Part shown: positions 1-37,541 of the stretch, piece after piece
How the letters are laid out: each line of letters begins with the position of its first letter
Numbering within the stretch: position 1 is the stretch's first letter
DNA from: a virus
Direction: 5' to 3' (one strand)
DNA length: 37,541 bases
IMG/VR virus record: IMGVR_UViG_3300049791_000034
Coordinates: 1 to 37,541 of that record
The notes under the pieces: generated by a model
The model's database searches: none
Seen by the model: the letters and a program-made list of their open reading frames with translations, nothing else
Told to the model about the DNA's origin: nothing
Program-made: the position numbers and the translations under genes

Positions 1-143
1 ACTCGTTTTCTAAGTCATAGTTTTCGATACATGGTAAATTAATAACAGTCCATTCGTTTGGTTCAGTAGCAATTAGATACCCACACAAGTCATTCTCATG
101 TAACCGTTGCATAATTATAATAATAGTAGTATTCCTGCTATTA
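1..143. repeat. Terminal direct repeat, left copy
   Basis: Identical to 37399-37541 except base 127 (T here, G at 37525). The terL reading frame runs through the join without a break, so the two ends overlap and the real unit is 37,398 bp. A repeat of this size is typical of an assembler overlap on a circular or circularly permuted molecule rather than a biological terminal repeat. Confidence 0.93.
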
Positions 144-793
144 ACACGATTCTTTAAAGTACTCGTGTATCTTTCATTAACTCGTTCCCTTACCAATTCA
201 CTATCGGCATCTTCCGGCTTAATAGGATCATCAATAATTAAGGCACCGCCAAATAATTGACCGTCGCTACCCTTTAACCAATTATCTAAATCATCAGAAT
301 CTTCGTCATCTACTTTACCGGCACCAAATCCGGTTACTTGGCCGGCCGCACTTGTAGCATAAACGCCACCGTTTTCAGTTGTGTACCATTTCTTTTTACT
401 ATCAGAATTAGGTTTTACTTTGACTTTAGGAAACATTTCCTGATAGTATTCAGACTTTACGAGTTCCCGAACTTCATCGGAATTATCTAAAGCTAAATCA
501 TCGGAATAAGATAAGTGTATGAACCTGGCAGATGGATTAACTGCCAAACCTTTTGCTATAAAACTTTTTACCGCTAATTCAGTTTTTCCATAACGAGGTG
601 CTATGTTAATAATGAGTTTTTTAACGTCACCCGAAATTACTTTATCTAAGGCATCACTAATAATTGTGTGGTGCCTACCGATAACAAATTTACGATGTTG
701 ACGTTTTTTAAAGAAGTAGCGAGTGAAAAATAAAGTAGAGGTTAATGATTGATATTTAGCAATTTTCAGCTCTTTTATGTACTCGGCATCCAT
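1..793 (-). CDS. terL: Terminase large subunit, N-terminal ATPase part (gene cut by contig end)
   Basis: Packaging motor ATPase of the phage head. The gene starts at ATG 793-791, directly after the small-subunit stop, and runs off base 1; it continues in the same frame at 37398 and ends at 36713, giving 492 residues. Visible motifs are a deviant Walker A, APRYGKTE (residues 65-72), a Walker B, ALIIDDP (184-190), and the coupling segment IIIIMQRLHENDL from residue 224, which is typical of large terminases with a C-terminal nuclease. At residue 224 minus one (position 223) this copy reads Thr, whereas the duplicate at the other contig end reads Pro. The product acts at the portal vertex with the small subunit encoded upstream. 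Identification is firm; the break is an artefact of where the circle was opened. Confidence 0.93.
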   Translation of the reverse strand, partial: MDAEYIKELKIAKYQSLTSTLFFTRYFFKKRQHRKFVIGRHHTIISDALDKVISGDVKKLIINIAPRYGKTELAVKSFIAKGLAVNPSARFIHLSYSDDLALDNSDEVRELVKSEYYQEMFPKVKVKPNSDSKKKWYTTENGGVYATSAAGQVTGFGAGKVDDEDSDDLDNWLKGSDGQLFGGALIIDDPIKPEDADSELVRERVNERYTSTLKNRVNSRNTTIIIIMQRLHENDLCGYLIATEPNEWTVINLPCIENYDLENE

Positions 794-1297
794 TTAATAC
801 TTATCATTAAGCCCTTTGGATATACGCTCAATATCTTCTTTTGAAAGATCTGCGTTAATATTGGTAGCCGTTACAGTACTTTCCGTTTGTTGTTTTAATC
901 CTAATTCCATGCTGACAATATTGGCATTAAAAGCACCAACCGCAGCACCTTCAATCTTTTGAGTATAAATAATATTTTCTATACGTGTAATGACATCAAT
1001 AAAATCTTTAGACTCCTTATCTTCTTTAACCTTTAATGTTTCCTTAAAATTCCACCAAAAGCCCTTAGAACAATCAATATAAAGCCACAATCCGGATAAA
1101 GTATAAGGTGTTTCCGTTTCTCTTTCTACTTCATGAGCATCTTTGCCAACCCAATCCTTTTTTACCCACTTTCTCGAATCTGTGTGATTAAAATATTCTA
1201 AGGCGGATTGCCATAATAAGTCCGGGGTGGCAAATAATTTATCTCTACCATGCTTTGCTCTTAGCATCCACCATTTATTACCTACCGTTGCTGCCAT
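794..1297 (-). CDS. terS: Terminase small subunit, P22 gp3-like
   Basis: DNA-recognition subunit of the packaging machine, 167 residues. It shows the layout of the gp3-like DNA-packaging family: an N-terminal ATPDLLWQSALEYF helix, a helix-turn-helix-like centre with YTLSGLWLYIDCSKGFWWNF, and the conserved segment IIYTQKIEGAAVGAFNANIV (about residues 109-128) followed by a LGLKQQ turn. The stop codon abuts the terL start with no gap, so the two are translationally coupled. A gp3-like small subunit fits pac-type headful packaging, and the circularly closed contig is consistent with this. It is the first sizeable gene behind the promoter at 1394-1425. Confidence 0.85.
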   Translation of the reverse strand: MAATVGNKWWMLRAKHGRDKLFATPDLLWQSALEYFNHTDSRKWVKKDWVGKDAHEVERETETPYTLSGLWLYIDCSKGFWWNFKETLKVKEDKESKDFIDVITRIENIIYTQKIEGAAVGAFNANIVSMELGLKQQTESTVTATNINADLSKEDIERISKGLNDKY

Positions 1298-1300
1298 AAC

Positions 1301-1387
1301 TTAATTACAAAATATTATATAAAACCTATAACGACTTTCTAATCGTTGAACTATTGGTTGTATGTAAAGCAACTCAAAGTGTTTCAT
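1301..1387 (-). CDS. Possible 28-residue leader peptide before terS
   Basis: An ATG at 1387-1385 lies about 7 bp downstream of the -7 box at 1401-1394, so it would sit at or very near the transcript 5' end. It opens a 28-residue frame that stops three bases before the terS ATG. The product would begin MKHFELLYIQP and has no recognisable motif. The tight packing between promoter and terS supports a leader peptide, but a frame this short could be chance. Confidence 0.22.
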   Translation of the reverse strand: MKHFELLYIQPIVQRLESRYRFYIIFCN

Positions 1388-1393
1388 TACATA

Positions 1394-1425
1394 CAAATGT
1401 AATAAACTTTAGGCAATTAGCAAAA
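1394..1425 (-). promoter_or_regulatory. Late promoter copy 1, for terS-terL
   Basis: Read on the minus strand, TTTTG (1425-1421) is followed after 19 bp by TACATTTG (1401-1394), a full match to the Bacteroidetes consensus TTG-N17-23-TAnnTTTG. The -33 region lies within a 29-bp block (1408-1436) that recurs with four mismatches at 35255-35283 ahead of the head genes. That repetition points to a shared activator site as well as the core promoter. Confidence 0.75.
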
Positions 1426-1470
1426 CGTTAGTAAAATGATGGTGAAATTTGGAGGGTTTTATGTTTTCTT

Positions 1471-1489
1471 CATCGGTTCAAGACCAATG
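1471..1489 (-). other. Intergenic hairpin without U-tract
   Basis: In minus-strand RNA a 7-bp stem (CATTGGT/ACCGATG, one U-G pair) closes a five-base loop, CTTGA. In plus-strand RNA the same stem has a mismatch, which favours function in leftward transcripts. No U-run follows, so it is not a classical terminator. It lies between the stop of the 1522 gene and the late promoter and may stabilise a 3' end. The rest of 1388-1521 contains nothing else I recognise apart from the promoter. Confidence 0.4.
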
Positions 1490-1521
1490 TTTCCTACAAA
1501 TTCTGTTTTTTTGGGGTATGA

Positions 1522-1773
1522 TTAAATCATATTCTCAATATAGATCTTTAAAAGCCGCTTTAACTCATCGTTAATGGCTGGCATTGTGTTTAATCTTAAT
1601 AAGGAAAAATCTCTTATAGCCTTATCGCTTGTAGTAATCATTAACGTTTTGTAGTCCTCTGGGTAATGTTCTTTTAAAAATGACTCATAGTGTACCATTA
1701 CCTTCATTAGCTTCGTTTGCTCTACTATAATAGAACTAATGATGTGTATTGAGAAGTTTTCCGATACCTCCAT
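1522..1773 (-). CDS. Hypothetical protein, 83 aa, in repressor-side cluster
   Basis: Unrecognised. The sequence is helix-rich with no signal peptide or membrane segment; a notable stretch is KVMVHYESFLKEHYPEDYK in the middle and an amphipathic C-terminus (DELKRLLKIYIENM). It begins four bases downstream of the lipoprotein stop and shares strand with the lipoprotein and the CI-like repressor, so it is probably expressed in the prophage state if that transcript reads through. Confidence 0.65.
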   Translation of the reverse strand: MEVSENFSIHIISSIIVEQTKLMKVMVHYESFLKEHYPEDYKTLMITTSDKAIRDFSLLRLNTMPAINDELKRLLKIYIENMI

Positions 1774-1777
1774 GACA

Positions 1778-1960
1778 TTACTTTGCGGCCTCTTCTAAAG
1801 ATTTTAGGTGCATTTCTTGAATAGCATTGCCAATTGAATCAGTAAAATGTATCGCTTCATTCTTAAAAATACTGTCTTTTCTTGCCTGATCTATTTTTAC
1901 CTGGTCAACATTATTACAAGCTGTTAAACCTATAACAAGAGCAAATAATAATTTTTTCAT
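1778..1960 (-). CDS. Small lipoprotein, 60 aa
   Basis: The N-terminus is a lipoprotein signal: MKK, a hydrophobic core LLFALVIGL, then a lipobox LTAC with the acylated cysteine at residue 15. The mature part is about 45 residues, charged and helical, with no recognised domain. It lies on the repressor strand between the CI-like gene and the 83-residue gene. Small lipoproteins beside phage repressors are known to block superinfection (for example Ltp of Streptococcus thermophilus phage TP-J34), so a superinfection-exclusion or lysogenic-conversion role is an inference from position and type. Confidence 0.8.
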   Translation of the reverse strand: MKKLLFALVIGLTACNNVDQVKIDQARKDSIFKNEAIHFTDSIGNAIQEMHLKSLEEAAK

Positions 1961-2047
1961 GTTGTTGTTTTTTTAATTAGTTTGTAAATGTATTTAATTA
2001 TCCAATATAACGGTCTTATTTTAGGGTGAAGGTCGTATTCGTTCATC

Positions 2048-2695
2048 TTAATAGTGGGCATCTCTTATAGGACCATGTGCTTTGTAAAGTCTTAATATTT
2101 CCTTTTTATGTATATCAATATCGTCAAAGTCCTTATTGTTACTACGAAGTATTAAATTATCATTGTCTTTTCCTTTGCGGATAATCTTTATTAAACTTTG
2201 TTTTCCTGTGGTAACTATGGCGAATGGTTGACCATATTCGATAATGTTTATGTTTTCCTGTGGTTCTAATCCTACTAAATCCCCTGCTGTGAATGTTGGA
2301 AACATTGAGTTACCCTTTACTTTTTCGAATGCTATGCAGTTTCTAAAGCCACTAAAGTTAATATATCCTATTACTAATTCTTGAAAGTCTGAGAATTGAG
2401 TTACATCTCCAGCCGTAAAGTCAATGTCGTATACGGGTATTCCTTTGTTTTGGATAGTTGAAGTTTTATTTTCCTCAAACATTTCGCCCTGTCCTGTTAG
2501 GGTATAACTATGTAAAATACCATATTTTTGGTATAATTTCTCTCTTAATGAAGATGGTATGCGAAGTTTATCGTTTACAATCTTACTCATATTGCCCTGA
2601 TCGTAGTCAATAGACGTAGCAAGTTTGGAAGGATTGGTTATTCCCTTATCAATAAGTGCATTAATTATATTTTTTACTATCTGAGAATCAATCAT
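2048..2695 (-). CDS. CI/LexA-like phage repressor with S24 peptidase domain
   Basis: Lysogeny repressor of 215 residues. Residues 1-65 form an XRE-type helix-turn-helix (NPSKLATSIDYDQGNMSKIV), and residues 85-215 a LexA/S24 domain. Serine S130 in KGNSMFPT and lysine K170 in SLIKII are the expected catalytic dyad, and an Ala-Gly pair at 95-96 (FTAGDV) is a candidate self-cleavage site, so RecA-stimulated induction is likely. It is divergent from the early operon and separated from it by a 122-bp region with repeated TACCATA half-sites that it probably binds. The N-terminus resembles Bacteroidetes phage repressors in organisation. Confidence 0.9.
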   Translation of the reverse strand: MIDSQIVKNIINALIDKGITNPSKLATSIDYDQGNMSKIVNDKLRIPSSLREKLYQKYGILHSYTLTGQGEMFEENKTSTIQNKGIPVYDIDFTAGDVTQFSDFQELVIGYINFSGFRNCIAFEKVKGNSMFPTFTAGDLVGLEPQENINIIEYGQPFAIVTTGKQSLIKIIRKGKDNDNLILRSNNKDFDDIDIHKKEILRLYKAHGPIRDAHY

Positions 2696-2700
2696 TTATG

Positions 2701-2780
2701 TAATTTACCATAATTTATTACAATTTTAACATATTTTTATTTGGTACTTTAATGTAAAATACCATATCTTTACCATATAA
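2701..2780. promoter_or_regulatory. Genetic-switch region: early promoter and repressor half-sites
   Basis: The motif TACCATA occurs three times on the plus strand (2706-2712, 2760-2766, 2771-2777). An inverted partner, GGTA at 2743-2746, makes an imperfect 21-bp dyad with TACC (2743-2763, arms GGTACTTT/AAAATACC). A rightward promoter candidate overlaps it: TTTG at 2740-2743, a 21-bp spacer, then TATCTTTA at 2765-2772 (one mismatch to TAnnTTTG). Repressor on the dyad would cover this promoter. A leftward repressor promoter is not clear; TAAAATTG on the minus strand near 2725 is only a weak match. Confidence 0.6.
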
Positions 2781-2817
2781 TTACAACACATATATAATAA
2801 TAACAATTACAAAACAA

Positions 2818-3036
2818 ATGATACTACCAAGTGATATTCAACACAAATACAAAGAGCTGGGTTATGGTACTCTAAAAGAGATCATGAAGGCAATCGGGAT
2901 AAACAATTATTCCCATGCAAGTAATATCATGTCTGGCAAGGCTTCAACAAGTGTAGCCAACATAAAGAAGATTAAAAAATTTGTAGAAAAAAGAGAAGCA
3001 TTAAAAACAGAATTATCCCAAAACGACCAAAACTAA
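2818..3036 (+). CDS. Small HTH protein at Cro position
   Basis: First gene of the rightward operon, 72 residues. The segment TLKEIMKAIGINNYSHASNI reads like a helix-turn-helix, followed by a basic helix ANIKKIKKFVEKREALK. Its position directly opposite the CI-like repressor makes a Cro-type antirepressor or early regulator the natural guess; the motif is not strong enough to name a family. The start ATG is preceded by the A-rich context aaaacaa, with no Shine-Dalgarno sequence. Confidence 0.75.
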   Translation: MILPSDIQHKYKELGYGTLKEIMKAIGINNYSHASNIMSGKASTSVANIKKIKKFVEKREALKTELSQNDQN

Positions 3037-3041
3037 TTAAA

Positions 3042-3323
3042 ATGACAAAAGTTTCTATATACGCCCTTACTTGTCCATTTACGTTCTGCCCTAAATATGT
3101 TGGTCAAACTTCTCAAGAATTAACCATAAGACTTAACGGTCACATGTTAGAAGGAAAAGCAAACTCAAAAAGAATGTGGATGCAGGCACTATCGTTAGTT
3201 GGAGCGAAGCCAGGCATAGTCCTATTGGAAATGTCAGACGAGTTTCTTGGAAACGAAATTGAATTAGCGTGGATAAATAAGTTTAAGTCTTTGGGTTTTG
3301 AGCTATACAATAATGCTCAATAA
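3042..3323 (+). CDS. GIY-YIG-like nuclease domain protein, 93 aa
   Basis: A stand-alone, compact GIY-YIG-type protein. Visible landmarks in family order are SIY (5-7) and YVG followed by QTSQ (19-24), then the arginine of TIRLNGH (R30, H34), a glutamate in GNEIELAWI (E72) and a terminal asparagine (LYNN, about 90). The GIY-YIG core is normally about 90 residues, so the protein is the catalytic domain alone with no DNA-binding extension. It is the second gene of the early operon, where it could nick or cut host or competitor DNA; the target is unknown. Confidence 0.7.
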   Translation: MTKVSIYALTCPFTFCPKYVGQTSQELTIRLNGHMLEGKANSKRMWMQALSLVGAKPGIVLLEMSDEFLGNEIELAWINKFKSLGFELYNNAQ

Positions 3324-3533
3324 GTGCCTCGTGGTATTATAAACAAGAAGAAAACCATTATTACCAAAGAGGCTTATTTGAAGTGGCACTCTATTAAAGA
3401 GCATGGCGATCTAACCAAAATAAGCATACTTCTCGGTATAACTGAAGCAAAAGCTAAATACATCATAGAGACGAGGGCCGGCACTTCAAAAGAAGTTGAA
3501 TCAATTACAAAATTTTATAACTCTAAAAACTAA
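3324..3533 (+). CDS. Small basic protein with possible HTH, GTG start
   Basis: A 69-residue frame that begins at GTG directly after the preceding stop codon, with no in-frame ATG nearby, so the GTG is the likely start by translational coupling. It is lysine-rich at the N-terminus (MPRGIINKKK), and the middle, LTKISILLGITEAKAKYII, resembles a helix-turn-helix. Possibly an early DNA-binding regulator; no family recognised. Confidence 0.6.
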   Translation: MPRGIINKKKTIITKEAYLKWHSIKEHGDLTKISILLGITEAKAKYIIETRAGTSKEVESITKFYNSKN

Positions 3534-3537
3534 GCAA

Positions 3538-3771
3538 ATGGAAAATACACACAAATTCCCGAAGCAATTAACAATGTCATCAGAAACATCTTGTTGCTTA
3601 AATGATGAAACGGAAACAACTGCATTATTTACGGCTTACGCATATGATAACAATACTCCGTTTAAGAATGAAGTAATCAAACGTTACAATAATTACCCTT
3701 GGATGTATTCAACTATGATTGTATTGGCTTGCTCAACTGTCATATTATTAACCGCTTTAATTTTAAAATAA
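3538..3771 (+). CDS. Small membrane protein, 77 aa
   Basis: I chose ATG 3538, which has the recurrent start context aagcaaATGGAAA seen before other early genes here (4920, 6065), rather than a start inside the upstream gene. The first 55 residues are polar; a single transmembrane helix at the C-terminus (STMIVLACSTVILLTALILK) would anchor it with the N-terminus in the cytoplasm. It overlaps the next gene by one base (TAATG). Function unknown. Confidence 0.65.
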   Translation: MENTHKFPKQLTMSSETSCCLNDETETTALFTAYAYDNNTPFKNEVIKRYNNYPWMYSTMIVLACSTVILLTALILK

Positions 3772-3935
3772 TGGACGAGTTAAGTTATAACACTCCTTTA
3801 TATGAAAAGGATAAAGAATACACAGAATGTGAATTATGCGATGGTGATGGTTGGTTATGGCTTAATTCAGACGAATTACACAAAGCAGAGTGTAAAGAAT
3901 GTTTAGGATCAGGAGTAATAGAGATCGAAAACTAA
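3771..3935 (+). CDS. Small zinc-finger-like protein with two CxxCxGxG motifs
   Basis: A 54-residue protein with two copies of the DnaJ-type motif: CELCDGDGW and CKECLGSGV. The four cysteines would bind one zinc ion in a knuckle like those of the DnaJ central domain. There is no J domain, so this is not a co-chaperone by itself; short proteins of this kind are frequent in phage early regions. Start is fixed by the TAATG overlap with the preceding gene. Confidence 0.7.
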   Translation: MDELSYNTPLYEKDKEYTECELCDGDGWLWLNSDELHKAECKECLGSGVIEIEN

Positions 3936-3948
3936 AAAACTAAAGTAT

Positions 3949-4116
3949 ATGACCACTACTAACAAAATTAAATTCCTTAAAGGGTGTAAAGAAGATTACT
4001 TAAATCAATTGGACGCTTGTCCAGATTGTGAATTAGACAAATCTCAAGGCTTAATTGAATGTATTGAAGATTGCGACAAGCAGATTGATGAATTACAAAG
4101 TAAAATTAAAGATTAA
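3949..4116 (+). CDS. Small cysteine-rich protein, 55 aa
   Basis: ATG 3949 in the context aaagtatATGACCAC opens a 55-residue frame. It is acidic and has five cysteines: one in the N-terminal part, a pair spaced CPDC and another pair in CIEDC. The end, KQIDELQSKIKD, looks like a short coiled coil. A metal-binding knuckle is plausible. The same start context (gtatATGACCA) precedes the gene at 13835, which supports the call. Confidence 0.65.
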   Translation: MTTTNKIKFLKGCKEDYLNQLDACPDCELDKSQGLIECIEDCDKQIDELQSKIKD

Positions 4117-4408
4117 GAGTATCGGGGTTAGCATATAGGTAATGTGGCAACTGATCACTGAGAGAATAGATTCGATTTCTATTACTCCGACAAATAAACA
4201 AGTTCATTGACGTATGGATGTTCACTCACAGTAAAAGAGTATATGACCAACAAGTTAACGTGGACTGTTTGGAGGGAGATTTAAACGTAGGCTGCTTACT
4301 CTATGTATGGTTGGCAGTTTAGAACAAACATAGAAAACACATTCACTCCCTATCGGACTTACCGTAGCATTGAAGCAAGTAGGGAGCTAATTAATTAAAC
4401 TAAATAAT
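4117..4408 (+). other. Structured non-coding gap, largest in early operon
   Basis: A 292-bp stretch with no gene of ordinary size. It holds a tRNA-like fold (4122-4190), two very short frames (4243-4284, 13 residues, beginning with the operon-typical context gtatATGACCA; 4303-4398, 31 residues), and a large hairpin whose 7-bp stem CTCCCTA (4346-4352)/TAGGGAG (4380-4386) encloses a smaller one (CGG 4354-4356/CCG 4362-4364). The sequence is richer in G than its surroundings. It may be a processed RNA, a leader, or decayed genes; I cannot choose between them. Confidence 0.45.
4122..4190 (+). ncRNA. tRNA-like structure lacking an anticodon stem
   Basis: A seven-pair acceptor-like stem (TCGGGGT 4122-4128 with ACTCCGA 4184-4190), TA at positions 8-9, a D-arm (GCAT/ATGT, loop ATAGGTA with the GG pair) and a T-arm with the loop TTCGATT (4171-4177) are all visible. 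The T-stem has six pairs instead of five, and the 19 bases between D- and T-arm (4146-4164) form no anticodon stem that I can find. It is therefore not a working tRNA as it stands: a degenerate tRNA or a tRNA mimic. Confidence 0.4.
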
Positions 4409-4909
4409 ATGAGCAGAATTACAAAAGAAATAGCAAAGTGTGTAGCTAATAAATTAACTGAAAAAAGGAAAATTGCAGTTGATAAAAAGTATAAGGAGTT
4501 TCAGGTAGACTCTTATGAAGCATATAAAAAGAAAATACCAAAAGATGTATTAGAATTTTATGCAACACATAAAACATGGGTAAAAGAAGTAAATCAGTAT
4601 CAATTAATTGGGCATGGGTGGAATCACGAATATGTTTATATGAGCGACATGCTGCCATCAAAGGACGGAAATTATATACACGTTTCATTAGACGAAAAAA
4701 CTAGCAAAGCACTTTTATTAAAAAGCGATTACGTTAAAGATGAAAGACAAAAAATAGAAGTTTTAAAGGATGAAATTGAAAATGCGTTAGTCAGACTTGG
4801 CACTTACAAAAGAGTTAAGGAACAATTTAGTGAAGCGTATTTACTATTATCTGCTCATTCATCACAAGCATTAGTAGTTAATGTTGATAAAATCAGAGAG
4901 AAATTATAA
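4409..4909 (+). CDS. Hypothetical protein, 166 aa
   Basis: Unrecognised. It is largely helical and lysine-rich with long predicted helices at both ends (residues 1-50 and about 110-145, the latter coiled-coil-like: DERQKIEVLKDEIENALVRL). The middle, WNHEYVYMSDMLPSKDGNY, is the least helical part. No signal peptide or membrane segment. It is the largest gene in the early accessory stretch, between the structured gap and several very small genes. Confidence 0.7.
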   Translation: MSRITKEIAKCVANKLTEKRKIAVDKKYKEFQVDSYEAYKKKIPKDVLEFYATHKTWVKEVNQYQLIGHGWNHEYVYMSDMLPSKDGNYIHVSLDEKTSKALLLKSDYVKDERQKIEVLKDEIENALVRLGTYKRVKEQFSEAYLLLSAHSSQALVVNVDKIREKL

Positions 4910-4919
4910 AACAAAGCAA

Positions 4920-5132
4920 ATGGAAATAAATTCCCTAATCCAACATCTCGAAACAAAATTAACAATAGCTAATAAAATAAAGCACTTTGATAATTTACGA
5001 GAAACCGCCTTAACTGTATTAGATGCTATTCCAGACAGTATGGTAAAGACATCTAAAGCATATAAAAAGCGAGTAGAAAACTATACCGAAATAATTAATA
5101 AACTAAAAATCAGTTATCAAAATTTAAACTAA
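4920..5132 (+). CDS. Small coiled-coil protein, 70 aa
   Basis: I chose ATG 4920, with the context aaagcaaATGGAAA, over an upstream in-frame start that would overlap the previous gene. The protein is almost entirely helical (SLIQHLETKLTIANKIKHF and NYTEIINKLKISYQNL). No family recognised. It overlaps the next gene by one base (TAATG), so the two are coupled. Confidence 0.65.
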   Translation: MEINSLIQHLETKLTIANKIKHFDNLRETALTVLDAIPDSMVKTSKAYKKRVENYTEIINKLKISYQNLN

Positions 5133-5353
5133 TGGAAACAGAAATTAAACCAAACCTCGCAATTAGAAAAGTCAATTTAAAGAATTGGAAAAAGTTTTCT
5201 GATAAGTGTCGAGATGAAGCCTACAAAATTAGGCGCAAAACAGTTTTAAGAGATGTGATTGGAGCATCGGCAGTAGCGGAATACTTCTTAAGAAAGAACG
5301 CTTCTGAATCAACTGAAACAATTATAACCGAGTATTTTAATAACCTAAAATAA
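5132..5353 (+). CDS. Small basic hypothetical protein, 73 aa
   Basis: A lysine/arginine-rich, helical protein (KNWKKFSDKCRDEAYKIRRK) with a conserved-looking centre RDVIGASAVAEYFLRKNA. No family recognised; the basic first half could contact nucleic acid. It is coupled to the preceding gene by a TAATG overlap and followed by two tiny membrane peptides. Confidence 0.65.
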   Translation: METEIKPNLAIRKVNLKNWKKFSDKCRDEAYKIRRKTVLRDVIGASAVAEYFLRKNASESTETIITEYFNNLK

Positions 5354-5358
5354 ACTAT

Positions 5359-5448
5359 ATGAGATTAACTCAACAACAAAAAGCTAATATTTTAGCAATA
5401 GTAATAACTCTATTCGGAATGATTTTAACCATAACAATTTTATTATGA
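5359..5448 (+). CDS. Tiny membrane peptide, 29 aa
   Basis: ATG 5359 opens a 29-residue frame with a polar start (MRLTQQQKAN) and a single hydrophobic helix (ILAIVITLFGMILTITILL) to the end. Its stop overlaps the start of the next small gene (ATGATG at 5445-5450), a packing typical of real phage genes. It may modulate a host membrane protein; nothing more can be said from sequence. Confidence 0.5.
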   Translation: MRLTQQQKANILAIVITLFGMILTITILL

Positions 5449-5579
5449 TGGAATACGAAAAGTTAAAACGAGAATTAGAGATACATCAAATGTTACTCGA
5501 AAATTCAGAATACAGTAATAAGGTGCTGACATGGATTAGTGTTGGTTTGAGTTTAATCGTAATAATAATGGCGATATGA
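5445..5579 (+). CDS. Tiny membrane protein, 44 aa
   Basis: Starts at 5445 (or at the next ATG, 5448). The first 28 residues are charged and helical (EYEKLKRELEIHQMLLENS), then one transmembrane helix (WISVGLSLIVIIMAI) closes the protein. It overlaps the preceding gene at its start and the following gene by four bases (ATGA at 5576-5579). With its neighbour it forms a pair of single-span microproteins, which could work together; neither shows holin or spanin features beyond the single span. Confidence 0.55.
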   Translation: MMEYEKLKRELEIHQMLLENSEYSNKVLTWISVGLSLIVIIMAI

Positions 5580-5947
5580 AAGCAACCCATTTAATTACAG
5601 ATGTTCACAGAACTACTTTTATGCCTTATTATCATGGCATCAAGTTTAAGTATAAATCTGATTGCATTTCATTATTAGGCTTTACAGATTGTTCTAATTT
5701 CTTAAGAAAACGTTTTATATCTAAAGAGCAGTTTGAGTTATTAGTTAAATATAATTCAGAATATGATTGTAGTAGTACTAATACGGTAGGTGAGCCGGCA
5801 GACTTTGATAAGGAATATCTTATAAGATATAATGCAGGGTTATTACAATTGATTTTAGGTAAAGAATTTAAGTTAGTGCCTGTTCGTTTTAGATCAAAGA
5901 TAGTTAACGAGCAAATATTTACCCAAAAGAGAATAAACAACAATTAA
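5576..5947 (+). CDS. Hypothetical protein, 123 aa
   Basis: Unrecognised soluble protein. Its start overlaps the preceding gene by ATGA. Features are a region LGFTDCSNFLRKRFISKEQFELL that could be a winged or helix-turn-helix fold, and a basic C-terminus (RFRSKIVNEQIFTQKR). It is the last gene before the gap that separates the accessory early genes from the recombination block. Confidence 0.7.
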   Translation: MKATHLITDVHRTTFMPYYHGIKFKYKSDCISLLGFTDCSNFLRKRFISKEQFELLVKYNSEYDCSSTNTVGEPADFDKEYLIRYNAGLLQLILGKEFKLVPVRFRSKIVNEQIFTQKRINNN

Positions 5948-5952
5948 GGTAA

Positions 5953-6027
5953 ACAAAAAAGCCCTACTTAAATAGAGCTTATCTGTGTCGAAAGTTTGCA
6001 ATACAAATGGAAATAAGACTACAACAA
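5953..6027 (-). ncRNA. Candidate small RNA 1, antisense orientation to the early operon
   Basis: A leftward promoter (CAA 6062-6064 and CAAAAATA 6034-6041 on plus; that is TTG-N20-TATTTTTG on minus) is followed after about 55 bp by an intrinsic terminator. In the minus-strand RNA the stem AAGCTCTA/TAGGGCTT (5980-5973/5966-5959) pairs fully with one U-G pair and is followed by six U; in plus RNA the same stem has a C-A mismatch and no U-run. So the hairpin was shaped for leftward RNA. There is no ORF of note inside. The RNA would be about 75 nt and lies just upstream of and divergent from the ERF gene. Confidence 0.6.
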
Positions 6028-6033
6028 TCGGGA

Positions 6034-6064
6034 CAAAAATAATAATAATTTAATAAAAACACAA
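6034..6064 (-). promoter_or_regulatory. Promoter of candidate small RNA 1
   Basis: On the minus strand TTG (6064-6062), a 20-bp spacer and TATTTTTG (6041-6034) match the Bacteroidetes consensus exactly. The -33 element touches the ERF start codon at 6065, so this promoter would fire away from the recombination block. Confidence 0.65.
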
Positions 6065-6613
6065 ATGGAAAATTTAGTCAATATACAAAACGAGTTAAAA
6101 GTGCCTAAAGGAAACTTTAACTCATTCGGAAAATACAAGTATAGAAGTGCTGAGGATATTTTAGAAGCCGTTAAGCCATTGCTTTTAAAATACAACTGCA
6201 CCCTTACTTTAACCGACAGCTTAGTGTTACTTGGCACTAAAGTTTATTTACAGTCTACTGCTCAAATATTTGATGGTAAAACTATTAATAGTTCTAATGG
6301 ACACGCAGAAACTAGCGAACATAAAGGAATGAGTGCTGAACAAACAACCGGAACGGCATCGAGTTACGCTCGTAAATATGCGCTTAATGGTTTATTCTTA
6401 ATTGATGAAACTCAACAGGATGCTGATAACGAAACCGTTAAACCAAAAGATAATTCTATTGAAAACAAGGTAGTTGCTGCTAAACTATCTATTGATAAAG
6501 CAACCGATAACACTACGTTAAACGCTATTTGGAATACGTTTTCCGCAAAAATAAAAGCAGATACTGAAATAATAGAGTATATAAAAACAATCAGACAAAA
6601 TAAAGGAATTTAA
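6065..6613 (+). CDS. ERF-family single-strand annealing protein
   Basis: Recombinase that anneals complementary single strands during phage recombination and genome circularisation. The 182-residue protein carries the ERF superfamily signature GxSxxQxxGxxxSYxxxYxL at residues 88-107 (GMSAEQTTGTASSYARKYAL), followed by the usual LFLIDETQQDAD. The N-terminus (NSFGKYKYRSAEDILEAVKPLL) also fits the family. The C-terminal 60 residues are variable, as usual. It heads a recombination block with Gp157-like, NinB-like and NinG proteins; the RecB-like nuclease at 13174 may be its exonuclease partner. Confidence 0.92.
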   Translation: MENLVNIQNELKVPKGNFNSFGKYKYRSAEDILEAVKPLLLKYNCTLTLTDSLVLLGTKVYLQSTAQIFDGKTINSSNGHAETSEHKGMSAEQTTGTASSYARKYALNGLFLIDETQQDADNETVKPKDNSIENKVVAAKLSIDKATDNTTLNAIWNTFSAKIKADTEIIEYIKTIRQNKGI

Positions 6614-6625
6614 AAATTAGAAATC

Positions 6626-7123
6626 ATGAAAAAATCAATATACGAAATAGAGGTTAAGCACTTACAATTAGCTGAAACCTTAGAAGAAAACGGAGGGGAA
6701 CTTACTCCAGAACTTGAACTTGAATTAGCTATTAATCAAGAAGAACTACAAACTAAAGGCGTTGCCTATTCATTTGTTATAAAGGATTTAACTTTTTTAA
6801 TTGCTCAAATTGATAGTGAATTAAAACGTTTAACCGACCTAAAGAAAGCTAAACAGAAAGCTATTGACCGTTTAGAAAACAGTTTATCTACTGCTATGCA
6901 AATCTTTGAAGTTGAGAAAATTGAAACTCCAATGGTTAAAATATCATTCAGAAATAGCGAAACAGTTGAGGTTTACGATATGGCACTACTTGACAGAGAA
7001 TATACCAAAGTATCTGATCCGGTTGTAAGTGCCGATAAAGTTAAAATCAAAGAAGCATTAAAACGAGGTGAGCAGGTTGTAGGAGCTGTTTTACAAACTA
7101 ACAAAAATATCCAAATCAAATAG
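6626..7123 (+). CDS. Gp157-like (Siphovir_Gp157) protein
   Basis: A 165-residue protein of the siphovirus Gp157 type: N-terminal helix SIYEIEVKHLQLAETLEENG, a long coiled coil with ELQTKGVAYSFVIKDL and ELKRLTDLKKAKQKAIDRLE (residues 40-90), then a beta-rich end with the typical ETPMVKISFRNSETVEV. The family accompanies phage recombination genes and its biochemical role is not settled; some members were described in phage-resistance contexts. The gene directly follows erf. Confidence 0.82.
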   Translation: MKKSIYEIEVKHLQLAETLEENGGELTPELELELAINQEELQTKGVAYSFVIKDLTFLIAQIDSELKRLTDLKKAKQKAIDRLENSLSTAMQIFEVEKIETPMVKISFRNSETVEVYDMALLDREYTKVSDPVVSADKVKIKEALKRGEQVVGAVLQTNKNIQIK

Positions 7124-7124
7124 T

Positions 7125-7487
7125 ATGGAGCTTATCTATAACTCAAACGTTTCTGATAACGGTAAACTTGTTAAATATGTAAGCGAACAAATAGCAAAGG
7201 ATTTAAAAGGGTTTATCGGCAAAAACATAACAATCACTATAACGGATGAAGTTAGCAGAACGGCAAAACAGAATCGGTTATGGTGGTTGTATATGACTAT
7301 TATCTCAAAGGAAACAGGTTATACAAAAGAAGAAATGCACGAGATAGCTAAATCCAAATTTATACCCTTTTCAAAATCTACTACCGACCTATCTCAAAAA
7401 GAGTTTTCCGATGCTGTAAATGAGTTAAAAGTATGGTCTGCAAGTTATCTAAACGCAATACTACCCGATGAACCTAAAACCGATTAA
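7125..7487 (+). CDS. NinB-like recombination protein
   Basis: The protein (120 residues) shows the pattern of the NinB/YbcN and related phage recombination proteins: a beta-rich N-terminus, then TAKQNRLWWLYMTIISKETG, YTKEEMHEIAKSKFIPF, and a C-terminal LSQKEFSDAVNELKVWSASYL followed by LP. Lambda NinB (Orf) mediates loading onto SSB-coated single-stranded DNA. Here it lies between gp157-like and ninG, and its 3' end overlaps ninG by 20 bases. Confidence 0.7.
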   Translation: MELIYNSNVSDNGKLVKYVSEQIAKDLKGFIGKNITITITDEVSRTAKQNRLWWLYMTIISKETGYTKEEMHEIAKSKFIPFSKSTTDLSQKEFSDAVNELKVWSASYLNAILPDEPKTD

Positions 7488-8067
7488 GCCTAAAAAGGAT
7501 AAAAAATGTGGTTACTTAAAATGCCATCTTAATAATGGTTGGTTTACTCCTAACCCCTGGAGATTTAACCAAAAAACACACGATAACATTGAGTGTGCTA
7601 TTGGATATGTAAACCAACAAGAAGAAAAGAAAGCGGCTAAAGATTGGAGCAAAGAAAAGGAAATAATAAAAACTAAACTCAAATCTCATTCTGAATACCT
7701 TAAGGACTTAGAAAAAATATTTAATGAGTTTATACGGTTAAGAGATAAAGACAATCCCTGTATCAGTTGTGGAACTACTAAAGACGTTCAATATCATGCC
7801 GGACATTATTTTTCAGTAGGAGCTTATCCAAATCTAAGATTTAACGAAGATAATGTACATAAGCAATGTGGAATGAACTGCAACAAACAAAAGCATGGGA
7901 ACATTATTGAATACACTCCTAAGTTACTTCAAAAAATAGGATTACAACGATTTGAAAAATTGGCAGAATTGAAAAACCAAGTATTAAAACTCACTATTTA
8001 CGAGATCACAGAATTAAAAATAAATTATAAACTAAAAATAAAAGAACTGAAAAATGGTGAAAATTGA
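7468..8067 (+). CDS. ninG: NinG/Rap recombination protein
   Basis: NinG (Rap) is a structure-specific endonuclease acting on recombination intermediates in lambda. The 199-residue protein shows the family core: FIRLRDKDNPCISCGT (residues 88-103), YHAGHYFSVGAYPNLRFNED (109-128), NVHKQCGMNCNKQKHGN (129-145) and a helical C-terminus. The zinc cysteines C98/C101 and C134/C138 and the histidines of HAGHY are all present. Length matches lambda NinG (about 200). Confidence 0.93.
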   Translation: MNLKPIKPKKDKKCGYLKCHLNNGWFTPNPWRFNQKTHDNIECAIGYVNQQEEKKAAKDWSKEKEIIKTKLKSHSEYLKDLEKIFNEFIRLRDKDNPCISCGTTKDVQYHAGHYFSVGAYPNLRFNEDNVHKQCGMNCNKQKHGNIIEYTPKLLQKIGLQRFEKLAELKNQVLKLTIYEITELKINYKLKIKELKNGEN

Positions 8068-8578
8068 AATTAAAAATAAATGGACTGGTTCAATTATTTT
8101 TGAATATAGTAAAGAAAATAACACGATAAAAGACACGCTTTTAGAAGCTGTTAAAAATAAGGCTGACTTACAAGGGGCTGACTTACAAGGGGCTTACTTA
8201 CAAGGGGCTGACTTACAAGGGGCTGACTTACAAGGGGCTTACTTACAAGGGGCTGACTTACAAGGGGCTTACTTACAAGGGGCTGACTTACAAGGGGCTT
8301 ACTTACAAGGGGCTTACTTACAAGGGGCTTACTTACAAGGGGTAAAAATTAAAAAAGCTATTGTTTTTTCGGGTCTTTATCATTATGTCGTTATTCCATA
8401 CATCACAGAAGAAGATGAAAAGCGTGTAAAAATGGGTTGTTACGATAGAACATTAGCTGAATGGGAAAATGATTTTTGGAATAACGATTGTGAATTTCCT
8501 AACAATAATTCAGAAAAAAGCAACTTAAGATTAATGGCTTTTGAAACTGCTAAAAAGTGGTTTGAGATAATTAAATAA
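8054..8578 (+). CDS. Pentapeptide-repeat protein with C-terminal domain
   Basis: A 174-residue protein. Residues 37-96 are twelve tandem A(D/Y)LQG pentapeptides, which build a right-handed quadrilateral beta helix; the flanks are a short beta-rich N-terminus and a 78-residue C-terminal domain (VFSGLYHYVVIPYI..., ending LMAFETAKKWFEIIK). Some pentapeptide proteins mimic DNA and inhibit gyrase or DNA-binding enzymes (MfpA, Qnr), but those have more degenerate repeats; here the repeats are almost identical even in DNA. The gene overlaps the end of ninG by 14 bases. A host-enzyme or anti-restriction decoy role is a guess. Confidence 0.8.
   Translation: MVKIEIKNKWTGSIIFEYSKENNTIKDTLLEAVKNKADLQGADLQGAYLQGADLQGADLQGAYLQGADLQGAYLQGADLQGAYLQGAYLQGAYLQGVKIKKAIVFSGLYHYVVIPYITEEDEKRVKMGCYDRTLAEWENDFWNNDCEFPNNNSEKSNLRLMAFETAKKWFEIIK
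8162..8341 (+). repeat. Twelve tandem 15-bp repeats (GCTKACTTACAAGGG)
   Basis: Twelve perfect 15-bp units, differing only at the fourth base (G or T, giving Asp or Tyr). No synonymous change has built up at any of the other 14 positions, so the array is very young or is constantly homogenised by slippage or unequal recombination. Length changes keep the reading frame. Confidence 0.95.
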
Positions 8579-8585
8579 CAAAACA

Positions 8586-8608
8586 GGGGGCGGTATTCTA
8601 TCGCTCCC
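8586..8608 (+). other. Intercistronic hairpin
   Basis: A 7-bp stem, GGGGGCG/CGCTCCC (one G-U pair in plus RNA), closes a nine-base loop in the 45-bp gap between the pentapeptide gene and the HNH gene. No U-run follows, so it is more likely an mRNA-stability or processing element than a terminator. Confidence 0.5.
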
Positions 8609-8623
8609 TTAATCAAAAAAAAT

Positions 8624-9079
8624 ATGGCAAAGGATAGAATTAATGAGTTATGGCTCTTACTTAATAATGTATCGTATGAAGTTAATGATAATTATAAGCT
8701 AGTCTTTTTGAAACCATATCAATATGAGTCTATTCTAAACTATTTATCTGAATTACGAAGATTAAAAGCACTAGACTCAGAGTTGTATCATAGAATAAAA
8801 TCAATATTTAAGCATTCTGCTGACAATTTTTATAAAATAAAAAGGTTAGATTCTGAACAACCACGAACAATAGCACAAAAATTTATAGGTAAAAAGAAGA
8901 TTAGAAACTTCATTTTCAATAGAGATAAAAAGTGTTTACGATGTCATTGTTTAACAAAACTTTCAATAGATCATATAATCCCTATTTCAAAAGGTGGCGA
9001 AAATTCACTCTCTAATTTACAAACACTTTGCAAAAGTTGCAATAGTATAAAAAAAGACACTTACAAAGATTATAGATAA
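8624..9079 (+). CDS. HNH endonuclease
   Basis: A 151-residue protein with a C-terminal HNH domain: FNRDKKCLRCHCL (C104, C107), LSIDHIIPISKGGENSLSNL (D116-H117, N131) and QTLCKSCNSIKK (C136, C139, N140). All metal-binding and catalytic landmarks are present. The N-terminal 90 residues are helical and not recognised. It overlaps the replication initiator start (TAATG), so it is an integral operon member rather than an inserted homing gene; nicking during recombination or packaging-related processing are possible roles. Confidence 0.87.
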   Translation: MAKDRINELWLLLNNVSYEVNDNYKLVFLKPYQYESILNYLSELRRLKALDSELYHRIKSIFKHSADNFYKIKRLDSEQPRTIAQKFIGKKKIRNFIFNRDKKCLRCHCLTKLSIDHIIPISKGGENSLSNLQTLCKSCNSIKKDTYKDYR

Positions 9080-9855
9080 TGGCAAAGGAACTACCCTATT
9101 TCAAATTTTATATTAATGATTGGCTTACCGGAAATGTGACATTATTGGATATGGAAACTCAGGGAGTATTTATAAACGTTTGTGTCCTTTTTTGGAGCCG
9201 AGATTGTGATCTAAAAATTGATGATTTATTTGAAAGATTTAAGAAAAAAGATAGAAAATATTTAGAAAAACTTATAGAAAAAAAAATTATTTGTGTAGAA
9301 AATAAAAATATTTCTATAAAATTTTTAGAAAAACAGCAAGAAAATTTTAAAAAACTTACAGAAACTAATAAAAAAAATGTAGAAAAAAGGTATGAAACTC
9401 AACAAAATCAACATTCTAATTCTACGACTGAAAATGTATCGGTATACAATATAGATAAGATAAGAGAAGATAAGAGTAAAGGAGATAAGAGAAGAGAAGA
9501 TAATAAAGAAAACTACGATTTCATCGAGAAGGATTTTTTAGAAACTTTTAGCACTTGGATAAAATACAAATCTGACCGAAAAGAAAAATATAAATCCATT
9601 GAATCTGAAAAATCATTTTACAATAAACTTTTAAAATTATCAAACAACGATCCGGTAACAGCTTTTGAAATTGTCGAACAGTCAATGGCAAACAACTGGG
9701 CAGGAATATTTGAATTAAAAAATAATAATCAAAATGGAAACCAACAACAAAATACAAACAAGCGCAAAGCCAATCTTGATGAACTTTCTCATCTCACCAA
9801 CCGAGTATTACAACAACCTTTCACCCTCATTAACGATAACTCAGGCAATATCTAG
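9079..9855 (+). CDS. Replication initiator / replisome organiser, O-like
   Basis: The N-terminus LPYFKFYINDWLTGNVTLLD, with METQGVFINVCVLFW, is the winged-helix start seen in phage replication proteins of the DUF1376/replisome-organiser type. A polar linker (residues about 110-150), rich in Asp, Lys and Arg, is encoded by iteron-like GATAAG repeats. The C-terminal part (FLETFSTWIKYKSDRKEKYK ... SMANNWAGIFELK) matches the end region common to these initiators. It would bind the origin and recruit host helicase. No phage helicase or polymerase is encoded. The 3' end is overlapped by the next gene. Confidence 0.8.
   Translation: MAKELPYFKFYINDWLTGNVTLLDMETQGVFINVCVLFWSRDCDLKIDDLFERFKKKDRKYLEKLIEKKIICVENKNISIKFLEKQQENFKKLTETNKKNVEKRYETQQNQHSNSTTENVSVYNIDKIREDKSKGDKRREDNKENYDFIEKDFLETFSTWIKYKSDRKEKYKSIESEKSFYNKLLKLSNNDPVTAFEIVEQSMANNWAGIFELKNNNQNGNQQQNTNKRKANLDELSHLTNRVLQQPFTLINDNSGNI
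9454..9504 (+). repeat. GATAAG iteron-like repeats: candidate origin
   Basis: GATAAG starts at 9454, 9459, 9469 and 9484, with a variant GATAAT at 9499. Three copies are GATAAGAG, and successive starts are 5, 10, 15 and 15 bp apart. The array lies inside the initiator gene, where lambdoid phages carry the origin iterons, and a very AT-rich tract (about 9285-9400) lies just upstream as a possible unwinding region. The same bases encode a low-complexity, charged linker, so codon-level coincidence remains possible. Confidence 0.5.
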
Positions 9856-10504
9856 CAATTTACCATGTATAGGGCAGTTTTCAAAGATTGTAAATAACGG
9901 TGAAATAATGATTAAAGCCTTGCTAGTACACGCTATTACTGACCTTAATCAGTTTTTGAACTTTCAAAACATTATGACCACGCCCCAAATAGCTGAAACG
10001 GCAATAATGATTTTAAACGATTTTAACGCCCTTAAAATAGATGACATAAGGGTTTGCCTATCTAATGGTAAAAAAGGTTACTACGGGGCTTTATTTGGAC
10101 GCATGGACGGTCAAATTATTATGATGTGGTTAGCCCAATATTCAACTGACCGAACAAATGAATTTTTGAGAATTCGAGATTTAGCAGAAAAACAAAGATT
10201 AAACCAAAAAATTGATGTTTCGGAAATAAATCCAGAAGGTCAAAAAAAAGTAATCGAAATTTTAAGCCAATACGCTAAAAAAGTTGATGTCCGAGTCGAA
10301 AAGCCAATTGTTGAAAAAACAGAGGGCCAAAAATTGATACAAAGATTCATGTCACAGTTCGATAAACTTTGGGCTAAAAGAGATTACGAAGCTAATGGAG
10401 GTCGATTTATTAAACGTTATGGTCGTATTATCGGGCAAGTCGAGTACGTTGAATACAAGTTAAATCAAATACAAATAATTAATAAACGGAAATTAGGATA
10501 TTGA
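9734..10504 (+). CDS. Replication-associated hypothetical protein, up to 256 aa
   Basis: Unrecognised by name, but the core resembles proteins that follow replication initiators in Bacteroidetes phages: a segment IAETAIMILNDFNALKIDDI, then VCLSNGKKGYYGALFGRMDGQIIMMWLAQY (pieces within residues 85-138). The C-terminal half is charged and helical. A helicase-loader-like role is an inference from position only. The longest frame overlaps the initiator by 122 bp; later ATGs at 9779 or 9908 may be the true start, and 9908 would remove the overlap while keeping the conserved core. Confidence 0.72.
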   Translation: METNNKIQTSAKPILMNFLISPTEYYNNLSPSLTITQAISSNLPCIGQFSKIVNNGEIMIKALLVHAITDLNQFLNFQNIMTTPQIAETAIMILNDFNALKIDDIRVCLSNGKKGYYGALFGRMDGQIIMMWLAQYSTDRTNEFLRIRDLAEKQRLNQKIDVSEINPEGQKKVIEILSQYAKKVDVRVEKPIVEKTEGQKLIQRFMSQFDKLWAKRDYEANGGRFIKRYGRIIGQVEYVEYKLNQIQIINKRKLGY

Positions 10505-10516
10505 ATAAATAAAGTT

Positions 10517-10524
10517 TACGTTTG
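10517..10524 (+). promoter_or_regulatory. -7 box upstream of candidate small RNA 2
   Basis: TACGTTTG fits TAnnTTTG exactly, 13 bp after the stop of the preceding gene. No TTG lies 19-21 bp upstream (TTAGG at 10493-10497 is the nearest), so promoter strength is uncertain. Confidence 0.5.
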
Positions 10525-10530
10525 CAATCA

Positions 10531-10620
10531 GTTAAGGTATGTAGAGATACCAATTTAAATTAACTAACCTATTAACCGTATGCCGGAGGTACTCTACTAC
10601 CAAAGGCTACGGTTTTTTTA
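10531..10620 (+). ncRNA. Candidate small RNA 2 with complementary (kissing) loops and terminator
   Basis: After the -7 box comes a compact structured RNA. GTTAA (10531-10535)/TTAAC enclose hairpin 1: stem GGTAT/ATACC (10536-10540/10547-10551), loop GTAGAG (10541-10546). The terminator stem AACCGTA-U-GCC/GGC-TACGGTT (10574-10584/10605-10614) is followed by a run of seven T (10613-10619) and encloses hairpin 2: GGTA/TACC (10588-10591/10598-10601), loop CTCTAC (10592-10597). The two six-base loops are perfect complements, so they can kiss within one molecule or between two. It could be a free RNA or an attenuator for the gene at 10634. Confidence 0.65.
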
Positions 10621-10633
10621 TTTTAAAAACATT

Positions 10634-10849
10634 ATGAAACTTTATCGAATTAAAGTAATTGACAGGAAAACTAATGAAGTTTTAGTCGATACGCAAGAGC
10701 GCTCCGGAACAAAAAAAAGACTACAATTAACTTACGCTTCAAGATATAAGTTTCATGAAAACGTAGTAAGTATCGAAATTACCCGATTAACCAGGATGCC
10801 AGGTATTCAATTAAACATTATAGACGCAATACAAAATGGAACAGATTAA
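10634..10849 (+). CDS. Small hypothetical protein, 71 aa
   Basis: I chose ATG 10634 because an upstream in-frame start lies inside the hairpin structure at 10531-10620. The protein is basic and beta-rich (YRIKVIDRKTNEVLVDTQER) with a C-terminal ITRLTRMPGIQLNIIDAI. No family recognised. Being the first gene after a terminator hairpin, its expression may depend on readthrough. It overlaps the IbrB-like gene by 14 bases. Confidence 0.65.
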   Translation: MKLYRIKVIDRKTNEVLVDTQERSGTKKRLQLTYASRYKFHENVVSIEITRLTRMPGIQLNIIDAIQNGTD

Positions 10850-11960
10850 AAATCAAATAACAGAAATGTTAATGAATTTAGAGTTATCAGATAAAATAAA
10901 TTCAATCAATGAAATTAGGGAGCATATACACCAAATGTGTCCATTCAAAAACGAGCCTGTCGATTTTGTGAAATGGGTATTAGCTGAAAATGTAGTAGCT
11001 AATGATTATAACCCAAATAAGGTTGCGCCACCCGAAATGGAATTATTAGAGATTTCAATCATGAATGATGGGTATACTCAGCCGGTTGTTACATTTCCTA
11101 ATGGAGATAAAATAGAGGTTGTCGATGGATTTCACAGAACAAGAGTTAGCAAAGAATCTAAAGTTGTTCGTCAAAGGGTTTTAGGGTATACGCCAACGGT
11201 CATAATTCGTAAAGAGCAAAGCAACAAAAACGACCGTATAGCATCTACGATTAGGCATAACCGGGCAAGGGGTAAGCATCAGGTTGATGCAATGAGTGAA
11301 ATTGTTTTAGAGTTAAAAAACCGTAATTGGAAAAATGAAAGAATAGCAAAAGAACTCGGAATGGATGAAGAAGAGATTTTGAGGCTTTGTCAAATTACAG
11401 GGTTACAGGATATTTTTAAAGATGACGACTTTAGCAAATCGTGGGAGTCATCAGATTCGGTTGCTAATTATGAAACATTAACGGACGACTTATCGGAAGA
11501 GGAAATAGAACATTACCGAACAACAAACACTAACGACCCTGACAGAATATTTCACACATTCGAAAAATGGGAATGCCATAAAGCGGGCTTCTATAGTTCT
11601 AAAAAGGATGGGCTAACAGCTGATCAATGCGAAAAAGTGTATTCTGATTTTTTATCAAATGACGAATTATTTAGAGTTGCTTTACAGGGTGTTTTAGATA
11701 ATTGGGTTAATTCATGCGAGCATTATTTAACCAATAAAGCAATGAATAGAATCGCATGGTTAGGGCAATCATCCGCTTGTTATTCAACCGGAGTCCCATC
11801 TAAGTTTTGTGGCGGTTGGAATCTGTTGGATGAAGATCAGCAAAATAAAGCAAATGAAACGGCTTTGGAATATTTAAATATTTGGATGAAAAAATACAAC
11901 AGACCTGAGTTAACAATGGAAGAGGCGTTATCAATCGGTAGACAAGTAAATATTTATTAA
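10836..11960 (+). CDS. IbrB-like ParB-domain protein
   Basis: A 374-residue protein with an N-terminal ParB/Srx-type domain: KVAPPEMELLEISIMNDGYT (about 62-81), VVDGFHRTRV (95-104), and the ParB arginine box IRHNRARGKH (139-148). A helix-turn-helix follows (NERIAKELGMDEEEILRL). It is not a partition protein: no ParA and no parS array are seen. The next gene, three bases downstream, encodes the PAPS-reductase-fold partner, the arrangement known from the ibrA/ibrB pair of E. coli prophages, which raises expression of immunoglobulin-binding (eib) genes. The biochemical role in phages is unsettled. Confidence 0.82.
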   Translation: MEQIKNQITEMLMNLELSDKINSINEIREHIHQMCPFKNEPVDFVKWVLAENVVANDYNPNKVAPPEMELLEISIMNDGYTQPVVTFPNGDKIEVVDGFHRTRVSKESKVVRQRVLGYTPTVIIRKEQSNKNDRIASTIRHNRARGKHQVDAMSEIVLELKNRNWKNERIAKELGMDEEEILRLCQITGLQDIFKDDDFSKSWESSDSVANYETLTDDLSEEEIEHYRTTNTNDPDRIFHTFEKWECHKAGFYSSKKDGLTADQCEKVYSDFLSNDELFRVALQGVLDNWVNSCEHYLTNKAMNRIAWLGQSSACYSTGVPSKFCGGWNLLDEDQQNKANETALEYLNIWMKKYNRPELTMEEALSIGRQVNIY

Positions 11961-11962
11961 TT

Positions 11963-13171
11963 ATGGCAACAAAAGTATACAATGATAAAACCGTACTTGA
12001 AGCAAGTAAGGAAAGGGTTTCGTTAGTTTTTGATAACTTCGAAAAAATATACGTATCGTTTTCTGGCGGTAAAGACAGTAGTGTTATGTCTCATTTAGTT
12101 TTGGCAGAGGCTAAAAAAAGAAACCGTAGAGTGGGGTTTTTGATAATTGATTTAGAAGCTCAATATAATGATACAATAATTCATATTGAATATATGATTG
12201 AAATGTATAAAGATTATATTGACTTACATTGGGTGTGTGCTGAGTTGTTATTAAGAAATGCGGTAAGTAATTATGAGCCTCGTTGGGTGTGTTGGGATGA
12301 AACTAAAAAAGACATTTGGGTAAGGGATAAGCCGGCACTTGCATCTGATTTAACTCAATACGATTTTTATCAACCCAAAATGGAATTTGAAGAGTTTATG
12401 GTGATTTTTGGAGAATGGTATTCTGAAGGTAAAACAACGGCTGCGTTTATCGGAATACGTTCAGATGAATCTTTGCACAGATATAGAGCTATCACGTCCC
12501 GTAAAGACGGATTAATGTTTAATAATTGGAAATGGTCTACAAAAGTTTCTGCTAAGTTATTTAATATTTATCCTATTTACGACTGGAGAACTGAGGATAT
12601 TTGGGTGTTTCATGGTAAGTATAACGAATTGCCACATAATAAGATTTACGACAAAATGATGATGGCAGGTGTTAAAATTAGTCAGCAACGTTTATGTCAG
12701 CCTTATGGAGACGATCAAAGGAGAGGGTTATGGCTGTATCACATTCTGGAACCTACTACATGGGGCAAATTAATTGTTAGGGTAAATGGAGTAAATAGCG
12801 GAACGTTATACATTAGAGAAAACGGAAACATGACAGGTTACAATAAAATTACAAAGCCTGAAAATCATAATTGGGAATCGTTTTGTAATATGCTTTTATC
12901 TACTATGCCAAAGAAGACGAGTGATCATTATCGAGAACGGTTCGTTAAATTCATAAAGGGGTGGCAAGATAGAGGGTATTTGGTTATTCCGGATGAAGCT
13001 CCTGAAGATTTAGAATCAAAATGTTGGGTTCCGTCATGGCGTAGAATGTGTAAAGTTATGCTTAGAAATGATTATTGGTGCAAGGGATTAGGGCAAACGC
13101 AACCATTTTCAGAAGCGTATGGTAAATTTAAGGACATAAAAAAGAAACGACTATTAGAAAAATCACTTTAA
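11963..13171 (+). CDS. IbrA-like PAPS-reductase-fold protein
   Basis: A 402-residue adenine-nucleotide alpha-hydrolase. The PP-loop is SFSGGKDSSV (residues 32-41); further family landmarks are FIGIRSDESLHRYRAI, YPIYDWRTEDIWVF and ISQQRLCQPYGDDQRRGLW, the last typical of IbrA/DUF3440-type proteins. The C-terminal third (KKTSDHYRERFVKFIKGW ... CWVPSWRRMC) fits the same group. The domain binds ATP or PAPS and could transfer sulphur or adenylate. It is paired with the ParB-domain protein upstream, as in ibrAB. A nucleic-acid modification or transcription-control function is inference. Confidence 0.87.
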   Translation: MATKVYNDKTVLEASKERVSLVFDNFEKIYVSFSGGKDSSVMSHLVLAEAKKRNRRVGFLIIDLEAQYNDTIIHIEYMIEMYKDYIDLHWVCAELLLRNAVSNYEPRWVCWDETKKDIWVRDKPALASDLTQYDFYQPKMEFEEFMVIFGEWYSEGKTTAAFIGIRSDESLHRYRAITSRKDGLMFNNWKWSTKVSAKLFNIYPIYDWRTEDIWVFHGKYNELPHNKIYDKMMMAGVKISQQRLCQPYGDDQRRGLWLYHILEPTTWGKLIVRVNGVNSGTLYIRENGNMTGYNKITKPENHNWESFCNMLLSTMPKKTSDHYRERFVKFIKGWQDRGYLVIPDEAPEDLESKCWVPSWRRMCKVMLRNDYWCKGLGQTQPFSEAYGKFKDIKKKRLLEKSL

Positions 13172-13173
13172 TT

Positions 13174-13827
13174 ATGAAGTATAGTAGGGACGGGAAAGTG
13201 TGTTTCAATCCGGAAACACACACTTATCATTTTGGGGACAAAAAACTACCAGGAGTTACCTCATACATTAGTCAGTTTAAAAATAAATTTGATTCTGATC
13301 TTATAGCTGACAAATACGCAAAAAAACATAGGTTAGATAAAGATGAAGTTTTAAGACAATGGAAAGAGAAGGGAGACATTTCTTTAAAGAACGGAACGGC
13401 TTGCCATAGCATTTTTGAAAACTATATTTTGCATAACAAAATAGAGTTGTTAGGCGTTTCCGATAAAGAAAAAGTAGCTGTTAAGTTTATAAATGACAAA
13501 TTCGAGCGTGGACTTTTAATTCCGGTAGATGCCGAAATAGTTGTTTATAATGATGTTTTAGCTAGTCAAATAGATTGCATTGCCAAAAATAAAAAAGGTG
13601 AATACTTTATATTAGACTGGAAAACAAACAGTAAAATAGAAACTAATTCATGGAGTAAGTATATGCTAAAAGAGTATTCTCATTTACCTGACTGTTCTTA
13701 TTATCATTACTCATTGCAGTTGCACTTATACAATCAAATGTATAAAGAAAATCCAATTAAAAACTGCTTCATAATTCATTTGGATAATGACAATTACAAC
13801 ATAATCGAAATGTATAATAAAATTTAG
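13174..13827 (+). CDS. RecB/Cas4-type PD-(D/E)XK exonuclease
   Basis: The 217-residue protein has the order of motifs of the PD-(D/E)XK superfamily (PDDEXK_1): GTACHSIFENY (74-84), DAEIVVYND (119-127, E121), SQIDCIAKN (131-139, D134), FILDWKTN (145-152, D148 and K150) and a C-terminal YSLQLHLYNQM (179-189, Q182). All catalytic residues are in place. In phages with ERF-type annealing proteins such nucleases supply single-stranded ends, so it is probably the recombination exonuclease, although it lies seven genes downstream. It follows the IbrA-like gene by two bases. Confidence 0.88.
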   Translation: MKYSRDGKVCFNPETHTYHFGDKKLPGVTSYISQFKNKFDSDLIADKYAKKHRLDKDEVLRQWKEKGDISLKNGTACHSIFENYILHNKIELLGVSDKEKVAVKFINDKFERGLLIPVDAEIVVYNDVLASQIDCIAKNKKGEYFILDWKTNSKIETNSWSKYMLKEYSHLPDCSYYHYSLQLHLYNQMYKENPIKNCFIIHLDNDNYNIIEMYNKI

Positions 13828-13834
13828 TTTGTAT

Positions 13835-14104
13835 ATGACCACCCAACAACGCCAACTCGAATCCCTTATAGTGGTATCAATAGCCAAAGTATTTAGTGAC
13901 CATTCCACTATGCTTATCAATGAATTAGGGGCCACTAAACAAAAGCATCATTTTAAACAAGCGGTTAAATATGTCGATTCTTTTATTAAAAGTATTGAAA
14001 ACAGACTTAAGCCGGATGAAGTTGATTTTTTACAAAACATTACCGATGCACAAACCAATGCTTTAAATGATATGAGAAACGAACTAAATAAAAATAAATT
14101 ATGA
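13835..14104 (+). CDS. Small hypothetical protein, 89 aa
   Basis: ATG 13835 (context gtatATGACCACC) was chosen over a TTG two codons upstream. The protein is helical (QLESLIVVSIAKVFSDHST, YVDSFIKSIENRLKPDEVDF). No family recognised. Its end overlaps the next gene by four bases (ATGA), indicating coupling. Confidence 0.7.
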   Translation: MTTQQRQLESLIVVSIAKVFSDHSTMLINELGATKQKHHFKQAVKYVDSFIKSIENRLKPDEVDFLQNITDAQTNALNDMRNELNKNKL

Positions 14105-14487
14105 AAGAACCATTAAAAGAAGATAAGCCTGTATTTGAGGCAGAGGAAAGTAAAACTAAACTTGAAAAAATTAAACAATCTTATGTTAATGAAATTGGTG
14201 AATACGTAAATTTATCAGGTGAGGGTGGAGATTTTACAGCTAAATTATTATATGAAATATTTGATTTCTTTAAACCTCATTTAAAGGTAGAGGAAAAGGA
14301 AGTTGATAATAAATTATTTGGCTGTGATTTGCCTGAAAATATGCCACTATATAAAGATAGCGGATTGTGGCAATTACGAACTGATGACATGAATGAAGTG
14401 ATTATTTATCAAGAAATAAACGAATCATTTATTGATTTTATAAGTAGATGCGAACAGTATAATCGAGAAGAAATTTTAAAGCCCTAA
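14101..14487 (+). CDS. Acidic hypothetical protein, 128 aa
   Basis: Unrecognised acidic soluble protein. Features are a charged N-terminus (LKEDKPVFEAEESKTK), a helix ending FDFFKPHLKVEEKEVDNKLF and a beta-rich SGLWQLRTDDMNEVIIYQE region. It overlaps the preceding gene (ATGA). Small acidic early phage proteins often act as inhibitors of host enzymes, but nothing specific supports that here. Confidence 0.68.
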   Translation: MKEPLKEDKPVFEAEESKTKLEKIKQSYVNEIGEYVNLSGEGGDFTAKLLYEIFDFFKPHLKVEEKEVDNKLFGCDLPENMPLYKDSGLWQLRTDDMNEVIIYQEINESFIDFISRCEQYNREEILKP

Positions 14488-14518
14488 CCCACCTAAACAA
14501 TAACTTAAAAACACAATT

Positions 14519-14728
14519 ATGAAAACACAGCTTATTTTTTTATCAAAATCCGCTAAAAATCTTCTAAAAGAAATTGAAAAAACCATTATGGAAAGAGAAA
14601 ACTATTTTAGTAGTAAGTCTGAGAAATGGCAGGAATCAAATTTAGGAGAAAAGTTTCAGGAGAATACAGAACAATTAAATGATGCTTCTGATTTAATTGC
14701 AGAGGGAATTGATATTATGCCTAACTAA
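14519..14728 (+). CDS. Small helical hypothetical protein, 69 aa
   Basis: Almost entirely helical, with the segment ENYFSSKSEKWQESNLGEKF followed by ENTEQLNDASDLIAEGI, a pattern that recurs in small unnamed proteins of many phages and plasmids. The gene stands alone with a 31-bp gap on the left and a 22-bp gap on the right, each containing the phrase aacaataacttaaaa just before the start. Confidence 0.65.
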   Translation: MKTQLIFLSKSAKNLLKEIEKTIMERENYFSSKSEKWQESNLGEKFQENTEQLNDASDLIAEGIDIMPN

Positions 14729-14750
14729 ACAATAACTTAAAATAAGAGAT

Positions 14751-15059
14751 ATGGAATTTGAATACATAAAAACACGATATAACGTACCTGCTGAATTAAA
14801 TAGGGAAATAATGTATAATGGCAAAAAGGGAATTATATCAAAAGACATGGGAAATTATTTAGGTATTGTTCTTTATGACGATAAAAATAAATCTGAATTA
14901 GTCGCTCACCCTACATGGGAAATGATATATCTCGATACTTTTGGTAAAGTTCCAAAGCCAAAGAATAACAGATCAAAACTTAGGTATATGGAGTACTTAA
15001 ACGACGATAGCGGATTCTCATTTAAAGATTGGCTTAAAAATAAATGTTACACGGTATAA
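14751..15059 (+). CDS. Hypothetical protein, 102 aa, last gene of early operon
   Basis: Starts KTRYNVPAELNREIMYNGK after a short leader and contains GIISKDMGNYLGIVLYDDKN, a beta-rich core of a kind I associate with conserved uncharacterised phage proteins that adopt an SH3-like barrel. The C-terminus (SGFSFKDWLKNKCYTV) is helical. It ends the rightward operon; the next gene is convergent. Confidence 0.7.
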   Translation: MEFEYIKTRYNVPAELNREIMYNGKKGIISKDMGNYLGIVLYDDKNKSELVAHPTWEMIYLDTFGKVPKPKNNRSKLRYMEYLNDDSGFSFKDWLKNKCYTV

Positions 15060-15118
15060 CCCTTAAACAGTAAACAATAACAGAACACATAAAACTAAAT
15101 AAGTATGGAAACAAAAAG

Positions 15119-15688
15119 CTAAGGAATAACCTTACCAGCTCCAAAACCTACCAACACGCCACCAATACCATATAACACACCTCCGATTTTAGCCTTTGCA
15201 ACTCGTTTCTTTTGGTGTTTAATTTCATCATTTAAGCCGATCATGTTAAGGCTATCATTTGAGAGTGTGTAATTTTTAATTGATATAACGTCTTTGTAAT
15301 CACTTATAATTTTATCAGTTGTTGCTAGTTCATTTGATAGGCTATTAATTATATCAGTATTTACGCTGTCTACGTTTTGACATTCATTATAGGCAATTAA
15401 CAAAGCAGCTCTACAAACGCTGTCAGATTCAATATAAAGGCTATCGTAAACAGTATGGTAATGATGCTCAACTATTGCTTTAAGTTTTGACAAACTATCG
15501 GTTTTGTTTTTCTCTAATCCTAATTCATAAGTCAATCGTTCAATTTCTTTGAGTTTAGTAGATTCTAAAGGGATGGGTAAAGTTGGGAGTGTATCGTTTT
15601 CGTAATTATCTGATACGCAAAGTTTAAAAAACAATACTATTACTATCAATACTGCTACGCTTGTAATTATCTTTATTTTATTTGTCAT
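15119..15688 (-). CDS. Membrane protein with periplasmic coiled coil, spanin-like
   Basis: A 189-residue protein with hydrophobic segments at both ends: residues 7-23 (IITSVAVLIVIVLFFKL) and a glycine-rich C-terminal one (IGGVLYGIGGVLVGFGAG, about 168-185). Between them lies a long helical, coiled-coil-prone domain (KLKEIERLTYELGLEKNKTD and later). This topology, beside the lysis genes and on the late strand, suggests an Rz-like spanin, but the cysteine after the first segment (FKLC) is a poor lipobox, so a unimolecular spanin is not proven. A terminator lies upstream, so it needs readthrough or its own promoter. Confidence 0.65.
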   Translation of the reverse strand: MTNKIKIITSVAVLIVIVLFFKLCVSDNYENDTLPTLPIPLESTKLKEIERLTYELGLEKNKTDSLSKLKAIVEHHYHTVYDSLYIESDSVCRAALLIAYNECQNVDSVNTDIINSLSNELATTDKIISDYKDVISIKNYTLSNDSLNMIGLNDEIKHQKKRVAKAKIGGVLYGIGGVLVGFGAGKVIP

Positions 15689-15712
15689 TTTATTTTATTT
15701 TAAAATTTAAAT

Positions 15713-15746
15713 AAAACCTACCAATATATTACTATCAGTAGGTTTT
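15713..15746. terminator. Bidirectional intrinsic terminator
   Basis: A perfect 9-bp stem, AAAACCTAC (15713-15721)/GTAGGTTTT (15738-15746), with a 16-base loop and T-rich flanks on both sides. It can stop the rightward early operon after it crosses the convergent 15119 gene, and leftward late transcripts after the 15862 gene. A leftward -7 box, TATTTTTG (15805-15798 on minus), lies about 50 bp before it without a clear -33 element, so a further short RNA is conceivable. Confidence 0.75.
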
Positions 15747-15861
15747 TATCGGGTTAATTACTCCCTTATAATTGAATTGATTAATTTCAAAGCATTGCAA
15801 AAATAATAACCTAGTGAGCCTATATGTTTAATCAGAACTTTAAGAGGCTTGTTATTAATTA

Positions 15862-16035
15862 TTAATCTAGTATAAATTCATCAGTTACAACAGATTTAAT
15901 CCCGCTTAAAATCTCAGCACTATTATTTGTGATTATTATAGTTGTATGCGGATTGTGGTTTTCACATAAATACTTAATCATTAATTTAGATAGTTCTTCA
16001 AAATAAACATCTTTTACATTCACTTCTATTGTCAT
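15862..16035 (-). CDS. Small hypothetical protein, 57 aa
   Basis: ATG 16035-16033 opens a 57-residue frame ending at TAA 15864-15862. It starts MTIEVNVKDVYFEELSKLMI and has a beta strand-like HTTIIITNNSAEILSG; no family recognised. Codon use matches neighbours. It lies leftward at the far end of the late strand, beyond the small-RNA unit, whose promoter region overlaps its first codons on the opposite strand. Confidence 0.55.
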   Translation of the reverse strand: MTIEVNVKDVYFEELSKLMIKYLCENHNPHTTIIITNNSAEILSGIKSVVTDEFILD

Positions 16036-16059
16036 ATTATTAATTTTTAGTTATATTTG
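16029..16059 (+). promoter_or_regulatory. Promoter of candidate small RNA 3
   Basis: TTG (16029-16031), a 20-bp spacer and TATATTTG (16052-16059) match the Bacteroidetes consensus exactly on the plus strand, against the direction of all flanking late genes. It overlaps the start codon region of the 57-residue gene. Confidence 0.65.
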
Positions 16060-16065
16060 TTTTTT

Positions 16066-16125
16066 CTAAAAAACCGTGAGAGGTTTTTTAAAATTGAGCT
16101 AGGAGTCATTCTTCTGGCTTTTTTT
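16066..16125 (+). ncRNA. Candidate small RNA 3, two hairpins
   Basis: Seven to nine bases after the -7 box begins a perfect 8-bp hairpin, AAAAAACC (16068-16075)/GGTTTTTT (16082-16089), loop GTGAGA. It is followed by the terminator stem GCTAGGAG (16098-16105)/CTTCTGGC (16111-16118), loop TCATT, and seven T. The second stem pairs fully only in plus-strand RNA (two G-U pairs; they become mismatches on minus). The RNA would be about 60 nt, with no ORF. The first hairpin could also act as a leftward terminator for the late operon. Confidence 0.6.
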
Positions 16126-16192
16126 ATTCATAAGCTATTATTAAAGCAGTTATTAAAATTATCAATGTCAGATAAAATGGTAATAAAACCAT
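16124..16192 (-). CDS. Tiny membrane peptide after holin, 22 aa
   Basis: A 22-residue frame, five bases after the holin stop, that is one hydrophobic helix (VLLPFYLTLIILITALIIA) with a Tyr-Glu tail. Its position directly behind the putative holin suggests a real late membrane peptide. It converges on the terminator of small RNA 3. Such a short frame could be chance. Confidence 0.35.
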   Translation of the reverse strand: MVLLPFYLTLIILITALIIAYE

Positions 16193-16196
16193 GTAT

Positions 16197-16499
16197 TTAC
16201 GCTTCGTTTTTCTGTTCACCATTTCCTTTGTAACTATTAACAGCCTTACTGATGTCAGTTATAGAATAAATCCCTACTAATATCCCGGCATAGATAAGCC
16301 ACATCAAAACAAGCACAATGACATTATTCGGCTCTAATTTTGATTCAGTAAAACGTCCTGCTAAATAAGTGCTATAAGCAGCTAAAATCTTTTTAAGACT
16401 TAATCCCTTTTCATCCATGGCTAAAGCACTCATAAATGATGCTATTAATCGAGGTACGTAGAATATTAAAGACTTGTACCATTTTTCGGTTGTTTCCAT
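16197..16499 (-). CDS. Putative holin
   Basis: A 100-residue protein with one clear transmembrane helix (NNVIVLVLMWLIYAGILVGI, 58-77), preceded by two amphipathic or weakly hydrophobic segments (SLIFYVPRLIASFMSALAM, 10-28; KKILAAYSTYLAGRF, 36-50) and a charged tail. Size, topology and coupling (TAATG overlap) with the DUF5675-like gene upstream fit a holin that opens the inner membrane at the end of infection. No known holin family recognised. Confidence 0.65.
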   Translation of the reverse strand: METTEKWYKSLIFYVPRLIASFMSALAMDEKGLSLKKILAAYSTYLAGRFTESKLEPNNVIVLVLMWLIYAGILVGIYSITDISKAVNSYKGNGEQKNEA

Positions 16500-16951
16500 T
16501 ATTTTTTTATTTCGTATGTTACTATTTGACCTTGTTTAATTGCTAAATTTATTTTATCATTCAGTTGAATAAATGCAAGTGTACTTTCACTAATTGTATC
16601 TTTACCAACTATACGTCCGGTTAATTGACACCCCTCTGTATCTTCCGGTTTATTTCCACAATGAATACGGATACCTTCAAACCCCTTAACGTTTAAAAGC
16701 AATGGTAAATAAACATCGTGCCCTTTCATTGCTGAAAAACGCATTGATTTAGTTACAACTACTTTATAAACTCCATAAGGTATAGCGGTTTCTCCATGTA
16801 CTTTAATTTTATTAATTTCATCTAAAGACATGGTATCTTTTAATCCCCGATCAACATCTTCTAAAATATAGCATTCAAAAACACCATTAATTGATAACGT
16901 TCCAATTGTTGATTTTTTTGTGAATGTGTCACGCTTTAAAACTATATCCAT
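16499..16951 (-). CDS. DUF5675-like cell-wall enzyme, likely endolysin
   Basis: A 150-residue protein that matches the DUF5675 pattern: FTKKSTIGTLSINGVFECYI, ETAIPYGVYKVVVTKSMRF, then GIRIHCGNKPEDTEGCQLTG (93-112). The H97...C108 arrangement (HxGN ... TEGC) recalls the catalytic His/Cys of L,D-transpeptidases, so peptidoglycan cleavage or remodelling is plausible. It is between a membrane protein and the holin, each pair joined by one-base overlaps, and there is no other lysozyme or amidase in the genome, which makes it the best endolysin candidate. Confidence 0.75.
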   Translation of the reverse strand: MDIVLKRDTFTKKSTIGTLSINGVFECYILEDVDRGLKDTMSLDEINKIKVHGETAIPYGVYKVVVTKSMRFSAMKGHDVYLPLLLNVKGFEGIRIHCGNKPEDTEGCQLTGRIVGKDTISESTLAFIQLNDKINLAIKQGQIVTYEIKK

Positions 16952-17217
16952 TATTTCTCATTCTCTATTTCAACATTATGTGGCATTATAGCCATGCTTT
17001 GATTATAAGCAATATGTTTATCAGTATCTCTTTTACCCTCTTTTAACTCGTCAATTTGATACTGTAATTGGTCGTTTTTATAAATAGAAGCCTGTTTAAT
17101 TAATGCTATATCCTGCTTAATATCAAAAATTCCATTCATAATATTATAACAGAATACCGCCAAAACAGTTAGCTTAACTAGGTTTTCAGTATTAAACATA
17201 TTTTTTGGAGTGGGCAT
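16951..17217 (-). CDS. Small membrane-anchored coiled-coil protein, 88 aa
   Basis: One transmembrane helix near the N-terminus (LVKLTVLAVFCYNIMNGIF, 13-31), followed by a helical, coiled-coil-prone domain (DIALIKQASIYKNDQLQYQI). It is coupled to the DUF5675 gene by a one-base overlap and belongs to the lysis cluster; a holin accessory protein or inner-membrane spanin is possible. Confidence 0.7.
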   Translation of the reverse strand: MPTPKNMFNTENLVKLTVLAVFCYNIMNGIFDIKQDIALIKQASIYKNDQLQYQIDELKEGKRDTDKHIAYNQSMAIMPHNVEIENEK

Positions 17218-17223
17218 AAAGTA

Positions 17224-17382
17224 TTATTCTTTATCTAATGTTTCATAATATTCTTTCTTTTCTTCCTCCGATTCAAAATAATAATAATTCTCTCCATCGA
17301 AATTACTACCAAAATTAAATTTTGGAATACTCTCTGGGCTTGCAGTATTATCATTATTAAATATTGCTTTTATCGTTATCAT
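17224..17382 (-). CDS. Small acidic protein, 52 aa
   Basis: The frame starts with ATG 17382-17380, overlapping the tail-fibre stop by one base, and ends at 17224. The protein starts MITIKAIFNNDNTASPESIP and is very acidic towards the end (NYYYFESEEEKKEYYETLDK). Small proteins like this directly after a fibre gene can be fibre chaperones, but this is a guess. Confidence 0.6.
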   Translation of the reverse strand: MITIKAIFNNDNTASPESIPKFNFGSNFDGENYYYFESEEEKKEYYETLDKE

Positions 17383-19646
17383 TAGTTTAATTGTTTAACC
17401 GTTATTTGTGTACCTAACTGATAAATCGTAGATGTTTGTGTATTTGTTCCACTTGCAAAACCAAACTGAATATTTGAAGCCGTTGAACTCATTTGAACCT
17501 CTCCACTAATCTTGAAAAATCCGTTAGGACTATTAACCTGACATGTTGCAGAGCTTAAAGTTGCACTTGCTGTTATGGCATTAAATAATCCAGCCGTACC
17601 ACTTGTTGTGAATCCTAAATAAGACAAGTATATTGTTGCTCCTGCCGGTAACGTAACTTGAATTTTAACTCCACCTGTGTTATTACATCCTACGTGAATC
17701 ACTCCTTCAAATGAATAGCGTTTATTAATTGTTGGAGTAAATACTAAATCGGTAATTGAACTAGCTACATTTGAGGTTGTGGTTTGATCCCCAGTAGTAA
17801 TCATCATATCCCATTCTTTAAGGTTATTCCGAGCTGTTATAAAGTTTGCTAAATCAGATAGGTTATTTGCTACCTTTACACATAATGCACTTATAGCATC
17901 TGCATAAGCAGTACTAGCAGCTTTGGCACTATTATCGCCTGGAGCTTGAGTGCCTACAATAGCATTAGTTAATGTTTTATTAGTTAATGTTTGAGTTGCT
18001 CCCAACCTAACAACACCTGCATCAAATGTCCAATTAGTAGAACTAGCTGCTATAAATCTACGGTGAGCATTAGCACTTGACATAACCTCTGTGCCATTTA
18101 ATACATTGTTTAAGTATTCACCTGATTGAACAGCAATAGTAATTGTGTTAGTACTTGTAATTGTTCCAATAGCATCATCTATTGTTTTTTCATTTCCTGC
18201 ATTTACACTTGCGGCACTTGGTAGTGTCCAAATTCTAGGTGCTGTTAAAACTGTTCCTGTAACAATAAAGTTATCGGCAGCTAGAATATTGTAAGCAGCA
18301 TTACCACCATTGGTTGTGGTTTCAAATTTCTTTTGTATGTATGTGAAAATATTTGCTAACGTTGTTTTAATATAAGACCATGAATTAGCAGAATCTTGTC
18401 CTGTTAATTCATCAGCATCTACAAGCACAGATTTAGAAGTTGCTGCATGACCTAATGAAGCTAACCTTGCGCTCGTTTCATCTCCTGTGTTTGTTCCGCT
18501 ATTAGTTCCGGTAATATCAGAAGTTAGAGCTACGGTTCCAGTAGCATCAGGAAAAGTATAAGTACGAGTTGCCGTATTTGAGTTTGTGAAAAATGAAGTA
18601 AATGTATTTAAAGCGTTTTTAAAGTTGATATTAAAAAGAGTTAATCCTACATAACCTCCTGTAGCACCTTTATTAGTTGTTGCTTCATAACTACCTGTGG
18701 CTTGTTTACCATTTAATTGTGTTTGTATCGAACTCGTAGCATCATTATACGTTTGTTGATTGTCAGTTTGATAACGCTTATTCGTACTATCTGCAAAGTC
18801 GACCGTTGTTGCATCTGCTCCGCTTGTTACCAATCCTTTTGAATCGTAAGTAACTTTGGTTTTTGTTGCTCCTGTTATGGCTGTATTTGCTGTTACAAAT
18901 AATCCAATAGACCAATCATATATTGCTTTTACACTTGCATAAACTGTATTACTTGTTGTATTTCCTGCAACTGATGTAACTTTATTGCTTGCGTTTTCTG
19001 GAACATACCCTAGATTATTTTCGGTAATAGTCCAATTAGATGAGGTTTGTCCAGGAGCATCTGATAAACATCTAACAACATCGCCAATAGTTACGGCAAC
19101 ACTGCCTAAAGTTCCGTTTACACTAATAGTCCATAAATCGCCTTTTAAAATTGCTCCTAAAGTTCCACTACCACCACTAGAAGGGAATAAGTTAACCGAC
19201 GCATCGTAATTACCTCTATCATCCAACATTCCGATAATAGCATTATTTACATCATTTACCGTTGCAACCGAGACACCATTTAATGATATTGTACCATTCT
19301 GACCATCTATATCAATAGTTGATTCATCATCAGAATTTCGTAAAGTGATTTCGCCCCCCCCTAAATCATTTGGACTAATAATTATTTTTGGTAAGTCATC
19401 AGTTAACCCTTTAAGTGTAATTGCATCTGTTGTGGTTGCTCCTATTGCAGTTGTTTGAGCTAGGGATTGAGCAGAACCACCTCCTAAGAATGGTAAAGCG
19501 GATAAGGCTGTTACGCCATCACCTTTTTTAAAAGTTCCGCTATTATCTTTTAGCCATAATATTTGACCATCCAATAATATTAAATCGGGATTCGCTGTAA
19601 AAAATGCAGCATCTTTATGACCTTGTTTTACACTAACTAATGCCAT
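17382..19646 (-). CDS. Tail fibre / receptor-binding protein
   Basis: A 754-residue fibre. Residues 1-60 (ALVSVKQGHKDAAFFTANPD, ILWLKDNSGTFKKGDGVTAL) are a baseplate-attachment module common in phage fibres. A long Thr/Ser/Asn-rich shaft follows, with phage-fibre phrases such as TVNDVNNAI, TKVTYDSKGLVTSG and GATQTLTNKTLTNAIVGT, ending in a beta-rich C-terminal domain (about 620-754) that probably binds the receptor. A run of eight G in the coding strand (plus 19354-19361, codons 96-98) is out of keeping with the AT-rich genome and could shift frame. Coupled to the next upstream gene. Confidence 0.85.
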   Translation of the reverse strand: MALVSVKQGHKDAAFFTANPDLILLDGQILWLKDNSGTFKKGDGVTALSALPFLGGGSAQSLAQTTAIGATTTDAITLKGLTDDLPKIIISPNDLGGGEITLRNSDDESTIDIDGQNGTISLNGVSVATVNDVNNAIIGMLDDRGNYDASVNLFPSSGGSGTLGAILKGDLWTISVNGTLGSVAVTIGDVVRCLSDAPGQTSSNWTITENNLGYVPENASNKVTSVAGNTTSNTVYASVKAIYDWSIGLFVTANTAITGATKTKVTYDSKGLVTSGADATTVDFADSTNKRYQTDNQQTYNDATSSIQTQLNGKQATGSYEATTNKGATGGYVGLTLFNINFKNALNTFTSFFTNSNTATRTYTFPDATGTVALTSDITGTNSGTNTGDETSARLASLGHAATSKSVLVDADELTGQDSANSWSYIKTTLANIFTYIQKKFETTTNGGNAAYNILAADNFIVTGTVLTAPRIWTLPSAASVNAGNEKTIDDAIGTITSTNTITIAVQSGEYLNNVLNGTEVMSSANAHRRFIAASSTNWTFDAGVVRLGATQTLTNKTLTNAIVGTQAPGDNSAKAASTAYADAISALCVKVANNLSDLANFITARNNLKEWDMMITTGDQTTTSNVASSITDLVFTPTINKRYSFEGVIHVGCNNTGGVKIQVTLPAGATIYLSYLGFTTSGTAGLFNAITASATLSSATCQVNSPNGFFKISGEVQMSSTASNIQFGFASGTNTQTSTIYQLGTQITVKQLN

Positions 19647-22600
19647 TAACTTCTAAACTTTTTTAATTTATTAAACTCCTGAATAAACGTTAATACCACT
19701 GATGCTAGTTTTGACTTTTTAGGGTAAATTTTAGGATCATATCCACTTTTTACAATAACTTTTTTCTTATAATAATTATCAAAGTTACTAAAATTATAAT
19801 CAGTAATCAACTTATTGTCAGCCATTAATATATCAGTACGGAGAACGTTATGTTTAAAAGCAGGAATCGGCTTTAATTCTAACGTGTATTCCGGCTCTTG
19901 TTCAAGTTCAATAGGCTGCCTTTGCCCGCTTGTATAAACAACATCCTCTTCTTTTAAAGGGGCTGACTTAAAACAAAACATACCGTCAAATCTATGTTGA
20001 TTGTACCAATTTAATTGCCCAAAATCTCTCTGTTTTTCGTCGTTTTTATTGTTCCCTAGCAAGCCATTGATAAAATATTCAATTCTAACGGTTCCATTAG
20101 CCCTCGAATCGTTATACTGACTTAAGCAGTAGTTTTCAGAATATTGAGTATTAGTTGCCCCAAAAATAGTAGTATTATAACATTGCACTCTATAAGATCC
20201 TTCACCCAATAGCGTTAATACTTTTTTCCATTCTATTTCATAACCAATCATGTTTTCATTAAACCCATTAACGTTAAATCCGTAATCGTAAAATAGCCCG
20301 TAAGTATTATCGTTTAACGACACGATTGATCCATCGGATTTTTCTAAAGACATAACAGCGGTATCAATAACATCTTTATTGAACCACCATAAGAACCGGT
20401 TAACATCATTTTTTAAAGCATCATTTGAGGCTGTATCTGCTAAAACATTCCATACTAATTCATCACAGCAATCTAATTGGTTAGGCGGTAAAACAATAGT
20501 CTCCTCATCAATTGGATTATTTGCTATCATGTAAACATCTTGACTAGCTAAATAATTATTCCACCAAACGATTTGCCCTAAATCTCCATATGTATCTAAT
20601 GAGTATAACCTGGCTGTTAGTTTCCATTTTGCTTTACCTAACAAAGTTTGGATTTTAGTAAAATCAATCTCTGTTTCAGCAGTGCAGATTTTAGGGTTAA
20701 TTATATCGAATGTTAATTTAGTTTTTGTTTGACCAGACAAAGGAATAAACCATGTATCTGAATCACTAACATACTTACTTGACATCCTGCGCTTTCCGGT
20801 AACACCACCCTCTTCAAAAACTTCAATACCAATAACCACAACAGTCGATGGAACATCAAAATTAGTTCCTAGTGTAAATTCTGCTTTAACTAAAGTATTC
20901 TTATACCCTAAAATGTATTTTTTTGACCCATCTGTTAATTCAGTAGCACCATCGTATGTTTTTATGGTAGCAGTTGTGGTTGCATCATCCCACGTTAAGT
21001 TTCTATCCCAATCATCAAAGTCAACTGTATCGCTATAAATAGCCGGGATACCGTTTACCTTACATCCTATTTCTGTTTTGTATTTAAACACCCATGCCCG
21101 GTCAAAATAATATGCCCAATTTTGATTAAATCCATTATTTGGTTTTGACGCATTGAAAAAATAAGAATCAACTCCCATTAATTTAACCCAATATTCCCAT
21201 CTGTTTAAAAAAGGATAAGCAAAAATATAATTTAATCCAGAATCCCTTTTTACTACTATATTTTTTCTTATCTCAGTAGAGGGTATGCGTATGTTTTGGA
21301 CTGATGGTATATCAAAGAACTGGTACCCACTCACCAAGACATCATTTGGTAATAATGTCGTTTTGCTTTCTAATGTAAATTCTTTCCCTGTTAATATTTC
21401 GTAGGCTATTACCTTATTTGTAACCCTTGTCATGTTCAAAGATGTAACTAAGGGATCTGGAATAATTGTAGCGTAACTATACCCTACTAGCTCATCTTCT
21501 GAAAATTTTTCTTTACTAAAAAATGAGTCGGAGTAATTTTCAACATCGTGAGGTATTAATTTACTCGCAAAAGTAATTAGTCCTGGAAATTCACTTTGAA
21601 AAAAGAATGGAGCTGAGTCTAATAATAAATTTGTTCTATCTGCAACCGTTCCAACTTTTGTATGATCCTGAGTCGAAACCCAAAACATATATCTTGGCTC
21701 ATTGGATTCATTAAATACATCTATTCCTAACTGGTCAAAAGCTAATTTACCTGTAATGGTAATTTTTGATGAACTAATAAACGTAGCCTTTAAATCAGCT
21801 AGTGACTTTAGCGATAAATCTGAGTAATTATCTCCGTTTATTCCTGTTGGCGTTGACTGAACAGTTAATAAAGCAGATTCCCAAACAAAATTATGTACCA
21901 TATCCCTACCATTTGCCTGGTATTCTGATTCATCATTTGGAGCCTTACAAAAGTTTAAAACCAACTTAGTAGAACCTGCAACAAATGGAGTATCAACAGT
22001 ATTCCGTATATCAAAACTAAATTCAATCTCATCTAAACTTAATTGAGCCTTTGGTACGATTGTACTTGTAGCCGAATTAGTATAAGTTAAATTTTCTCTG
22101 TAATAATTCGTTAAACTCGTATTAAAATTTTCGTTAAACCATCCTGTATTGCCTAAAGTAGTATCGCTTTCTAAAGATTGAATATTATTAGGGTCAGATA
22201 AATTATAACGTGCCTCAAAAAAGAATATCGATTTTAAGCAAGCTAAATTGAAAAAATACGAAGGTTTTATATCCGCCTGGATGTCATCCCATTGCTCGGC
22301 TAACATAATAGGGGTTATACGTGTTGTGTGTCTAATTTTGAAATTAGAAGTAAATACCGGGGCAGAAACTAAACTAACTTCATCCACTACGATACTTCCT
22401 ATTTGATATGGTAATTGACCAATAAACGTCATTGGTAAATCAGTACCGGCGCCGGCAGGATTTAAACCGCTAATTGTAGCCATTTGAACACTCCCATCTA
22501 CTTTTGAATAGTAATTAGTAGCTTCTTGATTCTCAATAAAATTCCATTTATAAGATAAGGCAGTAACCGGATTAACTAAACTAAATACAATATGCCCAGT

Positions 22601-22960
22601 AACGTCATTATCCGCAAACCCACCAATATCAGCATTAAAAACAATCGTTGAATTATCAATAATTTGAACTACCGTATATGTTCCGTAATCAGTATATGTA
22701 GGTGGGTCTGTATAGTTTCTAACACTAACAGAATCACCTACTTTAAAAATACTAAAATCTAACCCGGAACAAACTCCATCAATAAAATAACCATCTTTGT
22801 TATTTACAATAACCTCAGTAGAACTATTCGAAATAGTAAAGGCCTTAATACTAATGTCGTGTTCAATAATTATTTGATCGCCTAAATTAGCAAGTGCAAA
22901 ATTGACAGGCGTTAAATCAATAGCGTTTTTAAATGTGGTTGAATTTTGATAAATACTCAT
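19646..22960 (-). CDS. Large baseplate / tail-tip protein, 1104 aa
   Basis: Largest gene of the phage, between the distal-tail gene and the fibre, so a central baseplate or tail-tip component. The first 170 residues (DQIIIEHDISIKAFTISNSS, VGDSVSVRNYTDPPTYTDYG) look like a beta-rich module; the rest is beta-rich with many aromatic residues (WEYWVKLMGVDSYFFNASKP, RAWVFKYKTEIGCKVNG). No protease or glycosidase motif seen. One-base TAATG overlap with the upstream 73-residue gene. Bacteroidetes siphophages carry a large uncharacterised protein at this place. Confidence 0.75.
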   Translation of the reverse strand: MSIYQNSTTFKNAIDLTPVNFALANLGDQIIIEHDISIKAFTISNSSTEVIVNNKDGYFIDGVCSGLDFSIFKVGDSVSVRNYTDPPTYTDYGTYTVVQIIDNSTIVFNADIGGFADNDVTGHIVFSLVNPVTALSYKWNFIENQEATNYYSKVDGSVQMATISGLNPAGAGTDLPMTFIGQLPYQIGSIVVDEVSLVSAPVFTSNFKIRHTTRITPIMLAEQWDDIQADIKPSYFFNLACLKSIFFFEARYNLSDPNNIQSLESDTTLGNTGWFNENFNTSLTNYYRENLTYTNSATSTIVPKAQLSLDEIEFSFDIRNTVDTPFVAGSTKLVLNFCKAPNDESEYQANGRDMVHNFVWESALLTVQSTPTGINGDNYSDLSLKSLADLKATFISSSKITITGKLAFDQLGIDVFNESNEPRYMFWVSTQDHTKVGTVADRTNLLLDSAPFFFQSEFPGLITFASKLIPHDVENYSDSFFSKEKFSEDELVGYSYATIIPDPLVTSLNMTRVTNKVIAYEILTGKEFTLESKTTLLPNDVLVSGYQFFDIPSVQNIRIPSTEIRKNIVVKRDSGLNYIFAYPFLNRWEYWVKLMGVDSYFFNASKPNNGFNQNWAYYFDRAWVFKYKTEIGCKVNGIPAIYSDTVDFDDWDRNLTWDDATTTATIKTYDGATELTDGSKKYILGYKNTLVKAEFTLGTNFDVPSTVVVIGIEVFEEGGVTGKRRMSSKYVSDSDTWFIPLSGQTKTKLTFDIINPKICTAETEIDFTKIQTLLGKAKWKLTARLYSLDTYGDLGQIVWWNNYLASQDVYMIANNPIDEETIVLPPNQLDCCDELVWNVLADTASNDALKNDVNRFLWWFNKDVIDTAVMSLEKSDGSIVSLNDNTYGLFYDYGFNVNGFNENMIGYEIEWKKVLTLLGEGSYRVQCYNTTIFGATNTQYSENYCLSQYNDSRANGTVRIEYFINGLLGNNKNDEKQRDFGQLNWYNQHRFDGMFCFKSAPLKEEDVVYTSGQRQPIELEQEPEYTLELKPIPAFKHNVLRTDILMADNKLITDYNFSNFDNYYKKKVIVKSGYDPKIYPKKSKLASVVLTFIQEFNKLKKFRS

Positions 22961-23181
22961 TAGTGTATATTTAAATCGTTTTTTAAATTCTTAGAAACCT
23001 TTTTTAGCTCTTCTAATTTTTCAGATATTTTGGCAGACTCCATAGCCTTTGCAAATTCAATAGCTTGGTCGTTACCCATTCCGCTAAAGGATTTTTGTAC
23101 ATTGGATTCTAAACTACCCATCATAGCATTTAAGCTACCCATCATAGCCTCTAAGTGTATTTTCATGTCGTTATTTTCCAT
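22960..23181 (-). CDS. Small helical tail-module protein, 73 aa
   Basis: A methionine-rich helical protein with an internal near-repeat (LEAMMGSLNAMMGSLES) and a coiled-coil C-terminus (KISEKLEELKKVSKNLKNDL). It overlaps the distal-tail gene by 11 bases and the 1104-residue gene by one, so it is made in step with them. It may be an assembly chaperone or minor tail component. Confidence 0.7.
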   Translation of the reverse strand: MENNDMKIHLEAMMGSLNAMMGSLESNVQKSFSGMGNDQAIEFAKAMESAKISEKLEELKKVSKNLKNDLNIH

Positions 23182-25066
23182 CGGGTTCTAAAAATGATTG
23201 TTTTAAATTGTTAGTATAACGTTTATTAATCCGAACAATAACATCAGCGTATTGATCCCAGGGATTCCATTTTAAGGAATCAATGATGGCATCTTCATTG
23301 TTACTTGTAAGTATTGTGTTATTGTCTTTTATCTTTTCATAATCTTCAAAAGTAAAAGGAACTTTATCGTAACTTTCTATGTAAAACTGATTTCCGTTAG
23401 GTTTATCCGTTGTTGGTAAAAAGGAGTTTATAAAATGATAATTTTCATATAAATATTTAGCAGAGAAGTACGCGTAATTTTGAGCGTGTAGTTTATTGAA
23501 TTTAGGGTCGCTCCCTAGTGTTAATACGCATATTTTAGGAACATTAATCATATCGCTTTCAATCTTTAACATCCCGATTCTGTTACCCATAATGTTTTTG
23601 AAATTTGGCATGTTTACAGATGGTATTGCCGGCAATTGAAAGTTCATTTTGATACCGATACTTGCTAACTTTTTAAGAATATTATTAACCAAAGTAATAA
23701 TCATATTCAGCACTTTAATAATAGCGTTAACCACTTTTACCAATGCGCCTACAATCACATCGAATACTTTTAAAAACTCGTTTAATACCTCCTCAGGAAC
23801 GGTTAACGTTTCTTTTCGTTTAGCTAATGCAAATTCCATCCTAACCTCCTCTAAGCCTTTCATCATAACCATATTTTGGTTATTTACTACGTTAGGCTCA
23901 CAAATAACCTGATACGAAGTACCTAAATAATCATGTATAGTGTTTTTATCAATACCATCGGTTGCAAATGAGATTAAATAATTTGCTTTAAATTCATCCA
24001 GGTTTAATTGAAAAGATGGATTTCTAAAGTCGTAATTATTGGCTATTGGAGGTAAAGTATATTGATTTGCGGAATCTATATGATCATCACGAAACATATA
24101 AATGACATTGTTTTTAATAACAATTTTAGCTTTATATAATTTTTTACATTCCCGGATCAAGTCACCATAAGTTCCTTTATAAAATCCCTCCTGAGTTATG
24201 CTCGGTTCTGTAAATCCTAATATTTGCTTTTCTTTTTTATTTGGTTCGTTAAAATACTTTTGAGGTATAATATATGCGTTATCAAATGGTGCCTCGTTAA
24301 ATATTGGACTACTAAAAGTCATCCCTAAGTAATCGGCTCCCGCTTCTAACTGCTTTTTAATCGACATACAAGCATGATATTTAACCGGCTGTATAATCAA
24401 CAGTATTATTGTTTTAATTAGCTTAATCAATGCTATAATTAAGAAAATTAAGTATATAATATAAAGTATTAACTTGATGTAAGTTGAAAAAACATAATAA
24501 ACCGGAAGCTCTGGGATAAATTCTAATATTCTTTGAATGGCCGCCTTAATTTCCTTAACCATCACATACACACCCAAAACACTAACGGCCGCTTCGACAT
24601 AGTTGGGAACTGAATTTAAAACATAAGGACACCAAACAAAATCATTTGTAGTGATATGACCGGTATTTCTAAATAAGTGTTCAAAATTAAAGCTATCTGC
24701 TTTGTCGTTAAACGAATCTATGCCATTCAAATCAACGGCCTTTAATGTGGCTCTATTACTAAAAAACGTAGTGCCAAATGGATCCAAATAACCGTTAAAC
24801 GCCTGTTCTGTTTTCGCACCTCTTATTATTTCAATACGAAACGGAATACCCTCTAAAACACCAACTCCATTTAATAAACCATCTGCAATCCATTTATGAA
24901 TAATATCAGCATTTTGATTAACAAATTCAAAGTCAGTTATTGATATTTTATTACGTGTATTTTCCTTATCCTTATCAAAATTTAATTCCAACATTAACCC
25001 AAGCAAGTTTGCAGGAGGGCATTGTGTTTCAACTTCGTTTAGATATACTTTTATATCAATAGCCAT
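23171..25066 (-). CDS. Distal tail / baseplate protein with hydrophobic inserts
   Basis: A 631-residue protein directly after the tape measure, the place of the distal tail or tail-associated hub protein. The N-terminus (IDIKVYLNEVETQCPPANLL; GYLDPFGTTFFSNRATLKAVD) is beta-rich, like distal-tail folds. Two strongly hydrophobic stretches interrupt it: about residues 190-232 (YIKLILYIIYLIFLIIALIK) and about 425-465 (KVVNAIIKVLNMIITLVNNI). These look like membrane-active segments, which is unusual in a baseplate protein and may relate to membrane penetration. Confidence 0.72.
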   Translation of the reverse strand: MAIDIKVYLNEVETQCPPANLLGLMLELNFDKDKENTRNKISITDFEFVNQNADIIHKWIADGLLNGVGVLEGIPFRIEIIRGAKTEQAFNGYLDPFGTTFFSNRATLKAVDLNGIDSFNDKADSFNFEHLFRNTGHITTNDFVWCPYVLNSVPNYVEAAVSVLGVYVMVKEIKAAIQRILEFIPELPVYYVFSTYIKLILYIIYLIFLIIALIKLIKTIILLIIQPVKYHACMSIKKQLEAGADYLGMTFSSPIFNEAPFDNAYIIPQKYFNEPNKKEKQILGFTEPSITQEGFYKGTYGDLIRECKKLYKAKIVIKNNVIYMFRDDHIDSANQYTLPPIANNYDFRNPSFQLNLDEFKANYLISFATDGIDKNTIHDYLGTSYQVICEPNVVNNQNMVMMKGLEEVRMEFALAKRKETLTVPEEVLNEFLKVFDVIVGALVKVVNAIIKVLNMIITLVNNILKKLASIGIKMNFQLPAIPSVNMPNFKNIMGNRIGMLKIESDMINVPKICVLTLGSDPKFNKLHAQNYAYFSAKYLYENYHFINSFLPTTDKPNGNQFYIESYDKVPFTFEDYEKIKDNNTILTSNNEDAIIDSLKWNPWDQYADVIVRINKRYTNNLKQSFLEPDGK

Positions 25067-25068
25067 AA

Positions 25069-27420
25069 TTAAATACGAGGTTTTTGATTTTTATAAGTAG
25101 TTTTTTTAGTGAATCCGTTTTCAATCGTTGTTTTAATGAAGTCACCATATTGTCCAAATTCAAAAGAAGTAACAGCTTTATTTTTTATAGCTTCTTTTAC
25201 TTCTTGCATCTCTTTACGAAGTGCCATTGTTTCCATTAATAGGGCTGAATTAGTCATATTAGTAGCAAAATCACTACTTTGTATCACCCCATATTTTGCA
25301 GTGTCTAATAAGCCGTTATTGTGCTTATACGCTAAATCTGCAAGGGCTTCATTTGATAAAGCTCCTACTTTTGCGTTTTGATCCTCAGTCATTACCCTTT
25401 CTTTTCCATGAACACGTATTTGATAACCATCTATTCCGTTATGGACTTTATTATCTTGTAAATCACGCTCTACGTTTTCAGTTCCCTTAAAGAAAGCACC
25501 TGCAACCGCCTCAGCTAAAACAGTATCTCTTAACGCTTTTGTTAATGCTGTATTTGGATCTTTCTCAGCGTATGAAGCAAACAATTTAAAGAACGCTAAT
25601 GCCTTTTGCCGTTTAATTTCCTTTTGCTTTTCCTCTTCTTTTTGTCGTTCGATTCTGATCTTGTCTGCCTCGGCCTCTGCTAATGTGTTCTTTGAGCCAC
25701 GAATAGCTAATTGACGTTGCATATCAATGTTTTTGTCAGCATCTTTTAACTCTTTGTCGTAACTTGCTAATTTAGCAGCCGATTTATCTGCCTCAGCTTT
25801 AGAAATAGCATCCAACATTTGTTTGCCAAATTCTAATTCCTTTTTTAACTCTTCATCTTGTTTAGCTTTCTTTGCATCTGCTAATTTTTTATTATTAGCG
25901 TTCATATCATCTACTAATCCGGCAGTGTTTTTATCAATAGCGCTTTTTTTTAATTCATATTCTTTATCTATCTCTTCAATAATTGATACATCTTTATTGT
26001 CTAATTTTTCAGACAAGCCACCGCCAATTTTACCCCTAGCTTCTGATAGTTTTTTTTGTTTATCTTTTTCTGCTTCAATTTCTTTATTATCAGCCTCTAA
26101 TTTTATGTTTTTAATATCCTGTTTTGCTTTTCTCTCTAAATTAAATCCTGCAATAGCATAATCATAGGTTAGTTTGTATAGTTTTTTCTTTCTTTGAAAT
26201 TCGTTTATTTCTTCATCTGCCAAAAGTTTTTTTACATCATCTTGATATTTTGCATTTGATTCAGATAATTTCAATTTTGAATCTAAAACCAAATCGCTTA
26301 TCTGTTTTTCTTTACTTGATATTTTTCCCTGTAACAATAAAGTTTGGTTAGCAGATTTTAAATACTCAGTACGGCCTTGCTGCATTAATAAATTAGATTC
26401 TCTTAATTGAGAATTTAAATCTGACTGGGCCTCATAAACCATGTTAACTGTATCTTTGTACATTTTAAATGCCCCAACCAAAGCGGTTATGGTTAATACA
26501 AATAACCCTATTGGGCTTGCTAAAATAGCTTCTCCTGCTACTATAATAGAAGTGGCAAAACTTTTAATTCCAGCGATAACCTCGGCAAATGAAATGGATC
26601 TCATAACACTAGCGAATTGTCCTGCCTTTTCTGCAGCTCCTTTAAAATCTAAATCAGCAATATCGTTTCCGATTTGCCCAAATAAAGTTTTGGCGGTTGT
26701 TGCTTTAGATTCTGTTGCAAATGCTTTTGTAGCATCTTTAGCATCACCAATCGCATCTTTTAATTTACCGGCTTTTTCTGCTAAGTCATTAAATGCTTTG
26801 CTGCCCGGTTCTAAGCCTTGCAATTCTCGTTGCATGGCTTTTAGTTGAGCAGGATAATTACCTACATTGCGTTGGAAATTTCCTACACTAGCATCCGCTT
26901 TGCGTACTCTTGAATCTAAATCCTCAAATTGTTTATTTAAATCCTTAAATTCTTTTGTGTTTGTTTTACCTGCGATGTTTAAATCCTGTAATTCTCTTTT
27001 TAACTTCGCTAATTCTTTTGATGCTTTTGAATATTCGCCATTTTGAGCGACCGTAATCTTTAATTTTTCAGCATCCGCTTTTGCTAACTCTTTTGTTAGT
27101 TTTAATTCCTCTCGTGTTTGTTTTGCTAATTCTGACTTTAATTGGGCTTGTTTTTTTGCAATATCCGCTATCCCTAATTGAGTAACCTCATACTCTTTTA
27201 GGGTAGCGTTTACTTTTATTGTTTCTGTATTTAAATCTTTTAAGGATTTGGAACCATCTACTTTGAATGAATTAATATACTCTTTAGATGCGGTTAAATT
27301 AGCAACTTGTTGAGTTTCTAAATCCTTTAATTTATGAATAAGCAAATCAGCCTGTTTAATCGCATCGACAAACAAGCCATCTTCAATAATTTCACTACCC
27401 TTAATCGGTTGATCTGCCAT
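25069..27420 (-). CDS. Tape measure protein
   Basis: Sets tail length and is ejected ahead of DNA. 783 residues; long coiled coils rich in Lys, Glu, Ala and Leu (KLKRELQDLNIAGKTNTKEF; QFEDLDSRVRKADASVGNFQ; RNVGNYPAQLKAMQREL, a phrase typical of tape measures), a hydrophobic region about 275-320 (SIIVAGEAILASPIGLFVL), then more coiled coil and a C-terminal segment with NKVHNGIDGYQIRVHGKERV seen at tape-measure ends in Bacteroidetes phages. It overlaps the upstream 146-residue gene by 20 bases. At 1.5 angstrom per residue the tail would be roughly 115 nm. Confidence 0.9.
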   Translation of the reverse strand: MADQPIKGSEIIEDGLFVDAIKQADLLIHKLKDLETQQVANLTASKEYINSFKVDGSKSLKDLNTETIKVNATLKEYEVTQLGIADIAKKQAQLKSELAKQTREELKLTKELAKADAEKLKITVAQNGEYSKASKELAKLKRELQDLNIAGKTNTKEFKDLNKQFEDLDSRVRKADASVGNFQRNVGNYPAQLKAMQRELQGLEPGSKAFNDLAEKAGKLKDAIGDAKDATKAFATESKATTAKTLFGQIGNDIADLDFKGAAEKAGQFASVMRSISFAEVIAGIKSFATSIIVAGEAILASPIGLFVLTITALVGAFKMYKDTVNMVYEAQSDLNSQLRESNLLMQQGRTEYLKSANQTLLLQGKISSKEKQISDLVLDSKLKLSESNAKYQDDVKKLLADEEINEFQRKKKLYKLTYDYAIAGFNLERKAKQDIKNIKLEADNKEIEAEKDKQKKLSEARGKIGGGLSEKLDNKDVSIIEEIDKEYELKKSAIDKNTAGLVDDMNANNKKLADAKKAKQDEELKKELEFGKQMLDAISKAEADKSAAKLASYDKELKDADKNIDMQRQLAIRGSKNTLAEAEADKIRIERQKEEEKQKEIKRQKALAFFKLFASYAEKDPNTALTKALRDTVLAEAVAGAFFKGTENVERDLQDNKVHNGIDGYQIRVHGKERVMTEDQNAKVGALSNEALADLAYKHNNGLLDTAKYGVIQSSDFATNMTNSALLMETMALRKEMQEVKEAIKNKAVTSFEFGQYGDFIKTTIENGFTKKTTYKNQKPRI

Positions 27421-27841
27421 TATCTTCTTTTATTGCTTCTAAATAATTATAATATTCAATAACCGTTACCTCTTTTTCATTCAATCTAAAGCCTAAATAC
27501 TTTTCAATAGCTACTTTGGTTGTATTCGTTTTAACCGCCTTTACATTTAATTTATCTGCTAATTCTAATTCTTTCAGCATGATAAACGAAGTGATGGTAT
27601 TATCGTTTGTTAATGTCTTATCAATTTTTAATAGTAATATTTCATTCTGTAAGTCTAAAATATCCCTCAGTGATTGACTGATTCCAAACGTATCAACATA
27701 CTGAGCATACAACTCACTAAATCTATTCTGACACGCTTCTAAATCTACCTTAAGCCGATCACTTGATACATAACTATAATCTTTACCTTCGATACATTTA
27801 AACCAATTATAAATTGGCATTTCATCTATGTTTGTATACAT
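27401..27841 (-). CDS. Tail assembly chaperone candidate, 146 aa
   Basis: Helical soluble protein immediately upstream of the tape measure gene, the usual position of the tail assembly chaperone (lambda gpG). It contains MPIYNWFKCIEGKDYSYVSS at the start and LGFRLNEKEVTVIEYYNYLE near the end. The tape measure start lies 20 bases inside it, so translation is coupled. I see no clear slippery heptamer for a gpG/gpGT-type frameshift. The call rests on position and general character. Confidence 0.6.
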   Translation of the reverse strand: MYTNIDEMPIYNWFKCIEGKDYSYVSSDRLKVDLEACQNRFSELYAQYVDTFGISQSLRDILDLQNEILLLKIDKTLTNDNTITSFIMLKELELADKLNVKAVKTNTTKVAIEKYLGFRLNEKEVTVIEYYNYLEAIKEDNGRSTD

Positions 27842-27843
27842 AT

Positions 27844-28320
27844 TTACCTGGTAAGTATTGTTTTTTTAACGTATGGTATTAAAATAGTTCGCGCCTTATC
27901 TCTCAGTACAATTAAACTTTCTTCTGTTAATCCTAAGATGTTTTCGCCCCAATCATTTATTAAATTCGTTGTGTCTTTTATCGTATCGGCTGAAATTGTC
28001 AGCATTCCATTACTGTCTAAAAACACTTTAAACGATTTGTAGAAATCCCCGGTATCGTATAACGTTATGTGGTCATACGGTAAACCTTTTTGTTTCTTTC
28101 CCTCATATTGATTAGTGCCCTCAATTGTATTTGCTGAGTAATCACCACCGATATCAGATAATAAACGACCGGTACTATCAATACCTTTATCAAAGAGCTG
28201 TTTTCTTGTATTCAAGTCGATAATTAAATCAGTAAATGACTTATCATCGGCCAATACTTTTATTAATTCTAATACCTTAAGACTTTTTACTCGGTTTGCC
28301 AGACTTATTAACGCTCTCAT
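27844..28320 (-). CDS. Neck / tail-completion protein candidate, 158 aa
   Basis: A mixed helical and beta protein between tail-tube and chaperone genes. Features are LDSNGMLTISADTIKDTTNL and the C-terminal GLTEESLIVLRDKARTILIP, a basic helix, as seen in gp10/gpZ-like neck and tail-completion proteins, where a final VKKTIL tail packs on the connector. The family assignment is tentative. Its start lies 44 bases inside the upstream small gene. Confidence 0.55.
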   Translation of the reverse strand: MRALISLANRVKSLKVLELIKVLADDKSFTDLIIDLNTRKQLFDKGIDSTGRLLSDIGGDYSANTIEGTNQYEGKKQKGLPYDHITLYDTGDFYKSFKVFLDSNGMLTISADTIKDTTNLINDWGENILGLTEESLIVLRDKARTILIPYVKKTILTR

Positions 28321-28459
28321 AGTTTCCGTTTACTTTAGTTAATCCTAAATAAAACTCTTCGAAATCTTCGCTTAAACCACCTTTAACAGCTTCGTAAACC
28401 TGTTCTTTAGTCATCTCTTTGGACGCTTCGACGTGTATAATTCCTTTATAATATTCCAT
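28277..28459 (-). CDS. Small hypothetical protein, 60 aa
   Basis: Short protein with a beta strand start (MEYYKGIIHVEASKEMTKEQ) and an acidic helix (AVKGGLSEDFEEFYLGLTKV), ending in a basic tail. It is coupled to the upstream gene by a one-base overlap and overlaps the downstream gene by 44 bases. Function unknown; probably a small assembly factor of the tail module. Confidence 0.65.
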   Translation of the reverse strand: MEYYKGIIHVEASKEMTKEQVYEAVKGGLSEDFEEFYLGLTKVNGNYESVNKSGKPSKKS

Positions 28460-29208
28460 TATTTCCGATATATTGTTAATGTTGTTGATGAATTTACTAC
28501 TCCTATAAATGTTGCTGAACTATTGTTAACTACTAAACCGCCTACTAACGTTATGCCTGTATTTGTAGCAATTGTAACATCAAAAGCGGCTAAACTTAAT
28601 AATGTAAATTCAAATTTAGTCCCTATCTGGTAACCGGTTAATAATGCAATTATATCAACAGCTAACGGTAAAGTTTTAACACGAGCAACACTAGGCGTAC
28701 ATGTTAAAATCCCGGACGTTATAATCTGCCCAGCCTCTAACGTTTGATCCGCATCGGTTAACGCTGCAACTACCTTAATCGGTAACTTACTATTTATAAC
28801 AGATGCATCCCCAATTTTAGCGGATGTAATTGCACCACTCGCAACCCCATTTGTATTAATTTTACCGCCAGTAATCGCACTTGGTCGATGAAAACCAATC
28901 ATTCGCCAAAGCGTTGTTGTTTCTGCTAAAAAAACAGCCACATCATCGGCTACGGTTGTGATATTTGCACCCCCAAACAAAACTAAATTACCGCCATTGG
29001 TTAATAAAACAGCGTCGTTAAAAATTAACGTTCTGGTTATTCCTGCTTTACTTGCTGTTCCAAACCCTGTTATGGTTGTCGTTCCTGTAATTCTTATTGA
29101 ATTACCGTTAGCTGAACTAATATCCGGAGTTGATGAAGATGCTATTGCATCACTCATGGCTAAGTTTAATCTACTTGTTAAATCGGCTGTATCTGTTACT
29201 AATGACAT
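28459..29208 (-). CDS. Structural protein with fibre-like repeats, 249 aa
   Basis: Beta-rich, Thr/Ser/Ala-rich protein. The N-terminal half (NGNSIRITGTTTITGFGTAS, TLIFNDAVLLTNGGNLVLFG, TLWRMIGFHRPSAITGG) resembles the shaft modules of phage tail fibres, and the second half is a beta domain (FEFTLLSLAAFDVTIATNTG). Lying right after the tail tube and its terminator, it may decorate the tail or head surface. No precise family. Confidence 0.65.
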   Translation of the reverse strand: MSLVTDTADLTSRLNLAMSDAIASSSTPDISSANGNSIRITGTTTITGFGTASKAGITRTLIFNDAVLLTNGGNLVLFGGANITTVADDVAVFLAETTTLWRMIGFHRPSAITGGKINTNGVASGAITSAKIGDASVINSKLPIKVVAALTDADQTLEAGQIITSGILTCTPSVARVKTLPLAVDIIALLTGYQIGTKFEFTLLSLAAFDVTIATNTGITLVGGLVVNNSSATFIGVVNSSTTLTIYRK

Positions 29209-29221
29209 TATTTTAAGGTTT

Positions 29222-29254
29222 AAAAAAAGCCCTACCTAATTTTAGATAAGGCTT
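29222..29254 (-). terminator. Strong intrinsic terminator after tail-tube gene
   Basis: In leftward RNA a 13-bp stem (29254-29242 with 29239-29227; two G-U pairs, loop of two to four bases) is followed by seven U (plus 29222-29228). In plus-strand RNA the same stem has mismatches at the wobble positions, so it is built for leftward transcription. It would cut expression after the abundant tail-tube protein and let only part of the polymerases go on. Confidence 0.85.
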
Positions 29255-29277
29255 TTCTATTTGTATAATTAATTTAA

Positions 29278-30210
29278 TTAAGCAACAGTTGCAACAGCAG
29301 CAATAACGTTTGTAAAGTCATACTTCGCTAATGTTGGAGTAATTTTTACAATGTTTCCGATTGTCTGAGATGCATAAGTTAAAGTGTAAGTACCTGGAGT
29401 TCCTACTGTTTCAACAGCCGTAATAACAGTAATTGCAGCAGCGGTTGTATTGTTATACAAAGCAAAATCAGCAGCTAATAAACCGGTAATAGGAACCGGC
29501 ACAATAGAACCTCCTTGGGCGTACAATTTAAACACCATTGACGTTTGACCGGTTGATGTTTGAGATTTAATCGCATCTACTAAACCATCATAGCCAACTA
29601 ATAGATTAACTCCTACCATATCGGCAGAATCAATTTTATTAACATACTCGTCCTGTTGATCAGTATCAAACTCAAACATATACTCAATGTTTAATCCGGT
29701 TGTATCACTTGCCCACTTCATGATTGCATCAATTGTATTTGCATTTAAAGCAAACGGATATAAAACATTTTCCTCACCATTAGTTAATCCTATCAGTGCA
29801 GAGTTTTTATCAACTAAATAGCAAGCCATTTCTGTACATCGTCCAGATTTTAATATCCCTAAAAAATTAGGCTTAGTTGATGCGTAAATACATTTGAAGT
29901 TACTCACTCCTTCATGTACAAATTTCTTTGATCCATCGTTAAAAGATTCGTAAACACTAGCCTCTTTAGAGATTTCAGCATTAACGTGTTTTGGTAATGG
30001 ATACCATCTTAAAGAACGGTCATTGTTATTAATTAAGGCATTTACATAAGCAGCGTTAATGGTTGCCGGTAACGACACTTTATTTAACACGCCTGCATTT
30101 GAGTATTTTGGCACCATTATAATTCTACGAGATGCTTTTATCGCAGCTCCAGAACAAGTTGGACTTCCGGTGTTTGCGTACTTTGAAGTACATGAGCATA
30201 AATCTGACAT
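29278..30210 (-). CDS. Major tail (tube) protein with C-terminal Ig-like domain
   Basis: A 310-residue protein in the tail-tube position. The first 220 residues show the pattern of Bacteroidetes major tail proteins (IKASRRIIMVPKYSNAGVLN, RSLRWYPLPKHVNAEISKEA, GRCTEMACYLVDKNSALIGL); the last 85 (PITGLLAADFALYNNTTAAA, GTPGTYTLTYASQTIGNIVK) look like an immunoglobulin-like domain projecting from the tube. The N-terminus is cysteine-rich (CSCTSKYANTGSPTC). A strong terminator directly follows, as expected for a protein needed in many copies. Confidence 0.78.
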   Translation of the reverse strand: MSDLCSCTSKYANTGSPTCSGAAIKASRRIIMVPKYSNAGVLNKVSLPATINAAYVNALINNNDRSLRWYPLPKHVNAEISKEASVYESFNDGSKKFVHEGVSNFKCIYASTKPNFLGILKSGRCTEMACYLVDKNSALIGLTNGEENVLYPFALNANTIDAIMKWASDTTGLNIEYMFEFDTDQQDEYVNKIDSADMVGVNLLVGYDGLVDAIKSQTSTGQTSMVFKLYAQGGSIVPVPITGLLAADFALYNNTTAAAITVITAVETVGTPGTYTLTYASQTIGNIVKITPTLAKYDFTNVIAAVATVA

Positions 30211-30228
30211 TTATTTCATTTTTAGAGG

Positions 30229-31170
30229 TTAAATTATTGGGTCTATTATTGTTGTTGTATTATTATCAATTGTATCTTCTATTTCTTCAAGTACTTCTAC
30301 ATTATAATTACCGCCACTTATAACAGTTGTAAGTATATTGCCATATTGGTCTATTATTGTTACTCCTGCGCATGGAGTGCCTGTTGTGTATGTCATGTTT
30401 GAATAAAGTACGGCAAGCAAACTACCTAATTGGTCATAAACATATCCTGGTGCCGGTCTATTGTCTAAAGTTCCATTTTCACAACATTCACAGTCCTTTA
30501 AAAACGGTATTCCAATTTTCAATTTAACTCCGGTTAATGGCATATTAAATATGTTTTTAATAGTTCCATTAGCATCCATGTTACCGAATACATTTTGATT
30601 CTTTACTGTGCCAATCCCTGTTAAATCTGCCACATACTGACTAACTGATAAACATTTTATAAACTCATTAACGGCATTTCTCATTGGTTGTATTCCTAAT
30701 GTATCGCCCTGTAATTGATTCCAATTAGCAAAGTCACAATCGGTTAAAAAGTACATATTAACATCGACATCGTTATCAATTGCATCAATCGGATCTAAAT
30801 GTATTTTCTCCTCTGATATTTCATGTAAGAAAACTAAAGGCACTTTCCCTTTAAAGTCAGTCATTGAATCCAATTCTGTACTAGCCTTTTTGATCGTGCC
30901 ATGTTTAAAAATCAATGGGTATAAATCAAAAGTTAAAACAGTTGGTAAACTAACTCCGCTAACCGTTATAGATTCGTTACAAACAAATGAAACTATTGTA
31001 TAGGTTCCTAAACCAATTGTAATATCATAACCGGCCGTTAACCATTTAGTATAATTGCAAGCAAACGTATAAGTTCCGTCACCATTATTAGCAACCGATT
31101 GACATATCACAGACTTATCAATTTGGTCTATAATAACCTTTAGTTTATCGTATGTTTGACTTTTTAACAT
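30229..31170 (-). CDS. Neck / head-tail joining protein, 313 aa
   Basis: Protein between the connector and the tail tube, in Bacteroidetes siphophages commonly an uncharacterised neck protein. Features are CQSVANNGDGTYTFACNYTK and a beta-rich first 100 residues, VPLVFLHEISEEKIHLDPID and VNMYFLTDCDFANWN in the middle, and a cluster of cysteines (KDCECCENG) that could bind metal. The last 80 residues are variable. It overlaps the connector gene by one base. Confidence 0.65.
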   Translation of the reverse strand: MLKSQTYDKLKVIIDQIDKSVICQSVANNGDGTYTFACNYTKWLTAGYDITIGLGTYTIVSFVCNESITVSGVSLPTVLTFDLYPLIFKHGTIKKASTELDSMTDFKGKVPLVFLHEISEEKIHLDPIDAIDNDVDVNMYFLTDCDFANWNQLQGDTLGIQPMRNAVNEFIKCLSVSQYVADLTGIGTVKNQNVFGNMDANGTIKNIFNMPLTGVKLKIGIPFLKDCECCENGTLDNRPAPGYVYDQLGSLLAVLYSNMTYTTGTPCAGVTIIDQYGNILTTVISGGNYNVEVLEEIEDTIDNNTTTIIDPII

Positions 31171-31679
31171 TAGATAGACCAGTGGTTTATAGATTTGTGA
31201 GTTCCCTTATAATCCGGGTAATCAATTGAGTTATTGTAAACGTAAATCTGAATATCTCTATAAGTTTCTACGGACTCATTGTAATTGCTATAAATTGGAG
31301 TGCTATTCCAATCAATAGCGTTACTAACCTCGTTAGCTGCCACCACAAAGCCTGTAGGAGTGTTTTTTATAAGGTTCTGAATACAATATTCCCAATAAAT
31401 AAAACCTAAAAGCATTTCTTTAATGCCATTACTTCTAATATTATTAGTATCAGAATTTAGCGGATTAAAAATAGTAGCATAAATGACCGTTGGAGGTGGT
31501 AAAAAAGTTACTCCAACTATATCAGTATACAATAAATCACCTAATGTTACACCAAGTAAGTCGTATAAGTATTTTTTTTCGTACTTGTCAATGAACGCTT
31601 GTAATTTTATGACATCAAAACTATTTTGACTTATCGAGTATTTACCAATAAAATCAGTAGGTTTAACTATCTTTGACAT
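31170..31679 (-). CDS. Head-tail connector (gp6-like) protein
   Basis: I chose the internal ATG at 31679 (MSKIVKPTDFIGKYSISQNS) because a longer frame would run into the tRNA at 31695-31766; this gives 169 residues. The helical body (FIDKYEKKYLYDLLGVTLGD; GIKEMLLGFIYWEYCIQNLI, then TPTGFVVAANEVSNAID) has the character of the head-tail connector proteins of Bacteroidetes phages that dock beneath the portal. Translation is coupled to the downstream neck gene. Confidence 0.7.
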   Translation of the reverse strand: MSKIVKPTDFIGKYSISQNSFDVIKLQAFIDKYEKKYLYDLLGVTLGDLLYTDIVGVTFLPPPTVIYATIFNPLNSDTNNIRSNGIKEMLLGFIYWEYCIQNLIKNTPTGFVVAANEVSNAIDWNSTPIYSNYNESVETYRDIQIYVYNNSIDYPDYKGTHKSINHWSI

Positions 31680-31694
31680 TACATTTATTTTAGT

Positions 31695-31766
31695 AGCGGA
31701 GTGTTGGATTCGAACCAACGATCTTTAGGTAATGAGCCTAACGAGATAACCCCTTCTCTAACCCGC
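31695..31766 (-). tRNA. tRNA with CAT anticodon (Met or Ile2), atypical
   Basis: Full cloverleaf on the minus strand: D-arm GAGA/TCTC with loop AGGGGTTA, anticodon arm TTAGG-CTCATTA-CCTAA (anticodon CAT, plus 31732-31734), a five-base variable loop, and T-arm GTTGG-TTCGAAT-CCAAC. Oddities: the 5' acceptor strand is GCGGGT, one base short of its partner ACTCCGC, so one base bulges; base 37 is T instead of a purine; no CCA is encoded. The anticodon stem lacks the three G-C pairs of initiator tRNA. It sits between two late structural genes and shares their strand. Confidence 0.8.
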
Positions 31767-31776
31767 AATATTTTAA

Positions 31777-32544
31777 TTACTTTTTATTAGGCAATACATA
31801 ACCTCTATGGCTTGCTGACATTGTGCCGGCACCTGTATAACTTAATCTATAATAACGATATGGTGAACCTGTTACGACAAACATTTTAGTATTTGTTGTA
31901 ACGTTTGTTGGTACATAACTTGTAACTGTTGCATAAGATGAACTAACCGTATTGTAATTTGTACCATCAAGCGAGCCCTGTAATGTTACCGTTCCTGCTA
32001 CTGTGCCACTAATTTTAGTAACTACCGATTGAATGGCAATTGTATTATACCATTGGGATATAGGTAATGTAATATAGCTTGTTGCTGTATTATCGGTTGT
32101 ATCTTTAACGGCTGAATAAGGACTTAGCATATTACTAACTGCGTGTTTATTAGTTGCACCACTTGTAAATACATAAGCCGATGGAGTCGCTACCAATGTT
32201 CCTGTTCCCAAAAACGTCATCTTATAATATAGATAATTGTTATTAGTAGTAGCCCATGAATGGGTATTTGTTGTTACATCGGATAGATATGCAGAATCCC
32301 CAAACGTTACATAGTTTGTACCGTCAATTGAACCGGCAACCGTAACAGTCCCGGCAACAGTCCCGGTAGATTTCGTTACAACTGCTTGTAAGCAAGTGTT
32401 TTCGGTTACGGATTGAGTTTGCAATGTTGCGGTTGTTGCAGTGCTATTTGTCATAGTAACAGCACTCTTTACCATTGTACTAATGATTTGGGCATTTAAT
32501 CCAAACGTAGCTAATCCTAATGTTATTAATAATATCTTTTTCAT
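31777..32544 (-). CDS. Exported protein with two homologous beta domains
   Basis: A 255-residue protein with a Sec signal peptide (MKKILLITLGLATFGLNAQ, cleavage likely after Ala-18 or Gln-19), typical of Bacteroidetes. The mature part has two related domains: TKSTGTVAGTVTVAGSIDGT (about 57-76) and TKISGTVAGTVTLQGSLDGT (about 176-195), each followed by a NYxT and a YYK/RYYR strand. Thr/Ser-rich beta sandwiches of this kind occur in phage decoration proteins, but the signal peptide directs it to the host envelope or outside. It lies inside the head operon; coat decoration at the surface, biofilm adhesion or superinfection exclusion are possible. Confidence 0.8.
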   Translation of the reverse strand: MKKILLITLGLATFGLNAQIISTMVKSAVTMTNSTATTATLQTQSVTENTCLQAVVTKSTGTVAGTVTVAGSIDGTNYVTFGDSAYLSDVTTNTHSWATTNNNYLYYKMTFLGTGTLVATPSAYVFTSGATNKHAVSNMLSPYSAVKDTTDNTATSYITLPISQWYNTIAIQSVVTKISGTVAGTVTLQGSLDGTNYNTVSSSYATVTSYVPTNVTTNTKMFVVTGSPYRYYRLSYTGAGTMSASHRGYVLPNKK

Positions 32545-32558
32545 TATTTCTTTTTGTT

Positions 32559-32771
32559 TTAAATTAATTTTGCGTTTCCTAAAGCAACCATTTGATTAGC
32601 TAACCTTGTAGGCAATGTTTTTTGTGATCCAATTTCCATGCCTCCAACTTTTTTTATCATTTCAATTGTTAAAGTTGAAACTTCTTTTATTTTGGATTGC
32701 TTTAATTGCATCGAGGTCATTTTAGTTTCATCAACTATTTTAACTTCTTTTGTTTTGGATTGCTTTGCCAT
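32559..32771 (-). CDS. Small head-module protein, 70 aa
   Basis: The start at 32771 (MAKQSKTKEVKIVDE) is preferred; a longer frame would begin inside the terminator hairpin at 32785-32808. The protein has a lysine-rich N-terminus with the repeat KQSKTKEV/KQSKIKEV and a C-terminus LPTRLANQMVALGNAKLI of the kind seen at the ends of small phage head proteins. Possibly a capsid or connector accessory. Confidence 0.6.
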   Translation of the reverse strand: MAKQSKTKEVKIVDETKMTSMQLKQSKIKEVSTLTIEMIKKVGGMEIGSQKTLPTRLANQMVALGNAKLI

Positions 32772-32784
32772 ATTTTTAAAATTA

Positions 32785-32808
32785 AGCCCCCTCAATTAAG
32801 AAGGGGCT
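32785..32808 (-). terminator. Hairpin terminator after the capsid gene
   Basis: Leftward RNA forms a 9-bp stem, AGCCCCTTC/GAGGGGGCT (32808-32800/32793-32785, one U-G pair), with a six-base loop and a U-rich but interrupted tail (TTAATTTTA). It lies seven bases after the capsid stop and would reduce transcription of downstream genes relative to the capsid. Confidence 0.75.
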
Positions 32809-32814
32809 AGTTAT

Positions 32815-34290
32815 TTATACTAATGTGATTGCTGCTTTAATTGTTGCAATGTCATCATATAAGAACGCTTGCTCATCAAGTTTCTTAACGAAACCATGTA
32901 AACGAGATTCTCCAAGAATAACAAATTGATTTTTGATAAAGTCATCATTAATCCATCCAATTTTAACAGTATATCCAACAAAGTTAGTTGTGTTATATTT
33001 ACTCATATCTGCAACAAATATTTTACCTACCGGGATATCTTCAAAAGGAATGATGGTAGCACCACCAATAGTTACGCGATTAAACAATGAAGCCATTGGA
33101 TAAAGTGGGTTTCCAAAACCATCTTTAGCAGCAACTAATTCAACAAAGAAATCAATCGGATTAATCATTACTAAGTTAGCCATATATGGTAACTCATCAG
33201 TGTAATTGTGAGTAGTGAAAATATCAGTAATTGCAGCATTTACAACATCCATAAAGTTTGGAGCTGTTACAGCGTTAGCCATACCACCTGCAGAAAACAC
33301 ACGACCGTATTTAGTAGCACCTTTTAAATTGTCACCAATACCATCACCAAATAAAATACCGTTTTGTTTCTTAAGATCATGTTTTTTTCTTAAATAATCA
33401 TAAGCAATTGATTGAAGTCCTGGAATGTCATTTACAGACTCCTCAGTTAAACGTTCCCATGCAGCTAATTTTTTAGGTTCAGCATAACGAGTTTCCATTT
33501 TAAAGTCAATTTGTACCTTAGTATCACCTTCACCTAAAAACGTATAATCACCATCTTTAGGGATAGATTCAGTATACGGATATGCTGCAAGGCTTGTATT
33601 AAATACAGTTACCAAGCTTTCAACAATAGATGCTTTTAAATTCACATTTGTTGGAGGTGCCATTTGTGTACCTGCAATAGTTGGTATTCCATCAGGAACG
33701 GCAGCACTTGCAGTTGTAATATCTGCAGCAACTTTAAACTCAACTACACCACTACCGGCATGTTTAATTTGTTTAATTTTTTCATGGTTATCTTTAATGA
33801 ATTTAGCAACTTGAGATTTTAAAGACATTTGAACGCCTCCATTTTCTTTAAGTGCTTTTAATTCACCGGCTAAACGAATAACTTCATCTTTTATAACCGT
33901 TAAACTTTCATCCGGAGTAGATTTTAGAGCTAAAAGTAATCTATCAATATCTTCTTTTGAAGCATTTGACTTAATTAACTCTTCTAATTTATTACGATTA
34001 AATTTATTTAATGATTCGTAATATTCACCTAACTGCTCTGGAGTTGCCTCTGCTTTAAATGTTACTAAATCAGCACCTTCTAATTCTTTAAACGTACCAC
34101 CTATGATGAACAAAGGCAATATTGCCATTGATACACCTGCAGCATCTGACATTTGCAAATTCGAAAAGTCAGCATTATAAATGCCTACACATAGAATTGC
34201 AAATACGATCGATAAGGCAAATATGCCATTTAATTTGATTTTGTTGTGACGTTTTACATCTTTAAAACGTATACCTGGATTCTTTTTCAT
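32815..34290 (-). CDS. Major capsid protein, HK97 fold, with N-terminal membrane-like and delta domains
   Basis: A 491-residue capsid precursor. Residues 1-70 contain two hydrophobic segments (NGIFALSIVFAILCVGIY, 21-38; AAGVSMAILPLFIIGG, 50-65); 70-160 are charged coiled coil like the HK97 delta (scaffold) domain; the coat proper starts near 190 (VPDGIPTIAGTQMAPPTN) and shows HK97-fold landmarks (KLAAWERLTEESVNDIPGLQ, NGILFGDGIGDNLKG, LPYMANLVMINPIDFFVELV, NPLYPMASLFNRVTIGGATI). The protease encoded upstream probably removes the N-terminal part. Hydrophobic segments ahead of a scaffold domain are unusual. Confidence 0.9.
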   Translation of the reverse strand: MKKNPGIRFKDVKRHNKIKLNGIFALSIVFAILCVGIYNADFSNLQMSDAAGVSMAILPLFIIGGTFKELEGADLVTFKAEATPEQLGEYYESLNKFNRNKLEELIKSNASKEDIDRLLLALKSTPDESLTVIKDEVIRLAGELKALKENGGVQMSLKSQVAKFIKDNHEKIKQIKHAGSGVVEFKVAADITTASAAVPDGIPTIAGTQMAPPTNVNLKASIVESLVTVFNTSLAAYPYTESIPKDGDYTFLGEGDTKVQIDFKMETRYAEPKKLAAWERLTEESVNDIPGLQSIAYDYLRKKHDLKKQNGILFGDGIGDNLKGATKYGRVFSAGGMANAVTAPNFMDVVNAAITDIFTTHNYTDELPYMANLVMINPIDFFVELVAAKDGFGNPLYPMASLFNRVTIGGATIIPFEDIPVGKIFVADMSKYNTTNFVGYTVKIGWINDDFIKNQFVILGESRLHGFVKKLDEQAFLYDDIATIKAAITLV

Positions 34291-34308
34291 TACTGTTTTG
34301 TTTAGTTG

Positions 34309-35115
34309 TTAGTAAATTGATTGATTGATTGATAATTTTTGTTTTGCTATTTGAGTGGTTTTATCCGGCTCTATTTTTTGAGTGTCTTTCAACGGCTCTG
34401 ATTTTACATTTAATGTAGGAGTAAGCTCATTACTACCTAATAATACACAGCTAATTTCTTTTAATTTAGCCTCTGTAACTGCCCAGAAATAACCGTTTTC
34501 CTCTGCTTTATCTAAATTAATAACAGATCCTTTATAAGTATTCCAATTTGCAAACTCTTCTTTATATTCAGCATCATTCACACATAAGAATAATTTCACG
34601 TAAATCATCCCGACAGAATGTTGATTGATTTGTTTAGTATAATACTCATCAAAAATCATTGGATTAAACACCTTTTTAATTTCGGAATCCATTAATAAGC
34701 AAGTTGTAAATCCTATTTTATTTAATCCTAAATCAGTCAAAGAAACATTTTGCTCATAAATTTTTATTGGAGTACCAACTTTTGCAGCTATTTGATATAA
34801 GTGATCGTGTAAATGAAAAATATTCTCACTTTCAGAAATTGACTTAGTGAAAATTCCTTTAATATGAACGTCATCATGAGAATCCATCCATCCGTATGTA
34901 TTACCTACGATTGTACGTTTAATAATACCCGCATTCAAATCATCACTTGAAAAGTTACTTATGACTTTATTTGCTCCAATTTTATCATCATTAGAATGCA
35001 AAATTGAATCAGAATGTTTTGTGATTGATTTTTTAAAGGCAGAGTATTCAGATTTATTTGCTACAATATGAGCTATTAAATCTTTTTTATTGGCGAACTT
35101 AGATTTATCTATCAT
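34309..35115 (-). CDS. Prohead protease
   Basis: Protein of 268 residues immediately before the capsid gene, as expected for the maturation protease. Its core follows the U9/S78 prohead protease pattern: KRTIVGNTYGWMDSHDDVHI (67-86), the histidine region FHLHDHLYQIA (100-110), a central strand KVFNPMIFDEYY and QHSVGM (165-170), where His166 and Ser167 fit the catalytic pair, and FWAVTEAKLKEISCVLLGSN (217-236), the typical strand ending LLGSNELTPT. It cleaves the scaffold domain of the capsid protein. A rare Shine-Dalgarno sequence precedes it. Confidence 0.85.
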   Translation of the reverse strand: MIDKSKFANKKDLIAHIVANKSEYSAFKKSITKHSDSILHSNDDKIGANKVISNFSSDDLNAGIIKRTIVGNTYGWMDSHDDVHIKGIFTKSISESENIFHLHDHLYQIAAKVGTPIKIYEQNVSLTDLGLNKIGFTTCLLMDSEIKKVFNPMIFDEYYTKQINQHSVGMIYVKLFLCVNDAEYKEEFANWNTYKGSVINLDKAEENGYFWAVTEAKLKEISCVLLGSNELTPTLNVKSEPLKDTQKIEPDKTTQIAKQKLSINQSIY

Positions 35116-35201
35116 TTAGTAACCACCTCCTGTGTAGTAACCTTGATAGCCTTAACAGACTTCAATTTTTTAATTTCAGATGCAGTTAATTTAGTTGCCA
35201 T
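35112..35201 (-). CDS. Small basic peptide before protease, 29 aa
   Basis: ATG 35201-35199 opens a 29-residue, lysine-rich frame (MATKLTASEIKKLKSVKAIK, then VTTQEVVTK) that overlaps the protease start by ATGA. It is the first frame of the leftward late transcript, about 30 bases from its predicted start, and its last codons contain the Shine-Dalgarno sequence of the protease. It may be a real peptide or a translational leader. Confidence 0.5.
   Translation of the reverse strand: MATKLTASEIKKLKSVKAIKVTTQEVVTK
35123..35130 (-). promoter_or_regulatory. Strong Shine-Dalgarno sequence of the protease gene
   Basis: On minus, GGAGGTGG lies seven bases before ATG 35115. Other genes here mostly lack such sites, as usual for Bacteroidetes, so this full anti-16S match is an exception and fixes the protease start. 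Confidence 0.6.
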
Positions 35202-35239
35202 TTATTAAAGTGTTACGTGTTTATCGCAAAAACTTTCAA

Positions 35240-35271
35240 CAAATATAAAACATATTTAGGCAATACGCAAA
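35240..35271 (-). promoter_or_regulatory. Late promoter copy 2, for head and tail genes
   Basis: On minus, TTTG (35271-35268), a 20-bp spacer and TATATTTG (35247-35240) fit the Bacteroidetes consensus. The surrounding block 35255-35283 (TTTAGGCAAT..GCAAA.CGTTAGTAAA on plus) repeats that at 1408-1436. It would drive the whole leftward virion operon from the protease onwards. Confidence 0.75.
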
Positions 35272-35292
35272 CCGTTAGTAAATAAATTTTTG

Positions 35293-35300
35293 TATTTTTG
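35293..35300 (+). promoter_or_regulatory. -7 box of the portal gene
   Basis: TATTTTTG on plus, 18 bp before the portal ATG, is a full match to TAnnTTTG. No TTG lies 19-21 bp upstream, where the shared 29-bp block of the late promoter lies instead (its end, GTTAGTAAA, at 35274-35282). An activator bound there could serve both directions. Confidence 0.5.
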
Positions 35301-35318
35301 CAATAAACATTTAAAATA

Positions 35319-36716
35319 ATGCTAGATAATTATCAAGACCCAAATTTCTTTGAACGATTAATAGGAGCATTTCGAGGTTCAAAACAATCTAAAAAACAGT
35401 TTTATAATACGAGAGTTCCATATATGATGAACTCAGGAAAAGTGTATATTAATACAGATGTGCCCTATCTGATTTATAATTCAATCCCTCAAATAAGTCT
35501 AACGGTTGACAAGATTTCGGCCATGTTTAGCAATGGTGTATTTAAGTATCAAAAAATAGGGAGTGATAAGTTTTTAGATATGCCAAAGGAATTAGGAGTA
35601 TTATTAGAAAAACCTAATATTTTTCAAGGTCAAAATGCCTTTATGAAACAATATATTTTGCAATATTTAATTTATGGTAATCAGTATATTCGTAAAAATC
35701 AAGCGAGCACACTATCCAAAGTTCCCACATCTTTACTAAATGTTTCACCAACTTATTTAAAGCCTATTTTAACCGGCAAAATGTTTGACCAGGTTAATAT
35801 GGATGGCGTTATAAGTAAGTATGAATACACAGAAAACGGATCTATTAAATCATTTGAAACAAATGAGATATTATGGTCAAAGGTAGCGGATTTAGATAAT
35901 CCTGTTATTGGATGTTCGCCTTTACTATCGTTGCAATTTCCAATATCAAATACAGAATTAGCGTATAAATATTTGAATTGCATTAGTGGTGAAAAAGGAG
36001 CTATTGGTATATTAAGTAATCAGTCTAAGGATTCAATGGGATCTATACCCATGGATGAATCCGAAAAAAAAGAAATAGAATCCTCTTATAGATCTGGCAA
36101 TGGCATTGAAGATGGCCAGAAAAAGATACACATAACAAATGGAACCGTTTCTTGGGCGCCTATGTCATATCCAACAGGACAATTATTGCTATTAGAGCAA
36201 ATTGATGCAAACTTTTTAACTATCCTGGCAAAGTATGGAGTTAATTCAAACATCTTTGTTAATAGTACTTATGAGAATTTAAGACATGGATTAATGTCTA
36301 CACATAATGATACGATACAACCTCATGCAGATCAATTTTGTCAGCATTTATCTGAGTTCATAGGTATTGATAAGGGATATAAATTAGTATTGGATTATTC
36401 GCATTTGCCGTATTTACAAACAGATAAAAAGAATGAGGCAGAAACAATTAAAGTAATATCAGATTCACTTACCGAATTGGTTAATGCCGGCATAATTTCA
36501 AACGAATCAGCTCAAATAATAATGGCAAATAATTTAAATACAACGGTTGAGGATTTACAGTTTAAAGGAAATCCATTAACGAAAAAATTAACTACATTAA
36601 GTCCGCTTGTTGCAAATAATGTATTAAATAAATTTACGGATAATGAAGTTAGGAGCTTAGTAGACCTGCCAAAAATAGAAGGTGGTGACGTAATAAATAC
36701 ACCAGTAGCTTTCTAA
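35319..36716 (+). CDS. Portal protein, HK97-type
   Basis: Dodecameric gate of the head, 465 residues. Family landmarks are YLIYNSIPQISLTVDKISAM (about 50-69), FMKQYILQYLIYGNQYIRKN (about 107-126), LDNPVIGCSPLLSLQFPISN (about 192-211), RSGNGIEDGQKKIHITNGTV, and LTILAKYGVNSNIFVNSTYE with NLRHGLMSTHNDTIQPHADQ, the latter typical of phage portals. It is the only virion gene on the plus strand: terminase converges on it from the right (stop codons overlap in CTAA at 36713-36716) and the protease diverges on the left. It has its own promoter box. Confidence 0.9.
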   Translation: MLDNYQDPNFFERLIGAFRGSKQSKKQFYNTRVPYMMNSGKVYINTDVPYLIYNSIPQISLTVDKISAMFSNGVFKYQKIGSDKFLDMPKELGVLLEKPNIFQGQNAFMKQYILQYLIYGNQYIRKNQASTLSKVPTSLLNVSPTYLKPILTGKMFDQVNMDGVISKYEYTENGSIKSFETNEILWSKVADLDNPVIGCSPLLSLQFPISNTELAYKYLNCISGEKGAIGILSNQSKDSMGSIPMDESEKKEIESSYRSGNGIEDGQKKIHITNGTVSWAPMSYPTGQLLLLEQIDANFLTILAKYGVNSNIFVNSTYENLRHGLMSTHNDTIQPHADQFCQHLSEFIGIDKGYKLVLDYSHLPYLQTDKKNEAETIKVISDSLTELVNAGIISNESAQIIMANNLNTTVEDLQFKGNPLTKKLTTLSPLVANNVLNKFTDNEVRSLVDLPKIEGGDVINTPVAF

Positions 36717-37541
36717 ATATAATACTTTGGTAACATTGCCCGGATAAACATCACTAAACCACTTAATGAATCGGGGGAATCGTCTCTCTTGGTTTTACCA
36801 TTAGCTAAATAAGACGTTAATTCCTTCATAAATGTCTTGTACTCATCATTCTGATAGTCCGGATGAATAAATACACAATTAGTAATTATAAACGAAGCAT
36901 CGTTAAATATTCGAGTAAATTTATTGGTTGTTGAAACGGCCGTAAGTACCTTACACGTTAGTATTTTATCATCTTTTAATTGTTTCGTTAAGTTTCTGGC
37001 AAACATAGCGCCCATACTATTGCTTTCAACCCTGCAATAATTTACATTGTTTTTTTTAATCATGGTTGACATTAAAGGGATGGTTGTTTCACTATTATCA
37101 CGACAAAAAACAACGTCCGTAATATAAATATCACTTTTAATATTCCTGCCAATTGGAGCGCTCAAATTATCTTCGCCTTCATCTGCTATATCAGCATAAC
37201 CTATACTTGTTTCAAATTTCTTTGTGAGTTCATCTAATGGCCTATAATAGCGTAATTTATTGGCCGGAAACATAAAGCCCTTTAATGGTTGTGGATTTTG
37301 TTGATACTGCCTTAAGAACGAAGGGGAATTAGCTTTATCCGCCACACTTTCCATTTTCTTTAATTCAGCTAATGTGTGTTTAAATTCCCATAACGCACAC
37401 TCGTTTTCTAAGTCATAGTTTTCGATACATGGTAAATTAATAACAGTCCATTCGTTTGGTTCAGTAGCAATTAGATACCCACACAAGTCATTCTCATGTA
37501 ACCGTTGCATAATTATAATAATAGGAGTATTCCTGCTATTA
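36713..37541 (-). CDS. terL: Terminase large subunit, C-terminal nuclease part (gene cut by contig end)
   Basis: Continuation of the gene at 1-793. The IIIIMQRLHENDL coupling segment leads into the RNase H-like nuclease that cuts concatemeric DNA: acidic residues in SIGYADIADEGED (D334, D337, D341 of the full protein), RVESNS (E389) and KRDDSPDSLSG near the end (D470-D474), all as expected. The window's last 143 bases duplicate its first 143; here codon 223 is CCT (Pro), giving NTPIIII, against ACT (Thr) at 125-127. Its stop overlaps the convergent portal stop. Confidence 0.93.
   Translation of the reverse strand, partial: NSRNTPIIIIMQRLHENDLCGYLIATEPNEWTVINLPCIENYDLENECALWEFKHTLAELKKMESVADKANSPSFLRQYQQNPQPLKGFMFPANKLRYYRPLDELTKKFETSIGYADIADEGEDNLSAPIGRNIKSDIYITDVVFCRDNSETTIPLMSTMIKKNNVNYCRVESNSMGAMFARNLTKQLKDDKILTCKVLTAVSTTNKFTRIFNDASFIITNCVFIHPDYQNDEYKTFMKELTSYLANGKTKRDDSPDSLSGLVMFIRAMLPKYYI
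37399..37541. repeat. Terminal direct repeat, right copy
   Basis: Second copy of bases 1-143 with one substitution at 37525. This copy gives proline at a terminase position where proline is usual in this family, so it is more likely the correct version. Confidence 0.93.

Follow-up and report, generated by a model that had tools for sequence, protein, structure and literature searches.

In a viral DNA stretch of 37,541 nucleotides (hereafter the window, meaning the whole stretch that was analyzed), a short gap between two genes holds a pair of small hairpins whose loops are exact reverse complements, the second of them seated within a terminator. This raises the question of whether the two loops pair in the RNA and, if so, whether the unit makes a free small RNA or acts as a leader for the gene behind it. 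A first-pass annotation, made from the letters alone, had named both roles, and here the unit is compared with homologous elements in viral contigs and bacterial genomes.

Architecture and surroundings of the element

The element sits in the gap between a 256-aa ORF ending at 10504 and the ATG (10634) of a 71-aa ORF, on the early strand. The phage appears to be temperate and tailed, and its genes include those for a CI-like repressor, Erf, Gam, NinB, NinG, and an O-like replication protein. The element opens with the -7 promoter box TACGTTTG (10517–10524, + strand), which follows the Bacteroidota pattern TAnnTTTG, the sigma-A -7 consensus of Flavobacterium (PMC9723704), and its transcript likely starts near 10530. 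In the MFE fold, a 5′ hairpin (10530–10565, +) is closed by an outer stem AGTTAA (10530–10535)/TTAACT (10560–10565), which was absent from the first-pass annotation and recurs with identical letters in locus L011 and with similar ones in L433. Within it, hairpin 1 (+) consists of GGTAT (10536–10540), loop A GTAGAG (10541–10546), and ATACC (10547–10551), as seen in the sequence, in the fold, and in homologous hairpins with covarying loops. The intrinsic terminator (10574–10619, +) is likewise found by sequence and fold, with the stem AACCGTA-GCC/GGC-TACGGTT and a U7 tract (10613–10619); in a reading of the sequence, its arms are CCGTA(T)GCC (10576–10584) and GGC TACGG (10605–10612). Its apical hairpin (10588–10601, +; sequence and fold) is made of GGTA (10588–10591), loop B CTCTAC (10592–10597), and TACC (10598–10601), loop B being the exact reverse complement of loop A. 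Both hairpins and the terminator are present in the MFE fold (−24.4 kcal/mol, z −2.5), and the box, hairpins, complementary loops, and seven-T terminator thus stand in sequence and fold as the first-pass annotation had placed them, the terminator being intrinsic-like. A simple terminator scan overlooked this terminator because its loop is long.

The first gene after the element is the 71-aa ORF (10634–10849, +), whose ATG stands 21 nt past the first T of the U tract, a proximity that the first-pass annotation did not mention; Pfam and PHROG gave no match for it. It is followed in the same operon by a ParB-like (IbrB-like) gene (10836–11960, +; PHROG 2159, E 1e−68) and a PAPS-reductase/DUF3440 (IbrA-like) gene (11963–13171, +; Pfam PF11922, PF01507). 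Relatives of the upstream 256-aa protein were searched for and none were found; its ORF shares about 120 nt (9734–9855) with the O-like replication ORF before it, and its true start may be further downstream. Elsewhere in the window, a portal-like gene (PHROG 12) is located at 35319–36716 (+), with neighboring terminase-like and head genes on the − strand, and a tRNA gene (31695–31766, −) lies within the phage structural region.

Taken alone, the loop match in the window is only modest evidence, as it is no more than mildly improbable: when the element was shuffled with its dinucleotides preserved, two hairpins (stem ≥ 4, loop 6–8) with a 6-nt loop match arose in 31 of 20,000 cases, and three other places in the window (both strands) also satisfied the bare two-hairpin criterion. 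Among these window matches, box, terminator, and start codon are found together at this element only. The exact hairpin 1 16-mer had eight matches in viral contigs, none of them with the partner loop, and these were set aside as chance.

Recurrence of the layout in phages

Loci were first gathered from orthologues of the ParB-like gene (80 viral loci), whose upstream DNA was read. The same layout with other loops was present in L011, L012, L025, L052, L053, and L086 (loop pairs in this set: TGTGCG/CGCACA, ATGCGAC/GTCGCAT, CGTCTCAC/GTGAGACG, and GGTCTCA/TGAGACC). Further members came from a descriptor search and from a pattern scan of the viral collection with the commonest loop; an initial version of the descriptor, too strict in demanding perfect stems, had passed over real members. 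The family is defined by the descriptor together with a covariance model (R1). Its marks are the box just upstream of the 5′ hairpin, the loop complementarity, and a U tract about 7–50 nt before a start codon, and the sets analyzed, which overlap, contain 85 distinct members by descriptor and 84 distinct hits by covariance model. Altogether, the layout was found again in at least 84 distinct elements, mostly viral and with many different loop pairs, including TGTGCG/CGCACA, GGTCTCAC/GTGAGACC, GTCCTAC/GTAGGAC, and AGTGCAG/CTGCACT. One loop sequence alone yielded more than 80 contigs with model-confirmed members among the matches listed for the viral collection. The TAnnTTTG box stands just upstream in 73 of the 84 distinct covariance-model members, and a -33 promoter box is not evident across the family.

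The window element itself has the box (10517–10524), the complementary loops, and the U tract 21 nt before an ATG. When R1 was run on 1 kb of the window with filters off, it was the top match (14.3 bits, E 0.024, with hairpin 1 out of register), and it fell below the reporting level of E 1 in the large R1 search; its relative L011 scored 25.2 bits (E 0.09). It is a divergent member with a weak model score, tied to the family by architecture and position. The positional tie comes from L053, where an R1-positive leader precedes a relative of the same 71-aa ORF (a 74-aa protein, 62% identical, behind the covariance-model-positive leader in L002/L053).

The family is almost confined to phages; in one bacterial family, 2 of 199 genomes have the leader. 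A scan of genome contigs with the dominant loop returned mostly chance matches, the only strong members being L236 and L284. Five streptococcal and similar genomes (L247, L248, L257, L297, and L303) gave identical weak model scores (28.2 bits, GC 0.27), which are probably chance or a different repeated element. The only named phage found is Flavobacterium phage FL-1 (L343, KY421186.2), which carries an unannotated member at 18941–19012 with the loop pair CGTCTCAC/GTGAGACG; a comparison of the window element with named phages by DNA similarity gave no meaningful match. We infer Bacteroidota hosts on three grounds, namely the type of promoter, FL-1, and the two genome matches; host records for the viral contigs played no part in this.

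A dominant class of members shares a conserved internal loop (AATGAA/GGATTT) and the loop core TCTCAC. A short ORF inside this class (ATGAAnnnGAAGTGA) was considered and rejected as a structural coincidence, its frame not being conserved when judged by eye. In a second class (L018:7897, L047:2064, L073:2757, L011:5794, and L053:10440, all +), hairpin 1 is missing, and the interior of the terminator has its complement in a 7–13 nt strand at the 5′ end. This points to the joining of 5′ end and terminator as the broader principle. An ATGAAA-type start lies just behind this 5′ strand and may mark a small leader ORF; several of these elements have an extra mini hairpin.

Tests of loop complementarity

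Since the descriptor demands complementarity and is therefore circular in this respect, three tests without that demand were used. In the first, elements were detected blind to their loops (box, terminator, T-run, and ORF start) in the window and in L002–L104, loci fetched mainly by protein and in a few cases by the hairpin 1 16-mer. Among the 27 elements obtained, complementarity between an element's own loops reached ≥ 6 nt in 21 and ≥ 7 nt in 17, as against 20% and 5%, respectively, of control cross-pairs. Over all loci (137 elements), 103 had own complementarity of ≥ 7 nt vs. 28% of cross-pairs, a control figure that is inflated by the shared TCTCAC loop. In the second, a promoter-only DNA pattern returned eight box-plus-terminator units: the four with an ORF behind them (L025 again and three new ones) have 6–10 nt of complementarity, and the other four have ≤ 5. 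In the third, planned as a negative control, two inner letters of the loop were swapped; of the 39 contigs retrieved and judged with a model without pseudoknot, 16 held true members and 23 none.

In an alignment of 53 sequences, pairing in the kissing helix reaches 99.3%, and five of its eight pairs have changed on both sides; the constancy of the inner pairs is partly a matter of sampling because most rows were fetched by the GTCTCAC loop. Covariation is strong in the other helices, and both-side cells number 280 over the entire structure, compared with 85.5 in shuffles and 43–96 in slid controls. These sequence comparisons confirm the loop–loop pairing as real and evolutionarily kept while the sequence changes. 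The kissing interaction put forward in the first-pass annotation is thereby upheld, and a check for homologues whose loops vary without complementarity encountered no such loss. Its further suggestion, a switch built on the stem sequence that the two hairpins share, did not hold: the long GGTA/TACC duplex is special to the window among the members compared, predicted duplexes elsewhere shrink to the loops or to the loops plus a few pairs, and the conserved part is the loop–loop kiss.

Position of the element and the genes behind it

In 82 of the 85 descriptor members, an ORF of ≥ 35 aa begins 7–49 nt past the U tract, whereas only 43 of 170 other intergenic terminators on the same contigs have a start codon within 5–40 nt. 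Among the model hits, where neither the box nor the start codon is used by the model, the U tract precedes a start codon in 83 of 84. This regular placement ahead of a gene makes a 5′ leader with a terminator, i.e., an attenuator, the best reading of the unit, in preference to a free small RNA, and the spacer between U tract and start codon (typically 7–31 nt) is too short for the gene to have a promoter of its own there.

The genes behind the leaders begin with about 70 different N-termini (about 74 among the model hits) and include DUF6291, NUMOD4/HNH, and BT4734-like/VapE primase families as well as a C5 methylase, while upstream of the leaders Bac_DnaA_C is the most frequent domain. Promoter and leader are shared by L353 and L354, but each has its own gene directly behind the U tract. 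Given such varied genes, the leader is a module not bound to ibrB/ibrA, and we read the unit, from sequence comparison, as a portable expression leader that probably sets the output of the gene behind it. The earlier proposal that the unit gates the downstream genes thus fits its position, but the connection to ibrB/ibrA or to replication-gene boundaries is not specific, with dozens of unrelated genes behind; likewise, of the two roles named at the outset, the attenuator is favored and the free small RNA less so.

Proposed mechanism and alternative readings

With moderate confidence, we prefer to read the unit as an attenuator, a 5′ leader that acts in cis on an early operon of the phage; the kiss would lock the terminator and a fraction of transcripts would read through. 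We infer that transcription starts at the TAnnTTTG box, a few nt from hairpin 1, that termination occurs, and that the kiss helps it. During synthesis of the RNA, the hairpin 1 loop would capture the apical loop of the terminator in an intramolecular kissing pseudoknot (6 to 10 pairs in different phages), which most likely organizes and locks a large, loosely closed terminator hairpin; most transcripts would then stop at the U tract and a fraction would continue into the gene behind. The kiss occupies only the two loops, so it can coexist with the terminator stem, and this coexistence favors a terminator-locking role over an exclusive switch. In the dominant class, no strong conserved antiterminator was found between the spacer and the 5′ arm of the terminator; a weak 4-bp pairing of these two segments is present in about half of the class and exceeds permutations (0/5000, with relatedness uncontrolled).

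Besides this lack of a strong antiterminator, two points weigh against the leader: compact phage genomes place genes close behind anything, as the 25% rate among the control terminators shows, and an RNA that is usually kept in single copy per record while the gene behind it changes would suit a free small RNA as well. The main rival, unlikely in our judgment, is accordingly a stand-alone phage small RNA of about 90–95 nt with its own promoter, 5′ hairpin, and intrinsic terminator, whose ends would be tied and protected by the kiss and which would act in trans, the next gene being served by an upstream promoter. It keeps this place because the leader usually occurs once per record and outlasts changes of neighbor; the transcription unit is also complete, and near exclusivity to phages would agree with it. 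However, the start codon that so regularly follows the U tract, compared with 25% of other terminators, speaks against a free RNA, and the loops differ widely even among phages with the same neighbors, leaving no conserved target-binding sequence outside the dominant class.

Self-counting, already raised in the first-pass annotation, is an improbable rival: a terminated leader would dimerize, or would use the same loops to pair with sister leaders still being transcribed, so that termination tracks phage copy number. Self-complementary loop pairs can swap between molecules, and the contigs with several leaders (two in L025, two in L155, three in L218, and one plus one of the second class in both L011 and L053) show no loop cross-pairing above 5 nt, as insulation would require, though such contigs are few and intramolecular pairing should win at low concentration. 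Given small numbers and biased sampling, these non-cross-pairing loops are a hint of insulation. A one-component RNA counter, whose private loop pair would recognize its own nascent copies, whose readthrough would report copy number, and whose sister leaders in one genome would be insulated by orthogonal loops, is in our view a similarly long shot.

Quite improbable, too, is a ligand- or protein-sensing (riboswitch-like) leader, for which the strongly conserved AATGAA/GGATTT and TCTCAC letters of the dominant class would speak; the window and other divergent members have the architecture without those letters, and the conservation of TCTCAC is partly a product of fetching by that pattern. Chance, i.e., small hairpins with matching loops that happen to lie beside a terminator, is a negligible explanation despite the bare feature arising in shuffles, as dozens of phages repeat the layout with changed yet complementary loops and the comparative data already refute it.

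Novelty and comparison with known systems

Rfam 15, whose families include riboswitches, C4 antisense RNA, ROOL, GOLLD, and pRNA, found only a tRNA in the whole window, with chance-level matches at the element, and nothing at the element in six loci with members, relaxed thresholds included; no family reached its gathering score at the element. A sub-threshold Rfam match to isrG was observed at L052:1985–2221 (30.5 bits against a gathering threshold of 100, E 2e−4). The text of the open papers searched gave no description of this architecture; published lists of candidate structured RNAs include Bacteroidetes phage-linked ones from the human microbiome (PMC8040213) and may contain the family as an unnamed entry. 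The leader family is thus apparently undescribed and widespread in Bacteroidota phages, of which it appears to be a common regulatory RNA. With its freely reprogrammable loop pairs, it suggests a general means of linking the beginning of an RNA to the terminator, one that might serve as a source of orthogonal expression parts for Bacteroidota, and FL-1, as a cultured phage, is a suitable experimental system.

Some of the closest parallels lie in plasmids. In pT181 and pIP501, transcription attenuation is driven by antisense RNA, and RNA contacts decide whether the leader terminator forms (PMC8383071). The phage leader resembles them in standing before a gene and in leaving readthrough to RNA–RNA contacts and an intrinsic terminator, but their partner is a separate antisense RNA, while here the partner loop belongs to the same transcript, inside the terminator. 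The pseudoknot in the ColIb-P9 repZ leader, where distant leader elements pair as a molecular switch (PMC8383071), shares the pairing between distant elements of one leader; it controls translation and not a terminator, and its host and sequence are unrelated.

TAR–TAR* and the ColE1 RNAI–RNAII pair form kissing complexes through fully complementary loops of 6–7 nt on short stems. Loops of this kind, fully complementary, are also found in the window (6 nt) and in L025 (7 nt), although TAR–TAR* and RNAI–RNAII act between two molecules. Among phage RNAs, the pRNA of phi29 is multimeric and uses kissing loops. ROOL and GOLLD are likewise phage-encoded multimeric RNAs, with kissing loops supported by covariation (PMC12286853). 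All three share with the leader the use of kissing loops by a phage RNA, but ROOL and GOLLD are much larger, and in ROOL, GOLLD, and pRNA the contacts are made between molecules and outside a leader position, unlike the pairing within one transcript, ahead of a gene, that is proposed here.
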